Source: Gammaproteobacteria bacterium (lineage in GTDB: Bacteria > Pseudomonadota > Gammaproteobacteria > Burkholderiales > Rhodocyclaceae). Taken from it: a stretch of DNA of 64,000 bases. Under the pieces are notes generated by a model. The model did not search any database. It had not been told where the DNA came from and saw nothing but the letters and a program-made list of their open reading frames with translations. Position 1 is the stretch's first letter. The number at the start of each line of letters is the position of its first letter. Both the position numbers and the translations under genes were made by a program. Location: the NCBI GenBank assembly GCA_018824085.1, contig JAHJHI010000040.1, forward strand, positions 124,001 through 188,000, given 5' to 3'. This document shows positions 1 through 64,000 of this stretch, piece after piece.

Positions 1-798
1 CAGTTGCAGGCCGTTCTTGTCGGACTCGTCCTCGAACAGGTTGCGCTTGCCGTCGCCGATGCTCATGTGCATGTGCAGGCCGTTGCCGGGGCGGTTCGAG
101 AACGGCTTCGGCATGAACGAGCAGATCAGGCCCAGGTCGGCGGCGATCTCGGCGGCACCCATCTTGAAGAAGGTGAAGTGGTCGCAGGAGGTGAGCGCGT
201 CGGTGTAGGTGTAGTTGATCTCGAACTGGCCGTTCGCGTCTTCGTGGTCGATCTGGTAGACGTCGATGCCGACGGCGCGCAGCGACTCGGACAGGCGTTC
301 GAGGAAGACGCGGGCGCGCGACAGGCCCTTGTAGTCGTAACAGGGCTTGGCCAGCGTGTCGCCCGGATCGCACGGCGTGAGCTTGCCTTCGACCGTCTTC
401 TTCAGCAGCGAGAACTCCGGCTCCATGCCGGTGTAGAACGTCCAGCCGCGTGCGGTGATCTGCTCGAGCTGCTTCTTCAGCACGACGCGCGTGTCGTACT
501 CATGCGGCTTGCCGTGCGTGTGGCCGTCGCAGGCGATGCGGGCGTAGCCCGGCTGCCAGGGCACGGCCGACAGGGTCTTCGCGTCACCCACTGCCATGTA
601 GTCGGCGTCGACATTGGGCTGCATGCCCATGCCCCAGATCGCGAAACCGGCAAAGCCAGCCCCTGCGCCCACCACCGTGTCATAGTGTTCTGCAGGTACG
701 GACTTTGTTTTGGCGGAACCGTGGATATCCACGAATTGAGCCAGGATGTACTTGATTTCGTTCTCTTTCAGAAACTGCTTTGCTTCGCTGGGTGACAT
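1..798 (-). CDS. gmaS: Gamma-glutamylmethylamide synthetase / type III glutamine synthetase-like ligase (3' end outside window)
   Basis: ATP-dependent ligase of the glutamine synthetase superfamily. The first 266 codons are present and the gene runs off the left edge; family members are about 440-450 residues. The start follows an excellent GGAGGG ribosome site. The N-terminal beta-grasp carries [16 protein letters not shown], and the catalytic domain shows [25 protein letters not shown] and the HMHMSI segment expected for metal and ATP binding. It lies 75 bp downstream of mgdD on the same strand. In methylotrophs the enzyme makes gamma-glutamylmethylamide from methylamine and glutamate, feeding N-methylglutamate synthesis. 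The same family includes GlnT glutamine synthetases, so the substrate assignment rests on context. Confidence 0.82.
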
Positions 799-873
799 CG
801 CATTTCCCTCCCTGTACGTTCGGCTCGAATCAGATAGTTACGCGCCCGTTTGCCGGGCACATTCCATTATTTT

Positions 874-1536
874 TTACTGTGCCAGCCGGCCCAATGCTTC
901 CAGGCCGACCGCACCTCCTCCCAGATCCGAAGCCACTTCGACAAGGGTGGCCCACAGATAACCGCCGTACGTACCGTCGCACCACACACGGTAGTAAGGT
1001 CCGGACGGGTCATCGATCGCGACCACGGTCACGCCGACGCCCACCATTGAAGTCATCACCAGCGGCTGCTCCGGCAGCACGAGACTGGAAAAATCAAACG
1101 CACAGCTCTGGCGGAACAGTTCGATCGCCCGTTCGCCTGTCACCACGAGTGCGGCGTCGAAGCGCGGCACCGGATAGACGCCGGCGCCCGGCGTCTGTGC
1201 ATGCATCTGCGCGGTGCGCGTACCGCCGGCCGCGTCCTCGACCATGAATTCGGTGCGCCCCATGCGGGCAACCAGCGTGCCGCACGCCATGCGCAGGAAG
1301 CTGTTCGGACGCTCCGGCGTCGCGATGCCCAGTTCGGCCAGCGCGGCGGCCGCACCCGGCCCCTTGACGCCGGCACGGCGGCGGAAGCTCACGTCGCCGA
1401 TGCCGGCCAGCGCAAGCTTTGCACCATCCGCTGAACCGAAGGAGGCCGGCGTCTGCATCGCATCCACGTGGCTCCATTTCGGGCCCAGGGGCGCCTGCAC
1501 GTCGAACAGCGGGCTGATACGGATCGGGGCGTTCAT
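874..1536 (-). CDS. mgdD: N-methylglutamate dehydrogenase subunit D (sarcosine oxidase gamma-like)
   Basis: A 220-residue homologue of the heterotetrameric sarcosine oxidase gamma subunit, a small folate-binding-like fold that packs against the alpha subunit. Its ATG overlaps the mgdC stop by 4 nt, so translation is probably coupled. No catalytic residues are expected. Together with the alpha, beta and delta homologues it should form N-methylglutamate dehydrogenase, which releases formaldehyde (as methylene-tetrahydrofolate) and glutamate. Sarcosine oxidase proper is the alternative, but the neighbouring gmaS-type ligase favours the methylamine route. Confidence 0.8.
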   Translation of the reverse strand: MNAPIRISPLFDVQAPLGPKWSHVDAMQTPASFGSADGAKLALAGIGDVSFRRRAGVKGPGAAAALAELGIATPERPNSFLRMACGTLVARMGRTEFMVEDAAGGTRTAQMHAQTPGAGVYPVPRFDAALVVTGERAIELFRQSCAFDFSSLVLPEQPLVMTSMVGVGVTVVAIDDPSGPYYRVWCDGTYGGYLWATLVEVASDLGGGAVGLEALGRLAQ

Positions 1537-4433
1537 TCGGCTTCCTTCTGGCGTTCGTCTTTTGGATCAAAGAAGGGCGTGGCACACACTTCGGCCGCCA
1601 CCATGCTGCCGTCACCGATGCGGATGGAGAACGGCGTACCCGGCTCGGTCAGCGACGGCTGCAGGAAGGCGAGACCGATGTAGCGCCCGACATGCGGACT
1701 CCACGAAATCGACGTCACGCGTCCGGCGATCTCGCCGTCGTGGATGACCAGATGGCATTCCATCGGCACCTGTCCGGAGTGGTTCTGCGCGAGCAGGAAG
1801 CCGACCAGCTTCCGCTTGAGCGGCATCTGCTTGAGGATCTGCAGCGAACGCTGGCCGACGAAGAAGGGCTTGTCGAGCTTGACCGCCCAGTTCATGCCGA
1901 CCTCGAACGGATTTGTCAGGCCGTCGGTGTCCTGACTGACGATCAGGTGACCCTTTTCCAGACGCAGCAGACGCTGTGCCTCGACCCCGAACGGGCCGAT
2001 GCCCGACGCCTCGCCCGCCTTCATCACGGCGTCCCACAAGGTCGGGCCGTATTCGGCCGGCATGTGGATTTCATAGCCCCACTCGCCGACGAAGCCGACG
2101 CGCATCATGCGCACCGGGATGCCGGCGACCAGGCCGCTGCGACAGGCAAGGTAAGGGAAGCTGGCGGACGACAGGTCCATGTCCGTGAGCTGGGCCAGCA
2201 CCTTGCGCGACGCCGGGCCGGCCAGATTGACGGCCGAGTACGCGCCGGTCAGATTGACCAGACCGCAGTCGAGCTTCCACTCGATGTTCAGGCGCGACAG
2301 TTCGCGATAGACCGTGGCGGCACCGGACGACGTCGTCGTGAAGTAGAAGACGTCTTCGGACACCCGCGCCACGACGCCTTCGTCCGACAGCACGCCCGAT
2401 TCGTCACACATGACGGCGTAGCGCGTGGCGCCCACCTTCATGTTGTCGTAGCGGCCGGTATAGACACGCTGCAGGAACTCCGCGGCCTGCGGCCCGCGCA
2501 CTTCCAGCTTGCCCAGCGTGCCGACGTCGATCATCGCGACGGCGGTGCGCACGCGGCGCACTTCCTCGCGGATGCAGTCGATGCGCGAACGGCCTTCGAC
2601 GCGGTAGTACTCCGGACGCTCCCAGGCACCGGCCTGCATGAACACCGCGCCCAGCGCGGCATGGCGGCCGTGCAGCGGCGAGTGGCGCTGCGGCGAGAAA
2701 CCGCGGCCCGCCAGATGCGACAGCGGCACCGGATGGAAGAACGGACGCGCAGTCGTCGTGCCGACCTGCTGCGGCGTCTTGCCGGTCAGGCGCGCGAGGA
2801 TGCGCAGCGCCGTCATGTTCGAATGCTTGCCCTGGCTCGGACCCATGCCGACGGTGGAGAAGCGCTTGAGCAGTTCGATGTTGTCGTAGCCCTCCTGCAC
2901 CGCGTTCTCGAAATCCTTGACCTGCAGGTCCTCGTCGAAATCGACGAAGTTCTTGCCGTCCGGATGCGCGACGATGGGCCACGCGAGCGACGGTGCTTCG
3001 CTTTCCGGCGGGATCCGCGTGTCCGACGGCGCGCCGAATCCGGCGTGCGCGGCGGCATCCAGACCGGCCCGCTGGCCGTCCGCAATGCGCGACTCAAGGC
3101 GGAAGAAACCATTGACGCGGCCGCAGGCGAACACGCCCTCGGGCAGCGTGTCCGGCACGAACTGCTGCAGCAGGTCGTCGAAACGCATCTTCGTACCCGC
3201 CTGATAGAGCAGGTTGGCGGTCGGCGCCCAGCCGGTGCTCATGGCCACGCCGTCGCAATCGATGCTGCGGTTCGACCCCGACACCACGCGACCGGCTCCG
3301 TCGATGCGGCACACCGTCACGCCGTCCAGCTCGCCCTTGCCGTTCGCATGGGCCTCATAAACGGCGTGGCCGGCAAGGATTTCGACACCACGGCTGCGCA
3401 GTGCGTCGGCCTGTGCCGACGGCGGCACATTGGCCCGCATGTCGACAATGCTCGCCACCGTGCTGCCGGCGGCCAGCAGGTCGAGTGCGACGCGGTAGCC
3501 GTCGGCGTTGGCCGTGACCACCACCGCACGACGCACCGGCTGCACGGCGTAGCGGTAGATCAGGCGCTGCATGGCCGAACCCATCATGACGCCGGGCAGG
3601 TCGTTGTTGCGGAACACGGTCGGCTGCTCGAACACGCCGGCGGCCACGATGACGGCACGGGCGCGCATCTTGGTCATCTTGTCGGCGTCGACCAGCGGCA
3701 CCCACTGGTCCGCGTAATAGGCGGCGGCGTACGTACCTTCGAGCAGGCGGATGCGCGGATGCGCGCGCACCTGGTCAAGCAGCGTGCGTGTCTGCATGCG
3801 GCGCGCGTCATCGGCGCCGAGCTGGTACAGGCCGCTGCCGCCGGCGCGGGCATTCTCGTCGCAGATCACGACACTGGCGCCGGAACTCGCGGCGGCCAGC
3901 GCGGCGGCCAGACCCGACGGGCCGGCTCCGACGACGAGCACGTCGCAGAAGTCATAGGACTTGGCGGTGCGGATGTGCGGCGTGCCGAAATCGATGACGC
4001 CGAGGCCGGTGATGCGGCGGAACAGGCGCTCCCAGGCCGGGAACAGACGCTTGTTGTGGAAAGCCTTGTAATAGAAGCCGACCGGCAGGAAGCGGGCGAA
4101 CATGCCGAGGTGGCGCGCACGGTCGCCGGCGAGTCCGCCGAAGGTATTCACGGCGGTCAGGTCCATGCCTTCGCGCACGGCGATCACGTCGCCGCGGGTG
4201 TTCAGCTTCTGGCCGTCCTGCAGCATCACGTTCACGTCGTGATTGGCGGCGGACAGGATGCCGCGCACGCGGTGGTACTTGAAGCTGCGGCCCAGCGTGC
4301 GCTGGCCGGCGGCCCACAGCGCGCTGGAAATGCTGTCTCCGGTCAGGCCTTCGAAGGACCGGCCTTCGAAGCGGAAACGGACGGCCCGGCTGCGGTCCAG
4401 CCACTCATCGGGCATTGCGGGCAAGCGCATCAC
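1533..4433 (-). CDS. mgdC: N-methylglutamate dehydrogenase subunit C (sarcosine oxidase alpha-like)
   Basis: Large 966-residue subunit. Residues about 10-110 resemble the SoxA N-terminal ferredoxin-like domain. A dinucleotide-binding Rossmann motif VLVVGAGPSGLAAALAAAS starts near residue 166, with a second NAD-type region further on. The C-terminal 400 residues are a GcvT-like aminomethyltransferase fold, which in sarcosine oxidase transfers the one-carbon unit to tetrahydrofolate. Length and domain order match SoxA. It overlaps mgdB upstream and mgdD downstream by 4 nt each, indicating one tightly coupled operon. The function in N-methylglutamate rather than sarcosine oxidation is inferred from context. 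Confidence 0.87.
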   Translation of the reverse strand: MMRLPAMPDEWLDRSRAVRFRFEGRSFEGLTGDSISSALWAAGQRTLGRSFKYHRVRGILSAANHDVNVMLQDGQKLNTRGDVIAVREGMDLTAVNTFGGLAGDRARHLGMFARFLPVGFYYKAFHNKRLFPAWERLFRRITGLGVIDFGTPHIRTAKSYDFCDVLVVGAGPSGLAAALAAASSGASVVICDENARAGGSGLYQLGADDARRMQTRTLLDQVRAHPRIRLLEGTYAAAYYADQWVPLVDADKMTKMRARAVIVAAGVFEQPTVFRNNDLPGVMMGSAMQRLIYRYAVQPVRRAVVVTANADGYRVALDLLAAGSTVASIVDMRANVPPSAQADALRSRGVEILAGHAVYEAHANGKGELDGVTVCRIDGAGRVVSGSNRSIDCDGVAMSTGWAPTANLLYQAGTKMRFDDLLQQFVPDTLPEGVFACGRVNGFFRLESRIADGQRAGLDAAAHAGFGAPSDTRIPPESEAPSLAWPIVAHPDGKNFVDFDEDLQVKDFENAVQEGYDNIELLKRFSTVGMGPSQGKHSNMTALRILARLTGKTPQQVGTTTARPFFHPVPLSHLAGRGFSPQRHSPLHGRHAALGAVFMQAGAWERPEYYRVEGRSRIDCIREEVRRVRTAVAMIDVGTLGKLEVRGPQAAEFLQRVYTGRYDNMKVGATRYAVMCDESGVLSDEGVVARVSEDVFYFTTTSSGAATVYRELSRLNIEWKLDCGLVNLTGAYSAVNLAGPASRKVLAQLTDMDLSSASFPYLACRSGLVAGIPVRMMRVGFVGEWGYEIHMPAEYGPTLWDAVMKAGEASGIGPFGVEAQRLLRLEKGHLIVSQDTDGLTNPFEVGMNWAVKLDKPFFVGQRSLQILKQMPLKRKLVGFLLAQNHSGQVPMECHLVIHDGEIAGRVTSISWSPHVGRYIGLAFLQPSLTEPGTPFSIRIGDGSMVAAEVCATPFFDPKDERQKEAE

Positions 4434-4687
4434 TCATCCTCTCCATGCAGGTAGGTGCGGAGCACCTTGTCTTTTTCGGTATCGCGCTCTGCGATGAACC
4501 AGGTGTTGGACGGCGTGTGGCACCACCACTCCTTCTTCACGCCCGGCGCGCCATTGCGGTTGAACACGTAGTCGGCCCATTCGTCGTCGCTGCACGTCGC
4601 CGCATCCGGCATCGGCCGGATTTCGCCCCAGTACACGAATTCGGATACCGGGCGGCTGCCGTTGATCGGACAGGTCATCAGTTTCAT
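4430..4687 (-). CDS. mgdB: N-methylglutamate dehydrogenase subunit B (sarcosine oxidase delta-like)
   Basis: An 85-residue protein of the SoxD family. In classical sarcosine oxidase the delta subunit binds zinc through a CPxCG motif near the N-terminus and a distal His and Cys. Here the first motif reads TCPINGSRP, so the second cysteine is missing, and the distal segment reads EWWCHTPSNTWF, so the later cysteine is Asn. Classical zinc binding therefore looks lost or changed, as I recall for other methylamine-pathway members. Its stop overlaps the mgdC start by 4 nt; it lies 27 bp after mgdA. Confidence 0.83.
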   Translation of the reverse strand: MKLMTCPINGSRPVSEFVYWGEIRPMPDAATCSDDEWADYVFNRNGAPGVKKEWWCHTPSNTWFIAERDTEKDKVLRTYLHGEDE

Positions 4688-4714
4688 GTCGTCGTTCCCG
4701 TGTCTGTAAGCGGC

Positions 4715-5956
4715 TCAGTGACCCACACTCGCCGCACCCTTCTCGCCTGTCAGCGAGTAGTTGCGGAAGCGATCGAGCGAGAAGCCGGTAATCAGTTCGT
4801 GCGGGGTGTCGTTGGCAACCGTCCAGGCCATGGTCTTGCCGCACACCGGTGTCGCCTTGAAGCCCCACGTACCCCAGCCGGAATCGAGGTAGAAACCTTC
4901 GATGGCGGTCTTGCCCATGATGGGCGCGAAGTCAGGCGTCATGTCTGCCATGCCGGCCCACTGGCGCACCACCTTGGCGTGCGACAGGAAGGGGAACATG
5001 TCGAGCAGGTGGGCCGCGAGGCCTTCCGGGAAGTCGAGCGTCGAACGCGTCGATTGCACCTCGTACGGATCGAGCGAGGCGCCCATGACAAGTTCGCCGC
5101 GAGCGCTCTGGCTGACGTAGATGTGCAGGCTGCCGGACACGAGAATGGTGTCGAGCCAGGGCTTCATCGGCTCGCTCACCATGGCTTGCAGCGGATGCAC
5201 GAAGATCGGGGTCTTGATGCCGACCATGTCCGTGATGCGCGGCGTGAAGCCGGCAACCGCGCAAATGACCTTGTTGGTGGAGATGAATCCCTTGGTGGTG
5301 TGTACACCGACCACCTTGCCGCCCTTGACTTCGATGCCGGTGACCGCGGTCTGCTGATGGATCTCGGCGCCGCGCTGGTCGGCGCCGCGGCCATAGCCCC
5401 AGGCCACCGCGTCGTGGCGCGCCACGGCGCCGGGTGCGTGGTACAGCGCCCCCATGATGGGCGCGTGCCCGCCACAGGACAGGTCGATCTGCGGCGCCTG
5501 ACGCTTCACTTCTTCCGGGCCGACCACTTCCGACGAGATGCCGTAGTGCTTGTTGACCTCGGCGCGCCAGCGCATCGTGCGCATCGCCGAGTCGGTGTGG
5601 GCCAGCGTGAAGTGACCGCGCGTGGAGTAGAAGAGGTTCAGGTCGAACTCTTCCGACAGGTCCTTCCACAGATCCACCGACTTGTCGTAGAACTTGACGC
5701 CTTCGGGCGTCAGGTAGTTCGACCGGATGATGGTCGTGTTGCGGCCGGTATTGCCGCCACCGATGTACCCCTTCTCCAGTACCGCGACATTGGTGATGCC
5801 GTGATCACGGCCGAGGTAGTAGGCGCTGGCAAGGCCGTGGCCACCACCACCGATGATCACCACGTCGTACGACGGCTTGAGCTTGTCGTGGGCGGTAAAC
5901 ATCCGGGGTTCCGGATGAGACTTCGACAGACCGAATCGCAATAGGCGCCAGGGCAT
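4715..5956 (-). CDS. mgdA: N-methylglutamate dehydrogenase subunit A (sarcosine oxidase beta-like flavoprotein)
   Basis: A 413-residue DAO-type FAD oxidoreductase. After a basic, Trp-containing leader typical of SoxB homologues comes the Rossmann motif DVVIIGGGGHGLASAYYLG, then the GGGNTGRNTTIIRSNY flavin segment and the C-terminal LDSGWGTWGFKATP region. The first ATG is kept because the family has this leader and a GGGAAAG ribosome site precedes it. This is the first gene of the minus-strand mgdABCD-gmaS operon. The beta subunit oxidises the amine substrate and passes electrons to the flavins of the complex. Sarcosine dehydrogenase activity cannot be excluded by sequence alone. Confidence 0.87.
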   Translation of the reverse strand: MPWRLLRFGLSKSHPEPRMFTAHDKLKPSYDVVIIGGGGHGLASAYYLGRDHGITNVAVLEKGYIGGGNTGRNTTIIRSNYLTPEGVKFYDKSVDLWKDLSEEFDLNLFYSTRGHFTLAHTDSAMRTMRWRAEVNKHYGISSEVVGPEEVKRQAPQIDLSCGGHAPIMGALYHAPGAVARHDAVAWGYGRGADQRGAEIHQQTAVTGIEVKGGKVVGVHTTKGFISTNKVICAVAGFTPRITDMVGIKTPIFVHPLQAMVSEPMKPWLDTILVSGSLHIYVSQSARGELVMGASLDPYEVQSTRSTLDFPEGLAAHLLDMFPFLSHAKVVRQWAGMADMTPDFAPIMGKTAIEGFYLDSGWGTWGFKATPVCGKTMAWTVANDTPHELITGFSLDRFRNYSLTGEKGAASVGH

Positions 5957-6046
5957 GAGCTTTCCCGTTAGTCCAGACTTGAAAGATGCCGCCCCGTATC
6001 GAGTGCTGCGCCGCAGCGAAGTTCGTAAGAGGCAACTTTTTTTCTA

Positions 6047-6074
6047 ATCATGAACTTTTTTTGTTCTGAGTCAA
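6047..6074 (-). promoter_or_regulatory. Candidate promoter and operator of the mgd operon
   Basis: Reading the minus strand, TTGACT (6069-6074) is followed after 16 bp by CATGAT (6047-6052), a plausible sigma-70 promoter upstream of mgdA. The spacer contains an inverted repeat GAAC-N7-GTTC (6052-6066) whose centre is seven T residues, and a direct repeat of AACTTTTTTT occurs at 6034 and 6053. This AT-rich island stands out in otherwise GC-rich DNA. The divergent XRE-cupin protein is the obvious candidate binder. All of this is inference from pattern. Confidence 0.4.
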
Positions 6075-6156
6075 CTTAAATTCTTCTTATGAAACTCGTG
6101 CTATGGAATAATGCGGCACCACATGCAGCGAAACCCAGTCTGGAGGCGGCTCGTAG

Positions 6157-6762
6157 ATGGCAAAGCAAGATATCGTCATGGAAGGCGAACTCGAGCGGTA
6201 TCTCGGAAACACCATCCGGGAGCTTCGTCGGGCGCACGGTCTGACCATTGCCGACATTTCGGAACGTGCCGACATCAGTCGCGGAATGCTGTCCCGCATC
6301 GAAAACGGCCAGACGGCGACCAGCCTCGACGCGCTGTCGCGCATCGCACGCGCGCTGGGCGTATCGCTGTCTGCTCTGTTCAAGGACTATGAAACGGAGG
6401 GCGGCGGCGCCCAGCTCATCAAGGCGGGCGACAGCATGGAGGTGGCCCGGCGCGGCACGCGCAGCGGCCATACCTATCACCTGCTGTCCTATCACCAGGG
6501 GCCGACCAAGCTGTTCGAACCCTTCCTGATCACGATCGAACAGGAATCGGCAACGTTCCCGGTGTTCGAACACCCGGGCACGGAATTCATCTACATGCTG
6601 GAGGGCCGCATCGCGTACCGGCACGGCAAGACGGTGTACGACCTGCTGCCGGGCGACGCACTGACCTTTGACGGCAACGTGCCGCACGGGCCGGAAAAGC
6701 TCACGACGGTGCCGATCCGCTTCCTGTCGATCACCATCTACCCGGAAGCGACTCCGGACTAG
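6157..6762 (+). CDS. XRE-family transcriptional regulator with C-terminal cupin domain
   Basis: A 201-residue regulator. Residues about 13-70 form an XRE helix-turn-helix (LGNTIRELRRAHGLT ... SRGMLSRIENGQ), and residues about 110-195 form a cupin with the FPVFEHPGTEFIYMLEG motif. This HTH-cupin layout is common in regulators of amine, amino-acid and polyamine catabolism, where the cupin senses a small ligand. A GGAGG site precedes the ATG. The gene is divergent from mgdA across a 200-bp AT-rich intergenic region, so it most likely controls the methylamine/N-methylglutamate operon. The ligand is unknown. Confidence 0.85.
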   Translation: MAKQDIVMEGELERYLGNTIRELRRAHGLTIADISERADISRGMLSRIENGQTATSLDALSRIARALGVSLSALFKDYETEGGGAQLIKAGDSMEVARRGTRSGHTYHLLSYHQGPTKLFEPFLITIEQESATFPVFEHPGTEFIYMLEGRIAYRHGKTVYDLLPGDALTFDGNVPHGPEKLTTVPIRFLSITIYPEATPD

Positions 6763-6765
6763 GGT

Positions 6766-6797
6766 GTTTGCGGGCGCGCTGCGGCGCACCCGCAAAC
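6766..6797. terminator. Inverted repeat between convergent genes, possible bidirectional terminator
   Basis: GTTTGCGGG at 6766-6774 pairs with CCCGCAAAC at 6789-6797 around a GC-rich loop. It sits just after the stop of the XRE-cupin gene and before the stop of the convergent transglutaminase gene. There is no T-tract, so intrinsic termination is uncertain. Confidence 0.4.
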
Positions 6798-6832
6798 GCA
6801 CGCACCGGGCGGCGCGCGCAGCCGGCTGACAA

Positions 6833-7930
6833 TCAGGCCGGCACTTCCCGTGACGTGATGCGATAGACGAAGGCAGATGCGTCGAGGGCGTCGAGGCGTC
6901 CGGCCGCCGTCTCGGCCTGCGGGTACATGAGGAAGGGCACGGCAGGGCCGCTCGAACCCGGCAGGCGCACGTCATGCGCGACGTTGTAGGCCAGCCAGTT
7001 CGTTTCCCAGGCGCCGAACAGTGTCTTGCGGGCGGCACGCACCACGTCGTCGTCGAGCGTCAGGCCGGCGCGTTCTTCCAGCACCACCTTGCGCACGTCG
7101 GCCGGGTCCACCGGCACCCAGCCATGGCCGGCCAGCCACACTTCGGCGCGGCAATGCTGCGCCTTCGTGATGTCGCCACTCTTGCCCAGGCTCTTGTAGC
7201 CGAACTTCGAATCCGCGACGCGTATGCCATAAACATCCCGCGCCGGCAGGCCGGCGGCGCGCGCCAGCCCGACGTACAGCGCATTCAGGTCGGCGCACTT
7301 GCCGCTCAGGTTGCCGCTTTCCAGCATGCTGCGGATGTCGCCGAGCCCGCAGCCCCGCGTCTTGGGATTGCGCTCGGTGTTGTCGCAAATCCATTCGTAG
7401 ATGGCGCGGGCGCGCTCGACGTCGCTGCCGGCGCCACGCGTGATCTTCAGCGCGGTGTCGCGCACGATGCCGTCCGTCGGCAGCAACTCCGTGGCCTGCG
7501 TGTAGAGCGCGCGCTGCGCCGCATCGAGCGCCGGCGCGGAGCCCGGCTGCGACAGGTCAATCGCGCGGTCGCGCGCCGCGAAACGGCTGGTCACGACGAT
7601 GGACGGCGCGGCATCCGCCGCGCGCCACTGTGCCACCAGCATCTTCGCGCCATAGACGTCCTCTCGCACGACGCCGGCGCGGGGGGCGTTGCCCTGCCAG
7701 TCGTCGCCCATCGGCCGCATCCACTCCGGGTCTTCGTGCGACGGCAGCGGAATCCAGACAGTCACGTCCTGGCCCGACACCACCGGCTCGACCTGCGTGG
7801 TGATTTCGAACACCCGCCAGCCGCTGGCCGGAGACGGTGTGAAGCCGGTGCTCGCGCCCATGCTCCTGAGCGGCAGCGCGGCGCCCACACCGGCCAGCGT
7901 TGATGCCCTGATGAAAGAACGACGGTCCAT
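6833..7930 (-). CDS. Tat-exported transglutaminase-like protein
   Basis: A 365-residue protein beginning with a twin-arginine signal (MDRRSFIRAS followed by a hydrophobic stretch ending near RSMGAS). The start was placed at the ATG 7 nt after GGAGGG rather than at an upstream in-frame GTG that overlaps that ribosome site. The second half carries a transglutaminase/protease-like core: the Cys in LSGKCADLNALYVGLAR, the His in AQHCRAEVWL and the Asp in WVPVDPADV match the Cys-His-Asp triad. The N-terminal half resembles a beta-rich domain found in such periplasmic proteins. The substrate is unknown. The TlpA-like gene upstream on the same strand may share its transcript. Confidence 0.8.
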   Translation of the reverse strand: MDRRSFIRASTLAGVGAALPLRSMGASTGFTPSPASGWRVFEITTQVEPVVSGQDVTVWIPLPSHEDPEWMRPMGDDWQGNAPRAGVVREDVYGAKMLVAQWRAADAAPSIVVTSRFAARDRAIDLSQPGSAPALDAAQRALYTQATELLPTDGIVRDTALKITRGAGSDVERARAIYEWICDNTERNPKTRGCGLGDIRSMLESGNLSGKCADLNALYVGLARAAGLPARDVYGIRVADSKFGYKSLGKSGDITKAQHCRAEVWLAGHGWVPVDPADVRKVVLEERAGLTLDDDVVRAARKTLFGAWETNWLAYNVAHDVRLPGSSGPAVPFLMYPQAETAAGRLDALDASAFVYRITSREVPA

Positions 7931-7966
7931 TCCGATACCCTCCACTGACGACAGAAAACTGCCGCA

Positions 7967-8491
7967 TCACTCCAATAAACGCCGCAATCGTTCAACGACT
8001 GCGGCCGCATCCCATTCCACTACGCCCTGCGCCCGCGCCACGATACGGTGCCGGCCGTCCAGCACCACGGTATAGGGCAGCATGCGCGCACCCCAGGCCC
8101 GGCTGATGCGCTGGTCGCGGTCGTGCAGCACCGGCAGCGACAAGCCTGCTTCGCGCATGAAACGCGCTGCGTCGCTGTCGCGATCCGACACGGCGACCGT
8201 CAGCACCGCCACGTCCTGCGCCGCCAGCCGCTCGCTCAAGCGCGCCAGCGCCGGCATTTCAGTGCGGCAGGGCTCGCACCACGACGCCCAGAAATTCACG
8301 ACGACCGGCCGCCCGGCGAACGATGCCAACTCACGCGCCATGCGCGGCTCGTCGCCAGGCGGCATCGCCGGTGACTCGATCCGCAGGTCCGACGCCAGTG
8401 CCGGCACGCCCGGGCACAGCGCCAGCCCCGTCAGCATCGCCGCCACGCGGGCGCAGCGCCCCATGCATGCGCGCATCATCCGCTCCCGCAT
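7967..8491 (-). CDS. TlpA-like periplasmic thioredoxin-fold protein
   Basis: A 174-residue protein with a signal sequence (hydrophobic segment ending LCPGVPALAS) and a redoxin/AhpC-TSA-type thioredoxin fold carrying the active site NFWASWCEPCRTEMPAL. Such proteins reduce periplasmic disulfides or support cytochrome maturation. The gene is 36 bp upstream of the transglutaminase gene in the same direction. Several in-frame ATGs (codons 1, 5, 6, 10) are possible starts. Its specific partner is not evident from the sequence. Confidence 0.8.
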   Translation of the reverse strand: MRERMMRACMGRCARVAAMLTGLALCPGVPALASDLRIESPAMPPGDEPRMARELASFAGRPVVVNFWASWCEPCRTEMPALARLSERLAAQDVAVLTVAVSDRDSDAARFMREAGLSLPVLHDRDQRISRAWGARMLPYTVVLDGRHRIVARAQGVVEWDAAAVVERLRRLLE

Positions 8492-8607
8492 TGCGCAAAG
8501 ACGGCGAAGTCTACCCGCCGCAGCGGCAATGCGGACAGCTGACTGCTGTCACCATCGCGTCATCGCATTGTCACGCCGGTGCATTGCCGGGCCGCGACAC
8601 TGCGGCG

Positions 8608-9840
8608 ATGCGCCGAGCTGAAGCCAGCCCTGACATTGCTTTCACGGTCGAACGCCTGCACGCGGCGGACGAACCCCTGCGCATCGCCGTCGTCACCGAA
8701 ACCTATCCGCCGGAGATCAACGGCGTCGCGATGAGCCTCAAGCGCATGGTCGACGGCCTGCTCGAGCGCGGCCACCAGATCCAGCTCATCAGGCCGCGCC
8801 AGAACGCGGCCGACGCGCCGCTGGAGAACGGCCCGCTGCGCGAGGTGCTGGCGCGTGGCGTGCCGATTCCGAAATACGGCAGCCTGCGCGTCGGCCTGCC
8901 GGCAAAACAGAAGCTGGCCAAACTGTGGACGCTGGAGCGCCCCGATCTGGTCCATCTGGTCACGGAAGGCCCGCTCGGGTGGTCGGCGATGGCCGCTGCG
9001 CGCAAGCTGCGCCTGCCGGTCACCAGCGACTTCCACACCAATTTCGACGCCTACAGCACGCATTACGGCATCCGCTGGCTCAAACGCCCGATCGCCGCCT
9101 ACCTGCGCCGCTTCCACAACCTCGGCCAGGAAACCTATGTGCCGACACGCGCGATGCAGGACCAGCTCGCACACTGCGGCTACCGCAACGTCGAAGTCGT
9201 TTCGCGCGGCGTCGACATCGAACTGTTCTCGCCCGCGCGGCGCAGCAAGGCGCTGCGGGCCTCCTGGGGCGTCGGTGCCGACGAACTCGTGGTCGCCTTC
9301 GTCAGCCGGCTGGCGCCGGAAAAGAACCTCGACCTGATCGCGCGCGCCTTCGAAGCGCTGCGCGCCAGGCGCCCGGACGCCCGCATGCTGTGGGTTGGCG
9401 ACGGACCGGCGCGCGAAACGCTGGCGCGCCAGTATCCGCACCACGTGTTCGCCGGCATGCGCACCGGAGAGGATCTGGCCACCCACTACGCGAGCGCCGA
9501 CCTGTTCCTGTTCGGCAGCCTGACGGAAACCTACGGCAATGTGCTGGCCGAGGCACTGGCCAGCGGCCTGCCCGCCGTCAGCTACGCGCAGGCGGCCGCG
9601 GCCGAACTGATCGTGCCCGAATACAACGGCCTGCTGGCGGCGCCGGCGGACGAACGCGATTTCGTCACGCAGGCCCTGCGGGCCGGCCTGGACGATCCGC
9701 TGCGCATCCGCATGGCCGCCGGCGCACGCGCCAGCGCGGAGCCGCTCGACTGGGGCAGCGTCGTCGACACCTTCGCGCGGCGGCTGCGCAGCGCGGTGCA
9801 CAGCGCACGCCTGCTGCGGGACGCGCGCACAGGACTCTGA
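8608..9840 (+). CDS. GT4 family glycosyltransferase (GDP-mannose-dependent mannosyltransferase-like)
   Basis: A retaining GT-B glycosyltransferase of about 410 residues. The open frame extends far upstream, but similarity begins just before RIAVVTETYPPEINGVAMSL, so the ATG at 8608 was chosen. The N-terminal acceptor domain includes TSDFHTNFDAYSTHYG; the C-terminal donor domain has AFVSRLAPEKNLDLI, the GDGPARETL loop and GSLTETYGNVLAEALASGLP with the EX7E-type acidic pair. The closest named relatives I recognise are MgtA-like mannosyltransferases acting on glycolipids. The gene is divergent from the TlpA-like gene and stands 51 bp before the PfkB kinase. Confidence 0.83.
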   Translation: MRRAEASPDIAFTVERLHAADEPLRIAVVTETYPPEINGVAMSLKRMVDGLLERGHQIQLIRPRQNAADAPLENGPLREVLARGVPIPKYGSLRVGLPAKQKLAKLWTLERPDLVHLVTEGPLGWSAMAAARKLRLPVTSDFHTNFDAYSTHYGIRWLKRPIAAYLRRFHNLGQETYVPTRAMQDQLAHCGYRNVEVVSRGVDIELFSPARRSKALRASWGVGADELVVAFVSRLAPEKNLDLIARAFEALRARRPDARMLWVGDGPARETLARQYPHHVFAGMRTGEDLATHYASADLFLFGSLTETYGNVLAEALASGLPAVSYAQAAAAELIVPEYNGLLAAPADERDFVTQALRAGLDDPLRIRMAAGARASAEPLDWGSVVDTFARRLRSAVHSARLLRDARTGL

Positions 9841-9891
9841 CGCCGGACGAACACGCCGTATACTCGCGGCTTTCGTTCACCGTCCGTCACC

Positions 9892-10830
9892 ATGTCCGTC
9901 CTCATCTGCGGCTCCATCGCCTACGACACCATCATGGTGTTTCCGGATCGGTTCAAGCAGCACATCCTGCCCGACCAGATCCACATCCTGAACGTGTCCT
10001 TCCTGGTGCCGGACATGCGGCGCGAATTCGGCGGCTGCGCCGGCAACATCGCCTACAACCTGAAGCTGCTCGGCGGCGCGCCGCTCATCATGGCCACCGT
10101 CGGCCAGGACGCCGGCCCGTACATGGCGCGACTCGCGTCGTTCGACATCCCGGCCACGCATGTGCGCCACATCGAAGACGCTTTCACCGCGCAGTGCTTC
10201 ATCACGACCGACCTCGACGACAACCAGATCACCGCCTTCCATCCGGGTGCGATGAACGTGTCGCACGAAAACAGGGTGTCGGACGCCAGCGGCGTGAAGC
10301 TGGGCATCGTCGCCCCGGACGGACGCGACGGCATGGTGTCCCACGCGCAGCAGTTTGCCGATGCCGGCATTCCCTTCGTTTTCGACCCGGGCCAGGGCAT
10401 GCCCATGTTCGACGGCAAGGATCTGCTGAACTTCCTGGATCTTGCGCGCTGGTGCACTGTCAATGACTACGAGGCGCGGCTGCTGTGCGAACGCACCGGG
10501 CTGAGCGAAGCGCAGGTGGCGGAACGGGTCGACGGATTCATCGTCACACGCGGTGCGGAAGGGTCGCGGGTCTACGCCGGCGGCACGGTGACCGAAGTCG
10601 CGTGCGTCAAGGCCGATGCGCTGGCCGACCCGACCGGCTGCGGCGACGCCTACCGTGGCGGCCTGCTGTACGGCCTCAGTCAGGGCGCCGATCTGGTCAC
10701 GTCGGCCCGCCTCGCGTCGGTCATGGGTTCGATCAAGATCGCCAGCCGTGGCGGCCAGAACCATGCGCCGTCGCGCGCCGACATCGCCGGGCGCTATCGC
10801 GCGGCCTTCGGCACGGAACTCGATTTCTGA
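9892..10830 (+). CDS. PfkB-family carbohydrate/adenosine kinase
   Basis: A 312-residue ribokinase-fold kinase. It shows the N-terminal GGCAGNIAYNLKLLG glycine motif and the C-terminal PfkB signature DPTGCGDAYRGGLLYG, whose GCGD Asp is the catalytic base (the usual GAGD has Cys in place of Ala). The protein resembles the group annotated in betaproteobacteria as adenosine kinase or carbohydrate kinase. Substrate specificity cannot be decided from sequence. It is probably transcribed with the upstream glycosyltransferase. Confidence 0.84.
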   Translation: MSVLICGSIAYDTIMVFPDRFKQHILPDQIHILNVSFLVPDMRREFGGCAGNIAYNLKLLGGAPLIMATVGQDAGPYMARLASFDIPATHVRHIEDAFTAQCFITTDLDDNQITAFHPGAMNVSHENRVSDASGVKLGIVAPDGRDGMVSHAQQFADAGIPFVFDPGQGMPMFDGKDLLNFLDLARWCTVNDYEARLLCERTGLSEAQVAERVDGFIVTRGAEGSRVYAGGTVTEVACVKADALADPTGCGDAYRGGLLYGLSQGADLVTSARLASVMGSIKIASRGGQNHAPSRADIAGRYRAAFGTELDF

Positions 10831-10941
10831 GCGCGAAACATGTGCTCACGATTGGCCGGCTGACGGGTCGGCGACGGCGCGGTACAACTTTGCGCGGCCC
10901 CGCGCGTTGACGGGGTCCGGCGCACCACTCGGAGAGTCATC

Positions 10942-11382
10942 ATGAATCGCATCGCCATCGCAGCCCTGTCACTGGCCTGCCTCGCCGCGGCGGGTTGCCA
11001 GTCCAGCCTGTCCGGCGACACCTATTCGCGCGATCAGGCACGACGCGAAATGTCCGTGCGTCTCGGCACCGTTGAATCGGTACGGGAAGTCACCATCGAA
11101 GGCACGAAATCCAATATCGGGACCGCCACCGGCGCCGCCGTCGGCGGTCTGGCCGGGGGCCGCGGATCGACGGCCGGCGCCATTGCCGGAGCGGTTGTCG
11201 GCGGCGTGGCCGGCGCACTGATCGAAGAGGGCGCAACGCGCCGCTCCGGTCTGGAAATCACCGTCCGCCTCGATACCGGCCGGGTGATCGCCATCGTGCA
11301 GGAAGGCGACGAGAAATTCGCCGTTGGCGAACGCGTGCGCCTGGTCGGCGCCAGCACCAATACACGGGTTTCGCGCTACTGA
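10942..11382 (+). CDS. Glycine-zipper 2TM-domain outer membrane lipoprotein (SlyB/17-kDa-like)
   Basis: A 146-residue lipoprotein. The signal peptide ends in a lipobox with the acylated Cys at position 19 (LAAAGCQSS). Residues about 60-98 form a glycine zipper (GTATGAAVGGLAGG and GAIAGAVVGGVAGAL), as in SlyB and rickettsial 17-kDa antigen proteins, followed by a small beta domain. These proteins are thought to stabilise the outer membrane. A GGAGAG ribosome site precedes the ATG. It lies 111 bp after the kinase and 6 bp before the SEC-C gene. Confidence 0.85.
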   Translation: MNRIAIAALSLACLAAAGCQSSLSGDTYSRDQARREMSVRLGTVESVREVTIEGTKSNIGTATGAAVGGLAGGRGSTAGAIAGAVVGGVAGALIEEGATRRSGLEITVRLDTGRVIAIVQEGDEKFAVGERVRLVGASTNTRVSRY

Positions 11383-11388
11383 GCCGAC

Positions 11389-11817
11389 GTGACCGCTTCC
11401 CCGCATGACCCGACCGCCTGTCCGTGCGGCAGCGGCCGCTCCGCCACCAGCTGCTGCGCGCCGTACCACGCGGGCAACGCGGCACCGACGCCGGAAGCGC
11501 TGATGCGCTCGCGCTACAGCGCCTACGTGCTGGATCTGCGGGATTATCTGCTGGACACCTGGCACGCAAGCACTCGTCCGGCCATGCTGGAAGCGCCGGA
11601 GCCGGGTCTGCGCTGGCTGGGGCTGGAGGTGCGGCACTGCGCGCTGCAGGACGCCGCACACGGAACGGTGGAATTCATCGCCCGCAGCAAGAGCGGCGGA
11701 CGCGCCCACCGGCTCCATGAAACCAGCCGCTTCGTGCTGGAAGGCGGGCGCTGGTTCTATCTGGACGGCCACTTCACGCAGGCGGCACCGGGGCGGCGCG
11801 CACCGATGGCTCAGTAG
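11389..11817 (+). CDS. YchJ-like SEC-C motif protein (UPF0225)
   Basis: A 142-residue protein starting at GTG. The N-terminal CPCGSGRSATSCCAPYH motif is the zinc-binding SEC-C signature, followed by the RSRYSAYVLDLRDYLLDTWH and FVLEGGRWFYLDGHF segments characteristic of the YchJ family. The molecular role is not established; SEC-C modules often mediate protein or ribosome contacts. The gene is 6 bp from the lipoprotein gene and overlaps the convergent acidic small ORF by 7 nt. Confidence 0.85.
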   Translation: MTASPHDPTACPCGSGRSATSCCAPYHAGNAAPTPEALMRSRYSAYVLDLRDYLLDTWHASTRPAMLEAPEPGLRWLGLEVRHCALQDAAHGTVEFIARSKSGGRAHRLHETSRFVLEGGRWFYLDGHFTQAAPGRRAPMAQ

Positions 11818-12014
11818 TCGTCGGCGCCCTCTTCCTCTTCGTCCTGTTCTTCGTAGTCGTCGCTTGCCTCGTCAGCCACACGCGCCTCGAGAAAGGCCTT
11901 GAAGTCATCGGGGTCGCAGAATTCGTCGATGAAATCGGCGAGCACGCTGACGACCATGTCGGGGTCCCAGTCACACTGGTCTGCAGCGTCGTGAATCAGC
12001 TTTTCAGTGGCCAT
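11811..12014 (-). CDS. Small acidic protein, unknown function
   Basis: A 67-residue protein. The internal ATG at 12014 was chosen because it follows GGGAGAA at good spacing, rather than a longer frame starting at 12062. Residues 1-48 look like a helical fold with two Cys (DQCDWDP and DEFCDPDD). The last 19 residues are almost entirely Asp, Glu, Gln and Tyr, giving a strongly negative tail. I do not recognise a family. It lies between the convergent SEC-C gene and the GST gene. An acidic tail suggests binding a basic protein or metal, but this is speculation. Confidence 0.6.
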   Translation of the reverse strand: MATEKLIHDAADQCDWDPDMVVSVLADFIDEFCDPDDFKAFLEARVADEASDDYEEQDEEEEGADDY

Positions 12015-12087
12015 GTCTTTCTCCCGAAGGCTATTGGCCGTGCGCCCCGCACGGATGCGCAAAGGCTAGCACAGCAAGGCAAGCGGT

Positions 12088-12792
12088 TCACTGCCGCGCC
12101 ACGGTATCGGCGTTCTGGCCGAACAGCAGCGATTTTGACGCTTCGTCGACGACCGGTTTGTCGCTGACCTGGACACCGCGCTCATACGCGCGCCGCGTCG
12201 CCGCGCGCGCCGCGACCTGCGCCTGCCAGCGCTGCAGGTGCGGAAAGCTCTCCAGATCCATCTGCTGGCGCTTGTGCGGCACCACCCACGGATAGCAGGC
12301 CATGTCGGCAATGCTGTAGCTGTCGCCGCCGACGAATTCGTGCGTCGCCAGGCGCTTGTTCAGCACGCCGTACAGGCGGGCCGTTTCATCGACATAGCGC
12401 TTGATCGCGTAGGCGATCGGCTCGGGCGCGTACTGCACGAAATGATGGTTCTGCCCGGCCATCGGCCCCAGCCCGCCCACCTGCCAGAACAGCCATTCCA
12501 GCACCTGCACCCTTGCACGCGCCTCGAGCGGCAGGAACTGCCCGGTCTTTTCACCGAGATACAGCAGGATGGCGCCCGACTCGAAAACCGACAGCGGCGC
12601 GCCGCCATCGGCCGGGGCCTGGTCGACGATGGCCGGCATGCGGTTGTTCGGCGAAATGGCCAGGAACTCGGGCCGGAACTGTTCGCCGGCGCCGATATTG
12701 ACCGGGATGATGCGGTGCTCGATGCCCGTTTCTTCAAGAAACATCAACACCTTGTAACCGTTGGGGGTAGGCCAGAAATGAAGATCGATCAC
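12088..12792 (-). CDS. Glutathione S-transferase (YfcG/YghU-like)
   Basis: A 234-residue cytosolic GST. Translation was placed at the GTG directly preceding IDLHFWPTPNGYKVLMFLEE, with GAGG upstream, because the longer frame adds residues foreign to the family. The thioredoxin-like domain contains the TPNGYKV glutathione-site motif, NNRMPAIVD with the cis-proline, and FESGAILLYLGEK; the C-terminal helical domain contains the GDSYSIADMACYPWV motif. This pattern matches the Ure2p-like bacterial YfcG/YghU group, which act as disulfide-bond reductases using glutathione. Confidence 0.86.
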   Translation of the reverse strand: MIDLHFWPTPNGYKVLMFLEETGIEHRIIPVNIGAGEQFRPEFLAISPNNRMPAIVDQAPADGGAPLSVFESGAILLYLGEKTGQFLPLEARARVQVLEWLFWQVGGLGPMAGQNHHFVQYAPEPIAYAIKRYVDETARLYGVLNKRLATHEFVGGDSYSIADMACYPWVVPHKRQQMDLESFPHLQRWQAQVAARAATRRAYERGVQVSDKPVVDEASKSLLFGQNADTVARQ

Positions 12793-12934
12793 GATGGCTC
12801 GCCTCGAAATGAAGGATTTCCCAGAGCCTAACCGCGGCCGGGTGCCGCCGCCAGTCACATGACACGCGCAGCGTGGCGGATGTCCGCCACGTACAATGAT
12901 GCCTTTCCGCCCGACCGCCCAATCCCGCCCCTAC

Positions 12935-13573
12935 ATGCTCCAGCACGCCATCATCCCGGTCACGCCCTTCGAACAGAACTGCACGCTGCTGTGGTGCGAC
13001 GAAACCATGAAAGGCGCCGTCGTCGACCCCGGCGGTGACCTCGACCGCGTGCTCGCGGAAGTTGCCCGCCAGGGCGTGACACTGGAAAAGATCCTCATCA
13101 CGCACGGTCACCTCGACCACGCGGGCGCAACCGCAGATCTCGCCGAGAAACTGCAGTTGCCGATCGAGGGCCCGCATCCGGACGACCAGTTCTGGATCGA
13201 CGGTTTCCCCGTCCAGGCGCAGATGTTCGGTTTCCCTCCCTGCCGCCCCTTCGTGCCGACGCGCTGGCTGGCTGACGGCGACACGGTGACGGTCGGCAAC
13301 GTGACGCTGGACGTCGTGCACTGCCCCGGACACACGCCGGGCCACGTCGTGTTCGTCGACCGCGCCGGACGTCTCGCCCAGGTCGGCGACGTGCTGTTCG
13401 CGGGCTCGATCGGCCGCACCGACTTCCCGCGCGGCAACCACGCGGACCTGATCCGCTCGATCCGCGAAAAGCTGTTCCCGCTCGGCGACGACATCCGCTT
13501 CATTCCGGGCCACGGCCCGATGTCCACGCTGGGCGAAGAGCGCCTGCACAATCCTTACGTCGGGGGTCGCTGA
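12935..13573 (+). CDS. Metallo-beta-lactamase fold hydrolase (YcbL/glyoxalase II-like)
   Basis: A 212-residue MBL-fold enzyme. Family alignment begins at MLQHAIIPVTPFEQNCTLLW, so the second in-frame ATG was used. Metal ligands are visible: THGHLDHAG, then the His in CPGHTPGHVV, the Asp in GDVLFAGSIGRTDFPRG, and the final His in FIPGHGPMSTLG. The short length without the glyoxalase II C-terminal helical domain points to the YcbL type. It is followed 1 bp later by the pseudouridine synthase gene. Substrate is probably a glutathione thioester. Confidence 0.86.
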   Translation: MLQHAIIPVTPFEQNCTLLWCDETMKGAVVDPGGDLDRVLAEVARQGVTLEKILITHGHLDHAGATADLAEKLQLPIEGPHPDDQFWIDGFPVQAQMFGFPPCRPFVPTRWLADGDTVTVGNVTLDVVHCPGHTPGHVVFVDRAGRLAQVGDVLFAGSIGRTDFPRGNHADLIRSIREKLFPLGDDIRFIPGHGPMSTLGEERLHNPYVGGR

Positions 13574-13574
13574 C

Positions 13575-14264
13575 ATGCAACTCGAGCGCATCCTGCAGAG
13601 CCAGGGTTTCGGTACGCGACGCGAATGCCGCGCGCTGGTCCGCCTGGAAAGAGTCACCGTCGGCGGCGAAATGATCGACGATCCCTTCGCCGACCTTCCG
13701 GCCGAAGCACTTGAATTCACGGTGGATGGCGAGCCGTGGCGCTACCACGAGAAGGCCTATGTGATGCTCAACAAGCCGACCGGCCACGAGTGCTCGCAGA
13801 AGCCGAAGCACCATCCGGCCGTGTTCGCGCTGCTCGCGGCGCCACTGGTCACGCGCGCCGTGCAGTGCGTCGGACGGCTGGACGAGGACACCACGGGCCT
13901 GTTGCTGCTGACCGACGACGGGCAGTTCATCCACCGCCTCACGTCGCCCAAGCACGGCGTGCTCAAGCGCTACATCGCGACCACCAAGCACCCGCTCAGC
14001 GCCGCGCAGCTGGCGGCGCTGAGCGGCGGCGTCGTGCTCAACGACGCACCGGACGTATCCGTGGCCGCGCACGCGGTGGAGCAGCTGGACGACAACCAGC
14101 TCGCGATCACCATCGGCGAGGGCCGCTACCACCAGGTCAAGCGCATGGTGGCGGCCGCCGGCAACCGGGTCGAAGCGCTGCACCGGGTGGCGGTCGGCCG
14201 GCTCGAACTGCCGGCCGATCTCGCGCCCGGCCAGTGGTGCTGGATAGATCCGTCACAGGTATGA
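13575..14264 (+). CDS. rsuA: 16S rRNA pseudouridine synthase (RsuA family)
   Basis: A 229-residue pseudouridine synthase. An N-terminal S4-like RNA-binding domain (MQLERILQSQGFGTRRECR) precedes the catalytic motif VGRLDEDTTGLLLLT with the essential Asp, and the EGRYHQVKRMVAAAGNRVE motif near the C-terminus. The family isomerises U516 of 16S rRNA. The YVMLNKPTGHECSQKPK segment favours RsuA over RluB/E/F. It starts 1 bp after the hydrolase gene and sits just upstream of ruvB. Confidence 0.85.
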   Translation: MQLERILQSQGFGTRRECRALVRLERVTVGGEMIDDPFADLPAEALEFTVDGEPWRYHEKAYVMLNKPTGHECSQKPKHHPAVFALLAAPLVTRAVQCVGRLDEDTTGLLLLTDDGQFIHRLTSPKHGVLKRYIATTKHPLSAAQLAALSGGVVLNDAPDVSVAAHAVEQLDDNQLAITIGEGRYHQVKRMVAAAGNRVEALHRVAVGRLELPADLAPGQWCWIDPSQV

Positions 14265-14298
14265 GCAAGCGCCTGCGCGTGCGGGGTAGACTGCCCCG

Positions 14299-15387
14299 AT
14301 GATTCACACCGACCCCCTCCAAGGCGCGGCCGAAAGGCTGGTTTCCGCCGCACCCGCCAGCGTGCAGGAAGACGCGCTGGAACGCGCGCTGCGCCCGAAA
14401 CGGCTCGACGAATACATCGGCCAGCAGAAGATCCGCGAACAGCTGGACATCTTCGTCAGCGCCGCGCGCGCGCGCAAGGAACCGCTGGACCACGTGCTGC
14501 TGTTCGGCCCGCCCGGCCTGGGCAAGACCACGCTGGCCCACATCGTCGCAGCGGAAATGGGCGTGAACCTGCGGCAGACCTCGGGGCCGGTGCTTGAACG
14601 CGCAGGCGACCTCGCGGCGATACTCAGCAACCTCGAACCGAACGACGTGCTGTTCATCGACGAGATCCACCGTCTGAGCCCGGTGGTGGAAGAAATCCTG
14701 TATCCGGCGCTGGAGGATTTCCAGATCGACATCATGATCGGCGAAGGCCCGGCGGCGCGCTCGATCAAGCTGGACCTGCCCCCCTTCACGCTGGTCGGCG
14801 CCACGACGCGCGCCGGCATGCTGACCAATCCGCTGCGCGACCGATTCGGCATCGTCGCACGACTCGAGTTCTACAACGCCGACGAACTGGCGCTGATCGT
14901 GCGTCGATCTGCGCGCCTTCTGGATTGCGCGATGGACGACGCCGGCAGCGTGGAAATCGCGCGCCGCTCGCGCGGCACACCCCGCATCGCCAACCGCCTG
15001 CTGCGCCGCTGCCGCGATTACGCGCAGGTCCGGGCGGACGGCGCCATCACGCTCGACGTGGCCGACGCCGCGCTGACGATGCTGGACGTCGACGGCCTCG
15101 GACTCGACCTGATGGACCGCAAGCTGCTCGGCGCGGTGATCGAGAAGTTCGACGGCGGACCGGTCGGCGTGGACAACCTCGCCGCCGCGATCGGCGAGTC
15201 GCGCGACACGATCGAAGACGTGCTCGAGCCGTATCTGATCCAGCAGGGCTATCTGCAGCGAACACCGCGCGGTCGCATCGCGACGGCTGCGATCTACCGT
15301 CATTTCGGCTTCACCGCGCCGGGGCCTTCCGTGTCATCCCTGTGGGACAGCTCGACAGCACCTGCATCATCCACGAACGATCGGTAA
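14299..15387 (+). CDS. ruvB: Holliday junction branch migration helicase RuvB
   Basis: A 362-residue AAA+ motor that drives branch migration with RuvA. Walker A ([12 protein letters not shown]), Walker B ([11 protein letters not shown]), the GATTRAGML sensor region and the C-terminal winged helix ([27 protein letters not shown]) are all present. The protein carries about 20 residues after the conserved FGFTAP-like end, rich in Ser and Thr. ruvA and ruvC are not in the window. Confidence 0.96.
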
Positions 15388-15454
15388 CATCCACTTTCAG
15401 TGGATTTTTCCGCCGCGCGGCAAGGCGTCGCAGCGGCTCGGGTAAAATTCGCCC

Positions 15455-15901
15455 ATGAATGCACCTGCGCAGCACGTTGACGGCTTTTCGTGGCCGGTAC
15501 GCGTCTACTACGAAGACACCGACAGCTACGGCGTGGTCTATTACGCAAACTACTTCAAGTTCGCTGAACGTGCGCGTACCGAATGGCTGCGTGAACTCGG
15601 CTTCGATCAGGTCGTCATGGCCGGGCAGGGCTACGGTTTCGTCGTGCGCTCGGCGCGCGGCGAATACCTCCGGCCGGCGCGTTTCAATGACGCCCTCGAA
15701 ATGCGCAGCACCGTCTCCGGAATCAGCCGAGTCGCCGTCGATTTCACGCAGCGCCTCTATCGCGGCGAAGAACTGCTCTTTGATGCCGTGGTCCGTGTCG
15801 TATGCATCGACCCGGCGCGCTCGCGCCCGGTATCGCTGCCCGCAACGCTGCGGGCGCGCCTCTCTCCCTCAACCCTTGCCGCCCACACCCGCCGACCATG
15901 A
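15455..15901 (+). CDS. ybgC: Tol-Pal system-associated acyl-CoA thioesterase
   Basis: A 148-residue hotdog-fold thioesterase. The signature [19 protein letters not shown] includes the catalytic Asp of the 4-hydroxybenzoyl-CoA thioesterase-like site. In proteobacteria YbgC sits at the head of the tol-pal cluster and is linked to phospholipid metabolism at the inner membrane. Its TGA overlaps the tolQ ATG by 4 nt, implying coupled translation. Confidence 0.94.
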
Positions 15902-16575
15902 ACATCACAGAAGACCTCTCGATCATTTCCCTCATCCTGAATGCCAGCCTGCTGGTGAAGCTGGTGATGGGGCTGTTGATCGGCATATCGTTCATGAGCT
16001 GGTACTGGATCTTCCGCAAATCATTCGCACTGCGCGACGCGCGCAACCGTACCGACAAGTTCGAACTCGAATTCTGGTCCGGCGGCGACCTGAACGCGCT
16101 GTTCCAGAGCGCGGCCAATGACCGCCACAACGCAAGCGGCATGGAGCGCATCTTCGAGGCGGGCTACCGTGAATTCACCAAGCTGCGCGCTCGCCAGAAC
16201 ATCGACACCGCGACGGCCGTCGACGGCGCACGCCGCGCGATGCGCGCCACCTACCAGCGCGAGCTGGACGAACTGGAGTCGCACACGGCCTTCCTTGCCT
16301 CTACCGGTTCGGTCAGCCCGTACATCGGCCTGTTCGGCACGGTGTGGGGCATCATGAACGCCTTCCGCGGACTCGCCAACGTCGGCCAGGCCACGCTGTC
16401 ACAGGTTGCGCCGGGCATTGCCGAAGCGCTGGTCGCCACGGCGATCGGCCTGTTCGCCGCCATCCCCGCCGTGGTCGCCTACAACCGCTTCGCGCACGAC
16501 ATCGACCGCATTTCCATCCGCTGGGAAAGCTTCATGGAAGAGTTCTCCAACATTCTGCAACGCCAGGCACGGTAA
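15898..16575 (+). CDS. tolQ: Tol-Pal system proton channel subunit TolQ
   Basis: A 225-residue inner-membrane protein of the MotA/TolQ/ExbB family. The start was placed at the ATG overlapping the ybgC stop; the longer frame is ybgC shadow. Three transmembrane segments are visible: near residues 12-36 ([20 protein letters not shown]), about 135-155, and about 170-195 ([20 protein letters not shown]), with the [13 protein letters not shown] signature. It forms the ion channel with TolR that energises the envelope-spanning Tol complex during division. Confidence 0.96.
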
Positions 16576-16581
16576 GCCGCG

Positions 16582-17013
16582 ATGAGACGTCAACGCCGCC
16601 TGATGAACCAGATCAACGTCGTGCCCTACATCGACGTGATGCTGGTGCTGCTCGTCATCTTCATGGTCGCACCGCAGGCCACGCCCACCGGCAGCATCGA
16701 GCTGCCGAGCGTCGGCCAGTCGTCGCAGACACCGGCGTCGCCGATCGAAGTCATCGTGATGGCCGACGGCAAGCTCGCGCTGCGCGACCGCGACAAGGGC
16801 GCCGCCGAAAAAACGGTCACGCGCGACACGCTGATCGCGGGCATACGCGAGATGCAGGGCACCGACCAGACGCGCGCCGTGGTGGTCGCCGGCGACAAGG
16901 CGGCGCGCTACGAAGACATCCTGAAGGTGATGGACATGCTTCAGGGCAACGCCATCACCCGGATCGGTCTGCTCGTGCAGTCCGGCAAACCGTCGACGCC
17001 CGCCCAGCGCTGA
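16582..17013 (+). CDS. tolR: Tol-Pal system subunit TolR
   Basis: A 143-residue ExbD/TolR protein. A single N-terminal transmembrane helix contains the proton-path Asp at residue 18 (NVVPYIDVMLVLLVIFMV), followed by a periplasmic domain ending in MLQGNAITRIGLLVQ. It lies 6 bp after tolQ, and its TGA overlaps the tolA ATG by 1 nt (TGATG). Confidence 0.96.
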   Translation: MRRQRRLMNQINVVPYIDVMLVLLVIFMVAPQATPTGSIELPSVGQSSQTPASPIEVIVMADGKLALRDRDKGAAEKTVTRDTLIAGIREMQGTDQTRAVVVAGDKAARYEDILKVMDMLQGNAITRIGLLVQSGKPSTPAQR

Positions 17014-17852
17014 TGCACGATTTCGCATTCAACCGCCCGCAGCCCGGCAAGTGGCAATCCGCCCTGCTGGCCGCCGGCATGCACCTGCTGCTCGGGCTGC
17101 TGCTGTTCTACAGCGTGCGCTGGCAGACCAGCAAACCGGCGGCGGTGCAGGTCGAACTGGTGAGCGCGCTGCCGCCCATCCAGGCGCCGGCACGGACGGC
17201 GCCGCCGCCGAAGCCGGTCGTACAGCCGCCACCGAAGCCGGTTGTCGAACCGCCGCCGCCGCCCGCACCCAAGCCCGACATCGCGATCAAGGAACCGCCG
17301 AAGCCGAAACCTGTCCCGAAGGTGGAGCCAAAACCGGAACCCCGGTCCGAACCCAAGCCCAAGCCGGTGGAAAAGCCGCCCGAGCCGAAGGTGGAGCCGA
17401 AGCCGAAACCCCGGCCCGAGCCGCCACCGCCGGACACGCGGCGAGAACAGGCGTCGCAGGACAGGATGCTGCAGGAGGCACTGGCGCGGGAAAGCGCGCA
17501 GATGGCACAACGGGAAGCCGCGCGGGAAGCGGAAATGATGGCCAGGGTGGCGGCCGAGGGCGCGCGTCTGAAGGCGGTCCAGACCTGGGCCGACCGCATC
17601 AGCGCGCGCGTGCGCAACAATCTCGTGTTGCCGCCCGGCGCAAGCGGCAACCCGGAAGCACTGGTTTCCATTGCGCTGCTGCCGGACGGATCCGTCGTGG
17701 GCGAACCGCGCATGAAACGCTCGACCGGCAACGCAGCGCTGGATACCGCCATACTGCGCGCCATCGTGAAGTCGTCGCCGCTGCCCAAACCGGACGATCC
17801 ATCCGCCTTCCAGCGCAACGTGGATCTCATCTTCCGGCCGCTGGAGCAGTAA
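17013..17852 (+). CDS. tolA: Tol-Pal system energy transducer TolA
   Basis: A 279-residue bitopic protein. Residues about 17-36 form the N-terminal transmembrane helix. A Pro/Lys/Glu-rich stretch (about 55-150, many KP and EP dipeptides) spans the periplasm; a short Ala/Glu/Arg helix follows (about 155-195) where E. coli has a much longer Ala/Lys helix. The TolA/TonB C-terminal domain ends with NAALDTAILRAIVKSSPLPK. The protein is shorter than E. coli TolA (421 residues) because of this reduced central helix. It contacts TolB/Pal at the outer membrane. Confidence 0.93.
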   Translation: MHDFAFNRPQPGKWQSALLAAGMHLLLGLLLFYSVRWQTSKPAAVQVELVSALPPIQAPARTAPPPKPVVQPPPKPVVEPPPPPAPKPDIAIKEPPKPKPVPKVEPKPEPRSEPKPKPVEKPPEPKVEPKPKPRPEPPPPDTRREQASQDRMLQEALARESAQMAQREAAREAEMMARVAAEGARLKAVQTWADRISARVRNNLVLPPGASGNPEALVSIALLPDGSVVGEPRMKRSTGNAALDTAILRAIVKSSPLPKPDDPSAFQRNVDLIFRPLEQ

Positions 17853-17887
17853 GCCGCACACCGAACACATTTAATCGAAAGGACGCA

Positions 17888-19162
17888 ATGTTCAAGGCAT
17901 TCCGACTGATGGCCGCCAGCCTGCTGCTCGTGGCGCAATTCGCCCACGCCCAGCTGACGGTCGAAATTACCGGCGCCGGGGCGAACCGCATTCCGGTCGC
18001 GATCACGAACTTCAGCGGCGAGGGCCTGCTGCCGCAGGCGCTGACCGGCATCGTGCGCAGCGACCTGGAGCGCAGCGGACTGTTCCGGCTGGTCGACCCG
18101 GGCACCACGCAGGTGCCCGAGAACGCCGCGATCGACCTCACGCAATGGAAGGAACGCGGCACCGACGCGCTGGCGCTGGCCAGCATCCTGCCGGCGCCGG
18201 GCGGCCGCTATGAAGTGCGCATGCGCCTGTACGACATCGCACGCCAGGGCAAGCCGGACGGCATGATCTTCGTGTTCGCGCCCTCGACGGTGCGCGAAAC
18301 CGGGCACCGCATCGCCGACTTCATCCACGAGAAGCTGACCGGCGAGAAGGGCATCTACTCGACGCGCATCGCCTATGTGGTGAAAAGCGGCAGCCGCTTC
18401 GAACTGAAAGTCGATGACGCCGACGGACAGAACCCGCGCACCGCGCTGCGTTCGTCCGAGCCCATCATCTCGCCCACCTGGTCACCGGACGGCACGCGAC
18501 TCGCCTACGTGTCCTTCCAGGCCAAGAAGCCCATCATCTACGTGCACTCGCTGGCCACCGGCGCGCAGACGGTCGTCGCGAACTTCAAGGGCTCCAATTC
18601 GGCGCCCGCGTGGGCGCCCGACGGCAAGAAGCTGGCGGTGGTGCTGACCAAGGACAGCAGCTCGCAGATCTACACGATCAACGCCGACGGCAGCGGCCTC
18701 ACGCGCGTCGCCGGTTCGAGCGCGATCGACACCGAACCGCAGTTCTCGCCCGACGGCCAGTACCTCTACTTCACGTCGGACCGCGGCGGCAGCCCGCAGA
18801 TATATCGCGTGCCGGCCGGCGGCGGCAACGCCGAACGCGTAACCTTCGAAGGCAGCTACAACGTGACGCCGCGGCTGTCGCCGGACGGCAAGACGATGGC
18901 CTACGTGTCGCGCAACAATGGACGCTTCCAGGTGACCGCGATGGACCTCGCGAGCCGCCAGGTGCAGATCCTTACCGATTCATCGAGGGACGAATCACCG
19001 TCCTTCGCCCCCAACGGACGCATGATTCTCTACGCATCGGAGATCGGCGGACGCGGCGTCCTGTCGGCGGTATCCGTCGACGGGCGCGTCAAGCAGAAAC
19101 TTTCCGGCCAGGCCGGCGGCGACGTCCGCGAACCTGCCTGGGGCCCGTTCAACCAACCGTAA
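17888..19162 (+). CDS. tolB: Tol-Pal system periplasmic beta-propeller TolB
   Basis: A 424-residue periplasmic protein. The signal peptide runs to about residue 21 (AQFAHAQL). An N-terminal alpha/beta domain is followed by a six-bladed propeller with repeated SPDG or APDGKK motifs (SPTWSPDGTRLAYVSF, APAWAPDGKKLAVVL, EPQFSPDGQYLYFTSDRGG, TPRLSPDGKTMAYVS). TolB binds Pal and TolA in the periplasm. It follows tolA by 35 bp and precedes pal by 30 bp. Confidence 0.96.
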   Translation: MFKAFRLMAASLLLVAQFAHAQLTVEITGAGANRIPVAITNFSGEGLLPQALTGIVRSDLERSGLFRLVDPGTTQVPENAAIDLTQWKERGTDALALASILPAPGGRYEVRMRLYDIARQGKPDGMIFVFAPSTVRETGHRIADFIHEKLTGEKGIYSTRIAYVVKSGSRFELKVDDADGQNPRTALRSSEPIISPTWSPDGTRLAYVSFQAKKPIIYVHSLATGAQTVVANFKGSNSAPAWAPDGKKLAVVLTKDSSSQIYTINADGSGLTRVAGSSAIDTEPQFSPDGQYLYFTSDRGGSPQIYRVPAGGGNAERVTFEGSYNVTPRLSPDGKTMAYVSRNNGRFQVTAMDLASRQVQILTDSSRDESPSFAPNGRMILYASEIGGRGVLSAVSVDGRVKQKLSGQAGGDVREPAWGPFNQP

Positions 19163-19192
19163 ACCGCAGTCAAACTTCAGGGAGAATCAAAC

Positions 19193-19759
19193 ATGCGCAA
19201 CATCACGATCCAGACCTCCATCGCTGCACTTTCGCTTGCCCTGCTCGCAGGCTGCTCGTCGACCGGTCCCGAACAGCCCGCCGCACCGACAGAAGACCGC
19301 ACGCCGTCGGCACCGACCGGCGACACCAGCGGTTCGGCCGTCAACCAGGGTCAGGTCGACAGCCGCGGCATGTCGGCCGAAGAAGCGCTGATGGCCCAGC
19401 TCAAGGACCCGAACAGCCCGCTGTCCAAGCGCATCATCTATTTCGACTACGACAGCTATACGATCAAGGACAGCTACGCCAGCCTGATCTCGGCGCACGC
19501 CAAGTTCCTCGCCGCGAACCCGAAGATGAAGATGCTCATCCAGGGCAACACCGACGAGCGCGGTTCCCGCGAATACAACCTGGCTCTCGGCCAGAAGCGC
19601 GCGGAAGCCGTCAAGCGCGCACTGCTGCTGCTCGGCGTTCAGGAAGCACAGGTGGAGTCGGTCAGCCTCGGCGAAGAAAAGCCGCGCATGGTCGGTTCCG
19701 ACGAAGCGTCCTATGCGGAGAACCGCCGTTCTGAACTGCTCTACTCGGGCGAGTTCTGA
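19193..19759 (+). CDS. pal: Peptidoglycan-associated lipoprotein Pal
   Basis: A 188-residue outer-membrane lipoprotein. The lipobox LALLAGCSS puts the acylated Cys at position 21. The OmpA-like peptidoglycan-binding domain contains IIYFDYDSYTIKD, IQGNTDERGSREYNLALGQKRAEAV and SLGEEKPR, including the Asp and Arg that bind diaminopimelate. A GGGAGA ribosome site precedes it. The stop overlaps the cpoB start by 1 nt. Confidence 0.96.
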   Translation: MRNITIQTSIAALSLALLAGCSSTGPEQPAAPTEDRTPSAPTGDTSGSAVNQGQVDSRGMSAEEALMAQLKDPNSPLSKRIIYFDYDSYTIKDSYASLISAHAKFLAANPKMKMLIQGNTDERGSREYNLALGQKRAEAVKRALLLLGVQEAQVESVSLGEEKPRMVGSDEASYAENRRSELLYSGEF

Positions 19760-20502
19760 TGCAGGCCCGTCTCAGGCTCGCGGCGGCGTTCGCGTCGCTG
19801 TGGCTGTGTGCGGGCGCCTCGCACGCAGCCCTGTTCGACGACACCGAGGCCCGGCGGCGCATCGACGTATTGACGAATGACAGCAATACGCGCTTCGCCA
19901 CGCTGGCGTCGCAGATCGAACAGTCGCAGCGCGCGCAACTCGAGCTGACCAACCAGCTCGAGGCGCTGCGCGGCGAGATCGCGAAGCTGCGCGGACAGGT
20001 CGAGGTGCTGACGTACGAACTGGAAGCCGCCACCAAGCGGCAGAAGGACTTCTACCTCGACCTGGACAACCGGCTGCGCACGCTGGAAACGAAGCCCGAA
20101 GCCGCTGCCGCCGCAGACAGCGATCCGGCCGCCGAAGCCGCCGAGTACGAAGCCGCCCTGAACCTGCTCAAGGCCGGCAAGTTCGCCGATGCCCAGAGCG
20201 CGTTCGAAGCCTTCATCGTCGCCCGGCCGCAGAGCACCTTCACGCCGGCCGCGCACTACTGGGCAGCCAGCTCCAGCTTCCAGGCCAAGAACTACACGCG
20301 CGCCGCCGAGCTGTACCAGCAGGTGCACACGCAATGGCCGGAAGACGTGCGCGCGCCCGAAGCCCTGATCGGTCTGGCCAACACGCAGCAGATGCAGGGC
20401 GACGCGAAGGGCGCGAAGAAGACGCTGGAAACCGTCGTGGCCGAATATCCGGGCACGCCGGCGGCCGACGTGGCGCGACAGCGTCTGAAACAGAGGAAGT
20501 AG
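19759..20502 (+). CDS. cpoB: Cell division coordinator CpoB (YbgF)
   Basis: A 247-residue periplasmic protein. After a signal peptide (to about residue 22, ASHAALF) there is a coiled coil rich in Gln, Glu and Leu (about 35-110: [20 protein letters not shown]), then tetratricopeptide repeats ([45 protein letters not shown]). CpoB links Tol energy to peptidoglycan synthesis during constriction. It closes the tol-pal block and is followed 2 bp later by queC. Confidence 0.93.
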
Positions 20503-20504
20503 CA

Positions 20505-21191
20505 ATGACGGAAGGCTCCCCGCGGCGCGCCGTCGTGCTGCTTTCCGGCGGGCTGGATTCCGCCACGGTGCTGGCCATGGCCCGCGAGCAGGGGCACGAG
20601 TGCCACTGCCTGTCGCTCGACTACGGCCAGCGCCACCGCGCGGAACTGGACGCCGCCGAGCGCGTCGCACAGGCGCTCGGTGCGGCCAGCCACCGCACCA
20701 TCACGCTAGATCTGCGCGCGTTCGGCGGTTCCGCGTTGACCGACAGCGCGATCGACGTGCCGACCGGCGGCGTGGAGGCCGGCATTCCGGTCACCTACGT
20801 GCCGGCGCGCAACACCATCATGCTGTCTCTGTCGCTGGCCTGGGCGGAAGTGCTCGGCGCGCAGGACATCCATTGCGGCGTCAACGCGGTCGACTACTCC
20901 GGCTACCCCGACTGCCGGCCGGAGTACATCCGGGCGTTCGAAGCCATGGCCAACCTCGCGACCCGCGCCGCCGTGGAAGGCGCGAAGCTCACGCTGCACG
21001 CGCCGCTGATCGCGCTCACCAAGGCGGGTATCATCCGCGAAGGCGTGCGTCTGGGCGTCGATTACGCGCTCACCGTCTCGTGCTATCAGGCAGACGACAC
21101 GGGCCGCGCCTGTGGCGTCTGCGACGCCTGCCGGCTGCGGCGCGACGGCTTCACCGCCGCTGGCGTCAGCGATCCGACACGCTACCGCTGA
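20505..21191 (+). CDS. queC: 7-cyano-7-deazaguanine synthase QueC
   Basis: A 228-residue enzyme that converts 7-carboxy-7-deazaguanine to preQ0 with ATP and ammonia, in queuosine synthesis. The PP-loop [16 protein letters not shown], the [18 protein letters not shown] segment and the zinc-binding [14 protein letters not shown] cluster are all present. The start at 20505 follows the AGGAAG ribosome site. It is part of the tol-pal transcript by spacing; queE, often next to it, is absent here. Confidence 0.95.
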
Positions 21192-21230
21192 AGGCCCCGT
21201 GACCGGGGCGGCGAACAACCCGACCCGAGC

Positions 21231-22349
21231 ATGATGGACTTCAATATCCACACCGAAACACTGGCAGCCGTCTTCGCGCTGTCGATCGCACTGGGCGCGC
21301 TCACCGCGCGCACCGGCTTCTGCACGATGGGCGCAGTCTCCGACTGGATCAACATCGGCGACCTCGGCCGAATGCGCTCGTGGATGATCGCCATCGCCGT
21401 CGCGATGGCCGGTCTGGCCGGCCTCGAATCCTCCGGCGTCATCGACCTCGCCACCACCTACCCGCCCTACCGCACACCGCAATTCGCGTGGCTGCGCCAC
21501 CTGGTCGGCGGCCTGCTGTTCGGCGTCGGCATGACGCTGGCCAGCGGCTGCGGCAACAAGACGCTGGTGCGCATCGGCGGCGGCAACCTGAAATCGCTGC
21601 TGGTTCTCGCCTTCGGCGCGCTGTTCGCCTATCTGATGAACTACACCGGCTTCAACGCCTCGCTGTTCGGCTGGATGAACGACTACGCCATCGCACTCGA
21701 CAGCCACGGCATGGCCAGCCAGACGCTCGGTACCGTCATCGCCGGCGTCGCAGGCGGTGACGCCGGCACGCTCGATCGCGCACTGCCCTGGGTCATCGCC
21801 GGCACGCTCGCGGTATGGGCGTTCGCATCCGCCGAATTCCGCCACAACATCGACCATCTCGCCGGCGGCATCGGCTTCGGCCTCGCCGTGCTCTGCGGCT
21901 GGTGGCTCACCGCAGGGCCGCGCGCCGCCGCATGGAAGGAGTGGGCCGACTTCTCCGAAGTGGTGCCCAGCCGCGTCGAGGCACAGTCCTACACCTTCGT
22001 GTCGCCGATGGCCGACACCGCGCGCTACCTGGCCGACCCGGCAAACACCTCGCTGATCAACTTCGGTGTCATGGCACTGGCCGGCGTCATCGTCGGCGCC
22101 TTCATCTACAGCATCGCGAGCGGACGCTTCCGCATCGAAGTGTTCAACAGCAAGGCCGACTTCGTGCGCCACGCCATCGGCGGCACGCTCATGGCCATAG
22201 GCGGCGTGCTGGCCTTCGGCTGCAGCGTCGGCCAGGGCATCACCGGCGTATCGACGCTGGCGCTCGGCGGCTTCATCGCACTCGCCGCGATCATCGCCGG
22301 CTCCGCGCTGACGATGAAGGCGACCCTGTGGTGGCTGATGCGGGATTGA
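21231..22349 (+). CDS. YeeE/YedE family sulfur-compound transporter
   Basis: A 372-residue inner-membrane protein with about nine or ten hydrophobic segments. Conserved Cys motifs of the family are present: ARTGFCTMGAV near residue 28, GMTLASGCGNKTLVRIGGG near residue 103, and LAFGCSVGQGITG near residue 330. In the family (TsuA) such Cys residues line a path for thiosulfate or related sulfur species. Two in-frame ATGs occur at the start. It follows queC by 39 bp, so it may share that transcript, and is followed by the tRNA genes. A second, split pair of YeeE/YedE proteins lies at 36 kb. Confidence 0.85.
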   Translation: MMDFNIHTETLAAVFALSIALGALTARTGFCTMGAVSDWINIGDLGRMRSWMIAIAVAMAGLAGLESSGVIDLATTYPPYRTPQFAWLRHLVGGLLFGVGMTLASGCGNKTLVRIGGGNLKSLLVLAFGALFAYLMNYTGFNASLFGWMNDYAIALDSHGMASQTLGTVIAGVAGGDAGTLDRALPWVIAGTLAVWAFASAEFRHNIDHLAGGIGFGLAVLCGWWLTAGPRAAAWKEWADFSEVVPSRVEAQSYTFVSPMADTARYLADPANTSLINFGVMALAGVIVGAFIYSIASGRFRIEVFNSKADFVRHAIGGTLMAIGGVLAFGCSVGQGITGVSTLALGGFIALAAIIAGSALTMKATLWWLMRD

Positions 22350-22360
22350 GCCTCCGGCGC

Positions 22361-22389
22361 TTGACTCCGGAAACGTCACTTCCTATAAT
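22361..22389 (+). promoter_or_regulatory. Near-consensus sigma-70 promoter of the tRNA-Lys pair
   Basis: TTGACT at 22361-22366, a 17-bp spacer, and a perfect TATAAT at 22384-22389, with transcription predicted to begin a few bases before the first tRNA at 22405. It is the strongest promoter match seen in the window, as expected for a stable-RNA gene. Confidence 0.85.
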
Positions 22390-22404
22390 CGCGCCTCTTT
22401 GCGA

Positions 22405-22480
22405 GGGTCGGTAGCTCAGTCGGTAGAGCAGCGGACTTTTAATCCGTTGGTCGCGAGTTCGAATCTCGCCCGACCCACCA
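22405..22480 (+). tRNA. tRNA-Lys (anticodon TTT)
   Basis: 76-nt tRNA with encoded CCA. The acceptor stem GGGTCGG (22405) pairs with CCGACCC (22470-22476), followed by A and CCA. The anticodon loop CTTTTAA gives anticodon TTT at 22438-22440. The D-arm (AGCTCAGTCGGTAGAGCA) and T-arm (TTCGAATC) are standard. Confidence 0.97.
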
Positions 22481-22528
22481 ACCGAAGGTGGGCGTGTAAG
22501 ATTCAAGCCCTCGAGAAGACAGGTTTCC

Positions 22529-22604
22529 GGGTTGTTAGCTCAGTTGGTAGAGCAGCGGACTCTTAATCCGTAGGTCGAGTGTTCGAGCCACTCACAACCC
22601 ACCA
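22529..22604 (+). tRNA. tRNA-Lys (anticodon CTT)
   Basis: 76-nt tRNA with encoded CCA. The acceptor stem GGGTTGT (22529) pairs with ACAACCC (22594-22600). The anticodon loop CTCTTAA gives anticodon CTT at 22562-22564. It lies 48 bp after the TTT isoacceptor and shares its D-arm and anticodon stem, suggesting duplication followed by divergence of the acceptor and T arms. Confidence 0.97.
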
Positions 22605-22609
22605 GACTC

Positions 22610-22639
22610 AAAAGCCCGGCCATTCGGCCGGGCTTTTTT
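22610..22639 (+). terminator. Rho-independent terminator of the tRNA-Lys operon
   Basis: AAAAGCCCGGCC (22610-22621) pairs with GGCCGGGCTTTT (22626 onward) around an ATTC loop and runs into six T residues. The A-run on the other side makes it potentially bidirectional, also serving the convergent antiporter gene. Confidence 0.93.
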
Positions 22640-22672
22640 CTTTTGTACCGCCGAAATCCGCGCTCACGCAGG

Positions 22673-24430
22673 CTATCCGGCCGGGCGCTCGGCGGCGGGT
22701 GCAGGCGGGCATTTCAGGCCGACGCTGGTGATGTCGCCGGCAGCGTTCATGTCGCGCACGGTGAGCCAGACGGCGCCGATGGCGACGCGGTCGCCGACGA
22801 CGGCGCCTCGGCCCAGGCGTTTGGCCATCAGCGATCGCAGGTCGAGCGCGGCGTCTTCCTCCCGCAGCGAAAACCCGTAGTTCAGCGCGAGGTCGCCGGC
22901 CTGGCACGACGGGTCAACGACAAATTCGCCGAAGAAGCGCGCGTGCGCGCTCAGTTCGCCGATGACGGTGCCGAAGGCGCGGGCCACCGGCTCGGCGAGC
23001 GCCTGCGGCGCGGCGAACCACACGGAGTCGCCGGCGATCAGCCGGGTTGCCGGGTCCAGCCGAAGCAGCGCTTCATCACGGGTGACGGCGACGCAGCGCA
23101 CGTCACCGACCTCGCCGAAGCCGTCGGCGATTTCGTCCGGATGCGCCCCCTCCGCCGCCGAGCCTGCGCCGACCCGGTACTCCAGCAGTTCCAGTGCGAC
23201 ATCTCCGCCGACCCACACTTCACGGCGGTCGACCGGCTCGTCGCGCGGCGGCACTTCGACGCCGAACAGGCGTGCGGCCGATGCGACGGTGGCGCCCTGC
23301 ACCAGCAACGACAGCAGCACGACGGTGAAGGCCACGTCGAACAGCAGCAGCGAATCCGGCACGCCCATCATCACCGGCACGATGGCCAGCACGATGGGCA
23401 CGGCGCCGCGCAGGCCGACCCAGGAAATGTAGGCGATCTCGCGCGGCCGGTAGCGAAACGGCAGCAGGCCGGTCGCGACGGCGAACGGCCTTGCCACAAG
23501 CATCAGGAAGACGGCCATCGCCAGCGACGTGAATGCGTATTCGACCAGGTGAGACGGCGTCACCAGCAGACCCAGCACGACGAACATGCCTGCCTGCGCG
23601 AGCCAGGCCAGGCCGTCCATGACGCGCAGCACATGCTCGGTGGCGTGGCTGCGACGGTTGCCGATGATGAGTCCTGCGATGTAGATGGCGAGGAATCCGC
23701 TGCCGTCCAGCAGGTTGGTGGCGGAGAACACGAGCAGCCCGCCCGACACGATGAGCAGCGCGTAGAGCCCTTCGGCCAGCCGGAGCCGGCGCAGCAGGCG
23801 CGACAGCACCCAGCCGCCGCACACGCCGAACACCGCGCCCAGGCCGAGCTGGCTGACCAGCATCAGCACGAAACGCATCGGGCTGCCCTGTTCGGGATGG
23901 AGCAGCGTCTCCACCAGTATCGTGACCATGAGGATGGCCATCGGATCGTTGGCGCCGGATTCGATCTCGAGCGTGGCCTTGACCCGTTCGTTCAACCGCA
24001 CGCCGCTGTTGCGCAGCAGCGCGAACACTGCGGCGGCGTCGGTCGACCCGACGATGGCGCCGAGCAGCATGCCGAGGCGCCAGTCGACGTCGAGCAGCCA
24101 GGTGGCGAAGACGCCAAGCGGGATGGCGGTCGCAACGACGCCCCAGCTGGCGAGGACGGCGGCCGGCCTGAGCGCGACGCGGAAGGTTTCGACGCGCGTG
24201 CGCAGGCCGCCGTCGAGCAGGATGACGGCCAGCGCGAGCTGGCCGACCATCGTCGCCGTCGTGAAGTCGTCGAACAGGATGCCGCCCGGCCCGTCCTCGC
24301 CGGCCAGCATGCCGACGACAAGAAAGAGCAGCAGCAGCGGCAGTCCGAGCCGGGTCGACACGGTGCTGCCAAGCACGCTGACGAACAGCAGCAGCGCGGC
24401 GAGAAGAAAGTACCCGTTGATGGCGATCAT
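22673..24430 (-). CDS. cvrA: Potassium/proton antiporter CvrA (NhaP2-type)
   Basis: A 585-residue CPA1 antiporter. The first 400 residues form about twelve to thirteen transmembrane helices, including the GAIVGSTDAAAVFALLRNSG region and SGANDPMAILMV with the ion-binding Asn-Asp. The C-terminal cytoplasmic part includes a TrkA-C/CorC-like region (ECRCVAV-type segment GDVRCVAVTRDEALL and GDSVWFAAP). This layout matches CvrA/NhaP2, which exports K+ in exchange for protons under low osmolarity. Monocistronic; divergent from the symporter genes. Confidence 0.88.
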   Translation of the reverse strand: MIAINGYFLLAALLLFVSVLGSTVSTRLGLPLLLLFLVVGMLAGEDGPGGILFDDFTTATMVGQLALAVILLDGGLRTRVETFRVALRPAAVLASWGVVATAIPLGVFATWLLDVDWRLGMLLGAIVGSTDAAAVFALLRNSGVRLNERVKATLEIESGANDPMAILMVTILVETLLHPEQGSPMRFVLMLVSQLGLGAVFGVCGGWVLSRLLRRLRLAEGLYALLIVSGGLLVFSATNLLDGSGFLAIYIAGLIIGNRRSHATEHVLRVMDGLAWLAQAGMFVVLGLLVTPSHLVEYAFTSLAMAVFLMLVARPFAVATGLLPFRYRPREIAYISWVGLRGAVPIVLAIVPVMMGVPDSLLLFDVAFTVVLLSLLVQGATVASAARLFGVEVPPRDEPVDRREVWVGGDVALELLEYRVGAGSAAEGAHPDEIADGFGEVGDVRCVAVTRDEALLRLDPATRLIAGDSVWFAAPQALAEPVARAFGTVIGELSAHARFFGEFVVDPSCQAGDLALNYGFSLREEDAALDLRSLMAKRLGRGAVVGDRVAIGAVWLTVRDMNAAGDITSVGLKCPPAPAAERPAG

Positions 24431-24496
24431 GGTTCGAAACTATAACGACTGAATACTGCGGGACCGCGATTCTCCGCGATGAAGGGGGTTCAACGG

Positions 24497-24515
24497 CATG
24501 CTGCCGCGCAGCATG
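24497..24515. promoter_or_regulatory. Perfect inverted repeat in the cvrA / symporter intergenic region
   Basis: CATGCTGC (24497-24504), CGC, GCAGCATG (24508-24515): a perfect 8-bp inverted repeat with a 3-bp spacer, 67 bp upstream of cvrA and about 160 bp upstream of the symporter subunit gene. It could be an operator or a short hairpin. The remaining intergenic DNA (24431-24675) has a TAAAAT at 24568 but no well-spaced -35 partner. Confidence 0.4.
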
Positions 24516-24675
24516 AAGGACCGGCCGGCGGACGGTGCCGCATAAGCTTGCCGTAAGTTAGGCGTTCTAAAATCCGCGTCGCGGTACAAAGGGCACCCGA
24601 ATCTGACACCGCAGGCCGTGCGACATCTCTAGGTTGCAGGTTCAGGTAGTGCATAACATAGGAGGAGGAGCATTC

Positions 24676-24933
24676 ATGGAAGACAGTAATAGCCAAGGCT
24701 ACTGGAAGGCCACGCTGGCTCTGCTGACCCGGATCCTGATCATTTGGTTCGCGGTCTCGTTCGGCGCCGGCATTCTTTTCGCAGACGCCCTGAACGGCAT
24801 CCACTTGGGTGGTTATCCGCTCGGATTCTGGTTTGCCCAGCAAGGATCGATCTACATCTTCGTCGCGCTGATTTTCTACTACGCGAAGAAGATGGGGGAT
24901 ATCGACCGTCAGTTCGACGTTCACGAGGATTGA
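24676..24933 (+). CDS. DUF4212 small subunit of a sodium:solute symporter
   Basis: An 85-residue membrane protein with two transmembrane helices (about 17-38, LLTRILIIWFAVSFGAGILF; and about 50-72, FWFAQQGSIYIFVALIFYYA). The ATG at 24676 follows a strong GGAGGAGGAG ribosome site. The family is found directly upstream of VC_2705-type symporters and probably forms a complex with them, as DUF485 proteins do with ActP. The next gene starts 4 bp later. Confidence 0.9.
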   Translation: MEDSNSQGYWKATLALLTRILIIWFAVSFGAGILFADALNGIHLGGYPLGFWFAQQGSIYIFVALIFYYAKKMGDIDRQFDVHED

Positions 24934-24937
24934 TCAC

Positions 24938-26746
24938 ATGGAACTGCAAACAACCATCAATATTGTCGTCGGTCTGACCTTCGCGCTCTACATCGGCATC
25001 GCCATCTGGGCACGCGCGGGTTCCACCAGCGAGTTCTACGCGGCAGGCGGCCAGGTCCATCCGGTACTCAACGGCATGGCGACGGGCGCCGACTGGATGA
25101 GTGCGGCGTCGTTCATCTCGATGGCCGGCCTGATTTCCAACATGGGTTATGGCGGTGGCCTGTTCCTGATGGGCTGGACCGGCGGCTATGTGCTGCTCGC
25201 CATGCTGCTGGCCCCGTACCTGCGCAAGTTCGGCAAGTTCACGGTGCCGCAATTCATCGGTGACCGCTTCTACTCGAAGTCGGCCTCGACCGTGGCGGTG
25301 ATCTGCCTGCTGACCGCGTCCATCACCTACATCATCGGCCAGATGACCGGTGTCGGCGTGGCGTTCTCGCGCTTCCTGGGCGTGTCGAGCGAGACCGGCA
25401 TCTATGTCGGCATGGGCATCGTGTTCATGTACGCGGTGTTCGGCGGCATGAAGGGCATCACCTACACGCAGGTGGCACAGTATGTCGTGCTCATCCTGGC
25501 CTACACGATTCCGGCCATCTTCATCTCGCTGCAACTGACCGGCAACCCGATCCCGCAACTGGGCCTGGGTTCGAACCTCGTCGGTCACGACGCATCGCTG
25601 CTGTCGACGCTGGACCACATCGTGACCGACCTCGGTTTCGGCAAATACACGACGACCACGGCCGGCAGCACGCTGAACATGTTCGTCTACACGATGTCGC
25701 TGATGATCGGCACCGCCGGTCTGCCGCACGTGATCATGCGCTTCTTCACCGTTCCGACGGTCAAGGACGCACGTTCGTCGGCTGGCTGGGCGCTGGTGTT
25801 CATCGCCATTCTCTACACGACGGCACCTGCCGTCGCAGCGATGGCGAAGACCAACCTGATCCGCACCATCACGCCGGGCGTCGTCATGCAGGATGCCGAT
25901 CCGTTCGCCAAGGACGCGGCCATCCAGTACGAAGAGCGTCCGGACTGGATGAAGCGCTGGGAAAAGACCGGCCTGCTGAAGTTCGAGGACAAGAACGGTG
26001 ACGGCCGCATCCAGTACTACAACGACAAGACGGAAGATGCCGACGTCAAGGCCAAGGCGGAAGCCGCGGGCTGGAACGGCAACGAGCTGACTGTCAACGC
26101 CGACATCATCGTGCTGGCCAATCCGGAAATCGCGCTGCTGCCGAACTGGGTCATCGCGCTGGTGGCTGCCGGTGGTCTTGCCGCCGCGCTGTCGACGGCC
26201 GCGGGCCTGCTGATGGCGATCTCGTCCGCGGTGTCGCACGATCTGGTGAAGAACGTGTTCATGCCCAACATCAGCGAGAAGGGCGAGCTGATGGCCGGCA
26301 AGATTTCGATGGCTGTCGCGATCGTGATCTCCGGCTACCTGGGCCTGAATCCGCCGGGCTTCGCGGCCGGTACCGTGGCGCTGGCCTTCGGTATCGCGGC
26401 AAGTTCGCTGTTCCCCGCCATCATGATGGGCATCTTCAGCAAGAAGATGAACAAGGAAGGCGCGATGAGCGGCATGCTGGCCGGCCTGTTCGTGACGCTG
26501 TTCTACGTGTTTGCGCACAAGGGCCTGTTCTTCATCAAGGGCACCGAGTACCTCGACCTGATCGGCGGTCCGAACTCCTTCTTCGGCATCACGCCGGAAG
26601 CGTTCGGTGCCATCGGCGCCGTGGTGAACTTCACCGTCGCCTTCCTGGTGGACAAGGTGACCAAGGAACCGCCGGAGCACATCCAGCACATGGTCGAAGC
26701 CGTCCGCATCCCGCGCGGCTCGAAGGCTGTCGATGGCGCTCACTGA
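24938..26746 (+). CDS. Sodium:solute symporter, VC_2705 subfamily (ActP-related)
   Basis: A 602-residue SSS-family transporter with about 13 predicted transmembrane helices. Recognisable segments include SEFYAAGGQVHPVLNGMA, the GADWMSAASFISMAGL sodium-site region and FGKFTVPQFIGDRFYS. Compared with ActP it has an inserted hydrophilic loop (about residues 325-390) with an EF-hand-like sequence DKNGDGRI at 351-358. The substrate is probably a short organic acid (acetate, lactate or similar), but this is inferred from ActP. The strong downstream terminator ends the two-gene unit. Confidence 0.88.
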   Translation: MELQTTINIVVGLTFALYIGIAIWARAGSTSEFYAAGGQVHPVLNGMATGADWMSAASFISMAGLISNMGYGGGLFLMGWTGGYVLLAMLLAPYLRKFGKFTVPQFIGDRFYSKSASTVAVICLLTASITYIIGQMTGVGVAFSRFLGVSSETGIYVGMGIVFMYAVFGGMKGITYTQVAQYVVLILAYTIPAIFISLQLTGNPIPQLGLGSNLVGHDASLLSTLDHIVTDLGFGKYTTTTAGSTLNMFVYTMSLMIGTAGLPHVIMRFFTVPTVKDARSSAGWALVFIAILYTTAPAVAAMAKTNLIRTITPGVVMQDADPFAKDAAIQYEERPDWMKRWEKTGLLKFEDKNGDGRIQYYNDKTEDADVKAKAEAAGWNGNELTVNADIIVLANPEIALLPNWVIALVAAGGLAAALSTAAGLLMAISSAVSHDLVKNVFMPNISEKGELMAGKISMAVAIVISGYLGLNPPGFAAGTVALAFGIAASSLFPAIMMGIFSKKMNKEGAMSGMLAGLFVTLFYVFAHKGLFFIKGTEYLDLIGGPNSFFGITPEAFGAIGAVVNFTVAFLVDKVTKEPPEHIQHMVEAVRIPRGSKAVDGAH

Positions 26747-26806
26747 GCGATCGTCGTAACCTGAGCGCGGGCACACCGGCCCGCGCACCGGACTGATGTG
26801 TGTGCG

Positions 26807-26839
26807 AGGCCCCGCCGGCCATGCTGGCGGGGCCTTTTT
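26807..26839 (+). terminator. Rho-independent terminator after the symporter operon
   Basis: AGGCCCCGCC (26807-26816) pairs with GGCGGGGCCT (26826-26835) around a 9-nt loop and is followed by a run of five T residues. It lies 60 bp after the symporter stop and separates it from the sensor operon that begins at 26900. Confidence 0.9.
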
Positions 26840-26899
26840 CCTGACATGCCGGCAAACATGCGGTAGCGTTGCCGGCGCACCTTCGCGCAGGAGCTGAAC

Positions 26900-27253
26900 A
26901 TGGTTTTCGACATCAGCGTCGCAACGACGTGGATACTTTTCATCGCCCTGTTTCCGATCGCCTTCTTCTGGCTCAGGCGCGCCTGGCGCATCCTGGTCAG
27001 GCGGGATTTCTCCGAAGTGGCGCTCAAGCGTGGCGAACCGCCGGCCGACCCGGAACGCTGGGCGCCGCATGAACTCATCATCAACGGCGTTGCGGGGGCA
27101 GTCGTGGTGTGCGTCATCGTCGGCGTGGTCGCCGGCTGGATGCGCTACGAGCAGTGGTCGGCCGTCGCCGGCAGCACCATCTGGTGCAAGTTCTTCGCGA
27201 GCTTTGCACTGAGCCGCCATGCGCACCTGCGCAGCGGCAAGAAACCCGCTTGA
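26900..27253 (+). CDS. Two-TM membrane protein of unknown function
   Basis: A 117-residue protein with an N-terminal hydrophobic helix (about 8-25, TTWILFIALFPIAFFWL), a basic cytoplasmic-type segment (RRAWRILVRRDFSEVALKRGE), and a second helix (about 62-82, GVAGAVVVCVIVGVVAG). I do not recognise a named family. An AGGAGC site precedes the ATG. Its position, after the symporter terminator and 13 bp before another small membrane protein gene leading into the sensor kinase, suggests it is the first gene of the sensor operon. Confidence 0.7.
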   Translation: MVFDISVATTWILFIALFPIAFFWLRRAWRILVRRDFSEVALKRGEPPADPERWAPHELIINGVAGAVVVCVIVGVVAGWMRYEQWSAVAGSTIWCKFFASFALSRHAHLRSGKKPA

Positions 27254-27266
27254 ACGGGCGCCGTCG

Positions 27267-27464
27267 ATGACGGCACATCTTCACCACCAGCGACTGGCGG
27301 CCCTGTTTGCCGCCGCGCTGCTGCTGTTCAACTTTCCGCTGCTCGCGCTGTGGGACCGCGAACTCACGGTGTTCGGCGTGCCGCTGTTCCCGGCAGCGCT
27401 GTTCTTCGTGTGGGGCGTGCTGATCGCCCTGCTCGCGTGGTCCATGGAGCGCACGCAGCGCTGA
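27267..27464 (+). CDS. Small two-TM membrane protein upstream of the sensor kinase
   Basis: A 65-residue protein with two hydrophobic helices (about 9-27, LAALFAAALLLFNFPLLALW; and about 34-59, FGVPLFPAALFFVWGVLIAL). The ATG at 27267 was used; the longer frame runs into the preceding gene. It ends 6 bp before the symporter-like kinase gene. Small proteins of this sort accompany many SSS transporters (DUF3311-like), so it may be an accessory subunit of the SSS domain of the kinase. The family assignment is tentative. Confidence 0.65.
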   Translation: MTAHLHHQRLAALFAAALLLFNFPLLALWDRELTVFGVPLFPAALFFVWGVLIALLAWSMERTQR

Positions 27465-27470
27465 CCTCAA

Positions 27471-30239
27471 ATGCTATCGGCCCCGCTGCTCGTCGGCGCC
27501 TCGTTCGCCTATCTGCTGATGCTGTTCGCGGTCGCCTGGTATGGCGATCGCCGCGCGCGCCAGGGTCGCTCCATCATCGGCAACGCCTGGGTCTACGCGC
27601 TGTCGATGGCCGTCTACTGCACGGCGTGGACCTACTTCGGCAGCGTGGGACGGGCGTCGACGTCCGGCGTGTGGTTCCTGCCCATCTATCTGGGCCCGAC
27701 GCTGGCGATGATCGTGGCATGGATGGTGGTGCGCAAGATGATCCGCATCACCCGCACCTACCGCCTGACCTCGATCGCCGACTTCATCGCCAGCCGCTAC
27801 GGCAAGAGCCCGACGCTGGCCGGCATGGTGACGCTGATCACCGTCGTCGGCATCGTTCCCTACATCGCACTGCAGCTCAAGGCGGTCGCCAGCGGTTACG
27901 CGGTGCTGACCACGCTGCCCGGCGAGGCGGTCGCCGCAGCGGGCCCCTGGTGGGGCGACAGCACGCTCTACGTCGCGCTGACACTGGCCGGCTTCGCCAT
28001 GGTGTTCGGCACGCGCCATCTCGACACGACGGAACGGCACGAGGGCATGGTGGCCGCGATCGCGTTCGAGTCCGTGGTCAAGCTGGTCGCCTTCCTGTCG
28101 GTCGGCCTGTTCGTCAGCTATTCGATGTTCGATGGCCTGGGCGACCTGTTCGCACGCGCGCTCGCCCATCCGGAGCTGCGGCCGCTGCTCGCGCTGGAAC
28201 AGGGCCGGCCGTTCACCTATGAACAGTGGTTCGCGCTGACGGTGCTGTCGATGATGTCGGTGCTCTTCCTGCCGCGCCAGTTCCAGGTGATGGTGGTCGA
28301 GAACGTCGACGAGCGGCACCTGCGCCGCGCAGCCTGGGTGTTTCCGCTCTACCTGCTGCTGATCAACCTGTTCGTGCTGCCGATCGCGCTCGGCGGATTG
28401 CTCCACTTCGGGCCCGGCAACACCGACGCAGAAGCATTCGTGCTGTCGCTGCCGCTCGCCAACGGCCAGCCGGCGCTCGCGCTGTTCGCATTCATCGGCG
28501 GGCTGTCGGCGGCAACCGGCATGGTCATCGTTGAAACCATCGCCGTGTCGACGATGGTCTGCAACGATCTGGTCATGCCGCTGCTGCTTCGCACGCGGCG
28601 CTTCGGCGCGCGCGCCGGCGGCGATCTGACGCGGCTGCTGCTGCTGATCCGGCGCACCGCCATCGTCGGCATCATGTTTCTCGGCTATGCGTACTTCCAC
28701 ATCGCCGGCGAAGCCTACGCACTGGTCAGCATCGGCCTGATCAGCTTCGCGGCGATCACGCAGTTCGCGCCGGCCGCCCTCGGCGGCATGTACTGGAAGG
28801 GCGGCACGCGCGAAGGCGCGATGGCCGGGCTGGCCGCCGGCTTCGCGCTGTGGGCGTGGACGCTGATGCTGCCGTCGATCGCCAAGTCCGGCTGGATGGA
28901 CACCGGTTTCATCACGCATGGTCCGTGGGGCACCACCTTGCTGCGGCCGGAACAGCTGTTCGGCCTGACCGGGCTGGACAACCTGACGCACTCGCTGTTC
29001 TGGAGCCTGCTGGCGAACATCACCGCCTACGTGGCCATTTCACTGTGGCGCACGCCGTCGGCGCGCGAAATCAGCCAGGCGCTGCTGTTCGTCGACGTGT
29101 TCGAACGCACCGCGAGCAGCGGCCCTGTGTTCTGGCGCGGCCGCGCCCAGGTGTCGGACCTGCAGCCGCTGATCGCGCGCTTTCTCGGCGAGGCGCGCTC
29201 GCAATCGCTGTTCGAGGCCTACGCGCGCGATGCGGGCGTCGCGCGGATCGACCAGATAAAGCCTGACGCGCAGCTGGTGCAGTTCGCCGAAACGCAGCTT
29301 GCCGGCGCCATCGGCAGCGCGTCGGCGCGCGTCATGGTGGCGTCCGTCGTGGAAGAGGAAGCGCTCGGCCTGGACGACGTCATGCGCATACTCGAAGAGG
29401 CATCGCAGCTGCGCGCCTACTCGCACGCGCTGGAAGACAAGTCGCGCTCGCTCGAACGCGCCACCGCCGAGCTGCGCGCCGCCAACGACCAGCTCAAGAG
29501 CCTGGACCGCCTGAAGGACGACTTCATGTCCTCGGTCACGCACGAACTGCGTACGCCGCTCACGTCGATCCGCGCGCTGTCCGAGCTGATGGTCGACGAC
29601 CCGAAGATGGACGGCCAACAGCGCCAGCACTTCCTCGGCATCATCGTCAGCGAGACCGAACGCCTGAGCCGGCTCGTGAATCAGGTGCTGGACATGGCGA
29701 AGATAGAGTCCGGCCAGGCCGAATGGCATAACAGCGAGGTCGATCTGCGCGCCCTCATCGTGAAGGCGCTCGACACCACGCGGGAAATGTTCCGCGAACG
29801 CGGCGCGCGCGTCGAACTGCACGCGCCGGAACACTTGCCGGCGCTGCGCGCCGACCCGGACCGGCTCACCCAGGTCATGCTCAACCTGCTGGCAAACGCC
29901 GGCAAGTTCGTGCCGCGCGGCACCGGTCATGTCGAGGTGCGCGTGCGCAGCGACGCGCGCGGCGTCACCGTCGATGTGCATGACAATGGGCCGGGCGTGC
30001 CGGCGGAGGAACGCGCCCTCGTTTTCGAGCGCTTCCGTCAGGGCGGGCACGGCGTGAACCGCCCGGCCGGCACCGGTCTGGGCCTGCCGATCAGCCGCCA
30101 GATCATCGAGCACTTCGGCGGCCGCATGTGGCTGGAACCTGATCCAGGGCAAGGCGCATGCTTCAGCTTTAATCTACCGTGGAACACACAGAAAAATCCG
30201 CCGGCCCCGGCCGAAGCAGGAGGAGGAGACACCCCGTGA
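27471..30239 (+). CDS. Hybrid SSS-transporter / sensor histidine kinase (CbrA-like)
   Basis: A 922-residue protein. Residues 1 to about 500 are a sodium:solute symporter domain with about 13 helices. A linker follows with a coiled coil (ALEDKSRSLERATAELRAAN, about 645-675). The kinase core has the H-box SSVTHELRTPLTSIR with phosphorylatable His at 691, an N-box MLNLLANAGKFVP, a G1 box VHDNGPGVP and a G2 box GTGLGLPISRQII. CbrA, PutP-like and related kinases use the transporter domain to sense or move a solute and signal to a partner regulator. Its stop overlaps the response-regulator GTG start by 4 nt, so the two are a cognate pair. Confidence 0.92.
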   Translation: MLSAPLLVGASFAYLLMLFAVAWYGDRRARQGRSIIGNAWVYALSMAVYCTAWTYFGSVGRASTSGVWFLPIYLGPTLAMIVAWMVVRKMIRITRTYRLTSIADFIASRYGKSPTLAGMVTLITVVGIVPYIALQLKAVASGYAVLTTLPGEAVAAAGPWWGDSTLYVALTLAGFAMVFGTRHLDTTERHEGMVAAIAFESVVKLVAFLSVGLFVSYSMFDGLGDLFARALAHPELRPLLALEQGRPFTYEQWFALTVLSMMSVLFLPRQFQVMVVENVDERHLRRAAWVFPLYLLLINLFVLPIALGGLLHFGPGNTDAEAFVLSLPLANGQPALALFAFIGGLSAATGMVIVETIAVSTMVCNDLVMPLLLRTRRFGARAGGDLTRLLLLIRRTAIVGIMFLGYAYFHIAGEAYALVSIGLISFAAITQFAPAALGGMYWKGGTREGAMAGLAAGFALWAWTLMLPSIAKSGWMDTGFITHGPWGTTLLRPEQLFGLTGLDNLTHSLFWSLLANITAYVAISLWRTPSAREISQALLFVDVFERTASSGPVFWRGRAQVSDLQPLIARFLGEARSQSLFEAYARDAGVARIDQIKPDAQLVQFAETQLAGAIGSASARVMVASVVEEEALGLDDVMRILEEASQLRAYSHALEDKSRSLERATAELRAANDQLKSLDRLKDDFMSSVTHELRTPLTSIRALSELMVDDPKMDGQQRQHFLGIIVSETERLSRLVNQVLDMAKIESGQAEWHNSEVDLRALIVKALDTTREMFRERGARVELHAPEHLPALRADPDRLTQVMLNLLANAGKFVPRGTGHVEVRVRSDARGVTVDVHDNGPGVPAEERALVFERFRQGGHGVNRPAGTGLGLPISRQIIEHFGGRMWLEPDPGQGACFSFNLPWNTQKNPPAPAEAGGGDTP

Positions 30240-30610
30240 CGTACAAGATACTGATCGCCGATGACGAGCCGAACATCCTGATTTCACTCGAATTTCTGAT
30301 GAAGCGCGAAGGGTTCGACGTCCACATCGCGCGCGACGGCATCGAAGCGCTGGACGCCATCACCGGACAGCGGCCCGACCTCGTGCTGCTCGACGTGATG
30401 ATGCCGGGCAAGACCGGTTTCGAGGTCTGCCAGGAGGTGCGCGCGCAGGACGCGCTGAAGGACGTGCGCATCCTGATGCTGACGGCCAAAGGACGCGACA
30501 CCGACATCGCGAAGGGGCTTGCGCTCGGTGCCGACGCCTACATGACCAAGCCCTTCTCCACGCGCGAACTGGTGCAGAAGGTGCGCGCCATGCTGGAGCC
30601 GGCCGCTTGA
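30236..30610 (+). CDS. Single-domain response regulator (CheY-like)
   Basis: A 124-residue receiver domain with no output domain. The start is a GTG overlapping the kinase stop, preceded by AGGAGGAGGAG. Conserved residues: acidic pair D9-D10, phospho-acceptor D53 (LVLLDVMMPG), T83 (MLTAKG) and K105 (MTKPFS). With no DNA-binding domain it must act by protein contact. The neighbouring pseudokinase-exonuclease, whose TTG start overlaps this stop (TTGA), is the natural candidate partner. Confidence 0.93.
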   Translation: MTYKILIADDEPNILISLEFLMKREGFDVHIARDGIEALDAITGQRPDLVLLDVMMPGKTGFEVCQEVRAQDALKDVRILMLTAKGRDTDIAKGLALGADAYMTKPFSTRELVQKVRAMLEPAA

Positions 30611-32811
30611 ATCCGCGCCTGCGCCCGGACCGCCGCGTGCTGCTCGGGCTCGCGGCGCTGGCGCTGCTGATGGCGGCCTGGGCACTGGTCACCGGCGCGC
30701 TCGTGATGTCGTCGCTGGAGCCGGCCGAGCGCGCCGCCGTGGAGGCGCTGCTCGGCGCGCGGCTGCCGGTCGCCGGCATGACACTGGTGTTCGCGCTGCT
30801 GATCGCGCTGGTGGCGTTCAACGCGCTGTACCGCCACTTCATCGTCGCACCGGCGCGCCTGCTGGAAGAGGCGCGCATCCAGCTCGGCACCGACACCGAG
30901 CGCCCGCTGACCGTCCAGGGCTCGCCGGAGAACCGGGCGCTGGCCGACGTCATCACCGGCTTCGTCGAACAGCGCGCGCGCCTGCGCGCCGACATCGCGC
31001 AGCAGGTGGCGCTGGCCAGCCGCAACATCGAACAGGAGCGCAGCCGGCTCGCCGCGCTCATGTCCGAACTCACGCAAAGCGTCGTGGTGTGCAATCTCGA
31101 CGGCCGCGTGCTGCTCTACAACAACCGCGCGCGCCTGCAGTTCCGCGCGCTGTCCGACGCGCCCGCGGTGGCCTCCGGCGCCGAACTGATCGGGCTCGGC
31201 CGCTCCATCTACACGGTGTTCGACCGCAAGCTGGTGGCGCACGCGCTGGAAAACATCCGCCAGCGCATGCAGCGCGGCGTGTCCAGCCCGTCCGCACAGT
31301 TCGTCACCACGACGCGCGCCGGCCAGCTGCTGCGCGCGCAGATGACGCCGGTGCGCGGCGTGGCCGCCGGCACGGCCGACAACGACCCGGACGCCGGGGC
31401 CGGCAGCATCAGCGGCTTCGTGCTGATGCTGGACAACATCACGCGCGACTTCGAGGAGGAGTCCGCGCGCGACAAGCTGCTGCTGCGCCTGACCGAAGGC
31501 AGCCGCGCGTCGCTGGCGAACATGCAGGCGGCGATCGACATGCTGGCCTACCCGGACATCGAGGCCGCGATGCGCGAGCGCTTCCACGGCGTCATCCGCG
31601 ACGAGGTCGTCGCCCTGAGCAAGCGCGTGTGCGACACCGCGCAGGACGCAACCCGCGGGCTCAAGGCGCGCTGGCCGCTGGAGGACATGCTGGGCGCCGA
31701 CCTGGTATCCGCCGCGCTGCGCCGCATCGAGGCGCTCGGCACGCCACGCGCGCACGCGGACGAGGTGGACGCCTCGCTGTGGCTCAAGGTGGACAGCTTT
31801 TCACTGCTGCAGGCACTGACCTGCCTCGCCGCCCGCCTGGCCGACGAATACGACATCCGTTCGGTGCAGATCCGCCTCGGTCCGGCACCGCAGGGCACGC
31901 GCGCCCATCTCGACCTGATCTGGCAAGGCCAGACGATGAGCACGGAAACGGTCATGAACTGGCAGATGGACGCGATGCAGATCGGTGCCGAGCGCTCGCC
32001 GCTGTCGGTGCGCGACGTGGTCGAGCGGCACGGCGGCGAATTCTGGCTGGAGCGCGAACGCGTGCGCCATCGCGCCTTCTTCCGCTTCCTGCTGCCGCTG
32101 GCAAGCGAACGCGAACAGCTCGACAGCGCCACCTTCGTGCCGCAGGGCAGCCGCCCGGAGTACTACGACTTCGACCTGTTCCAGACCACCGAATCGAGCC
32201 GCGGACTGGCCGACCGGCGCCTGACCGAACTGGCCTACACGGTGTTCGACACCGAAACCACCGGCCTCAATCCGGCCGAGGGCGACGAGATCATCCAGAT
32301 CGGCGCCGCGCGCATCGTCAATGGCAAGCTGCTGCGCCAGGAAAGTTTCGAACAGCTGGTCGACCCGCAGCGCTCGATTCCGGCGGCGTCCATTCCGATC
32401 CACGGCATCACGCCGGACCAGGTGCGCGGACAGCCGACGATAGACACCGTGCTGCCGGCCTTTCACGCATTCGCACAGGACACCGTGCTGGTCGCGCACA
32501 ACGCGGCGTTCGACATGCGCTTCCTGCAGCTCAAGGAGAAGCGCACCGGCATCCGCTTCGAACAGCCGGTGCTCGACACGCTGCTGCTGTCCGCGCTGGT
32601 ACACCCCAATCAGGAATCGCACCGACTGGAGGCGATCGCCGAACGGTTCAACGTGCCGGTCATCGGCCGTCACACCGCGCTCGGCGACGCCATCGTCACC
32701 GCCGACGTCTTCCTCAAGCTCATTCCGCTGCTGGCCGAACGCGGCATCCACACACTGGGCGAGGCGCGCGAAGCGGCGCAGCAGACCTACTACGCGCGCA
32801 TCCGGTACTGA
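30607..32811 (+). CDS. Membrane pseudo-histidine kinase fused to a DEDDh 3'-5' exonuclease (DnaQ-like)
   Basis: A 734-residue fusion. Two N-terminal helices (about 11-35 and 50-75) flank a short periplasmic loop; a HAMP-like linker and a PAS domain follow (about 140-280, VVVCNLDGRVLLYNNRARLQ). Next is a kinase-like region where the H-box position reads GSRASLANMQAAID (near 299) with no His, and an ATPase-like end with HGGEFWLER (His 475) but no glycine boxes. The C-terminal exonuclease has D548 and E550 (VFDTETTGL), D636 (HNAAFD), H689 and D694 (RHTALGD), a complete DEDDh set. The start is TTG, overlapping the response regulator stop. Confidence 0.88.
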   Translation: MNPRLRPDRRVLLGLAALALLMAAWALVTGALVMSSLEPAERAAVEALLGARLPVAGMTLVFALLIALVAFNALYRHFIVAPARLLEEARIQLGTDTERPLTVQGSPENRALADVITGFVEQRARLRADIAQQVALASRNIEQERSRLAALMSELTQSVVVCNLDGRVLLYNNRARLQFRALSDAPAVASGAELIGLGRSIYTVFDRKLVAHALENIRQRMQRGVSSPSAQFVTTTRAGQLLRAQMTPVRGVAAGTADNDPDAGAGSISGFVLMLDNITRDFEEESARDKLLLRLTEGSRASLANMQAAIDMLAYPDIEAAMRERFHGVIRDEVVALSKRVCDTAQDATRGLKARWPLEDMLGADLVSAALRRIEALGTPRAHADEVDASLWLKVDSFSLLQALTCLAARLADEYDIRSVQIRLGPAPQGTRAHLDLIWQGQTMSTETVMNWQMDAMQIGAERSPLSVRDVVERHGGEFWLERERVRHRAFFRFLLPLASEREQLDSATFVPQGSRPEYYDFDLFQTTESSRGLADRRLTELAYTVFDTETTGLNPAEGDEIIQIGAARIVNGKLLRQESFEQLVDPQRSIPAASIPIHGITPDQVRGQPTIDTVLPAFHAFAQDTVLVAHNAAFDMRFLQLKEKRTGIRFEQPVLDTLLLSALVHPNQESHRLEAIAERFNVPVIGRHTALGDAIVTADVFLKLIPLLAERGIHTLGEAREAAQQTYYARIRY

Positions 32812-32817
32812 CGCCGC

Positions 32818-33591
32818 TCACAGCGGCGTGACGGCGTCACCCGGGCGGATTTCCCCGTCTTCGAGCAGCTGCAGATAGACGCCCAGTTCCCGGTGGCCGT
32901 AGCGCTCCATCATCGTCTGCGGAAGCGCGAGATCGCGTTTCGCGGTGACCGGATTGACGTTGGTCGCAGCGCAGCGCGGCGTGCGCATGACGACGCGCGC
33001 ACGCACGCACCCGATGCGCACGTCGCGGTCGAGCCACGAGGCCTCTTCCCAGGGCACCACGCCATCGATGTAGATGTTCGCGCGAAAGCGCAGCGGGTCG
33101 ATGTCCACGCCCCACGTGGCGCCAATCTCGCGCACCGTGGCCAGATTGATCAGCGACACGGCATTCATCATCGCGTGCGACAGCACGCTGACATCGGTGA
33201 AGCGGAATCCTTCGCCGGCGACGAAGCGCGGCGGCCCCTCGAAGCGGGCACCGACGTGGCGTGCGATGAAGCTTTCCAGCTCGGCGCGGCCCTGCGCGTC
33301 ATCGACGTCGATGCGCAGCGTCCGGCCGTCCGGCGCGCTCACGTGCAGGCAACCCGTTTCATCGTCGAAGCGGGTGGCCAGCGACGCGAGCGCGGCGTGG
33401 TCCATCAGCGCGATGAAGTCGGTTTTCGGGCGCGGGCGATAGGCGGCGGTGTCGAAGGTCCAGCTGCCATTGGTCAGCGCATACGCGCGGTCCACCGGAA
33501 AGCCCTCACCGGCGCGCAGCGCGACCTGCGCCAGCGGTTCGGGCGACAGCCCCTTGACCGGGTATCGGTATAGATTCCGTATCGTGCTCAT
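32818..33591 (-). CDS. MOSC-domain protein (mARC/YcbX-like)
   Basis: A 257-residue protein. The second in-frame ATG was used because family similarity starts at MSTIRNLYRYPVKGLSPEPL. An MOSC N-terminal beta-barrel is followed by the MOSC domain with RFRANIYIDG and the molybdenum-cofactor Cys in MRTPRCAATNVNP. Members carry the molybdenum cofactor and reduce N-hydroxylated compounds or transfer sulfur. It lies on the minus strand, convergent with the exonuclease gene and between it and the CBS-DUF294 gene. Confidence 0.85.
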   Translation of the reverse strand: MSTIRNLYRYPVKGLSPEPLAQVALRAGEGFPVDRAYALTNGSWTFDTAAYRPRPKTDFIALMDHAALASLATRFDDETGCLHVSAPDGRTLRIDVDDAQGRAELESFIARHVGARFEGPPRFVAGEGFRFTDVSVLSHAMMNAVSLINLATVREIGATWGVDIDPLRFRANIYIDGVVPWEEASWLDRDVRIGCVRARVVMRTPRCAATNVNPVTAKRDLALPQTMMERYGHRELGVYLQLLEDGEIRPGDAVTPL

Positions 33592-33674
33592 GGCGGCTCC
33601 GCGACTCAGGGACAGGCGCGATGCTGACGCGCCCGCCGGCACGCCGCAATAAGTCGTTTACCGGAGGCGACGCG

Positions 33675-35522
33675 TCAGAATCGTCCTGCCTGGTAGCGCT
33701 GGCCGAGCACGCTCTGCAGCGTCTGCACCACGGTGAAGGCGTCCTTGAGCTGGCTGCGCTCGAAGTTGGACAGTTCGTCCGGGCGCAGGAAGTTGTCGGC
33801 GTCCTGCCCGGCGCCGAGCTGGCGTGCCTGATGCTGGATGCGCAGCGCGGCGATGAATTCGAGCGCGTCGCGCAGGTCGCGTGCGCTCTGTTCGCTGATC
33901 TCCTTGCTGTCTGCGGCGCTGGCCAGACGGTCGTGCGTGTTCACTGCGTCGTGCCCGCCGGCCAGCGCATAGACGCGCGCCAGGTCGACGATGGGCACGA
34001 TGCCGTTGTGCTTCAGGTCGATGCGGCCGCGGTGCTCGCCCGAACGTATCGTCGACAGCGTGCGGAACAGGCCGAGCGGCGGCTGGTGGCTCAGCGCATT
34101 GCTCACCATGTAGGCGAGGAAGATGCGGTTGTCGCGCGTGCGCGCCAGCACGTCGCGCCGCAGGTCTTCGAGCAGCGAGGTCTTGCCGTAGATGGCGCGC
34201 AGATCGAAGAACACGCAGGTGAGCATCAACGCCTTGGGTTCGGGCTCCTCAGTCCAGTTGCGGAAGTACTGCGCCCAGCGGCTGCGCGGCTGGCGCCACT
34301 GGTCGGTCATCGCCATCATGTCGCCCGGGCAGTGAATGTAGCCGCAGGCGTCGAGCCCGTCGCAGACGAGTGTGGACAGCGACTTGAAGTACTCGCCGTG
34401 GCGCGCGGCGTCATAGCTGTCGTCGAGGATGAGGCAGTTGTCCTGGTCGGACTTGGCCGTCTGTTCGCTGCGCGCCTGCGAACCGGCGGCCACCCAGACG
34501 TAGTCGATCGGCGCCGGGCCGAAGCGCGCTTCCGCCAGCTGCAGCAGACGGCAGGTGATGGCGTCGGTGATCGCCGTGATGATGTGGCCGGTGCTGTAGG
34601 CGCTGGCGCCCGCCGCCGCGAGGTTCTGCTGCAGCGCGCGCACCCGCGCGGCACCTGCGGCCAGCCCGTCCACCGTGTCCTGCTTGTAGATGTCGCCGGC
34701 CAGATAGACGGCCGACGTGCTGTGCTGTTCCGTCAGGTCGGTGGCGGTGATCATGCCGACGACGGTGTCCCCGTCCATGACCGGCACGTGGTGGATGTTG
34801 TGGCGGGCCATCAGCAGCAGCGCATCGAATGCCGGCTTGCGCACGTCCATCGTCAGCGGCGCGACGGTGGCGATGTCGATGACCGGCCGGCTGATGTCGA
34901 TGCCGCGTGCCAGCGCGCGGTTGCGCAGGTCGCGATCGGTCACCAGCCCGAACAGGCGGCCGCTTTCCACGATGAGCACGGACGACACGCGCTGCTCGCA
35001 CATCTTCTCCGCCGCGTCGCGAATGGACGTGGACGGCGCCAGCGTGATCGGCGCGCGGCGGATCAGCGCGCGCACCGGCATCGTCATCAGGTTCAGGTGC
35101 GGGTCGGTCGTGCGTGCGCCGGCGGCGGCGCGGGTGCCGGCCGGCGTGACGAAGCAGCCGAGTGGCGGGTAGGCCGCGCACAGCGCGTCCACATCCGTGC
35201 TGCCGAAGCGCAGCAGATGCACGTCGTCATCGTCGGCGCGCACGGCCCACGGGTCGAGCGCGCGCGCCGGGCAGCCATAGCCGAACAGTTCGCCGGCGCA
35301 CAGCACCACCGAAGCGCCGCTGTCGGCATCGCGCAGCGACACGCGACCGCTGACGACGAGATACAGCGCGTCGGACGCCACCTGCAGGTCACCGCGCGGT
35401 ACCTGCAGCAGCTGCGCGGCCGCCGCGCAGGCGGCACGCGCTTCGGCGTCGAGCAGCCCGAATGCGCGCTGCGCGGACAGCGCGTCAAGCGTGGCCTGGT
35501 CGATCGGACGGGACGGGGTCAT
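33675..35522 (-). CDS. cNMP-binding / CBS-pair / DUF294 nucleotidyltransferase-like protein
   Basis: A 615-residue cytoplasmic protein. Order: cyclic-nucleotide-binding-like domain (about 15-125), two CBS motifs (about 145-265, with VSSVLIVESGRLFGLVTDRD and HHVPVMDGDTVVGMITATD), DUF294 putative nucleotidyltransferase with AAGSQARSEQ (346-354) and DQDN (359-362), and the DUF294 C-terminal domain. The GS-x-R and DQDN pattern keeps the metal-binding residues of GlnE/GlnD-like nucleotidyltransferases. The start at 35522 follows GGAGACACC. In other proteobacteria this family neighbours VC_2705-type symporters and a DnaQ-like exonuclease, as it does here. Confidence 0.87.
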   Translation of the reverse strand: MTPSRPIDQATLDALSAQRAFGLLDAEARAACAAAAQLLQVPRGDLQVASDALYLVVSGRVSLRDADSGASVVLCAGELFGYGCPARALDPWAVRADDDDVHLLRFGSTDVDALCAAYPPLGCFVTPAGTRAAAGARTTDPHLNLMTMPVRALIRRAPITLAPSTSIRDAAEKMCEQRVSSVLIVESGRLFGLVTDRDLRNRALARGIDISRPVIDIATVAPLTMDVRKPAFDALLLMARHNIHHVPVMDGDTVVGMITATDLTEQHSTSAVYLAGDIYKQDTVDGLAAGAARVRALQQNLAAAGASAYSTGHIITAITDAITCRLLQLAEARFGPAPIDYVWVAAGSQARSEQTAKSDQDNCLILDDSYDAARHGEYFKSLSTLVCDGLDACGYIHCPGDMMAMTDQWRQPRSRWAQYFRNWTEEPEPKALMLTCVFFDLRAIYGKTSLLEDLRRDVLARTRDNRIFLAYMVSNALSHQPPLGLFRTLSTIRSGEHRGRIDLKHNGIVPIVDLARVYALAGGHDAVNTHDRLASAADSKEISEQSARDLRDALEFIAALRIQHQARQLGAGQDADNFLRPDELSNFERSQLKDAFTVVQTLQSVLGQRYQAGRF

Positions 35523-35611
35523 GGTGTCTCCTGGTGCGTGGGAAAGGCGTCCGGCCATGCGGATGATGACGCGTAACAGTGCCGCGGGGCCAGCCCGGGA
35601 TGTCCGGAAAA

Positions 35612-35648
35612 CAATATATTGATGAACATTATATTCATTGATATATTG
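35612..35648. promoter_or_regulatory. Operator of the BigR/SqrR-like repressor
   Basis: CAATATATTGATGAA (35612-35626) and TTCATTGATATATTG (35634-35648) form a 15-bp inverted repeat with two mismatches around CATTATA. The same DNA holds a direct repeat ATATATTGAT at 35614 and 35641, a 27-bp period. It lies 22 bp upstream of the ArsR-family start codon in otherwise GC-rich sequence and probably overlaps its promoter. Confidence 0.75.
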
Positions 35649-35670
35649 ATCGGATGCTACGGAGCCGCCC

Positions 35671-36000
35671 ATGAACATCGCCACACGGGAATTCACGGAC
35701 TTGCGCGCCGCCGCACAACGCGCTTGCACGCTGCTGAAAGCGATGGCGCACGAGGACAGGCTGGTGCTGCTGTGCCAGCTGTCGCAGGGCGAACACACGG
35801 TCGGCGAGCTCGAAGCACGGCTCGGCATCGTCCAGCCTACGCTGTCGCAGCAACTTGGCGTGCTGCGGCGCGAAGGGCTGGTGATCACGCGCCGCGACGG
35901 CAAGCACATCCACTACCGCATCGCCAGCGACGACGCGCTGGCCATCATGCAGACGCTGTACCAGCGCTTCTGCGGCGAAGGAAACGGAGAACCGGAATGA
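35671..36000 (+). CDS. ArsR-family transcriptional repressor, BigR/SqrR-like
   Basis: A 109-residue winged-helix repressor. The recognition helix reads GIVQPTLSQQLGVLRREG and the wing TRRDGKHIHYRI. Cysteines are at 19, 35 and 101. C35 (LLCQL) and C101 (RFCGE) are 66 residues apart, the same spacing as the two redox cysteines of SqrR (41 and 107), which form a polysulfide bridge. Metal-binding ArsR motifs (CVC) are absent. Its stop overlaps the start of the first half-size YeeE/YedE gene by 4 nt, so it regulates its own operon, presumably in response to sulfide or persulfide. Confidence 0.88.
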   Translation: MNIATREFTDLRAAAQRACTLLKAMAHEDRLVLLCQLSQGEHTVGELEARLGIVQPTLSQQLGVLRREGLVITRRDGKHIHYRIASDDALAIMQTLYQRFCGEGNGEPE

Positions 36001-36431
36001 ATATCGCATGGGACGCCTTCACCCCCTGGACCTCGCTCGGCGGCGGTGCGCTGATCGGGCTGGCGGCCGCGCTGCTGATACTGGGCAGCGGCCGCATCGC
36101 CGGCATCAGCGGCATCGTCGGCGGCCTGCTCAGGCCTTCCGGCGGCGACCGGAGCTGGCGCATCGCCTTCCTCGCCGGGCTCATCGGGGCGCCGCTCCTG
36201 TGGCAGCTGTTCGCCGCGCTGCCGCCGGCGCAGGTCGACGCCGGCAACGCCATGCTGATCGCTGCCGGCCTGCTGGTCGGCATCGGCACCCGCTACGGTT
36301 CGGGCTGCACCAGTGGCCATGGCGTGTGCGGACTGTCGCGGCTGTCGCCGCGCTCGCTGGCCGCGACGCTGGCTTTCATGGGCGCCGGCTTCGCCACCGT
36401 GTACGTCGTGCGCCACCTGCTCGGGAGCTGA
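35997..36431 (+). CDS. Half-size YeeE/YedE family transporter protein
   Basis: A 144-residue protein with four hydrophobic segments. The Cys-containing motif [21 protein letters not shown] (about 98-118) is the family sulfur-handling signature. It covers only half of a full YeeE/YedE transporter; the following gene supplies the other half. In bacteria with BigR such pairs (PmpA/PmpB-like) are controlled by sulfide-responsive repressors and are thought to move reduced sulfur. Translation is coupled to the repressor gene. Confidence 0.88.
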
Positions 36432-36432
36432 C

Positions 36433-36879
36433 ATGCAAGCCTTCATCGCACTCGTCTCCGGCCTGATCTTCGGCATCGGCCTGCTGCTGTCCGGCATGGC
36501 CAATCCGGCCAAGGTCATCGGCTTCCTCGACCTGTCCGGCGCGTGGGACCCCTCACTCGCGCTGGTCATGGCCGGCGCGATCGCCGTCGCCTTCCCCGCG
36601 TTCACGTGGGCAAGACGCTGCACGCGGGCCTGGTCGGGCTGCGCGCTGCAACTGCCGACGGCGAAACACATCGATCGTCCGCTGCTGCTCGGCAGTCTTG
36701 CCTTCGGCGCCGGCTGGGGCCTGGCCGGGTATTGCCCGGGGCCCGCGCTGGTGTCGCTCGGCACCGGCTCGCAACCGGCCGTCGTGTTCATCCTTGCCAT
36801 GCTCGCCGGCATGGGCGCGCATGCGCTGTTGAACCGCCCGGGGAAGGCGCTCAGGCAGCCGCCGCCGGCGAAGGGGTAA
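36433..36879 (+). CDS. DUF6691-type half of the YeeE/YedE transporter
   Basis: A 148-residue protein with about four hydrophobic segments. Motifs [21 protein letters not shown] and [19 protein letters not shown] (Cys near 116) define the second half of the split YeeE/YedE pair. It starts 1 bp after the first half. Its 3' end overlaps the convergent nitronate monooxygenase gene by 29 nt. Confidence 0.87.
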
Positions 36880-38098
36880 GCAGGAATTCGATGAGCGCGC
36901 GCACGCTGCGTATCTGGTTGCCGAAGGGCAGCGCACCGCGCCCGCGGAAGAACAGTCCGGTCTTCAGGTCGCCACGCAGCGCGCTCGCCAGTTGATGGTC
37001 GATGCAGAACTGGCCCCAGCCGACCAGACCGTCGCGCAGGCCGCATTGCGCCAGACAGTCGAAGTGCTTGGCGCAGCGCTTCTTGGCATGCGCCACCGCC
37101 TGCGTGCGTTCGATCACCGCGAGGTATTTCTGCAACCAGGGCGTGCGCACGGCGCGCGCCGGCAAGCCCGCGACGCTGGTGAATTCCACGAGGTCCTCGT
37201 CGCGGGCGTCGGCCAGCACGCGCTTGAACGTGTCGTCGGCGTCGCACTCCTCGGTCACCGCGAACGAGGTGCCGAACTGCACGGCCGCCGCGCCCAGCGA
37301 CTGCATGCGCCGGATGTCGGCGTGCGTGCGCAGGCCGCCTGCGACGATCAGCGGCACCTGTCCCTCCAGGCCGGCGCTGCGCAGGAAGTCCAGCGTCTCC
37401 GGCACGACCTTGTCGAAATCGAAACGCGGGTCGGCCACGTCGGCCACTTTTGCCGCGCCCAGATGGCCGCCCGCCCAGCCCGGATGTTCCAGCACGACGG
37501 CGTCGGGCACGCGCTGCTTGCGCGCCCATTTGCGCACCAGCAGCTGCACGCCGCGCGCGTCGGACAGGATGGGGATGAGCGCAGCCTTGGGATGTTCTCG
37601 CGCGAGATCGGGCAGGTCGAGCGGCAGGCCGGCACCGACCACCACCGCGTCGGCACCGCATTCGAGCGACACCCGCACGTGTTCGGCGTAGGCACTGACG
37701 GCGCGCATGACGTTCACCGCCAGCAGGCCGCGCCCGCCTGAAAGCGCTTTCGCCGCGGTGATTTCGCGCGCCAGCGCGACCTCGTTGGCGTCGTCGATGG
37801 CCTGCTTGGCTTCCTCGCCGCGCAGGCCGCGCGTCGCCGCCATCAGGTCCGGATGGTGACGCCGGAGATCGACCGACGATATGGTGCCGACAGCGCCGGT
37901 CGCCGCCACGCTGCCGGCCAGCCGGTGCGCCGATACGCCGACACCCATGCCGCCCTGCACCACGGGCAGCAGGTGGCGCCCGCCGAGCATCAGCGGCGCG
38001 AGGCCGCTGAGCGCGAACAGTTCGGGAAGGGAGGGCGCGGCGCTCGGAGCGACGTCCGCGCCCGGTGTCGCAATGGGCGGTGCGAAGGCGGTGGTCAT
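36851..38098 (-). CDS. Nitronate monooxygenase family FMN enzyme
   Basis: A 415-residue TIM-barrel flavoprotein of the NMO/2-nitropropane dioxygenase family. The FMN site includes VVQGGMGVGVSAHRLAGSVA near the N-terminus, VLEHPGWAGGHLGA and VPLIVAGGLRTHADIRRMQSLGAAAVQFGT. A C-terminal extension carries Cys residues (KKRCAKHFDCLAQCGLRDG) not typical of short class I enzymes. The start at 38098 was chosen as the first Met close to the conserved region. The natural substrate in this longer subgroup is not known; nitronate oxidation is the family activity. Confidence 0.82.
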   Translation of the reverse strand: MTTAFAPPIATPGADVAPSAAPSLPELFALSGLAPLMLGGRHLLPVVQGGMGVGVSAHRLAGSVAATGAVGTISSVDLRRHHPDLMAATRGLRGEEAKQAIDDANEVALAREITAAKALSGGRGLLAVNVMRAVSAYAEHVRVSLECGADAVVVGAGLPLDLPDLAREHPKAALIPILSDARGVQLLVRKWARKQRVPDAVVLEHPGWAGGHLGAAKVADVADPRFDFDKVVPETLDFLRSAGLEGQVPLIVAGGLRTHADIRRMQSLGAAAVQFGTSFAVTEECDADDTFKRVLADARDEDLVEFTSVAGLPARAVRTPWLQKYLAVIERTQAVAHAKKRCAKHFDCLAQCGLRDGLVGWGQFCIDHQLASALRGDLKTGLFFRGRGALPFGNQIRSVRALIEFLLTPSPAAAA

Positions 38099-38184
38099 GT
38101 CGGGTCGGGAATGTGGGTCGTGCGCCACACTAACCGCACGCCCCCCGACCGGGCTTGACCTCGCTCAAACGCGGGCCGTACGCC

Positions 38185-39774
38185 TCATGCGGCGCGGCGC
38201 TTGCGGGCAAGTGCGCCGATCACGCCGAGACCTGCCAGCATCAGCGCGCTGGTGCCGGGTTCCGGCACGGCCGCGGCGATGGCGAACAGCGACGTCGTGC
38301 CCGACACTTCGTTGGCGACGGCGAGGTAGTGCTTGCCGCCAAATGAGTACGCAACGAGGCCTTCCGGCGAGATCGAACCGTCATCGACGATGAAGTCGAT
38401 GAAGGATGCCTGCGTCGGGTCGGTCACGTCATACATCGCAACGACGCTCTTGAGCGAGCGTTCGAAACCGATGAAGGCGATCGTGCGGCCGCCGATCTCC
38501 AGCACCGTCACGCCTTCGGGCTCGACGCCCTTGTTGTCGCTGCGCCCGTCATCGACCAGTTCCGGGAAGGCGGCGAACAGCAGTTCTTCGAGCTGGTTGC
38601 CGCTGTCGAACACCGCGTGGCCCTGGTCGTCGAGGATGGAGAACGAACGTCCGCCGAACACATGGATTTCGTCGTAGTCGCCGTCGCCGTCCAGATCGCC
38701 GCCGGAGGTGGTGACCGTGAGGCGGCCCAGCACGCCGTTCTTCTTCAGCGCGGCGGCGTCCGGGAACGCCGTCGGATCGAGCACGTAGCCGGACGAACCG
38801 ACGCGCACTTCTTCGTTGAATGCGCCGCTGACCGCGTCGTCAAGATTGCGCGAATCGCCCTCGTTGGCCGTGACGTAGAAGGTCTTGCCGCCGGTCTCGT
38901 AAGCGGCGATGGTGTCCGGCTGGTACATGCCCTTCACCGGCACCGTGACCCAGTTGCCCGGCAGCGCGGCGCCGCCGGCGCCGTCGCGGTCCGACGTATC
39001 CAGACGATTCACGGCAATGCTGTGGTCCTTCAGGCCGAGCGAGGTCACGCCGGTGATCCGGTTGGTCGTCAGGTCGATGCGGGCGACCGCGTTCGCCTCC
39101 TGCAGCGTCACCATGGCGCTCAGGCCGTCCTTCGAAATGGCGATGTACTCGGGTTCCCAGTCCAGCGACGGCAGGTTGCCCGGAGTGACCACGCGCACGC
39201 CGGCCGGCGGCGCGGCATCGAAGGCGGTGAAGTCGAGCGTCGTCACGGTGTTGGCACTGCGGTCGATGATGCTCACCGTGCCCTTCGCGTCCACCGTCGT
39301 GTTCGCCGTCAGCGGCAGCGGCTCGCCTTCGTTGGCGGTCAGGATGCGGCCGTCGTGCGCGAACACCACGTTGTCCGGCAGCGCGCCGACGGTGTAGCTC
39401 TCGATCAGGTTGCGGCTGGCCGTGTCGTAGACCTTCACGAAACCGGCGTCGGTCTTGGTCGGCGCGCCGATCGCGATGGCGGCCACGCCGTTGCGCACAG
39501 CCACACTGTTGGCTTCGCCGAAGGCGGTCGTGTCAATGTGCTGCAGGAAGCTGCCGGTGCTGGCGTCCAGGATGTCCACACCCTTCAGGCCGGCCACCCA
39601 CAGCTGGTTCGACAGTTCGTCGAAAGCGACGATTTCGGAAGTCTGGCCGGCGACGCTGGTGCTGGCGCCGTGCGAGAAGGTCCACAGCTTTTCCCAGCCG
39701 CTGACCGGGCCGGCAGCGTGGACGACGGGCACGAACAAAGCCGCGATGGCCGCGGCAGCGATTTTTCTGACCAT
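38185..39774 (-). CDS. Choice-of-anchor I family protein with PEP-CTERM sorting signal
   Basis: A 529-residue secreted protein. The signal peptide ends near residue 20 (VPVVHAAG). The body is a beta-propeller of the alkaline-phosphatase-like choice-of-anchor I type (VAGLKGVDILDASTG, DGRILTANEGEPLP, YVTANEGDSRN, DNKGVEPEGVTVLEIGGR). The C-terminus AAVPEPGTSALMLAGLGVIG plus KRR is a textbook PEP-CTERM signal, recognised by exosortase, so the protein is anchored or released at the cell surface with exopolysaccharide. No exosortase lies in the window. Confidence 0.88.
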   Translation of the reverse strand: MVRKIAAAAIAALFVPVVHAAGPVSGWEKLWTFSHGASTSVAGQTSEIVAFDELSNQLWVAGLKGVDILDASTGSFLQHIDTTAFGEANSVAVRNGVAAIAIGAPTKTDAGFVKVYDTASRNLIESYTVGALPDNVVFAHDGRILTANEGEPLPLTANTTVDAKGTVSIIDRSANTVTTLDFTAFDAAPPAGVRVVTPGNLPSLDWEPEYIAISKDGLSAMVTLQEANAVARIDLTTNRITGVTSLGLKDHSIAVNRLDTSDRDGAGGAALPGNWVTVPVKGMYQPDTIAAYETGGKTFYVTANEGDSRNLDDAVSGAFNEEVRVGSSGYVLDPTAFPDAAALKKNGVLGRLTVTTSGGDLDGDGDYDEIHVFGGRSFSILDDQGHAVFDSGNQLEELLFAAFPELVDDGRSDNKGVEPEGVTVLEIGGRTIAFIGFERSLKSVVAMYDVTDPTQASFIDFIVDDGSISPEGLVAYSFGGKHYLAVANEVSGTTSLFAIAAAVPEPGTSALMLAGLGVIGALARKRRAA

Positions 39775-39826
39775 GATGGAACCCCTGTTGTCGGCCGGAT
39801 GGATTCCGGCGCTTTGTCCGGTCCGG

Positions 39827-39861
39827 TGCCCGCCTTGCGCGCTCGGCACGCAAGGCGGGCA
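39827..39861. terminator. Strong hairpin between gcvP and the PEP-CTERM gene
   Basis: TGCCCGCCTTGCG (39827-39839) pairs perfectly with CGCAAGGCGGGCA (39849-39861) around a 9-nt loop. It is about 90 nt downstream of the gcvP stop and about 50 nt upstream of the next start. There is no T-run on the minus strand, so it may be a Rho-type or weak terminator, or a leader structure for the PEP-CTERM gene. Confidence 0.55.
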
Positions 39862-39948
39862 TCAGACCGTGGAACGGGGCATCTCAACAGACGGTCATTG
39901 CGCAAATGTGACAGTGCGCGCGGCGCCCGCGGTGCCGCGCGCACTGCC

Positions 39949-42861
39949 TCAGGCCTGCTCGTACTCCGACAGCGGCGGGCAGGTGCACACCAGATTGCGG
40001 TCACCGGCCACGTTGTCGACGCGCGCCACCGGCGGCCAGTACTTGTCGCGGTCCAGCGACGGGTGCGGGAAGAACGCCTCGCGCCGGCCGTATGGCCGCG
40101 TCCAGCTGTCGGCGATCAACAGCTCGTGCGTGTGCGGCGCGTGTTTGAGCAGGTTGTCCTCGCGGTCCGCGCTGCCGTTCTCGACCGCCGTGATCTCTGC
40201 GCGGATGCGGATCATCGCGTCGCAGAAGCGGTCGATCTCTGCGCGGTTCTCGCTTTCCGTCGGCTCGATCATCATCGTGCCCGGCACCGGGAAGGAGATG
40301 GTCGGCGCGTGGAAACCGTAGTCCATCAACCGTTTCGCGACATCCTCGACCGAAATGCCGCAGGCATCCTTGATCGGCCGCAGGTCGATGATGCACTCGT
40401 GCGCCACGCGCCCGTGCTTGCCGCTGTACAGGATGGGATAGTGCGGCGCCAGCTTCTGCGCGATGTAGTTGGCATTGAGGATGGCCACCTGGGTGGCGCG
40501 GCGCAGGCCGGCCGCGCCCATCAGCGCAATGTAGGCCCACACGATGGGCAGGATGCTGGCCGAGCCCCAGGGCGCGGCCGACACGGTGCCTATCGTGCCG
40601 TTGGGGCCGGCCACCGGATTCACGCCCTGCACCACCGGATGGTCGGGCAGGAAGGGCGCGAGATGCGGCGCCACGCCGATCGGTCCCATGCCCGGCCCGC
40701 CGCCGCCGTGCGGAATGCAGAAGGTCTTGTGCAGGTTGAGGTGGCAGACGTCGAAGCCGATGTCACCCGGGCGCACCAGACCGACCATCGCGTTCATGTT
40801 GGCGCCGTCCATATAGACCTGGCCGCCGTGCTCGTGCACCAGCGCGCAGATGTCGCGCACGCCTTCCTCGAACACGCCGTGCGTGGACGGATAGGTCATC
40901 ATCAGCGCGGCCAGCCGGCCGGCGTTCTGCTCCACCTTGGCGCGCAGGTCGGCGCGGTCGATGTTGCCGAGCGCGTCGCACGCCACGACCACCACCTGCA
41001 TGCCGGCCAGCACCGCGCTGGCCGGATTGGTGCCGTGCGCGGACGCCGGGATCAGGCACACGTCGCGATGGTTCTCGCCGCGCGTGCGGTGGTACTTGCG
41101 GATCACCAGCAGGCCCGCGTATTCACCCTGCGAACCGGCGTTGGGCTGGAAGGACATCGCGGCGAAACCGGTGATCTCGCACAGCCGCTCCTCCAGTTCC
41201 TCGAACAGCTGCTGGTAGCCCTGCGCCTGCTCCAGCGGCACGAACGGATGCAGCGCGGCGAACAGGCGATAGGTCACCGGCACCATTTCGGTCGTCGCGT
41301 TGAGCTTCATCGTGCACGAGCCGAGCGGAATCATCGCCCGGTCGAGCGCGATGTCGCGCGACGCCAGCCGGCGCAGGTAGCGCATCATTTCGGTTTCCGA
41401 GTGGTAACGGTGGAATACCGGATGCGTGAGGATGGCGCTGTCGCGCAGCAGCGCCGGCGGCACGCACTCGGCGACCGCCGCATCGAGCGCCGTGATGTCG
41501 AGCAGCGTGTCGGCGCGCGTCGCGAACACCGCCAGCAGCTGCTTCAGTTCGCTGCGGCGCGACGTTTCGTCGAACGACGCGGACAGGTGGTCGGCATCGA
41601 TGACATGCAGGTTGAAGCCGGCGGCGCGGGCGCGTGCCGCGATGCGCCGCGCGATGCCCGGCACATGCACCTGCACGGTGTCGAAGAAGCGCGCATGCAC
41701 GACGTCGAAACCAAGCTCACGCAATCCCTGCGCGAAGATGAGCGCCATGCGGTGCACCCGCCCGGCTATCGTGGCCAGCCCCTGCGGGCCGTGATACACC
41801 GCGTAGAAACCGGCGATCACCGCCAGCAGCACCTGCGCGGTGCAGATGTTGCTGTTCGCCTTCTCGCGGCGGATGTGCTGCTCGCGCGTCTGCAGCGCCA
41901 TGCGCAGTGCGGGGCGGCCGTTGGCGTCGGTGGATACGCCGATGATGCGGCCCGGCATCTGGCGCTTGTGCTCGTCACGGCAGGCGAAGAAGGCGGCGTG
42001 CGGGCCGCCGTAGCCCATCGGCACGCCAAAGCGCTGCGCGCTGCCGAACACCATGTCCGCGCCCTTGCCGGCGGCGTGCATTTCACCCGGCGGCTTGAGC
42101 AGCACCAGCGCGAGCGGGTCCGCCGCCACGGCGGACAGCGCACCGGCCGCATGCGCGGCGGCGATGACCGGCTCCGGGTCGCGCAGGCGGCCGCTCGAAC
42201 CCGGATAGCTCACGAGCACACCGAAATATTCACCGTCGATGCCGGCCCACGGATCGCACACCTCGACCTCGATGCCCAGCGGCTCGGCGCGCGTGCGCAC
42301 GACGGCGAGCGTCTGCGGATGGGTGTCGGCGTCGACGATGAAGCGCGGTGACTTCACGCGCGACACGCGGTGCGCCATCGTCATCGCCTCGGCGGCGGCG
42401 GTCGCTTCGTCGAGCAGCGAGGCGTTGGCCACCGGCAGTCCGGTCAGGTCGATCACCATCTGCTGGAAGTTCAGCAGCGCCTCCAGCCGGCCCTGCGAAA
42501 TCTCGGCCTGATACGGCGTGTAGGCGGTGTACCAGCCCGGATTTTCCAGCACGTTGCGCTTGATGACGTTGGGCGTGATGGTGTCGTGATAGCCCATGCC
42601 GATCAGGCTGGCGTGCAGTTCGTTGCGCGCGAACATGCGCCGCAGCGCGTCGTCGACGACACGCTCGGAGCGCGGCGGCGGCAGGTTCAGCGGCGCATCG
42701 CCGAGGATGTCGGCGGGAATCGTCTGCGCGATGAGTTCGTCCAGGCTGGCGACATTCAGCGACGCCAGCATGACCGCGAGATCGCGCTCATCCGGGCCGA
42801 TGTGGCGGCGGATGAAGTCGCCGCGCTCTTCGAGTGCTTCGAGGGAGGGACGCTTGTCCAT
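39949..42861 (-). CDS. gcvP: Glycine dehydrogenase (aminomethyl-transferring), P protein
   Basis: A 970-residue homodimeric-type P protein of the glycine cleavage system, decarboxylating glycine and passing the aminomethyl group to GcvH lipoate. The PLP lysine is K712 in [20 protein letters not shown]. Other hallmarks: RHIGPDERD at the N-terminus and [15 protein letters not shown]-type segment ([13 protein letters not shown]). The start at 42861 was chosen by family alignment; a GTG 24 nt upstream is possible. It follows gcvT by 97 bp with no gcvH between them. Confidence 0.95.
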
Positions 42862-42958
42862 GTTCAACAGTCCTTTCTGGGCCACTTGTGATGGCCGGTG
42901 CTTGAAGGTACCGGGCGAGCCCCGTGTAGGACGCCGCGCCCGGAGTCGGGGAAGGGGT

Positions 42959-44104
42959 TCAGCGCCTGTAGCGGGTCGGCACGAAGGGCATGGCGGTCAG
43001 CGCGAGCGCCACCTTCTGCCCGCGCGACTCGATGAACAGTGAACGACCGTCGGTGCGGGCCGCGCGTTCCACGTAGCCCATCGCGATCGGTCGGCCGAGT
43101 GACGGACTGTGGTTGCCGCTGCTGACGGTGCCGACTTCGCGTCCGTCGGCGTCAAGGATCACGGCGCCGGCACGCTGCGGCGCACGGCCTTCCGGCAGCA
43201 GGCCGACGCGCACGCGCGCCGGCGGCGTTGCGCTGTCCGGCCCCATTTCACCGAGGATGACGGCCGCACCGGGAAATCCGCCGGCACGCGCGCCACCGGC
43301 GCGGCGCGCGGCGCCGACCGCCCAGCCCAGGCCGGCCGCGACCGGTGTCGTGTGTTCGTCGATGTCGTTGCCGTAGAGGCACATTCCGGCTTCCAGACGC
43401 AGCGTGTCGCGCGCGCCCAGCCCGGTCCAATTCACGTCGGGATGCGCCAGCAGGCGTTGCGCGAAGGCGGCTGCGGCATCCGCCGGCAGCGATATTTCAA
43501 AGCCGTCCTCACCCGTGTAGCCGCTGCGGCTCACGCGCAGCGGCACGCCGTCGGCGGCCAGTTCGCGCACGTCGAGAAAACGCATGTCCGCAACGTCGGC
43601 CAGCGCCGTCAGCACGTCCTGCGCGAGCGGGCCCTGCAGCGCGACCAGCGCGCGGTCCTCGCACCTGCGCCAAGTGCAGGGCGTGTCGCCGCCCGGCGCG
43701 TGCGCGCCGAGCTGGGCCAGCACCGCGTCCACGCGCGACGCATTGCACACGACGTGAAAGCCGCCCGCCAGACGCTGGATCATCAGGTCGTCGATCAGGC
43801 CGCCGGCCGTGTTCGGCAGCAGCGCGTAGGTCTGGCGGCCTTCGGGCAGTGCGGCGAGATCGGCCGTCGTCAGCGATTCGAGCCAGGCGCAGGCGCCACT
43901 GCCGGTGACCTCGATCTGCGCCATGTGCGACACGTCGAACAGGCCGGCCTTGCTGCGCGCATGCAGATGCTCCTGGATGATGCCCGGCGGGTACTGTATG
44001 GGCATCGAATAGCCGGCGAAGGGGACCATCTTCGCGCCGGCGGCGAGGTGTAACGCATGAAGCGGGGTGCGGTGCAGGACCGCCTGATCCGGGTGAGCCA
44101 TCAT
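42959..44104 (-). CDS. gcvT: Aminomethyltransferase, T protein of glycine cleavage
   Basis: A 381-residue tetrahydrofolate-dependent enzyme that releases ammonia and methylene-THF from GcvH-bound aminomethyl groups. Motifs: [50 protein letters not shown] and [20 protein letters not shown]. Two adjacent ATG codons follow AAGGAACTG. First gene of gcvT-gcvP. Its own one-carbon product joins the pool fed by the N-methylglutamate dehydrogenase genes at the left of the window. Confidence 0.94.
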
Positions 44105-44432
44105 CAGTTCCTTGTCGGACCTTCATCGTGATCAATGCACGGGCAGCTTGTGGCTGCGCCTTTCGTGCTGCATCGCGCAAGCGTTGCGCAGCGACGCAAG
44201 AACCGCGGTTGCTTGCGCCATTGAACAGACGGCAGGTCATTTGCCGATCCGCCGGGTGGGCGATCGCGCGGCCGGATGATGCCATGCAACACGCCCCCTT
44301 GCAGGGCCGCAGCATCGTCATGCCGGCGGGAGAACCGCCTTGACGCCAGTCCGCCGATAACTGAACATCCGGTCAGAAAAGTGTGCTGCCGATCGCAACG
44401 ATGCGCGGGGCGACACTGCAAACCATACACCC
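44105..44432. other. Intergenic region between gcvT and the TetR gene, possible structured leader
   Basis: 328 bp without a credible gene. GCGCAAGC (44175-44182) and GCTTGCGC (44211-44218) form an 8-bp inverted repeat with further GCGCAA/TTGCGC repeats in between, so the gcvT leader RNA could fold. The glycine riboswitch core sequences were looked for and not found. CTGA-N8-TCAG at 44361-44376, upstream of the TetR gene, is a weak operator candidate. Confidence 0.4.
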
Positions 44433-45095
44433 ATGCACGCACCCGACACCGGCGGCAACCCGATGCCCGCACCGGCCCGACGCGGCCGCCCCGCACTGGT
44501 CAGCCAGGACGTGCTGGTCGACCATGCGCTCGACCTGTTCGTCGAGAAGGGCTATGCCGCCACGCGGCTGGAAGACGTGGCGCTGGCGGCCGGCGTGTCC
44601 AAGGGCACGCTCTATCTGTACTTCGATTCCAAACAGGCGCTGTTCGCCGCCGTCATGCGGCAAGGCTTCGTGCCGGCGCTCGCAGACGGCGAAGCACGCG
44701 TGGCGCAGCACCGCGGCCATGGCGCCGACCTGATGCGCGAACTGCTGTCCGGCTGGTGGCGCACCATCGGCACCACGCGGCTCGGCGGCCTGCACAAGCT
44801 CATGCTGGCCGAAGCCCGCAATTTCCCTGACATTGCCGCGCTCTATCATCGCGAGGTGATGGCACGCGGCTGTCGCCTCATCGCGCGCGCCATCGACTAC
44901 GGCCACGCACGCGGCGAATTCCGCGTCGCCGGCGACGCGCGCACCGTTCATGCCGTCATGGCGCCGCTGCTGATGCGCGTGCTGATGACGCACTCCTTCG
45001 CCTGTGTCAGTCAGTCCTGCCGCACCGAAGACGGCGACGCCGACATCGCCTTTTCCATCGAATTCGTTATCCGGGCTCTCGAAAAAAATGTCTGA
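44433..45095 (+). CDS. TetR/AcrR family transcriptional regulator
   Basis: A 220-residue regulator. The N-terminal HTH reads DHALDLFVEKGYAATRLEDV ... GVSKGTLYLYFDSKQALFA, the standard TetR DNA-binding fold; the C-terminal helical domain is a ligand pocket. The gene overlaps the following membrane-fusion-protein start by 8 nt, so it very likely represses the efflux genes as part of their own operon. ATG at 44463 is an alternative start. Confidence 0.88.
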   Translation: MHAPDTGGNPMPAPARRGRPALVSQDVLVDHALDLFVEKGYAATRLEDVALAAGVSKGTLYLYFDSKQALFAAVMRQGFVPALADGEARVAQHRGHGADLMRELLSGWWRTIGTTRLGGLHKLMLAEARNFPDIAALYHREVMARGCRLIARAIDYGHARGEFRVAGDARTVHAVMAPLLMRVLMTHSFACVSQSCRTEDGDADIAFSIEFVIRALEKNV

Positions 45096-46143
45096 TCGAC
45101 GCATCCTCGCCGGCGCGCTGACCGGCGCCATCACGCTGTGGCTGGCGCTGGTCGCGCCGGCCCTGCACGCGCAGGCGCCTGCCACCACCGCGCCCGCAGT
45201 CCGCTTCGTGCGTTTTTCCGGCGTCGCGCTCCAACCGCAGCGCGATGCGCCGGCGCAGGCGGTGGCGCTGAACCGCACCGATCTCGCGGCGGAAATCAGC
45301 GCGCGTGTCGCCTCCACGCACGCGGAGCCGGGCGAGCGCGTGAAAAAGGGACAGGTGCTGGTGCGGCTCGATCAGCGCGACTACCAGCTGGCGCTCGAAC
45401 GCGCGCAGGCGCAGTTGCTGGCGGCACAGGCGCGGCTCGCACAGGCCGACGCACAGCTCAGGCGCAATCGCGCGCTGCAGGAACAGAACTTCGTGTCGCC
45501 CGAGGCGCTGACGCAAAAGGAAACGGACGTGGCCGTGGTGCGTGCCGACGTCGCGGTGGCGCGCAATGCAGTCGATCAGGCGCGCCACAACCTCGACAAG
45601 TGCGTGCTGCGCGCACCCTATGACGCGGTGGTTCGCACGCGCAGCGCATCGGCCGGTTCGCTGGCCGCCGCCGGCACCCTGCTGATGACGCTGGAGGACG
45701 CGAGCAGGGTCGAGGTCAGCGCGCGCGTCGCGCCGCGCGACCTCGCGTCATTGCGCGCGGCGCGCGACGTCGCCTTCGTGTCGCCGGCCGGGCGCAGCGC
45801 GGTGTCGGTCAACCGCGTGTCACCGCTGATCGACAAAGCCAGCCGCACGCAGGAGGTGCGCGCGACCTTCACCGCAGAGCGCGCGCCGGCCGGCGCCGAA
45901 GGCCGCCTCGCGTGGTCCGACCCGGCTCCGCACGTGCCGGCGGAACTGCTGGTACGGCGCGCCGGCGACGGCGCCAGCACGCTCGGCGTGTTCGTATTGC
46001 GCGACGGCGTCGCGCGCTTCGTCGCACTGCCCGGCGCGCAGGAAGGGCGCCCGGCGCCGGCCGGACTGCCGCCGGATGCACGCATCGCCACCGACGGGCG
46101 CAACAGCCTGCGCGACGGCCAGAAGATCACCGCGACGCCCTGA
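45088..46143 (+). CDS. RND efflux periplasmic adaptor (membrane fusion protein)
   Basis: A 351-residue HlyD/AcrA-type adaptor. A signal peptide (to about residue 29, PALHAQA) is followed by half-lipoyl motifs (VASTHAEPGERVKKGQVLVRLD), a coiled-coil hairpin (about 95-155, ALERAQAQLLAAQARLAQAD), the second lipoyl half (CVLRAPYDAVVRTRSASAGS) and beta-barrel/membrane-proximal domains. It bridges the RND pump to an outer membrane channel. The ATG lies within the tail of the TetR gene and the pump gene starts 1 bp after its stop. Confidence 0.9.
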   Translation: MSDRRILAGALTGAITLWLALVAPALHAQAPATTAPAVRFVRFSGVALQPQRDAPAQAVALNRTDLAAEISARVASTHAEPGERVKKGQVLVRLDQRDYQLALERAQAQLLAAQARLAQADAQLRRNRALQEQNFVSPEALTQKETDVAVVRADVAVARNAVDQARHNLDKCVLRAPYDAVVRTRSASAGSLAAAGTLLMTLEDASRVEVSARVAPRDLASLRAARDVAFVSPAGRSAVSVNRVSPLIDKASRTQEVRATFTAERAPAGAEGRLAWSDPAPHVPAELLVRRAGDGASTLGVFVLRDGVARFVALPGAQEGRPAPAGLPPDARIATDGRNSLRDGQKITATP

Positions 46144-46144
46144 C

Positions 46145-49100
46145 ATGTCGGCCTACGCCCGCTTCATCAGCAACCATCCGCTCGCCAACATCACCTTTCT
46201 GGTGGTGTTGCTGCTCGGACTGTTCTCCTACCTCGACCTGCCGCGCGAGCAGGACCCGGAAATCAACTTCAACTGGGTGCAGATTTCGGTGGCGCTGCCC
46301 GGCGCGTCGCCCGAGGACGTGGAAAAGCGCGTGCTGGAGCCGCTCGAGGACGCCGTGCAGAACGTGTCCGACATCCGCTTCATCTCGTCCGCCGCACGCG
46401 ACGGACTGGCCGGCATCCTGGTGCGCTTCGACGAAATTCCGGCCAGCACCTTCGACAAGCGCGTAAACGACCTGCGCCGCGAGATCCAGAACAAGGCGCG
46501 CGCCGAACTGCCGGTCGAGGCGAAGGACCCGGTCATCATCGAAATCACCAGTTCGAACGGCTTCCCGACGGCGCAGATCCTGCTCACCGGCCACGCCGAC
46601 GACGAGGTGCTGCGCGCGCTCGGCCAGCAGTTGCGCACCGACATCGAACGCATGAAGGGCGTGGACCGCGTGTTCGCGCTCGGCCTGCACGACCCCGAAC
46701 TGCGGGTGGAGTATTCGGCCGCCGCGGCGCAGGCGCGCGGACTGTTGCCGAGCGACATCGCGGACGGCGTCGGCGCGTGGTTCCGCGACGTGTTCGCCGG
46801 ACGTTCACGCGCCGGTGACCAGGAATGGCTGGTGCGCGTGGTCGGCCAGGACGCCGACCCCGGCTGGCTGGCCGACATCGGCGTGGCGCCGCAGGCGCGC
46901 CCCGGCGACATGGTGAAGCTCGACAACGTGGCGCGCGTGGTGCGCGCCCGGGCGCGCCCGACCCAGCTCGTGTCGTCCGGCGAGCGGCCCGGCGTGCTGT
47001 TCTCGGTCAGCAAGAAGGCCGGCGTGAACACGCTGGACCTGATCGGACGCATCAATGACTACGTGGCGCGCAAGAACGAGGTGCTGGCGCAGCAGGGGCT
47101 GAAGCTGGAACTGATGGACGACCAGACGGTGCCGACGCGCGAAGCCATTTCCGTCATGCAGTGGAACGCGCTGTTCGGCCTGTTCATGGTGGTGCTGCTG
47201 TGCTGGATCTTCCTCGGTTCACGCATCGCGCTGCTGGTCGGGCTCGGCATTCCGTTCTCGCTCGCCGGCACCTTCGCCATCCTGTCGGCCAGCGGCAACA
47301 CGCTCAACATATCGGTGCTGCTGGGCGTCGTGATCGCGCTCGGCATGCTGGTCGACGACGCGGTGGTCGTCGTGGAAGCCATCTACTACCGCATGCAGCG
47401 CGGCACGCCGGCGATCGACGCCGTGGCCGAAGGCGTGCGCGAGGTGTGGACGCCGGTGCTCGCGTCGGTCGCCACGACGATGGCCGCCTTCCTGCCGCTG
47501 ATGCTGCTGCCCGGCATCGTCGGCGACTTCATGTTCGTCATCCCGTTCGTCGTCACGCTGGCGCTGGCGATCAGCCTGATCGAAGCGTTCTGGATGCTGC
47601 CCTCGCACGTGCTGGCGCTGCGCGTCGATGGCGCACGCCCCTCGCGCCTGCAGCGCGTACGCAGCGATTTCACGCGCGTGCTGCGCCATCGCTACGCGGT
47701 CGCGCTGGCCTGGGTCGTCCGCCACTGGATCGTGCTGTGCGTCGTCGTGCTGTCGCTGGTGGCCGGCGCGATCGGCGCCACGGCAACCGGCCTGATACGC
47801 GTGCAGTTCTTCGCGTTCGATGCGATGCGCATCTTCTACGTGAATGTCGACATGCCCGCCGGCACGCCGATCGGCGACACGCTCGCGCGCGTCGAACAGA
47901 TGGAATCCGAGGTGCGCCGTCACCTTCGGGACGGCGAGGCGCGCCGCGTCGCGTCGCTGGCCGGCGCGAAGTTCACCGACACCGAAGCGCTGTTCGGCGA
48001 CGCCTACGGCCAGGTCGTCGTCGCGCTGCTGCCGCGTACCGGCGACGGACGCGAGGTCGGCGCCATCGTCGACGGCATGCGCGCGGCGATCGATGCGCTG
48101 CCCGGCGCCGGTACGGCGAGCTTCACGCTGCTGTCGGGCGGGCCGCCGGTGCAAAAGCCGGTGAAGGTGCGGGTGCGCGGCAACGACCTCGAAGAGCTGC
48201 GGGCGGCCAGCGCGGAGGTGAAACGCATCATCCGCGCCGTCGACGGCACGCGCGACATCACCGATGACGACATTCCCGGACGCCCGCAGCTGGCACTGCG
48301 GCTGGAGCGCGACGCGCTGCGCGAGGCGGGGCTCAACGCCGACCAGGTCGCACGCGCCGTGCGACTGCAGGTGGAAGGGGAAATCGTCGCCGTCACGCGC
48401 GACCAGGGCGACAAGCTGGAAGTGCGCGTGGTGGCGACCGGCGCGCCGGCCAATGATGTGATGCGCGTGCTCGACGCGCCGATCGCGCTGCCGTCGGGCG
48501 GCGCCACGACGCTGCGTGCGCTGGTGCACCCGGACACCACGCGCGGCGCCGGCGTCATCAAGCACTACGACCTGCGCCGCACGATCACCGTCGAAGCCGG
48601 CATCGATACCGAAAAGCTGAACGCGCTGCAGGTAACCGAGGCGCTGAAGGCGGCCTGGGAGGCCGAGCGCACCCGCTTTCCGCGCACCGACCTCGATTTC
48701 TCCGGCGAGCTGGAAGACGTGGAGGAAAGCCTGGCCGCAATGAAGGTGCTGTTCCTGCTCGGGCTCGGCCTGATCTACCTGATCCTGGCGGCGCAGTTCC
48801 GCAGCTACTGGCAGCCGATGATGATTCTGGCCACCGTGCCGCTCGCCTTCACCGGCGTCGCGTTCGGCCTGCTGGCCAGCGGCTCGCCGCTGTCGCTCTA
48901 CACGCTGTACGGCGTCATCGCACTGACCGGCATTGTCGTGAATTCGGCCATCGTGCTGATCGACGCGGCGAACGAGCGCCTGAACGCCGGCATGAGCGTG
49001 CTGCACGCCGCGCTGTACGCGGCGCGCCGGCGCGTCGTGCCCATCATCATCACCACCAGCACGACGGTGGGCGGCCTGTTCTCGCTGGCCGCCGGCATCG

Positions 49101-49243
49101 GCGGCTATTCACTGCTGTGGGGGCCGGTCGCCGGCGCAATCGTCTGGGGGCTGGGCGTGGCCACGGTGCTGACGCTGTTCGTCATGCCCACGCTCTACAT
49201 CGCGTGCATGCGTCGCACGGCGCGTCGGCGCAGCGCTTTCTGA
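46145..49243 (+). CDS. RND family efflux pump inner-membrane transporter
   Basis: A 1032-residue AcrB/MdtC-type pump with 12 transmembrane helices and two large periplasmic loops. Visible motifs: FSYLDLPREQDPEINFNW, ALPGASPEDVEKRVLEPLED, VVIALGMLVDDAVVVVEAIY with the proton-relay Asp pair in TM4, and FGLLASGSPLSLYTLYGVI in the second half. The sequence is closer to the acriflavin-resistance MdtB/C-like class than to metal CusA pumps. Substrate unknown. The tolC-type channel gene lies 1 kb downstream. Confidence 0.92.
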   Translation: MSAYARFISNHPLANITFLVVLLLGLFSYLDLPREQDPEINFNWVQISVALPGASPEDVEKRVLEPLEDAVQNVSDIRFISSAARDGLAGILVRFDEIPASTFDKRVNDLRREIQNKARAELPVEAKDPVIIEITSSNGFPTAQILLTGHADDEVLRALGQQLRTDIERMKGVDRVFALGLHDPELRVEYSAAAAQARGLLPSDIADGVGAWFRDVFAGRSRAGDQEWLVRVVGQDADPGWLADIGVAPQARPGDMVKLDNVARVVRARARPTQLVSSGERPGVLFSVSKKAGVNTLDLIGRINDYVARKNEVLAQQGLKLELMDDQTVPTREAISVMQWNALFGLFMVVLLCWIFLGSRIALLVGLGIPFSLAGTFAILSASGNTLNISVLLGVVIALGMLVDDAVVVVEAIYYRMQRGTPAIDAVAEGVREVWTPVLASVATTMAAFLPLMLLPGIVGDFMFVIPFVVTLALAISLIEAFWMLPSHVLALRVDGARPSRLQRVRSDFTRVLRHRYAVALAWVVRHWIVLCVVVLSLVAGAIGATATGLIRVQFFAFDAMRIFYVNVDMPAGTPIGDTLARVEQMESEVRRHLRDGEARRVASLAGAKFTDTEALFGDAYGQVVVALLPRTGDGREVGAIVDGMRAAIDALPGAGTASFTLLSGGPPVQKPVKVRVRGNDLEELRAASAEVKRIIRAVDGTRDITDDDIPGRPQLALRLERDALREAGLNADQVARAVRLQVEGEIVAVTRDQGDKLEVRVVATGAPANDVMRVLDAPIALPSGGATTLRALVHPDTTRGAGVIKHYDLRRTITVEAGIDTEKLNALQVTEALKAAWEAERTRFPRTDLDFSGELEDVEESLAAMKVLFLLGLGLIYLILAAQFRSYWQPMMILATVPLAFTGVAFGLLASGSPLSLYTLYGVIALTGIVVNSAIVLIDAANERLNAGMSVLHAALYAARRRVVPIIITTSTTVGGLFSLAAGIGGYSLLWGPVAGAIVWGLGVATVLTLFVMPTLYIACMRRTARRRSAF

Positions 49244-49290
49244 TGCACTGCGGCAGGCTACAATCGCGGCTTCATTCCGGGGACACACAC

Positions 49291-49944
49291 ATGGACATCG
49301 AACAGGCACGCTTCAACATGGTGGAGCAGCAGATCAGGCCGTGGGACGTGCTTGATCAGGACATTCTGGATCTGCTTTTCGTCGTCAGGCGCGAAATCTT
49401 CGTGCCGGCGCCGCTGCGCGAACTGGCTTTCGTGGATGGCGTGATACCGCTCGGTCACGGCGCCGCGATGCTGGAACCCAAGATCGAGGCACGCGTGCTG
49501 CAGGAACTGCACCTGCGCAGCACCGACACGGTGCTCGAGATCGGCACCGGCTCCGGCTACATGGCCGCGCTGCTCGGCGCACGTGCAAGCCACGTGACGA
49601 CGGTGGAAATCGAACCGGCGCTGGCCGGGACGGCACGTGAAAACCTGATCGCCGCCGGCGCGCTGAACGTGCGCGTGGAAACCGGTGACGCGGCACAGGG
49701 CTGGCCGACGCACGCGCCGTACGACGCCATCGTGGTGTCCGGCGGGCTGCCGACGCTGCCGCAGGAACTGGTGGCGCAACTGCGCCCGGGTGGCCGCCTG
49801 ATCGCCTTCATCGGCGAAGCGCCGGTGATGGAAGCCACGCTGGTGAAGCTGAACGCGGACGGCAGCCAGTCGCGCGAAGTGCTGTTTGAAACCGTGGTGC
49901 CCACGCTGCGCAATGCGCGCGGCGGCCAGCGCTTCGTATTCTGA
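49291..49944 (+). CDS. PCMT-family methyltransferase (protein-L-isoaspartate O-methyltransferase-like)
   Basis: A 217-residue SAM-dependent methyltransferase. Motif I is TVLEIGTGSGYMAALLG, with a PCMT-type N-terminal region (NMVEQQIRPWDVLDQDILDLL, VRREIFVP) and C-terminal LVAQLRPGGRLIAFIG. This is the divergent betaproteobacterial version always found next to a rhodanese and tolC, so repair of isoaspartate is not certain. A GGGGACACAC site precedes the ATG. Confidence 0.87.
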   Translation: MDIEQARFNMVEQQIRPWDVLDQDILDLLFVVRREIFVPAPLRELAFVDGVIPLGHGAAMLEPKIEARVLQELHLRSTDTVLEIGTGSGYMAALLGARASHVTTVEIEPALAGTARENLIAAGALNVRVETGDAAQGWPTHAPYDAIVVSGGLPTLPQELVAQLRPGGRLIAFIGEAPVMEATLVKLNADGSQSREVLFETVVPTLRNARGGQRFVF

Positions 49945-49954
49945 GGTCCGGACG

Positions 49955-50278
49955 ATGCAACAGCTCAGCGTAACCGACCTCGCCGCATGGCTTGCCGACG
50001 ACAGCCGTCCGAAGCCGCAACTGCTCGACGTGCGCGAGGACCACGAGTGGTCGATCTGCCGCCTCGACGGCAGCCAGCACATTCCGATGAACACGGTGCC
50101 GGGGCGCATCGAGGAACTGGACCCGGCGCAGCCTCTGGTGTGCGTGTGCCATCACGGCGGCCGCTCGATGCAGGTCGCCATCTTCCTTGAGCGCAACGGC
50201 TTCAGCGAGGTGTTCAACCTGACCGGCGGCGTCGATGCCTGGGCAGTGAACATCGACGGCTCGATGGCACGCTACTGA
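49955..50278 (+). CDS. Single-domain rhodanese-like sulfurtransferase
   Basis: A 107-residue rhodanese. The motif PQLLDVREDHEWSICRLDGS and the active-site loop CVCHHGGRSMQVA, with the second Cys in the catalytic position, define it. Single-domain rhodaneses transfer sulfane sulfur to thiol acceptors. It starts 10 bp after the methyltransferase gene, and its stop overlaps the tolC start by 1 nt, so the three are one operon. Confidence 0.9.
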   Translation: MQQLSVTDLAAWLADDSRPKPQLLDVREDHEWSICRLDGSQHIPMNTVPGRIEELDPAQPLVCVCHHGGRSMQVAIFLERNGFSEVFNLTGGVDAWAVNIDGSMARY

Positions 50279-51615
50279 TGCGGACTGTCCGCCGGCTCCT
50301 GCGCCGCCCGGCGGTTGCCGGGGCGCTGTGTGCACTGCTCGTGTCGCCCGTCCCCGCGGCAAGCGACCTGCTGTCGGTCACCCGCGCGGCGCTGGCGAAC
50401 GACGCGCAGTTCCAGTCGGCGCGCGCCCAGCGCTCGGCCAGCGCCGAGAAGCTGCCGCAGGCCCGGGCGGGGCTGCTGCCCAGCCTGAGCCTGTCGGGCA
50501 CCACGCAGTGGAACGACGTGTCGGTCAGCCGGCCGCTCGAAGGCGATTCGCGCTACAACTCGCACAATTTCAGTTTCCAGCTGACACAGCCGCTGTTCCG
50601 CTGGGCCAACTGGGTGCAGTACGAACAGGGCAAGCTGCAGGTGCTGGCCGCCGACGCGCTGTTCGAGCAGGCTCGCCAGGACGTCATCCTGCGGGCCGCA
50701 CAGGCCTACTTCGACCTGCTGTACGCACAGGACGCGCTCGAGTCCATCGTCGCGCAGAAGGGCGCCGCGTCCGAACAGCTCGAACTGGCGCGCAAGAGTT
50801 TCGAGGTCGGCACCGTCACCATCACCGACGTCCATGAAGCGCAGTCACGCTTCGATCTGGCCGGCGCGCAGGAAATCGCCGCGCGCAGCGACATCGAGGT
50901 GAAGCGGCACGCGCTCGCGCTGATCACCGGCAGCACGCCGGACACGCTGCGCCGGCTGCGCCCCGACGTCACGTTTTCGCTGCCGGTGCCGGCGCGGATG
51001 GAAGACTGGGTCGAGCGCGCGCAGAGCGAGAGCCTTGCCGTCACCGCACAGCTGGCCAATCAGGAGATCGCCGGCCGCGAGGTCGAACGCCAGCGCGCCG
51101 GGCACTATCCGACGGTGGATCTCGTCGCCACCTACGGCCAGAACAAGACCGTCGTCACCTTTGCCGGCACGCCGCTGTCCAACGAAAGCGAAACCGGCAC
51201 CATCGGCGTGCAGGTTGCCGTGCCGCTGTTTCAGGGGCTCGGACAGGAATCACGCGTGCGTGAATCCGCCTACCTGCTGGACCGCGCGCACGCCGAGGTC
51301 GACCTCGCGCGACGCAACGCGACCTTGCTCGCGCGCCAGTCCTATCTCGGCGTTGCCAACGGCATTGCCCAGACCGCGGCACTGCGCGCGGCGCTGGTGT
51401 CGTCCCAATCCTCGCTCGATGCCAACAAGCTGGGCTACGAAGTCGGCGTGCGCATCAACATCGACGTACTCAATGCGCAGCAGCAGCTCTATGTCACGCG
51501 GCGCGATCTGGCGCGCGCGCTGTACGACACCGTGCTTGCGCAACTGCGGCTGAAAGCGGCCGCAGGCCAGCTCGGCGAACCGGAAATCGATGCGGTAAAC
51601 GCGCTGCTGGAATGA
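50278..51615 (+). CDS. tolC: TolC family outer membrane efflux channel
   Basis: A 445-residue outer-membrane channel. After a signal peptide (ending PVPAASD) come two internal repeats of the OEP fold with long periplasmic helices (AQAYFDLLYAQDALESIVAQK; SYLGVANGIAQTAALRAALVSS) and strands such as PSLSLSGTTQW and YPTVDLVATYG. Each repeat ends in NxxDV-type turns (GTVTITDVHEAQ; GVRINIDVLNAQQQ). It most likely pairs with the RND pump encoded just upstream and with other exporters. Confidence 0.92.
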   Translation: MRTVRRLLRRPAVAGALCALLVSPVPAASDLLSVTRAALANDAQFQSARAQRSASAEKLPQARAGLLPSLSLSGTTQWNDVSVSRPLEGDSRYNSHNFSFQLTQPLFRWANWVQYEQGKLQVLAADALFEQARQDVILRAAQAYFDLLYAQDALESIVAQKGAASEQLELARKSFEVGTVTITDVHEAQSRFDLAGAQEIAARSDIEVKRHALALITGSTPDTLRRLRPDVTFSLPVPARMEDWVERAQSESLAVTAQLANQEIAGREVERQRAGHYPTVDLVATYGQNKTVVTFAGTPLSNESETGTIGVQVAVPLFQGLGQESRVRESAYLLDRAHAEVDLARRNATLLARQSYLGVANGIAQTAALRAALVSSQSSLDANKLGYEVGVRINIDVLNAQQQLYVTRRDLARALYDTVLAQLRLKAAAGQLGEPEIDAVNALLE

Positions 51616-51736
51616 GCGCCGGGGGCGTCACATTGTTTGACGATCCGCCTCCCGCAGACGTGACGTCCGTCGTGTACCGGACGTGGTGCCGCCTCTAGAC
51701 TTCGGGCCGGTAAAAACACAAAAAAAGGTCCATCCG

Positions 51737-53989
51737 ATGTCCGCCCTCACCCTCGCACAGCGCGCGCGTGCCGCTGCCGGCACCGCTCTGGCCGTGCTGC
51801 CCCTGTCTTCCGCGTCGCTGGCCGAAGCGGCCAGCCTGCTCCCCGATTATTCGCTGGCCGCCGAGTACACCAACTCCGGCTGGTTCATGGGCGGATTCGA
51901 CGACGGCGCGGCCAGCGCCGCCACCTTCAACGACGGCGTCACGCTGAGCGGCGACAAGACGGTCAGCGACAGCCTGTTCTGGCGCTACGACGACTACTAC
52001 GGCGCCACGGTGCGCCGCGCGGACGTGACCGGCTTTGCATTCGGCTGGGGCGGCGCCGTCGACGGTGCCATGCGCGGCGGCGACCTCGTGACGGCGGATT
52101 TTTCTTTCGAACTCGACTTCACGCACACGACGCCGACGTATCCAGCCTACGACTACACCCACGCATCGTGGGAACTGAACGTCGGCTTCATCGGCCATCC
52201 CTATACCCCGGAGCCGTACCAGAACACCCCCTCCACGCTCAGCCCGCTCACCAGCGCCTCGGCCTACGGCTCCGTCGACGCCGCCGGCGTCTACACGTGG
52301 AACGACAGCATTTCGCTGATGATCGACGACTGGTACGCCGCGGATGCCGGTCACTGGTACGCCGTGCTCACCGTGTACTGGCCCGATCCGCTCGCGCGGT
52401 CCGGCTACGAGGACACACAGGGAGCGCACAACGGCGACACGCTGCGCCTGACCGTGCCGGACGGCGGCATCCGGCTCGGCATCACGCCGTCATCGAGCAC
52501 GCTGGCGGGTGAGACCGTCGTCAACACCAGCCTCTACGTACTGCCCTCGTCGTCCATGCTGCGCACCGCGGGCACCTTCCGCAACGCGGCCGGCGCCGAA
52601 GCGCGGATCGAGGGCGACGCCGACATCAGCGAAGGCGGCCTGATGGAGAACCTCGGGCTGCTGCGCGCCATGGGCGGCTCGCGCTTCAACAACTACGGCG
52701 GCATGACCAACGGCGCCACGGCGACGATGGAACTGGACGGCGACGTCTACGTCGGCGACAGCGGACAGTTCGTCAACGAAGGGCTGCTGCGCGCCATGGG
52801 CGGCAGCCGCATCACGAACGACGGACGCATCGAGAACCGCGCCGGCGCGACGCTTGAGCAACACGGCGGGATCGAGGTCGGCAACGGCGGCGCACTGGTG
52901 AACGAAGGCCTGCTGCGCGCCATGGGCGGTGCCTCCTTCAACAGCTACGGGCGAACGGAAAACCGCAGCGGCGCAACGTTCGAAAGCTACGGCATGACGG
53001 CGGTCGGCAATGACGGCACGCTGGTCAACGAAGGCCTGCTGCGCGCCATGGGCGGCGCGTCGATGAGCAATTACGGCAACATCGAGAACCGCGCCGGCGC
53101 CACGCTATCGACGGCGGTCGGCTCGAACCTCGACAACTACGGCCGCTTCGACAACGACGGTCATGTCGACAACATGGGCACGCTGCTCAACGCCATGGGC
53201 GGCGCGATGCACAACCGGGGCACGATGACGAATTCGAGCCCCGACACCCTCATCAATGACGGTTTCATGGTGGTCGAGGGCGTGCTGACCAACACCGCCT
53301 CCGGTGTGGCGCACAACAACGGCGACCTGGAGATCGCAGACGGCGGCGCGCTCGTCAACGACGGCCTTCTGAACAACGACGGCTACATCGACAACCAGGG
53401 TGCGGTGACCGTCGGCGTGACGGGCATCATCCGCGGCAGCGGCGCTTACGCGCAGTCGGCCGGCAGCACGCGCGTCGATGGCCTGCTCGATGTCGCCGAG
53501 CTGGATTTCGCCGGCGGCCTGCTCACCGGCGACGGTGTCTTGACCAGCGCCGGCGGCGTGCTGATCGGCAGTGGCACGATGCTGGCGCCTTCGGGCGTCG
53601 GTGGCGCGCGCAGCGGCCGGCTGGACGTCGTCGGCGACTTCACGCTCGCCGACGGCGCGGCGCTGTCGATCGATCTGGATGGCACACTGGCCGGCAGCAG
53701 CTACGACTGGCTGGCCATCGACGGCAGCGCCACGCTGGCCGGCGACCTCTTCCTCGACTTCGCCTTCACGCCGCTGGCCGGCCAGGTATTCACCTTCCTG
53801 ACCGCGAGCAACGGCATCAGCGGCCGATTCGGGCATGTACATGCCGACGGCTGGGACGTGTCGCTGTCCTATGGCGACAATGCGGTGTCACTGACACTGG
53901 CCGCCGCACCGGTGCCGGAAGCCGACAGCTGGGCCTTGTTGCTGGCGGGTCTCGGGCTGATCGGCTGGCGCGCACGCCGGCGCGCCTGA
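51737..53989 (+). CDS. Large repetitive PEP-CTERM surface protein
   Basis: A 750-residue secreted protein. A signal peptide ends near residue 31 (SLAEAASLL). Residues about 32-255 are a unique beta-rich domain full of Tyr, Trp and Asp. Residues about 270-560 are Asn/Gly-rich repeats with a 42-residue period carrying the core NEGLLRAMGG, likely a beta-helix. The C-terminal part (about 570-720) resembles autotransporter-adjacent beta-helix turns. The end PVPEADSWALLLAGLGLIGW followed by RARRR is a variant PEP-CTERM signal with PEA for PEP. Function beyond a surface or matrix role is unknown. Confidence 0.82.
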   Translation: MSALTLAQRARAAAGTALAVLPLSSASLAEAASLLPDYSLAAEYTNSGWFMGGFDDGAASAATFNDGVTLSGDKTVSDSLFWRYDDYYGATVRRADVTGFAFGWGGAVDGAMRGGDLVTADFSFELDFTHTTPTYPAYDYTHASWELNVGFIGHPYTPEPYQNTPSTLSPLTSASAYGSVDAAGVYTWNDSISLMIDDWYAADAGHWYAVLTVYWPDPLARSGYEDTQGAHNGDTLRLTVPDGGIRLGITPSSSTLAGETVVNTSLYVLPSSSMLRTAGTFRNAAGAEARIEGDADISEGGLMENLGLLRAMGGSRFNNYGGMTNGATATMELDGDVYVGDSGQFVNEGLLRAMGGSRITNDGRIENRAGATLEQHGGIEVGNGGALVNEGLLRAMGGASFNSYGRTENRSGATFESYGMTAVGNDGTLVNEGLLRAMGGASMSNYGNIENRAGATLSTAVGSNLDNYGRFDNDGHVDNMGTLLNAMGGAMHNRGTMTNSSPDTLINDGFMVVEGVLTNTASGVAHNNGDLEIADGGALVNDGLLNNDGYIDNQGAVTVGVTGIIRGSGAYAQSAGSTRVDGLLDVAELDFAGGLLTGDGVLTSAGGVLIGSGTMLAPSGVGGARSGRLDVVGDFTLADGAALSIDLDGTLAGSSYDWLAIDGSATLAGDLFLDFAFTPLAGQVFTFLTASNGISGRFGHVHADGWDVSLSYGDNAVSLTLAAAPVPEADSWALLLAGLGLIGWRARRRA
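52655..53055 (+). repeat. Four exact-period 126-bp (42-residue) tandem repeats in the PEP-CTERM gene
   Basis: The core CTGCTGCGCGCCATGGGCGG begins at 52658, 52784, 52910 and 53036, three identical spacings of 126 bp. The DNA between cores has diverged while keeping NEGLLRAMGG, the xNYGxxENRxGAT segment and frame. A fifth degenerate copy (LLNAMGG, DNA at 53183) follows at a changed spacing of 147 bp. Confidence 0.92.
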
Positions 53990-53999
53990 ACCAGCTGCG

Positions 54000-55169
54000 A
54001 TGGCGGCAAGACGCCTGCTGCTGCTGACCGGACAGTCGCCATTCGACCCGACCAGCGGCGCGGCGCAGGCGACACGCCAGATGGCCGAACTGCTGGCCGC
54101 CGGCGGATGGGCCGTCCAGGCACTGTCGACCAGCGGCTGCGAAGGTGATACCGGCGGCCAGTCGCCCCGCGCGCTGATCGAGGCGCAGGGCGGGCGCTGC
54201 GACGGCGAGACACGCGTCGCAGGGCGCGCCGTGCTCCGGGCACAGGCACACGGCATATCCCACAACATCGTGCTGACCGATCCGGCGCGCCGCCACCACT
54301 GGGAGCAGGACGCGGGCGCCGCCCACGCGCACTGCCTGTCGCACATCGTCGGCGGGTTCCGGCCGCAGGTCGTGCTCACCTTCGGTGACGACGCGGGCGA
54401 CCTGCGCCGGCGCCGCCAGTTGCGCGCAGCCGGCGCCCGCGTCGTATTCGTGCTGCACAACCTCGCCTACACCGGCCGGCAGCCGGCCGATTGCGACGCC
54501 TTCGTCTGCCCGAGCCGCTTTCTCGCCGCGCGCTACGCACAGGTCTGGCCGGCACCGCCTGACGTACTGCCAACGCCGTTGCTGCCATCGGCCGTGCTCG
54601 CCGACCGTCACGACCCGGTGTTCGTCACCTTCATCAACCCCGAGCCCGCGAAGGGCGTCGCACTGATCGCGCGGCTGGCCGGGCGGCTTGGCCGCGAGCG
54701 CCCGGACATACCGCTGCTGGTGGTCGAAGGACGCGCGCGCGCCGCGCAACTGCTGGCCGCCGGCCGTGCCGCCGGTTCGGATCTCGCGCGCTGGCCCAAC
54801 CTCATGTTTTCGCCGCCGCTGCCGCGCGTGGCCGATCTGTGGGCACGCACGCGCGTGCTGCTGATGCCGTCCGTGGTGGAAGAGGCGGCCGGTCGCGCCG
54901 CGCTGGAAGCGATGGCCAACGGTGCGGTGGCGCTGGTGTCGGATCGCGGCGCGCTGCCGGATACCGTTGGCGACAGCCGTTGCGTGCTGCCGGCCGATGC
55001 GCCGGATGCCTGGTTCGACGCATTGCTACCACTGTGCGACGACGAAGCGTTGTATGCGCGCCGCAGCGACGCGGCCCGCCGCCATGCGGCCGCGCATCTG
55101 CCTCGGGCGCTCGCGCCGCGCTACGAAGAGTGGTTCGGCCGGCTGCTCAGCCGCCCAGCGCCGCAATGA
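54000..55169 (+). CDS. GT4-type glycosyltransferase
   Basis: A 389-residue GT-B fold glycosyltransferase. The N-terminal domain starts [20 protein letters not shown]; the donor-binding domain contains [20 protein letters not shown] and [23 protein letters not shown] with the acidic pair typical of GT4. The sugar and acceptor are unknown. It follows the PEP-CTERM gene by only 10 bp, so it may glycosylate that protein or contribute to its surface polysaccharide; this is inference from position. Its end overlaps the convergent VOC gene by 23 nt. Confidence 0.75.
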
Positions 55170-55611
55170 CGTCCGGCGGCGCCTGCACCAGTTCGATCAG
55201 CACGCCCTCACCGCACAGCGGAAACTGCTCGTTGCCCTTCGGGTGAATGAACACGATGTCGTGTCCGGCCGCGCCGCGGCGGATGCCGCCCGGCGTGAAG
55301 CGCATGCCCTGCGCGGTGAGCCACTCGACGGCGACCGGCAGGTCATCGACCCACAGCCCGATGTGGTTCAGCGGCGGCTCGTCGACGCGCGGCTTCTTCG
55401 CGGCGTCGAGCGGCTGCATCAGGTCGACCTCGACCCGGTGCGCACCGGTGCCCAGCGCGGCAATGTCCTCGATCACGTTCTCGCGCTCCGACGTGAAGTC
55501 GCCCTCATGGCTCAGGCCGAAAAGGTCGAGCCACAGGTGGCGCAGTTTCATGCGGTCGGCGCCGCCGATGGCGATCTGCTGCAGGCCGAGGATGCGGAAG
55601 GGACGATTCAT
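55147..55611 (-). CDS. VOC family (glyoxalase/bleomycin-resistance fold) protein
   Basis: A 154-residue VOC protein. Visible pieces: [21 protein letters not shown] at the N-terminus, [20 protein letters not shown], and [28 protein letters not shown] near the end, giving the paired beta-alpha-beta-beta-beta modules and potential His/Glu metal ligands. It resembles lactoylglutathione lyase-like or methylmalonyl-CoA epimerase-like members. GGAGTAATCAG precedes the ATG. It starts 4 bp after the lgt stop and is probably co-transcribed with it. Confidence 0.8.
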
Positions 55612-55615
55612 CTGA

Positions 55616-56413
55616 TTACTCCTGTTCGGTGCGGCGGCAGGCCACGATCATCATCACGATGCCGGCCACGATCATCGGCAGGCTCAGCCACTGGCCCATC
55701 GAAAAACCGCCGGCCAGCAGGCCGAGAAAGTCATCCGGCTCGCGGCCGAATTCCGCGAGGAAGCGGAAGGCGCCGTAGCCCATGAGGAACATCGCGCTGA
55801 CCGCCGCGCGCGGCCTCGGCTTCGCGGAATACCACCACAGCAGCAGGAACAGCGCGATGCCTTCGCCGGCAAACTGGTAGAGCTGCGACGGATGCCGCGG
55901 CTGCATGTCCACGGTCGGGAAAACCATCGCCCAGGGCACGTCGGTGACCCGGCCGACCAGTTCGGCGTTGATGAAATTTCCCATGCGCCCGGCGGCGAGC
56001 CCCAGCGGCACCAGCGGCGCGATGAAGTCGGTCAGCCGGAAGAAGCGCCAGTCCAGCCGCCGCGCGAACAGCGCGGTGGCGACCAGCACGCCGAGGAAAC
56101 CGCCGTGAAAGCTCATGCCACCCGACCAGATGGCCGGAATTTCGTGCCAGTGCTCGAAGTAATAGGCCGGCTTGTAGAACAGCACATAGCCCAGGCGCCC
56201 GCCGAGCACGACGCCCAGCACACCGTAGAACAGCAGGTCGTCAATCTGTTTCGGGTCCAGCGCACGCGCGCCCTGCGCTGCCAGCCGGCGCGCATGCACA
56301 CGGCCGAGCACCATGAAGCCGACGAAGGCGAGCAGATACATGAGGCCGTACCAGCGCACGGCGAGCGGGCCGATCTCAAAGGCGATCGGGGATATCGTGG
56401 GGTGGATGAGCAC
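55616..56413 (-). CDS. lgt: Prolipoprotein diacylglyceryl transferase
   Basis: A 265-residue inner-membrane enzyme that adds diacylglycerol to lipobox Cys residues, such as those of Pal and the glycine-zipper lipoprotein in this window. The start is a GTG ([20 protein letters not shown] follows). Seven transmembrane helices and the signature [15 protein letters not shown], together with [12 protein letters not shown] and [13 protein letters not shown], are present. It lies 50 bp after the Crp/Fnr-type regulator gene on the same strand. Confidence 0.95.
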
Positions 56414-56463
56414 GGGAAGGCGGCGGAGGCGGCAGACCGGGCGCAGTGTAGCCGAGCAGCCGC

Positions 56464-57198
56464 TCAGATGAGCGGCCTGGCGCGTACCGGCGTCGCGGGA
56501 TCGTCGGCCAGACGCTGCACGGCGGCCGGATTGTGGATCTTCAGACGGCCGTTGCGGATGTCGTGCAGACCCAATCCATGCAGCTTGCGCAACGTCTTGT
56601 TGGTATGCACCAGCGACAGGCCCAGCGCGTCCGCCAGATGCTGCTGCGTGATCGGGAAGGGCACGCCGTGCGGACCGTCCAGACCGACACCCTGCGCGCG
56701 CCTGTAGACCTGGAGCAGCAGCATGGCGATGCGCTCCAGCGCGGAGCGACGCCCGACCGACAGCAGGTTCTCGTCGACGATGAGTTCCTCGTGCGCGCTC
56801 AGCCACGTGATGTCGTAGCCCAGTGCGGGATGGGTGCGGTACAGATCCCACAGCGAATTTCGGTCGAATGCGCACAGGCGCACGCCGGTCAGTGCCTCGA
56901 CGCCGTGCGACGCCGCACCCAGCACCTGCTCGTGCAGGCCGATGAAATCGCCCGGCAGCAGGAAATTGAGGATCTGGCGCCGGCCGTCGCGCAGCGTGCG
57001 ATAGCGGAAGGCCCAGCCCGACAGCAATGTGTAGAGCGCCGCGCCGCTGCGTCCTTCATCCAGAATGGAAGAGCCCGCCGCGGCCGCACTCTCGTGCGTC
57101 TTGAACTTCTCGATGAACGCCAGTTCCTCGGGCGTGTTAGCGGCGAACGCCCCGCACGAGCGCAAGGGACATTCACGGCAGGCGGTTTCGGAAATCAT
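56464..57198 (-). CDS. Crp/Fnr family regulator with FNR-type cysteines
   Basis: A 244-residue regulator. N-terminal Cys at 7, 10 and 15 ([13 protein letters not shown]) plus C109 (VRLCAFD) correspond to the four FNR iron-sulfur ligands (FNR 20, 23, 29 and 122), with CX2CX4C instead of CX2CX5C. A cNMP-type beta-roll ([17 protein letters not shown]) is followed by the Crp HTH with [23 protein letters not shown]. It may sense oxygen or redox state. Its gene is upstream of lgt and divergent from the BLUF photoreceptor gene. Confidence 0.86.
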
Positions 57199-57336
57199 GG
57201 GCGGTGCGGCAGGCGCGAAAGGCGTTCGACGGCGGAAAGCTAGCCGCTTCCCGGCGTCGCGTCTATGTCATTTTGTATTGCATGGCCGCGTCATGCAGCG
57301 GTAGATTGCCGCCACCAACCTTCCCGTGAGAGCACC

Positions 57337-57732
57337 GTGGACCTGTTCCGACTGATGTACACCAGCCGCATCTCTGCGGCCAGCGGTCCCGCCTGCGTGC
57401 CGGACATCGTCCGCGTGTCGCGCGCGCGCAACCTGCGGACGGACATTACCGGACTGCTCGTGTTCGATGGCCTGCGCTTCTGCCAGTACATCGAGGGGGA
57501 CAGCGCCGAGGTGCTGGCGCTGTCCGCGCGCATCGCGGCCGATCCGCGCCACATCGACTTCACCGTGCTGTCGTCCGGACCGTTCAGCGGCGAGCGGCGC
57601 TTTTCCAGCTGGAGCATGGCCTACGCATGGACCGAAGACGGCAATCTGCTGGAGGATCTTGCGCAGTGGCGCGATACCGACGCATTCACGCATTTCGACG
57701 CGCTGCTGCCGACCTGCGACATGGAGCCCTGA
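57337..57732 (+). CDS. Short BLUF-domain blue-light photoreceptor
   Basis: A 131-residue FAD-binding BLUF protein. The start is a GTG just before the conserved DLFRLMYTSR. Photoactive residues are all present: Y8, N32, Q50 (FCQYIEG), W92 and M94 (SSWSMAYA). There is no EAL, adenylyl cyclase or other output domain, so it must signal by contact with another protein. It is divergent from the FNR-like regulator gene across 138 bp, which suggests paired light and oxygen control. No FNR box (TTGAT-N4-ATCAA) was seen between them. Confidence 0.88.
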   Translation: MDLFRLMYTSRISAASGPACVPDIVRVSRARNLRTDITGLLVFDGLRFCQYIEGDSAEVLALSARIAADPRHIDFTVLSSGPFSGERRFSSWSMAYAWTEDGNLLEDLAQWRDTDAFTHFDALLPTCDMEP

Positions 57733-57746
57733 ACCGCGCGTGCACG

Positions 57747-58436
57747 TCAGGCGCGGGCACCGAACAGCGCGGTGCCGACCCGCACTATGGTCGCTCCCTC
57801 GGCGATCGCCGCTTCCATGTCCTGTGACATGCCCATCGACAGCGTGTCGAGATCATGGCCGCGCCGGTTCAGATCGTCCCGCAGTTGCCGTAAATGGGCA
57901 AAACGGGTCCGCTGGAGGGCAACATCATCGGTCGGTTCAGGAATGGCCATCAAACCGCGCAGCCGCAGATTGGGCAAAACGGCGATCGCGTCGGCGAGCG
58001 TGCCCAGACCGTCCGGCGCCACGCCGCTCTTCGTCGCTTCGGCGCTGACATTCACCTGAATGCACACGTTCAGCGGCGGCCGCTGCGGGTCGCGCTGCTG
58101 CGACAGGCGCTGCGCGATCCGGTCGCGGTCGATCGCATGCACCCAGTCGAAGGCTTCCGCGACCGCCCGCGTCTTGTTGCCCTGCAACGGTCCGATGAAG
58201 TGCCATTCGATCACATGGCCGGCCGAGGCGAGCCGGTGCACCTTGTCGCAGCCTTCCTGCACGTAGTTCTCGCCGAACGCGCGTTGACCGGCGGCAAATG
58301 CGGCCATGATGTCCGCATCCGGTTTCGTCTTGCTCACGGCCAGCAGCTGCACGCTTGCCGGCGAACGTCCGGCCGCCTTCTCGGCGGCGGCGATGCGGAG
58401 CCGAATTGCTTGCAGGTTGTCTGAAATACTCATCAT
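57747..58436 (-). CDS. yggS: YggS family PLP homeostasis protein
   Basis: A 229-residue TIM-barrel PLP-binding protein. The cofactor Lys lies in VQLLAVSKTKPD; ENYVQEGCDKV, WHFIGPLQGNKTRAV and the SMGMSQDMEAAIAEGATIVRVG end are characteristic. Family members buffer free pyridoxal phosphate. As in many proteobacteria it is divergent from pilT. Confidence 0.94.
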   Translation of the reverse strand: MMSISDNLQAIRLRIAAAEKAAGRSPASVQLLAVSKTKPDADIMAAFAAGQRAFGENYVQEGCDKVHRLASAGHVIEWHFIGPLQGNKTRAVAEAFDWVHAIDRDRIAQRLSQQRDPQRPPLNVCIQVNVSAEATKSGVAPDGLGTLADAIAVLPNLRLRGLMAIPEPTDDVALQRTRFAHLRQLRDDLNRRGHDLDTLSMGMSQDMEAAIAEGATIVRVGTALFGARA

Positions 58437-58500
58437 AATGCCCTGAATTTCATCGGATTATATTTGACTGGGCGCACCATCCAACTGCTCGAGGTTACGC

Positions 58501-59544
58501 ATGGACATCACCGAACTGCTCGCATTTTCCGTCAAGAACAAGGCCTCCGACCTGCACCTGTCAGCCGGCCTGCCGCCGATGATCCGGGTGCATGGCGACG
58601 TGCGCCGCATCAATCTGCCGCCGATGGAGCACAAGGATGTGCACGGCATGATCTACGACATCATGAATGACACGCAGCGCAAGGTGTACGAAGAGCACCT
58701 TGAATGCGACTTCTCGTTCGCGGTACCCAACCTGGCGCGCTTCCGGGTCAATGCCTTCGTGCAGAACCGGGGCGCCGGCGCCGTGTTCCGGACCATTCCG
58801 AGCAAGGTGCTGACGCTGGAAGAACTCAAGGCACCGAAGATCTTCCAGGACATATCGAACACGCCGCGCGGCATCGTGCTGGTGACCGGGCCGACCGGCT
58901 CGGGCAAATCGACCACGCTGGCGGCGATGGTCGACTACATCAACGACAACGACTACGGCCACATCCTGACGGTCGAGGATCCGATCGAGTTCGTGCATGA
59001 ATCCAAGCGCTGCCTGATCAACCAGCGCGAAGTCGGTCCGCACACGCTGAGCTTCTCCAACGCGCTGCGCTCGGCGCTTCGGGAGGATCCGGACGTGATC
59101 CTGGTCGGTGAAATGCGCGATCTGGAAACCATACGGCTGGCGCTGACCGCCGCCGAAACCGGCCACCTCGTGTTCGGCACGCTGCACACGTCGAGTGCCG
59201 CCAAGACGATCGACCGTATCGTCGACGTGTTCCCGTCGGAAGAAAAGGAGATGGTCCGTGCGATGCTGTCCGAATCGCTGCGCGCGGTCATTTCGCAGAC
59301 GCTGCTCAAGACCAAGGACGGCAGCGGGCGCGTTGCCGCGCACGAAATCATGGTCGGCACGCCGGCCATCCGCAACCTGATCCGCGAAAACAAGATCGCG
59401 CAGATGTATTCCGCGATCCAGACCGGCCACAGCGTGGGCATGCAGACGCTGGACCAGAACCTGCAGGAGCTCGTGCGCCGCAACATCATTGCGCCGGGAG
59501 AAGCGCGAACCCGCGCACAGAACAAGGACATGTTCGCGGGCTGA
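58501..59544 (+). CDS. pilT: Type IV pilus retraction ATPase PilT
   Basis: A 347-residue hexameric secretion-type ATPase that depolymerises pili for twitching. Walker A GPTGSGKST with K136, the Asp box EDPIEFVH, Walker B VILVGEMRDLETIRLAL and the His box TGHLVFGTLHTSSAAKTIDR are complete, with the PilT-specific AIRNLIRENK region at the C-terminus. GAGG precedes the ATG. Confidence 0.96.
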   Translation: MDITELLAFSVKNKASDLHLSAGLPPMIRVHGDVRRINLPPMEHKDVHGMIYDIMNDTQRKVYEEHLECDFSFAVPNLARFRVNAFVQNRGAGAVFRTIPSKVLTLEELKAPKIFQDISNTPRGIVLVTGPTGSGKSTTLAAMVDYINDNDYGHILTVEDPIEFVHESKRCLINQREVGPHTLSFSNALRSALREDPDVILVGEMRDLETIRLALTAAETGHLVFGTLHTSSAAKTIDRIVDVFPSEEKEMVRAMLSESLRAVISQTLLKTKDGSGRVAAHEIMVGTPAIRNLIRENKIAQMYSAIQTGHSVGMQTLDQNLQELVRRNIIAPGEARTRAQNKDMFAG

Positions 59545-59594
59545 CCGGCGCAAGCCGGCTAAACTGAACGCAATACCCGCCGCGGAGAGCGCAG

Positions 59595-60728
59595 ATGGAA
59601 CGAGATCAGGCCCTGAAATTCATGTACGACCTGCTGCGTCTGATGGCGACCAAGCGCGGCTCGGACCTTTTCGTGACGGCCGGTTTCCCGCCCGCGATCA
59701 AGGTCGATGGCCGCATCGTGCCGCAGTCCAACCAGTCGCTCACCGCCCAGCACACGGCGGAACTGGCGCGCGCCATCATGAATGACCGCCAGGCGGCGGA
59801 ATTCGAATCGACGAAGGAGTGCAACTTCGCGATTTCGCCCGCCGGCATCGGCCGCTTCCGCGTCAACGCCTTCGTGCAGCAGGGCAAGATCGGCTGCGTG
59901 CTGCGCACCATCAACGCCAAGATTCCGACGCTGGACGACCTGAACCTGCCGCCGGTGCTCAAGGACGTCGCGATGAGCAAGCGCGGCCTGACCATCTTCG
60001 TCGGCGGCACCGGCACCGGCAAGACCACCTCGCTCGCCGCGCTGGTGGACTGGCGCAACACGAACAGCTACGGCCACATCATCACGATCGAGGACCCGAT
60101 CGAGTACGTGCATGAGCACAAGAACTGCGTGGTGACGCAGCGCGAGGTCGGGCTGGACACCGCCGACTGGGAAATCGCGCTGAAGAACACGCTGCGCCAG
60201 GCGCCTGACGTGATCCTGATGGGCGAGATCCGCGACCGCGAAACGATGGAGCACGCGATCCAGTTCGCGGAAACGGGCCACCTGTGCCTCGCCACGCTGC
60301 ACGCCAACAGTTCGAATCAGGCGATCGACCGCATCATCAACTTCTTCCCGGAAAACAAGCGGGAGCAGCTGTTGATGGACCTGTCGCTGAACCTGCGCGC
60401 GATGATTTCTCAGCGCCTCATTCCGCTGAAGGAAGGCAAGGGCCGCGCGGCGGCGATCGAGGTGATGCTGAACTCGCCGCTGATCGCCGACCACATCTTC
60501 AAGGGCAACATCGGCGAGATCAAGGACGTCATGAAGCGATCGCGCGAGATCGGCATGCAGACGTTCGACCAGGCACTTTTCGACCTGTATGAGGCCGGCC
60601 GCATCAACTACGAAGACGCGCTGCGCAACGCCGATTCGGTCAATGACCTGCGGCTGCAGATCAAGCTCAACAGCAAGGATGCGCAGGACCGCAACCTGAA
60701 CGTGACGTCAGGGCTGGATCTGGTCTGA
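59595..60728 (+). CDS. pilU: PilT-like accessory pilus ATPase PilU
   Basis: A 377-residue paralogue of PilT. Walker A is GGTGTGKTTS with K143, the Asp box EDPIEYVHEH, Walker B VILMGEIRDRETMEH, and the His box TGHLCLATLHANSSNQAIDR. PilU boosts retraction through PilT. It lies 50 bp downstream of pilT, as in the standard pilTU pair, and ends before the strong terminator at 60751. Confidence 0.95.
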   Translation: MERDQALKFMYDLLRLMATKRGSDLFVTAGFPPAIKVDGRIVPQSNQSLTAQHTAELARAIMNDRQAAEFESTKECNFAISPAGIGRFRVNAFVQQGKIGCVLRTINAKIPTLDDLNLPPVLKDVAMSKRGLTIFVGGTGTGKTTSLAALVDWRNTNSYGHIITIEDPIEYVHEHKNCVVTQREVGLDTADWEIALKNTLRQAPDVILMGEIRDRETMEHAIQFAETGHLCLATLHANSSNQAIDRIINFFPENKREQLLMDLSLNLRAMISQRLIPLKEGKGRAAAIEVMLNSPLIADHIFKGNIGEIKDVMKRSREIGMQTFDQALFDLYEAGRINYEDALRNADSVNDLRLQIKLNSKDAQDRNLNVTSGLDLV

Positions 60729-60750
60729 GGGCGTCGCCAGCCGCTTCGAA

Positions 60751-60781
60751 TGACGGTTGCGGGCAACGCCCGCGACCGTCA
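60751..60781. terminator. Hairpin between convergent pilU and universal stress protein genes
   Basis: TGACGGTTGCGGGC (60751-60764) pairs with GCCCGCGACCGTCA (60768-60781), 14 bp with one G-T wobble and a 3-nt loop, followed shortly by GGTTTTTC on the plus strand. Good terminator for pilU and possibly bidirectional. Confidence 0.8.
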
Positions 60782-60791
60782 GCGCGGTTTT

Positions 60792-61196
60792 TCAGCGCAC
60801 CACGAGCACCGAGCATGGTGCGTGATGCAGCACGCTGGAACTGACCGACCCCATCACGATGCGCTTGGCGAGATTGAGGCCGCGCGTACCCAGAATGATC
60901 AGTTCCGCGTTTTCCTCTTCCGCCACCTCGACCACCACATCGGCCGGCTCACCGGTACCCAGACGGGTACGCGCCGTGATGCCGAAGGCGGCCAGCTCCT
61001 CAGCCACCGTGTCGAGCGCGGCGCGGGCGTGTTCGACTTCCGCCGGATCTACTTCTATCGCGGTGCCGCGTATGCTGCGCACCGGGCCATGCACCACGGA
61101 CACCAGCACGGCCTCGATCGGGCCGTTCAGCAGCCTGAGCTGCTGCAGCGCCTTGCGCGCGTGTTCCGAACCGTCGTAAGCAATCACCACTTTCAT
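60792..61196 (-). CDS. Universal stress protein (UspA family)
   Basis: A 134-residue USP fold protein. It starts MKVVIAYDGSEHARKALQQL after a GGAG ribosome site; the ATP-binding glycine motif is LIILGTRGLNLAKRIVMGSVSSSVL with the C-terminal CSVLVV strand. Family members bind ATP and are induced by stress; the client here is unknown. Confidence 0.92.
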   Translation of the reverse strand: MKVVIAYDGSEHARKALQQLRLLNGPIEAVLVSVVHGPVRSIRGTAIEVDPAEVEHARAALDTVAEELAAFGITARTRLGTGEPADVVVEVAEEENAELIILGTRGLNLAKRIVMGSVSSSVLHHAPCSVLVVR

Positions 61197-61326
61197 GCCC
61201 TGTCTCCTCTGGTCGTCGCGCACATGCGCAGGCGTCATTATTCGGACGGAATGCGCAGGGTGGCAATTCTCAGTAATGGGTAACCAGAAAGGGGTAGGCG
61301 CGCCACCGCGGGCGGCGCGACCTGGC

Positions 61327-61686
61327 TCAGAAGCAGTTCCCGTCAGCCATGTCCAGCCGGCACGCCCACTGGAACTGTTCGCGCCGGTGCTTGGCCGAAC
61401 GCTGGAACATGACGGTCGGCTCGTTCATGATGGCGTCCGGCAGCGGGAAGGCCATTTGCGCACCGGTGCTGTTGGTGAAGAATCGCAGGAAGCAGGTGTC
61501 TTCGCGGTCGCACAGCTCATCCACGATGGCGCGATGGTAGCGTCCGTCGCGCGCCGACGCCTCCGGCACGACGATGAACTGCATCAGGCCGAGCCGGCCC
61601 GCCACCTGCCAGTCATGCGGCGTATCGGCCCGGGTGACCGGGGACACCGTCAGTGCGAGCAGCAACAGGCTCGATATTGTCTTCAC
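61327..61686 (-). CDS. Secreted hypothetical protein with four cysteines
   Basis: A 119-residue protein. A GTG preceded by GGGAGG at 4-nt spacing was chosen as start, which gives a clean signal peptide (VKTISSLLLLALTVSPVTRADT). The mature part has Cys pairs (DELCDREDTC and WACRLDMADGNC) that could form two disulfides in the periplasm. No family recognised with certainty; a weak look of invasion-associated locus B proteins was noted. It stands alone between the Usp gene and the methyltransferase gene. Confidence 0.6.
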   Translation of the reverse strand: MKTISSLLLLALTVSPVTRADTPHDWQVAGRLGLMQFIVVPEASARDGRYHRAIVDELCDREDTCFLRFFTNSTGAQMAFPLPDAIMNEPTVMFQRSAKHRREQFQWACRLDMADGNCF

Positions 61687-61706
61687 GAAACCTCCCGACG
61701 CAGGGT

Positions 61707-62969
61707 TCAGCCAGCGGGCGGCGCCTCGGCACGCGGCGTGCGCAGGCTGCCTTCCACCATGCGGTATTCGTACAGGCGGCACTCCAGTGCGCCGTTGTAC
61801 AGCGGTGTGCGGCGACTGGCCTTCAGCTTGATCAGCTTCGGAAAATCGGTGTCCGCAGTGATGAACAGGCAGCGCCAGCCGCTGTAGCGCCGCTTCAGCA
61901 GATCACCCAGCTTCGGGTAGAACGCGGCCAGCTCCTGCTTTTCGCCGATGCGCTCGCCGTAGGGCGGATTGGTCACCATGACGCCGTGCGCCGCGGGCGG
62001 CTCGCGATCCAGCATGTCCGCTCCTTCGACACGCACCACCCAGGGCAGTTTCGCGGCCTGCAGGTTCTCCTTGCAGCGCGCGACTTCGCGCCCGGAAATG
62101 TCAGAGCCGTAGATCGGCAGTTCGCGCGGCGGCTGCGCGCGTGCGGCCGCCGCGTCGCGCACCCGGGTCCAGACGGCGGCGTCGAAGGCGTCGAGTTTTT
62201 CGAAGCCGAAGCTGCGGCCAAGGCCTGGCGCGACGTCGAGCGCCATCTGCGCCGCCTCGATCAGGAAGGTGCCGCTGCCGCACATCGGATCGAACAGCGG
62301 CGCCACCCGGTCCCAGCCCGACAGCATCAGGATGCCGGCGGCGAGGTTTTCCTTCAGCGGCGCTTCCACGTGTGCGACCTTGAAGCCGCGCTTGTAGAGC
62401 GGCTCGCCCGACGTGTCCAGATAGAGCGTCGCCTCGCGGTCGGTCAGGAAGACGTGGGCACGCACGTCCGGATTGACGGTGTCGATGCTCGGCCGCGAAC
62501 GCGTCTGTTCGCGCATGCGGTCGCAGATCGCATCCTTGACGCGCAGCGTGACGAAGTCGACGCTCTTCAGCGGCGAACGCACGGCGGTGGTGTAGACGCG
62601 CAGCGTCCGGCGCGGCGAGAACCAGCGCTCCCAGTGCAGCCCGTAGGCCAGCTTGAAGATGTCCTCTTCCTTGCGATAAGGGCCGTGGCCGACACGCCAC
62701 AGCACGCGCGTGGCGATGCGGCTTTCCAGATTGACCGTATAGACCAGCGCCCAGTCGCCCTGGAAAGCGACGCCGCCAGGCACCACCTGCACATTCTTCG
62801 CGGCAAGACCGCCCAGCTCTTCGGCGAGCATGGCTTCGAGTCCGCGCGGGCACGGCGAGAAGAACATCTGGTCGCCGTGCAGCGCCGGACGGGGTTCGCG
62901 TTCGGGACGCGCGACACGGCGCACGGATCGCACGCCGGGACGGGGGGGCGGGGGAGAAGGATTCGTCAT
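61707..62969 (-). CDS. THUMP-domain class I rRNA (guanine-N2)-methyltransferase, RlmL/YpsC-like
   Basis: A 420-residue methyltransferase. After a proline-rich leader, FFSPCPRGLEAMLAEELGGL begins the THUMP-containing RNA-binding region (about 35-190), followed by the Rossmann MTase with PLFDPMCGSGTFLIEAAQMA, SDISGREVARCKENLQAA and the VTNPPYGERIG catalytic loop. It corresponds to the first half of E. coli RlmKL (23S rRNA m2G2445); no RlmK half is attached. Confidence 0.87.
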   Translation of the reverse strand: MTNPSPPPPRPGVRSVRRVARPEREPRPALHGDQMFFSPCPRGLEAMLAEELGGLAAKNVQVVPGGVAFQGDWALVYTVNLESRIATRVLWRVGHGPYRKEEDIFKLAYGLHWERWFSPRRTLRVYTTAVRSPLKSVDFVTLRVKDAICDRMREQTRSRPSIDTVNPDVRAHVFLTDREATLYLDTSGEPLYKRGFKVAHVEAPLKENLAAGILMLSGWDRVAPLFDPMCGSGTFLIEAAQMALDVAPGLGRSFGFEKLDAFDAAVWTRVRDAAAARAQPPRELPIYGSDISGREVARCKENLQAAKLPWVVRVEGADMLDREPPAAHGVMVTNPPYGERIGEKQELAAFYPKLGDLLKRRYSGWRCLFITADTDFPKLIKLKASRRTPLYNGALECRLYEYRMVEGSLRTPRAEAPPAG

Positions 62970-62973
62970 GGCA

Positions 62974-63402
62974 TCAGAAAGGTTTGATCACGACCAGCAG
63001 CACCACGGCAAACAGCACCAGCACCGGCAGTTCATTGAACCAGCGGTACCAGACGTGGCTGTGCGTGTTGCGGCCGGCTTCGAAAGCGCGCAGCAGGCGC
63101 GCGCAATAATGGTGGTAGCCGACCAGCAGGACGACCAGCGTGAGTTTTGCATGCAGCCAGCCGCCGGCAATGCCTTCGCCGAGCCAGAGCCACAGGCCGA
63201 ACACGATGGCGAGCCCGGACAGCGGCCCCATGAAGCGCAGCAGCTTGCGCGACATCAGCAGCAGGCGCTCTCTCACCGCCGTCTCGTCCGGACCGAGCAT
63301 GGCGAGATTGACGAACAGGCGCGGCAGGTAGAACAGGCCGGCAAACCAGCTGGTGACGAAAACGATGTGCAGGGCCTTGGCCCACAGGTAGGTGCTGTTC
63401 AT
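62974..63402 (-). CDS. hemJ: Protoporphyrinogen IX oxidase HemJ-like (CopD-family) membrane protein
   Basis: A 142-residue inner-membrane protein with four helices. The N-terminal LWAKALHIVFVTSWFAGLFYLPRLFV carries the conserved His at 12, and GGWLHAKLTLVVLLVGYHHY and the NELPVLVLFAVVLLVVIKPF end match HemJ. Such proteins oxidise protoporphyrinogen IX in bacteria lacking HemG and HemY. Many databases call this CopD family. Its ATG overlaps the stop of the upstream epimerase gene by 4 nt. Confidence 0.78.
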   Translation of the reverse strand: MNSTYLWAKALHIVFVTSWFAGLFYLPRLFVNLAMLGPDETAVRERLLLMSRKLLRFMGPLSGLAIVFGLWLWLGEGIAGGWLHAKLTLVVLLVGYHHYCARLLRAFEAGRNTHSHVWYRWFNELPVLVLFAVVLLVVIKPF

Positions 63403-64000
63403 GCCGGATCGGGGAAGGGAGTTGAAGAACGGGCCAGCGCGAGCACGGCATCGACGTCCGGGCAGTTGAGCCGGACGCGCAGTTCGCGCTTCATGCGCCG
63501 GTTGTCGAGCACGCGCGACTCGCCCATGAACGACAGCGTCATCGGGCTCAGGCGGCCCGGCGCATCGTCGCGCGCGATGCGCGGCGGACGCGCCAGCCCG
63601 AATGCGTCGGCCACGCGGTCAAAGTAGTCGGCCATTTTCAGCCGCGTGTCGTCGGCGGCGTTGTAGCAGCGCCCGCCGCGCGCGCGCTGCAGCGCCCGCC
63701 ATGCGAGGCGCGCGAGGTCGGCCGCATCGATGTGGTTGGTATGCACGTCATCAGCCGCGCGCAGCACTGGATCGCCGCGCCGGAGGCGTTCGAGCGGCAG
63801 CCGGTCCGGCCCGTAAATGCCCGGCGCGCGCAGGATGGATACCGCGACGCCACGACGCGCCAAGCGGCGCACCGCCGCTTCGGCATCCACGCGCCGCGCC
63901 GCCCGGGCACTGCCGGTGCGCAGCCGGCGGGTTTCCGTCACGCGCTCGCCGGCGCAGTCGCCATAGACGCCGCTGGTGCTGATGTAGCACAGGCGCCGCA
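63399..64000 (-). CDS. NAD-dependent epimerase/SDR-fold protein (5' end outside window)
   Basis: About 200 codons of the C-terminal part are inside the window; the N-terminus lies beyond 64000. The segment CYISTSGVYGDCAGERVTET and VSILRAPGIYGPDRLPLERL, then HTNHIDAADLARLAWRAL and CYNAADDTRLKMADYFDRVA, match extended SDR proteins of the epimerase/NAD-dependent family. An apparent GTG at 63941 is internal to the longer protein. Substrate unknown; it precedes hemJ with a 4-nt overlap. Confidence 0.82.
   Translation of the reverse strand, partial: RRLCYISTSGVYGDCAGERVTETRRLRTGSARAARRVDAEAAVRRLARRGVAVSILRAPGIYGPDRLPLERLRRGDPVLRAADDVHTNHIDAADLARLAWRALQRARGGRCYNAADDTRLKMADYFDRVADAFGLARPPRIARDDAPGRLSPMTLSFMGESRVLDNRRMKRELRVRLNCPDVDAVLALARSSTPFPDPA

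Follow-up and report, generated by a model that had tools for sequence, protein, structure and literature searches.

A symporter-like histidine kinase, a response regulator and a pseudokinase-exonuclease as possible controllers of DUF294-dependent nucleotidylation beside a solute symporter

In Pseudomonas, the response regulator CrbR/ErdR controls acs, actP and a DUF294 gene through separate promoters (PMC5715377, PMC9927547). In P. putida, pp_0354 (a CBS-DUF294 protein) and pp_0353 (an exonuclease) form an operon targeted by MxtR/ErdR (CrbS/CrbR), and mutants lacking one or the other gene have been grown on acetate and on pyruvate (PMC9927547). On pyruvate, deletion of the exonuclease gene resembled deletion of actP, whereas deletion of the DUF294 gene had no effect (PMC9927547). 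The operon encoding the CBS-domain protein and the RNase_T exonuclease adjoins actP/yjcH in PAO1 (PMC9927547), and in P. fluorescens the DUF294 gene pflu5625 is CrbR-controlled and its loss produced no phenotype (PMC5715377). This CBS protein and exonuclease are placed under a symporter-like histidine kinase (HK) whose response regulator (RR) is a LuxR-type transcription factor (PMC9927547, PMC9100948). RpuS/RpuR of Sinorhizobium likewise ties a symporter-like HK to a monocarboxylate symporter, with a LuxR-type RR and a transcriptional output (PMC9100948).

Two further systems bear on the comparison. The single-domain RR DivK of Caulobacter is read by DivL, a kinase that has lost catalysis (PMC4211667), and RNase Z deAMPylates the substrates of SelO, a precedent for a nuclease erasing protein AMPylation (PMC12663964).

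We analysed a 64,000-nucleotide stretch of DNA (the window) in which a related set of genes lies together (Table 1). The preliminary description had listed a symporter pair, an HK, an RR, an exonuclease fused to a sensor and a CBS-DUF294 protein as neighbours, and domain searches confirmed each of them. Its statement that the exonuclease-nucleotidyltransferase pair had no accepted explanation was too broad, as the pair has already been studied as targets of Pseudomonas MxtR/ErdR; a signalling arm composed of an RR and a pseudokinase-exonuclease, on the other hand, was not found in the published literature.

Table 1. Features of the locus, with positions in the window
Feature	Position	Strand	Evidence
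DUF4212 symporter small subunit	24676..24933	+	PF13937 114.3 bits (cut-off 30), TIGR03647 110.3 bits
VC_2705 family sodium/solute symporter, large subunit	24938..26746	+	TIGR03648 822.1 bits, cut-off 320.75
Two small membrane ORFs	26900-27464		
Symporter-like sensor HK	27471..30239	+	HisKA, HATPase_c; kinase motifs present
Single-domain RR, GTG start overlapping HK stop	30236..30610	+	PF00072
Membrane pseudokinase-exonuclease, TTG start overlapping RR stop	30607..32811	+	PF00929; AlphaFold2 model; Foldseek
Degenerate dimerisation/phosphotransfer (DHp) helices, residues 287-349, phosphoacceptor His -> Glu	31465..31653	+	alignment of 107 fusions
DEDDh exonuclease domain, residues 546-702, intact catalytic residues	32242..32712	+	RNase_T (PF00929) 131 bits
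MOSC gene, between exonuclease and DUF294 genes	32818-33642	-	
CBS-DUF294-DUF294_C protein, GlnE-like nucleotidyltransferase, CBS pair, degenerate cyclic-nucleotide domain	33675..35540	-	

The transporter belongs to the VC_2705 family, with a TIGR03648 score above the cut-off and an adjoining DUF4212 partner, and falls far short of the ActP model (151.7 bits; cut-off 1099); the P. putida transporter, by comparison, is ActP. Four-base overlaps join the HK gene to the RR gene and the RR gene to the exonuclease gene. The preliminary description listed neither the MOSC gene nor the two small membrane ORFs. A role for MOSC in the operon was rejected because, of the 105 loci surveyed, the window's own was the single one with a match. 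A search of positions 24000-36500 against Rfam gave nothing at the gathering score. An acidic C-terminal tail of DUF4212 was mostly absent from genomes lacking DUF294, a pattern confounded by kinship.

The preliminary description had called the kinase an SSS-domain HK. Its N-terminal half had no Pfam SSF match, even at E ≤ 5, so that the domain went unrecognised by Pfam. Profile comparison of ten such HK N-termini with ten symporters gave a probability of 95.6 over 181 columns, and by this route the HK has the SSS transporter-like N-terminal domain of the SLC5/STAC kinases (CrbS, CbrA, RpuS). There was likewise no match to STAC in Pfam at E ≤ 5, although Pfam may hold no STAC model.

The RR consists of one receiver domain and nothing else (124 aa). 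Unlike the LuxR-type regulators of the CrbS/CrbR and RpuS/RpuR systems, it has no DNA-binding part. The receiver residues D, D, D, T and K were kept in 22/22 such RRs. Its gene lay directly upstream of the exonuclease fusion for 21 of the 23 full-size fusions in our survey, for 58 of 72 untruncated fusions of a named set, and in 4/4 fusions from a second phylum. For 8 of the remaining 14 of the named set, an RR ortholog (62-72% identity) was present elsewhere, always immediately preceding another copy of the fusion.

In the fusion, RNase_T lies C-terminal to helices predicted to span the membrane and to a PAS/kinase-like region, and Foldseek searches with its AlphaFold2 model matched sensor kinases and DnaQ-type exonucleases. 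The exonuclease domain has the RNase_T fold with the D, E, D, H, D residues of DEDDh (DnaQ-like) enzymes: across the alignment the first D and E were kept in 107/107 rows, and D, H and D in 106/106 filled rows. The phosphoacceptor His that defines a sensor HK is lacking; the acceptor column had no His in any of 97 filled rows, and E in 77. In ten rows a His lies three residues upstream of this column, a position that does not fit the spacing to the R.P motif. Judged by these residues, the kinase part of the fusion is dead. Compared with the P. putida system as published, the window exonuclease carries its own pseudokinase. DivL offers a parallel: the window system also combines a dead kinase with an RR partner, which is predicted to dock on it, but here the dead kinase forms one protein with an exonuclease.

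We compared the presence of the RR with the state of the fusion's DHp helices, excluding 10 of the 107 fusions as truncated or interrupted. DHp was deleted or broken in 10/12 fusions from RR-less genomes, compared with 2/85 from genomes with an RR (Fisher p 3e-10, kinship ignored). One locus (L109) lacks both RR and DHp, while three loci of the same genus retain both. The exceptions ran in both directions: L186 and L207 have DHp without an RR, and L123 and L126 have an RR with a 6-residue DHp deletion. In five of the 12 RR-less genomes, all of one family, a single-domain RR of 40-45% identity lies beside a symporter-like HK elsewhere, and "RR-less" there means without a close ortholog. A tree-aware count found seven DHp state changes and only three supported independent pairs; RR changed in the same direction in 1.8 and in the opposite direction in 0.0 of these on average, without significance. 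We therefore dropped the co-loss as a statistically proven result, as the tree-aware test had too few events.

The same pattern could arise if the pseudokinase paired with the HK itself and the RR served another output, since HK was absent along with RR in 7/12 of these genomes. RetS pairs with GacS in this manner. The fusion DHp profile also most resembles exonuclease-linked HKs by score (n=67, median 46.5 bits), above other HKs (n=27, median 8.0 bits) and CrbS-length hybrids (n=18, median 1.8 bits), a resemblance that counts in favour of docking by the RR as well. However, the conserved and usually overlapping upstream neighbour of the fusion is the RR, which has no other visible output domain, and two loci (L134, L136) retain HK, RR and fusion despite a divergent DHp. 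We consider pairing with the HK unlikely. The wiring of HK, RR and pseudokinase into one pathway is fairly well supported, and the single-domain RR with the pseudokinase-exonuclease, as the output of a symporter-like HK, looks to be the most informative link in the locus, one that the preliminary description did not draw.

To assess how regularly the exonuclease accompanies DUF294, we surveyed gene neighbourhoods. Of 127 DUF294 rows, 108 were kept and 19 weak GlnD-like rows (≤27.7 bits) removed; since three kept rows share a locus with another match, 104 fetched loci and the window made 105. Within stretches of 6.5-20 kb, an exonuclease (E ≤ 1e-5) was present in 96/105 loci. Five RNase_T genes in the 4.28 Mb source genome correspond to ~2.3% per 20 kb, or ~2.5 of 105 loci expected by chance. 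The conserved neighbourhood of symporter, DUF294 and exonuclease that had been pointed out for gammaproteobacteria such as Pseudomonas is thus borne out, at a linkage far above chance. Among 109 DUF294 genes, the exonuclease gene immediately followed DUF294 in the same orientation (≤300 bp) in 66, was fused in 3, had another arrangement nearby in 31 and was missing in 9; a fusion that we scanned (L135) has RNase_T, CBS, DUF294 and DUF294_C in an 819-aa ORF. Nine of the 105 loci had DUF294 without an exonuclease, three of them near contig ends. The source genome has a second DUF294 copy (L131), with a symporter and without an exonuclease. Conversely, the best 32 exonuclease matches among those listed, a cut set after inspecting the list, all lay within 6 kb of DUF294. 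In the second phylum (60 rows kept, weak rows ≤30 bits dropped), an exonuclease lay within 6 kb of 22/60 DUF294 genes, and for 38/60 none was nearby at E ≤ 1e-12. De novo clustering of neighbours returned an acetate-CoA ligase cluster in 29 loci (representative L037 scanned) and a DUF485 cluster in 27 (representative L047 scanned), together with many antisense artefact ORFs.

The CBS-DUF294 protein of the window contains DUF294 (151.6 bits) and DUF294_C (164.6 bits), and the active-site motif GSxxR[ED]..DQD was kept in 108/108 DUF294 proteins, as expected of a GlnE/GlnD-like nucleotidyltransferase. The architecture first assigned to it, cNMP-CBS-nucleotidyltransferase, holds for the CBS, DUF294 and DUF294_C parts, while matches to a cyclic-nucleotide domain stayed under the 27.5-bit cut-off, at 19.9 and 22.0 bits. 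The best PDB matches of the structural model (pLDDT 90.5) were GlnE 1v4a (E 8e-9) and 3k7d, with DrrA 6yx5 also found. GlnE shares the GS...D.D active-site pattern; the DUF294 protein differs in having one nucleotidyltransferase domain behind CBS, and removal would presumably fall to a separate DEDDh enzyme.

The preliminary description had suggested a nucleotide-second-messenger or RNA-turnover circuit. Each is retained as an alternative, but the closest solved folds of DUF294 are protein adenylyltransferases, which favours protein modification over both. In RNA turnover, the exonuclease would trim or degrade uptake and central-carbon transcripts, DUF294 would tail RNA 3' ends, and HK/RR would tune mRNA decay. 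By sequence the exonuclease domain is closest to the PolC and Pol III epsilon exonucleases, the authors of the P. putida study speculated on mRNA decay (PMC9927547), and the L131 DUF294 protein scores weakly, below cut-off, against the C-terminal domain of a CCA-adding enzyme (12 bits, E 0.17). The 50 fold matches listed for the DUF294 model, led by GlnE and CBS proteins, nevertheless included no poly(A) or CCA enzyme, and domain searches found no RNA-binding domain in the window proteins, which makes this reading improbable. Alternatively, DUF294 could make a small (oligo)nucleotide that blocks uptake and that the exonuclease destroys. This would predict the same genetics as a protein writer and eraser and would suit two enzymes that are kept together and sometimes fused; given the fold neighbours of DUF294, we give it little credence. 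That the genes merely share an acetate/pyruvate growth regulon without mutual action, as the separate CrbR/ErdR promoters might suggest, is very unlikely, since it poorly accounts for gene fusions, overlapping genes and the loss of DHp with RR.

What the DNA itself provides is a conserved gene order, key residues that are intact in HK, RR, nucleotidyltransferase and exonuclease, a dead pseudokinase, RR-DHp co-loss in several genomes, and exonuclease-DUF294 fusions. Our preferred reading, to which we assign a probability of about 0.45, is that an exonuclease under the control of HK, RR and pseudokinase undoes a DUF294-dependent nucleotidylation affecting uptake. In one arm, the symporter-like HK would phosphorylate the RR, which would dock on the exonuclease through the latter's DHp helices and switch this membrane-bound enzyme, comparable to the reading of DivK~P by DivL. 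In the other, the GlnE-like DUF294 protein, controlled by its CBS pair according to adenine-nucleotide status, would modify a target with a nucleotide that the DEDDh exonuclease, acting as a phosphodiesterase, would remove. The likely target would be the neighbouring monocarboxylate-type symporter or its controller; among 55 DUF4212 rows compared we saw no decisive conserved tag site. The tag would be expected to inhibit, making the eraser necessary for uptake and the writer dispensable. We infer the docking, the direction of control, the nucleotidylation chemistry and the symporter as target, and modelling suggests that DUF294 may be a protein AMPylator. We know of no DEDDh enzyme that acts on a nucleotidylated protein, and RNase Z, the nearest precedent, is a metallo-endonuclease whereas the putative eraser here is a DnaQ-fold exonuclease. 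The furthest-reaching version, in which reversible nucleotidylation of a protein gates the uptake of monocarboxylates, with a CBS-controlled, GlnE-like DUF294 writer and a DEDDh eraser that a DivL-like pseudokinase has, in this lineage, turned into the enzymatic output of a two-component system, seems to us rather doubtful.

If that nucleotidylation gate were true, both the de-nucleotidylase class and the type of two-component output would be new, and the exonuclease would join the short list of two-component outputs that are not transcriptional. The published puzzle of an exonuclease mutant that is sick on pyruvate and a DUF294 mutant that is normal becomes an epistasis question for one strain. 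The model thereby offers a testable account of why a nuclease and a nucleotidyltransferase accompany acetate/pyruvate transporters in many bacteria.

A survey of gene neighbourhoods bore out the statement in the preliminary description that symporter, DUF294 and exonuclease genes lie together. We sampled 199 genomes of the window's phylum (at least 90% complete) and kept 108 full-length DUF294_C matches from 75 genomes; adding the window to 104 DUF294 places gave a neighbourhood set of 105 loci from 75 genomes. An exonuclease match was present in 96 of the 105 loci, against about 2.5 expected by chance from the RNase_T gene count of the window's own genome (n=5), and an SSS transporter in 66. 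DUF4212 matched in 35 loci; 38 of its 58 matches lay within 12 kb of DUF294_C, and 46 came from genomes with DUF294. The exonuclease gene stood directly downstream of 66 of 109 scored DUF294 genes, was fused with DUF294 in 3 and was arranged otherwise in 31; no exonuclease was found for the other 9, three of whose loci (L087, L114 and L119) end a short way off. The linkage was weaker, yet still far above chance, in a second phylum, sampled as 118 genomes around a Desulfosarcina record: of 28 exonuclease matches from DUF294-bearing genomes, 16 had DUF294 no more than 6 kb away, and 22 of 60 DUF294 genes had an exonuclease in that range. DUF4212 proteins from genomes without DUF294 (L232-L251) mostly lack the acidic C-terminal tail of those encoded near DUF294.

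Three arrangements recurred: DUF4212-symporter-DUF294-exonuclease, with an exonuclease of about 230 aa; DUF294-exonuclease alone; and symporter, DUF294, a single-domain response regulator (RR) and a pseudokinase-exonuclease fusion of about 700 aa, often with a symporter-like histidine kinase (HK). The window has the third, with a VC_2705 transporter; related loci carry acetate-CoA ligase and ActP/DUF485.

Genes of the symporter, RR, pseudokinase-exonuclease and DUF294 locus
Feature	Position	Strand	Remark
DUF4212	24676-24933	+	
VC_2705 symporter	24938-26746	+	
Symporter-like HK	27471-30239	+	
Single-domain RR	30236-30610	+	
Membrane protein with C-terminal DEDDh exonuclease	30607-32811	+	
MOSC gene	32818-33642	-	between exonuclease and DUF294
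CBS-DUF294-DUF294_C protein	33675-35540	-	

The RR gene overlaps both the HK and the exonuclease genes by 4 bases and is preceded by a Shine-Dalgarno-like AGGAGGAG. The intervening MOSC gene is particular to the window (1/105 loci). Two small predicted membrane ORFs with only sub-threshold Pfam matches lie between symporter and HK (26900-27464), one reminiscent of the small ORF upstream of cbrA; DUF294 is followed by putative genes of ArsR-like regulator and YeeE-like membrane type (35671-36000). The genome encodes one such HK (E<=1e-40) and two full DUF294_C proteins. It holds a second DUF4212-symporter-DUF294 cluster (L131, G000:C44:36502-56402), where no exonuclease match was found near the DUF294 protein (493 aa, with CBS).

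A Pfam scan recognised no kinase domain in the fusion. In its AlphaFold2 model (pLDDT 78.7, pTM 0.38) the exonuclease comes after a pair of long helices at the N-terminus, a PAS-like domain, dimerisation/phosphotransfer (DHp) helices and a kinase ATPase-like domain. Foldseek matched the model to sensor kinases, WalK among them (E 4e-18, with poor global superposition), and to PolC/epsilon exonucleases. Among 107 aligned fusions, histidine occurred in none of the 97 filled rows of the phosphoacceptor column (E 77, D 7, Q 3, A 3, K 2; M, P, T, L and R 1 each); in the survey rows shown, judged by eye, the ATP-binding N-box Asn and next-box Asp were also replaced. The first D and E of DEDDh were kept in 107/107 fusions and the remaining residues in 106/106 filled rows. 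The interrupted Piscinibacter aquaticus fusion gene (L163 8494-12163; tblastn spans residues 5-734, ORF of 291 aa) was excluded from counts. Two second-phylum fusions, L252 and L253 (ORFs of 1134 and 913 aa), have additional N-terminal sensor sequence, which suggests extracytoplasmic input to the exonuclease.

RR residues D, D, D, T and K were conserved in 22/22. In the survey, 21 of the 23 full-size fusions (exceptions L109 and L074) had the RR gene immediately upstream, as did 0/4 shorter ones (465-476 aa) without the kinase part. In the best 80 named loci, mostly Betaproteobacteria, the RR gene was upstream in 58 of the 72 with room (53 by ORF, 5 more by tblastn). Whole-genome searches for the other 14 located an RR ortholog (62-72% identity) elsewhere in 8, each time directly upstream of a second fusion, and no such ortholog at E<=1e-25 in 6. 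In the second phylum RR preceded the fusion at 4/4 loci examined, with the 4-base overlap in the three having both ends clear; one adjoining HK has no symporter part.

Twelve fusions (6 named, six survey rows) came from genomes that lack the close RR ortholog, and in 10 of these the DHp helices were deleted or broken, vs 0/8 with RR elsewhere in the genome and 2/77 with RR adjacent. L109, which has neither RR nor DHp while three same-genus loci have both, is the neatest case of joint loss; its PAS and exonuclease domains and a portion of the kinase ATPase domain are still present. Five of the 12 belong to one family, whose members have, elsewhere in the genome, a single-domain RR that is more distant and adjoins a symporter-like HK. 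A tree-aware test had no power, with only 3 supported pairs. A profile of the fusions' DHp scored a median of 46.5 bits on exonuclease-linked symporter-like HKs (n=67), 33.6 on the five single-family HKs, 8.0 on other HKs (n=27, some contig-end pieces) and 1.8 on CrbS-length hybrids (n=18). These sequence scores fit a duplicated kinase that has kept its RR-docking face; they also fit a pseudokinase that forms a heterodimer with the HK. For the docking reading, DivL offers a precedent, being described in PMC4211667 as a dead kinase reading a single-domain RR.

The DUF294 active-site motif was invariant (108/108). By sequence, the nucleotidyltransferase part matched no solved structure, all matches being to CBS domains; the model (pLDDT 90.5) best matched the fold of both GlnE halves, with DrrA lower and many CBS proteins besides. 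A HEPN survey (PMC3710099) groups DUF294_C with GlnD/GlnE.

For Pseudomonas, both the DUF294-exonuclease gene pair and the way it is regulated have already been published; titles and abstract openings searched in one open-access library yielded no description of an RR-pseudokinase-exonuclease system or of DUF294 and exonuclease as a writer-eraser pair. In PMC9927547, the exonuclease and actP-I mutants of P. putida showed a growth defect on pyruvate but none on 20 mM acetate, the DUF294 mutant was normal, and the authors suggest mRNA decay for the exonuclease. If instead DUF294 were to write an inhibitory tag that the exonuclease erases, the same asymmetry would result. A nuclease acting as eraser has a precedent in the RNase Z deAMPylase (PMC12663964). 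Tag writing and erasing is our reinterpretation of the P. putida phenotypes, in which the pair would act on uptake.
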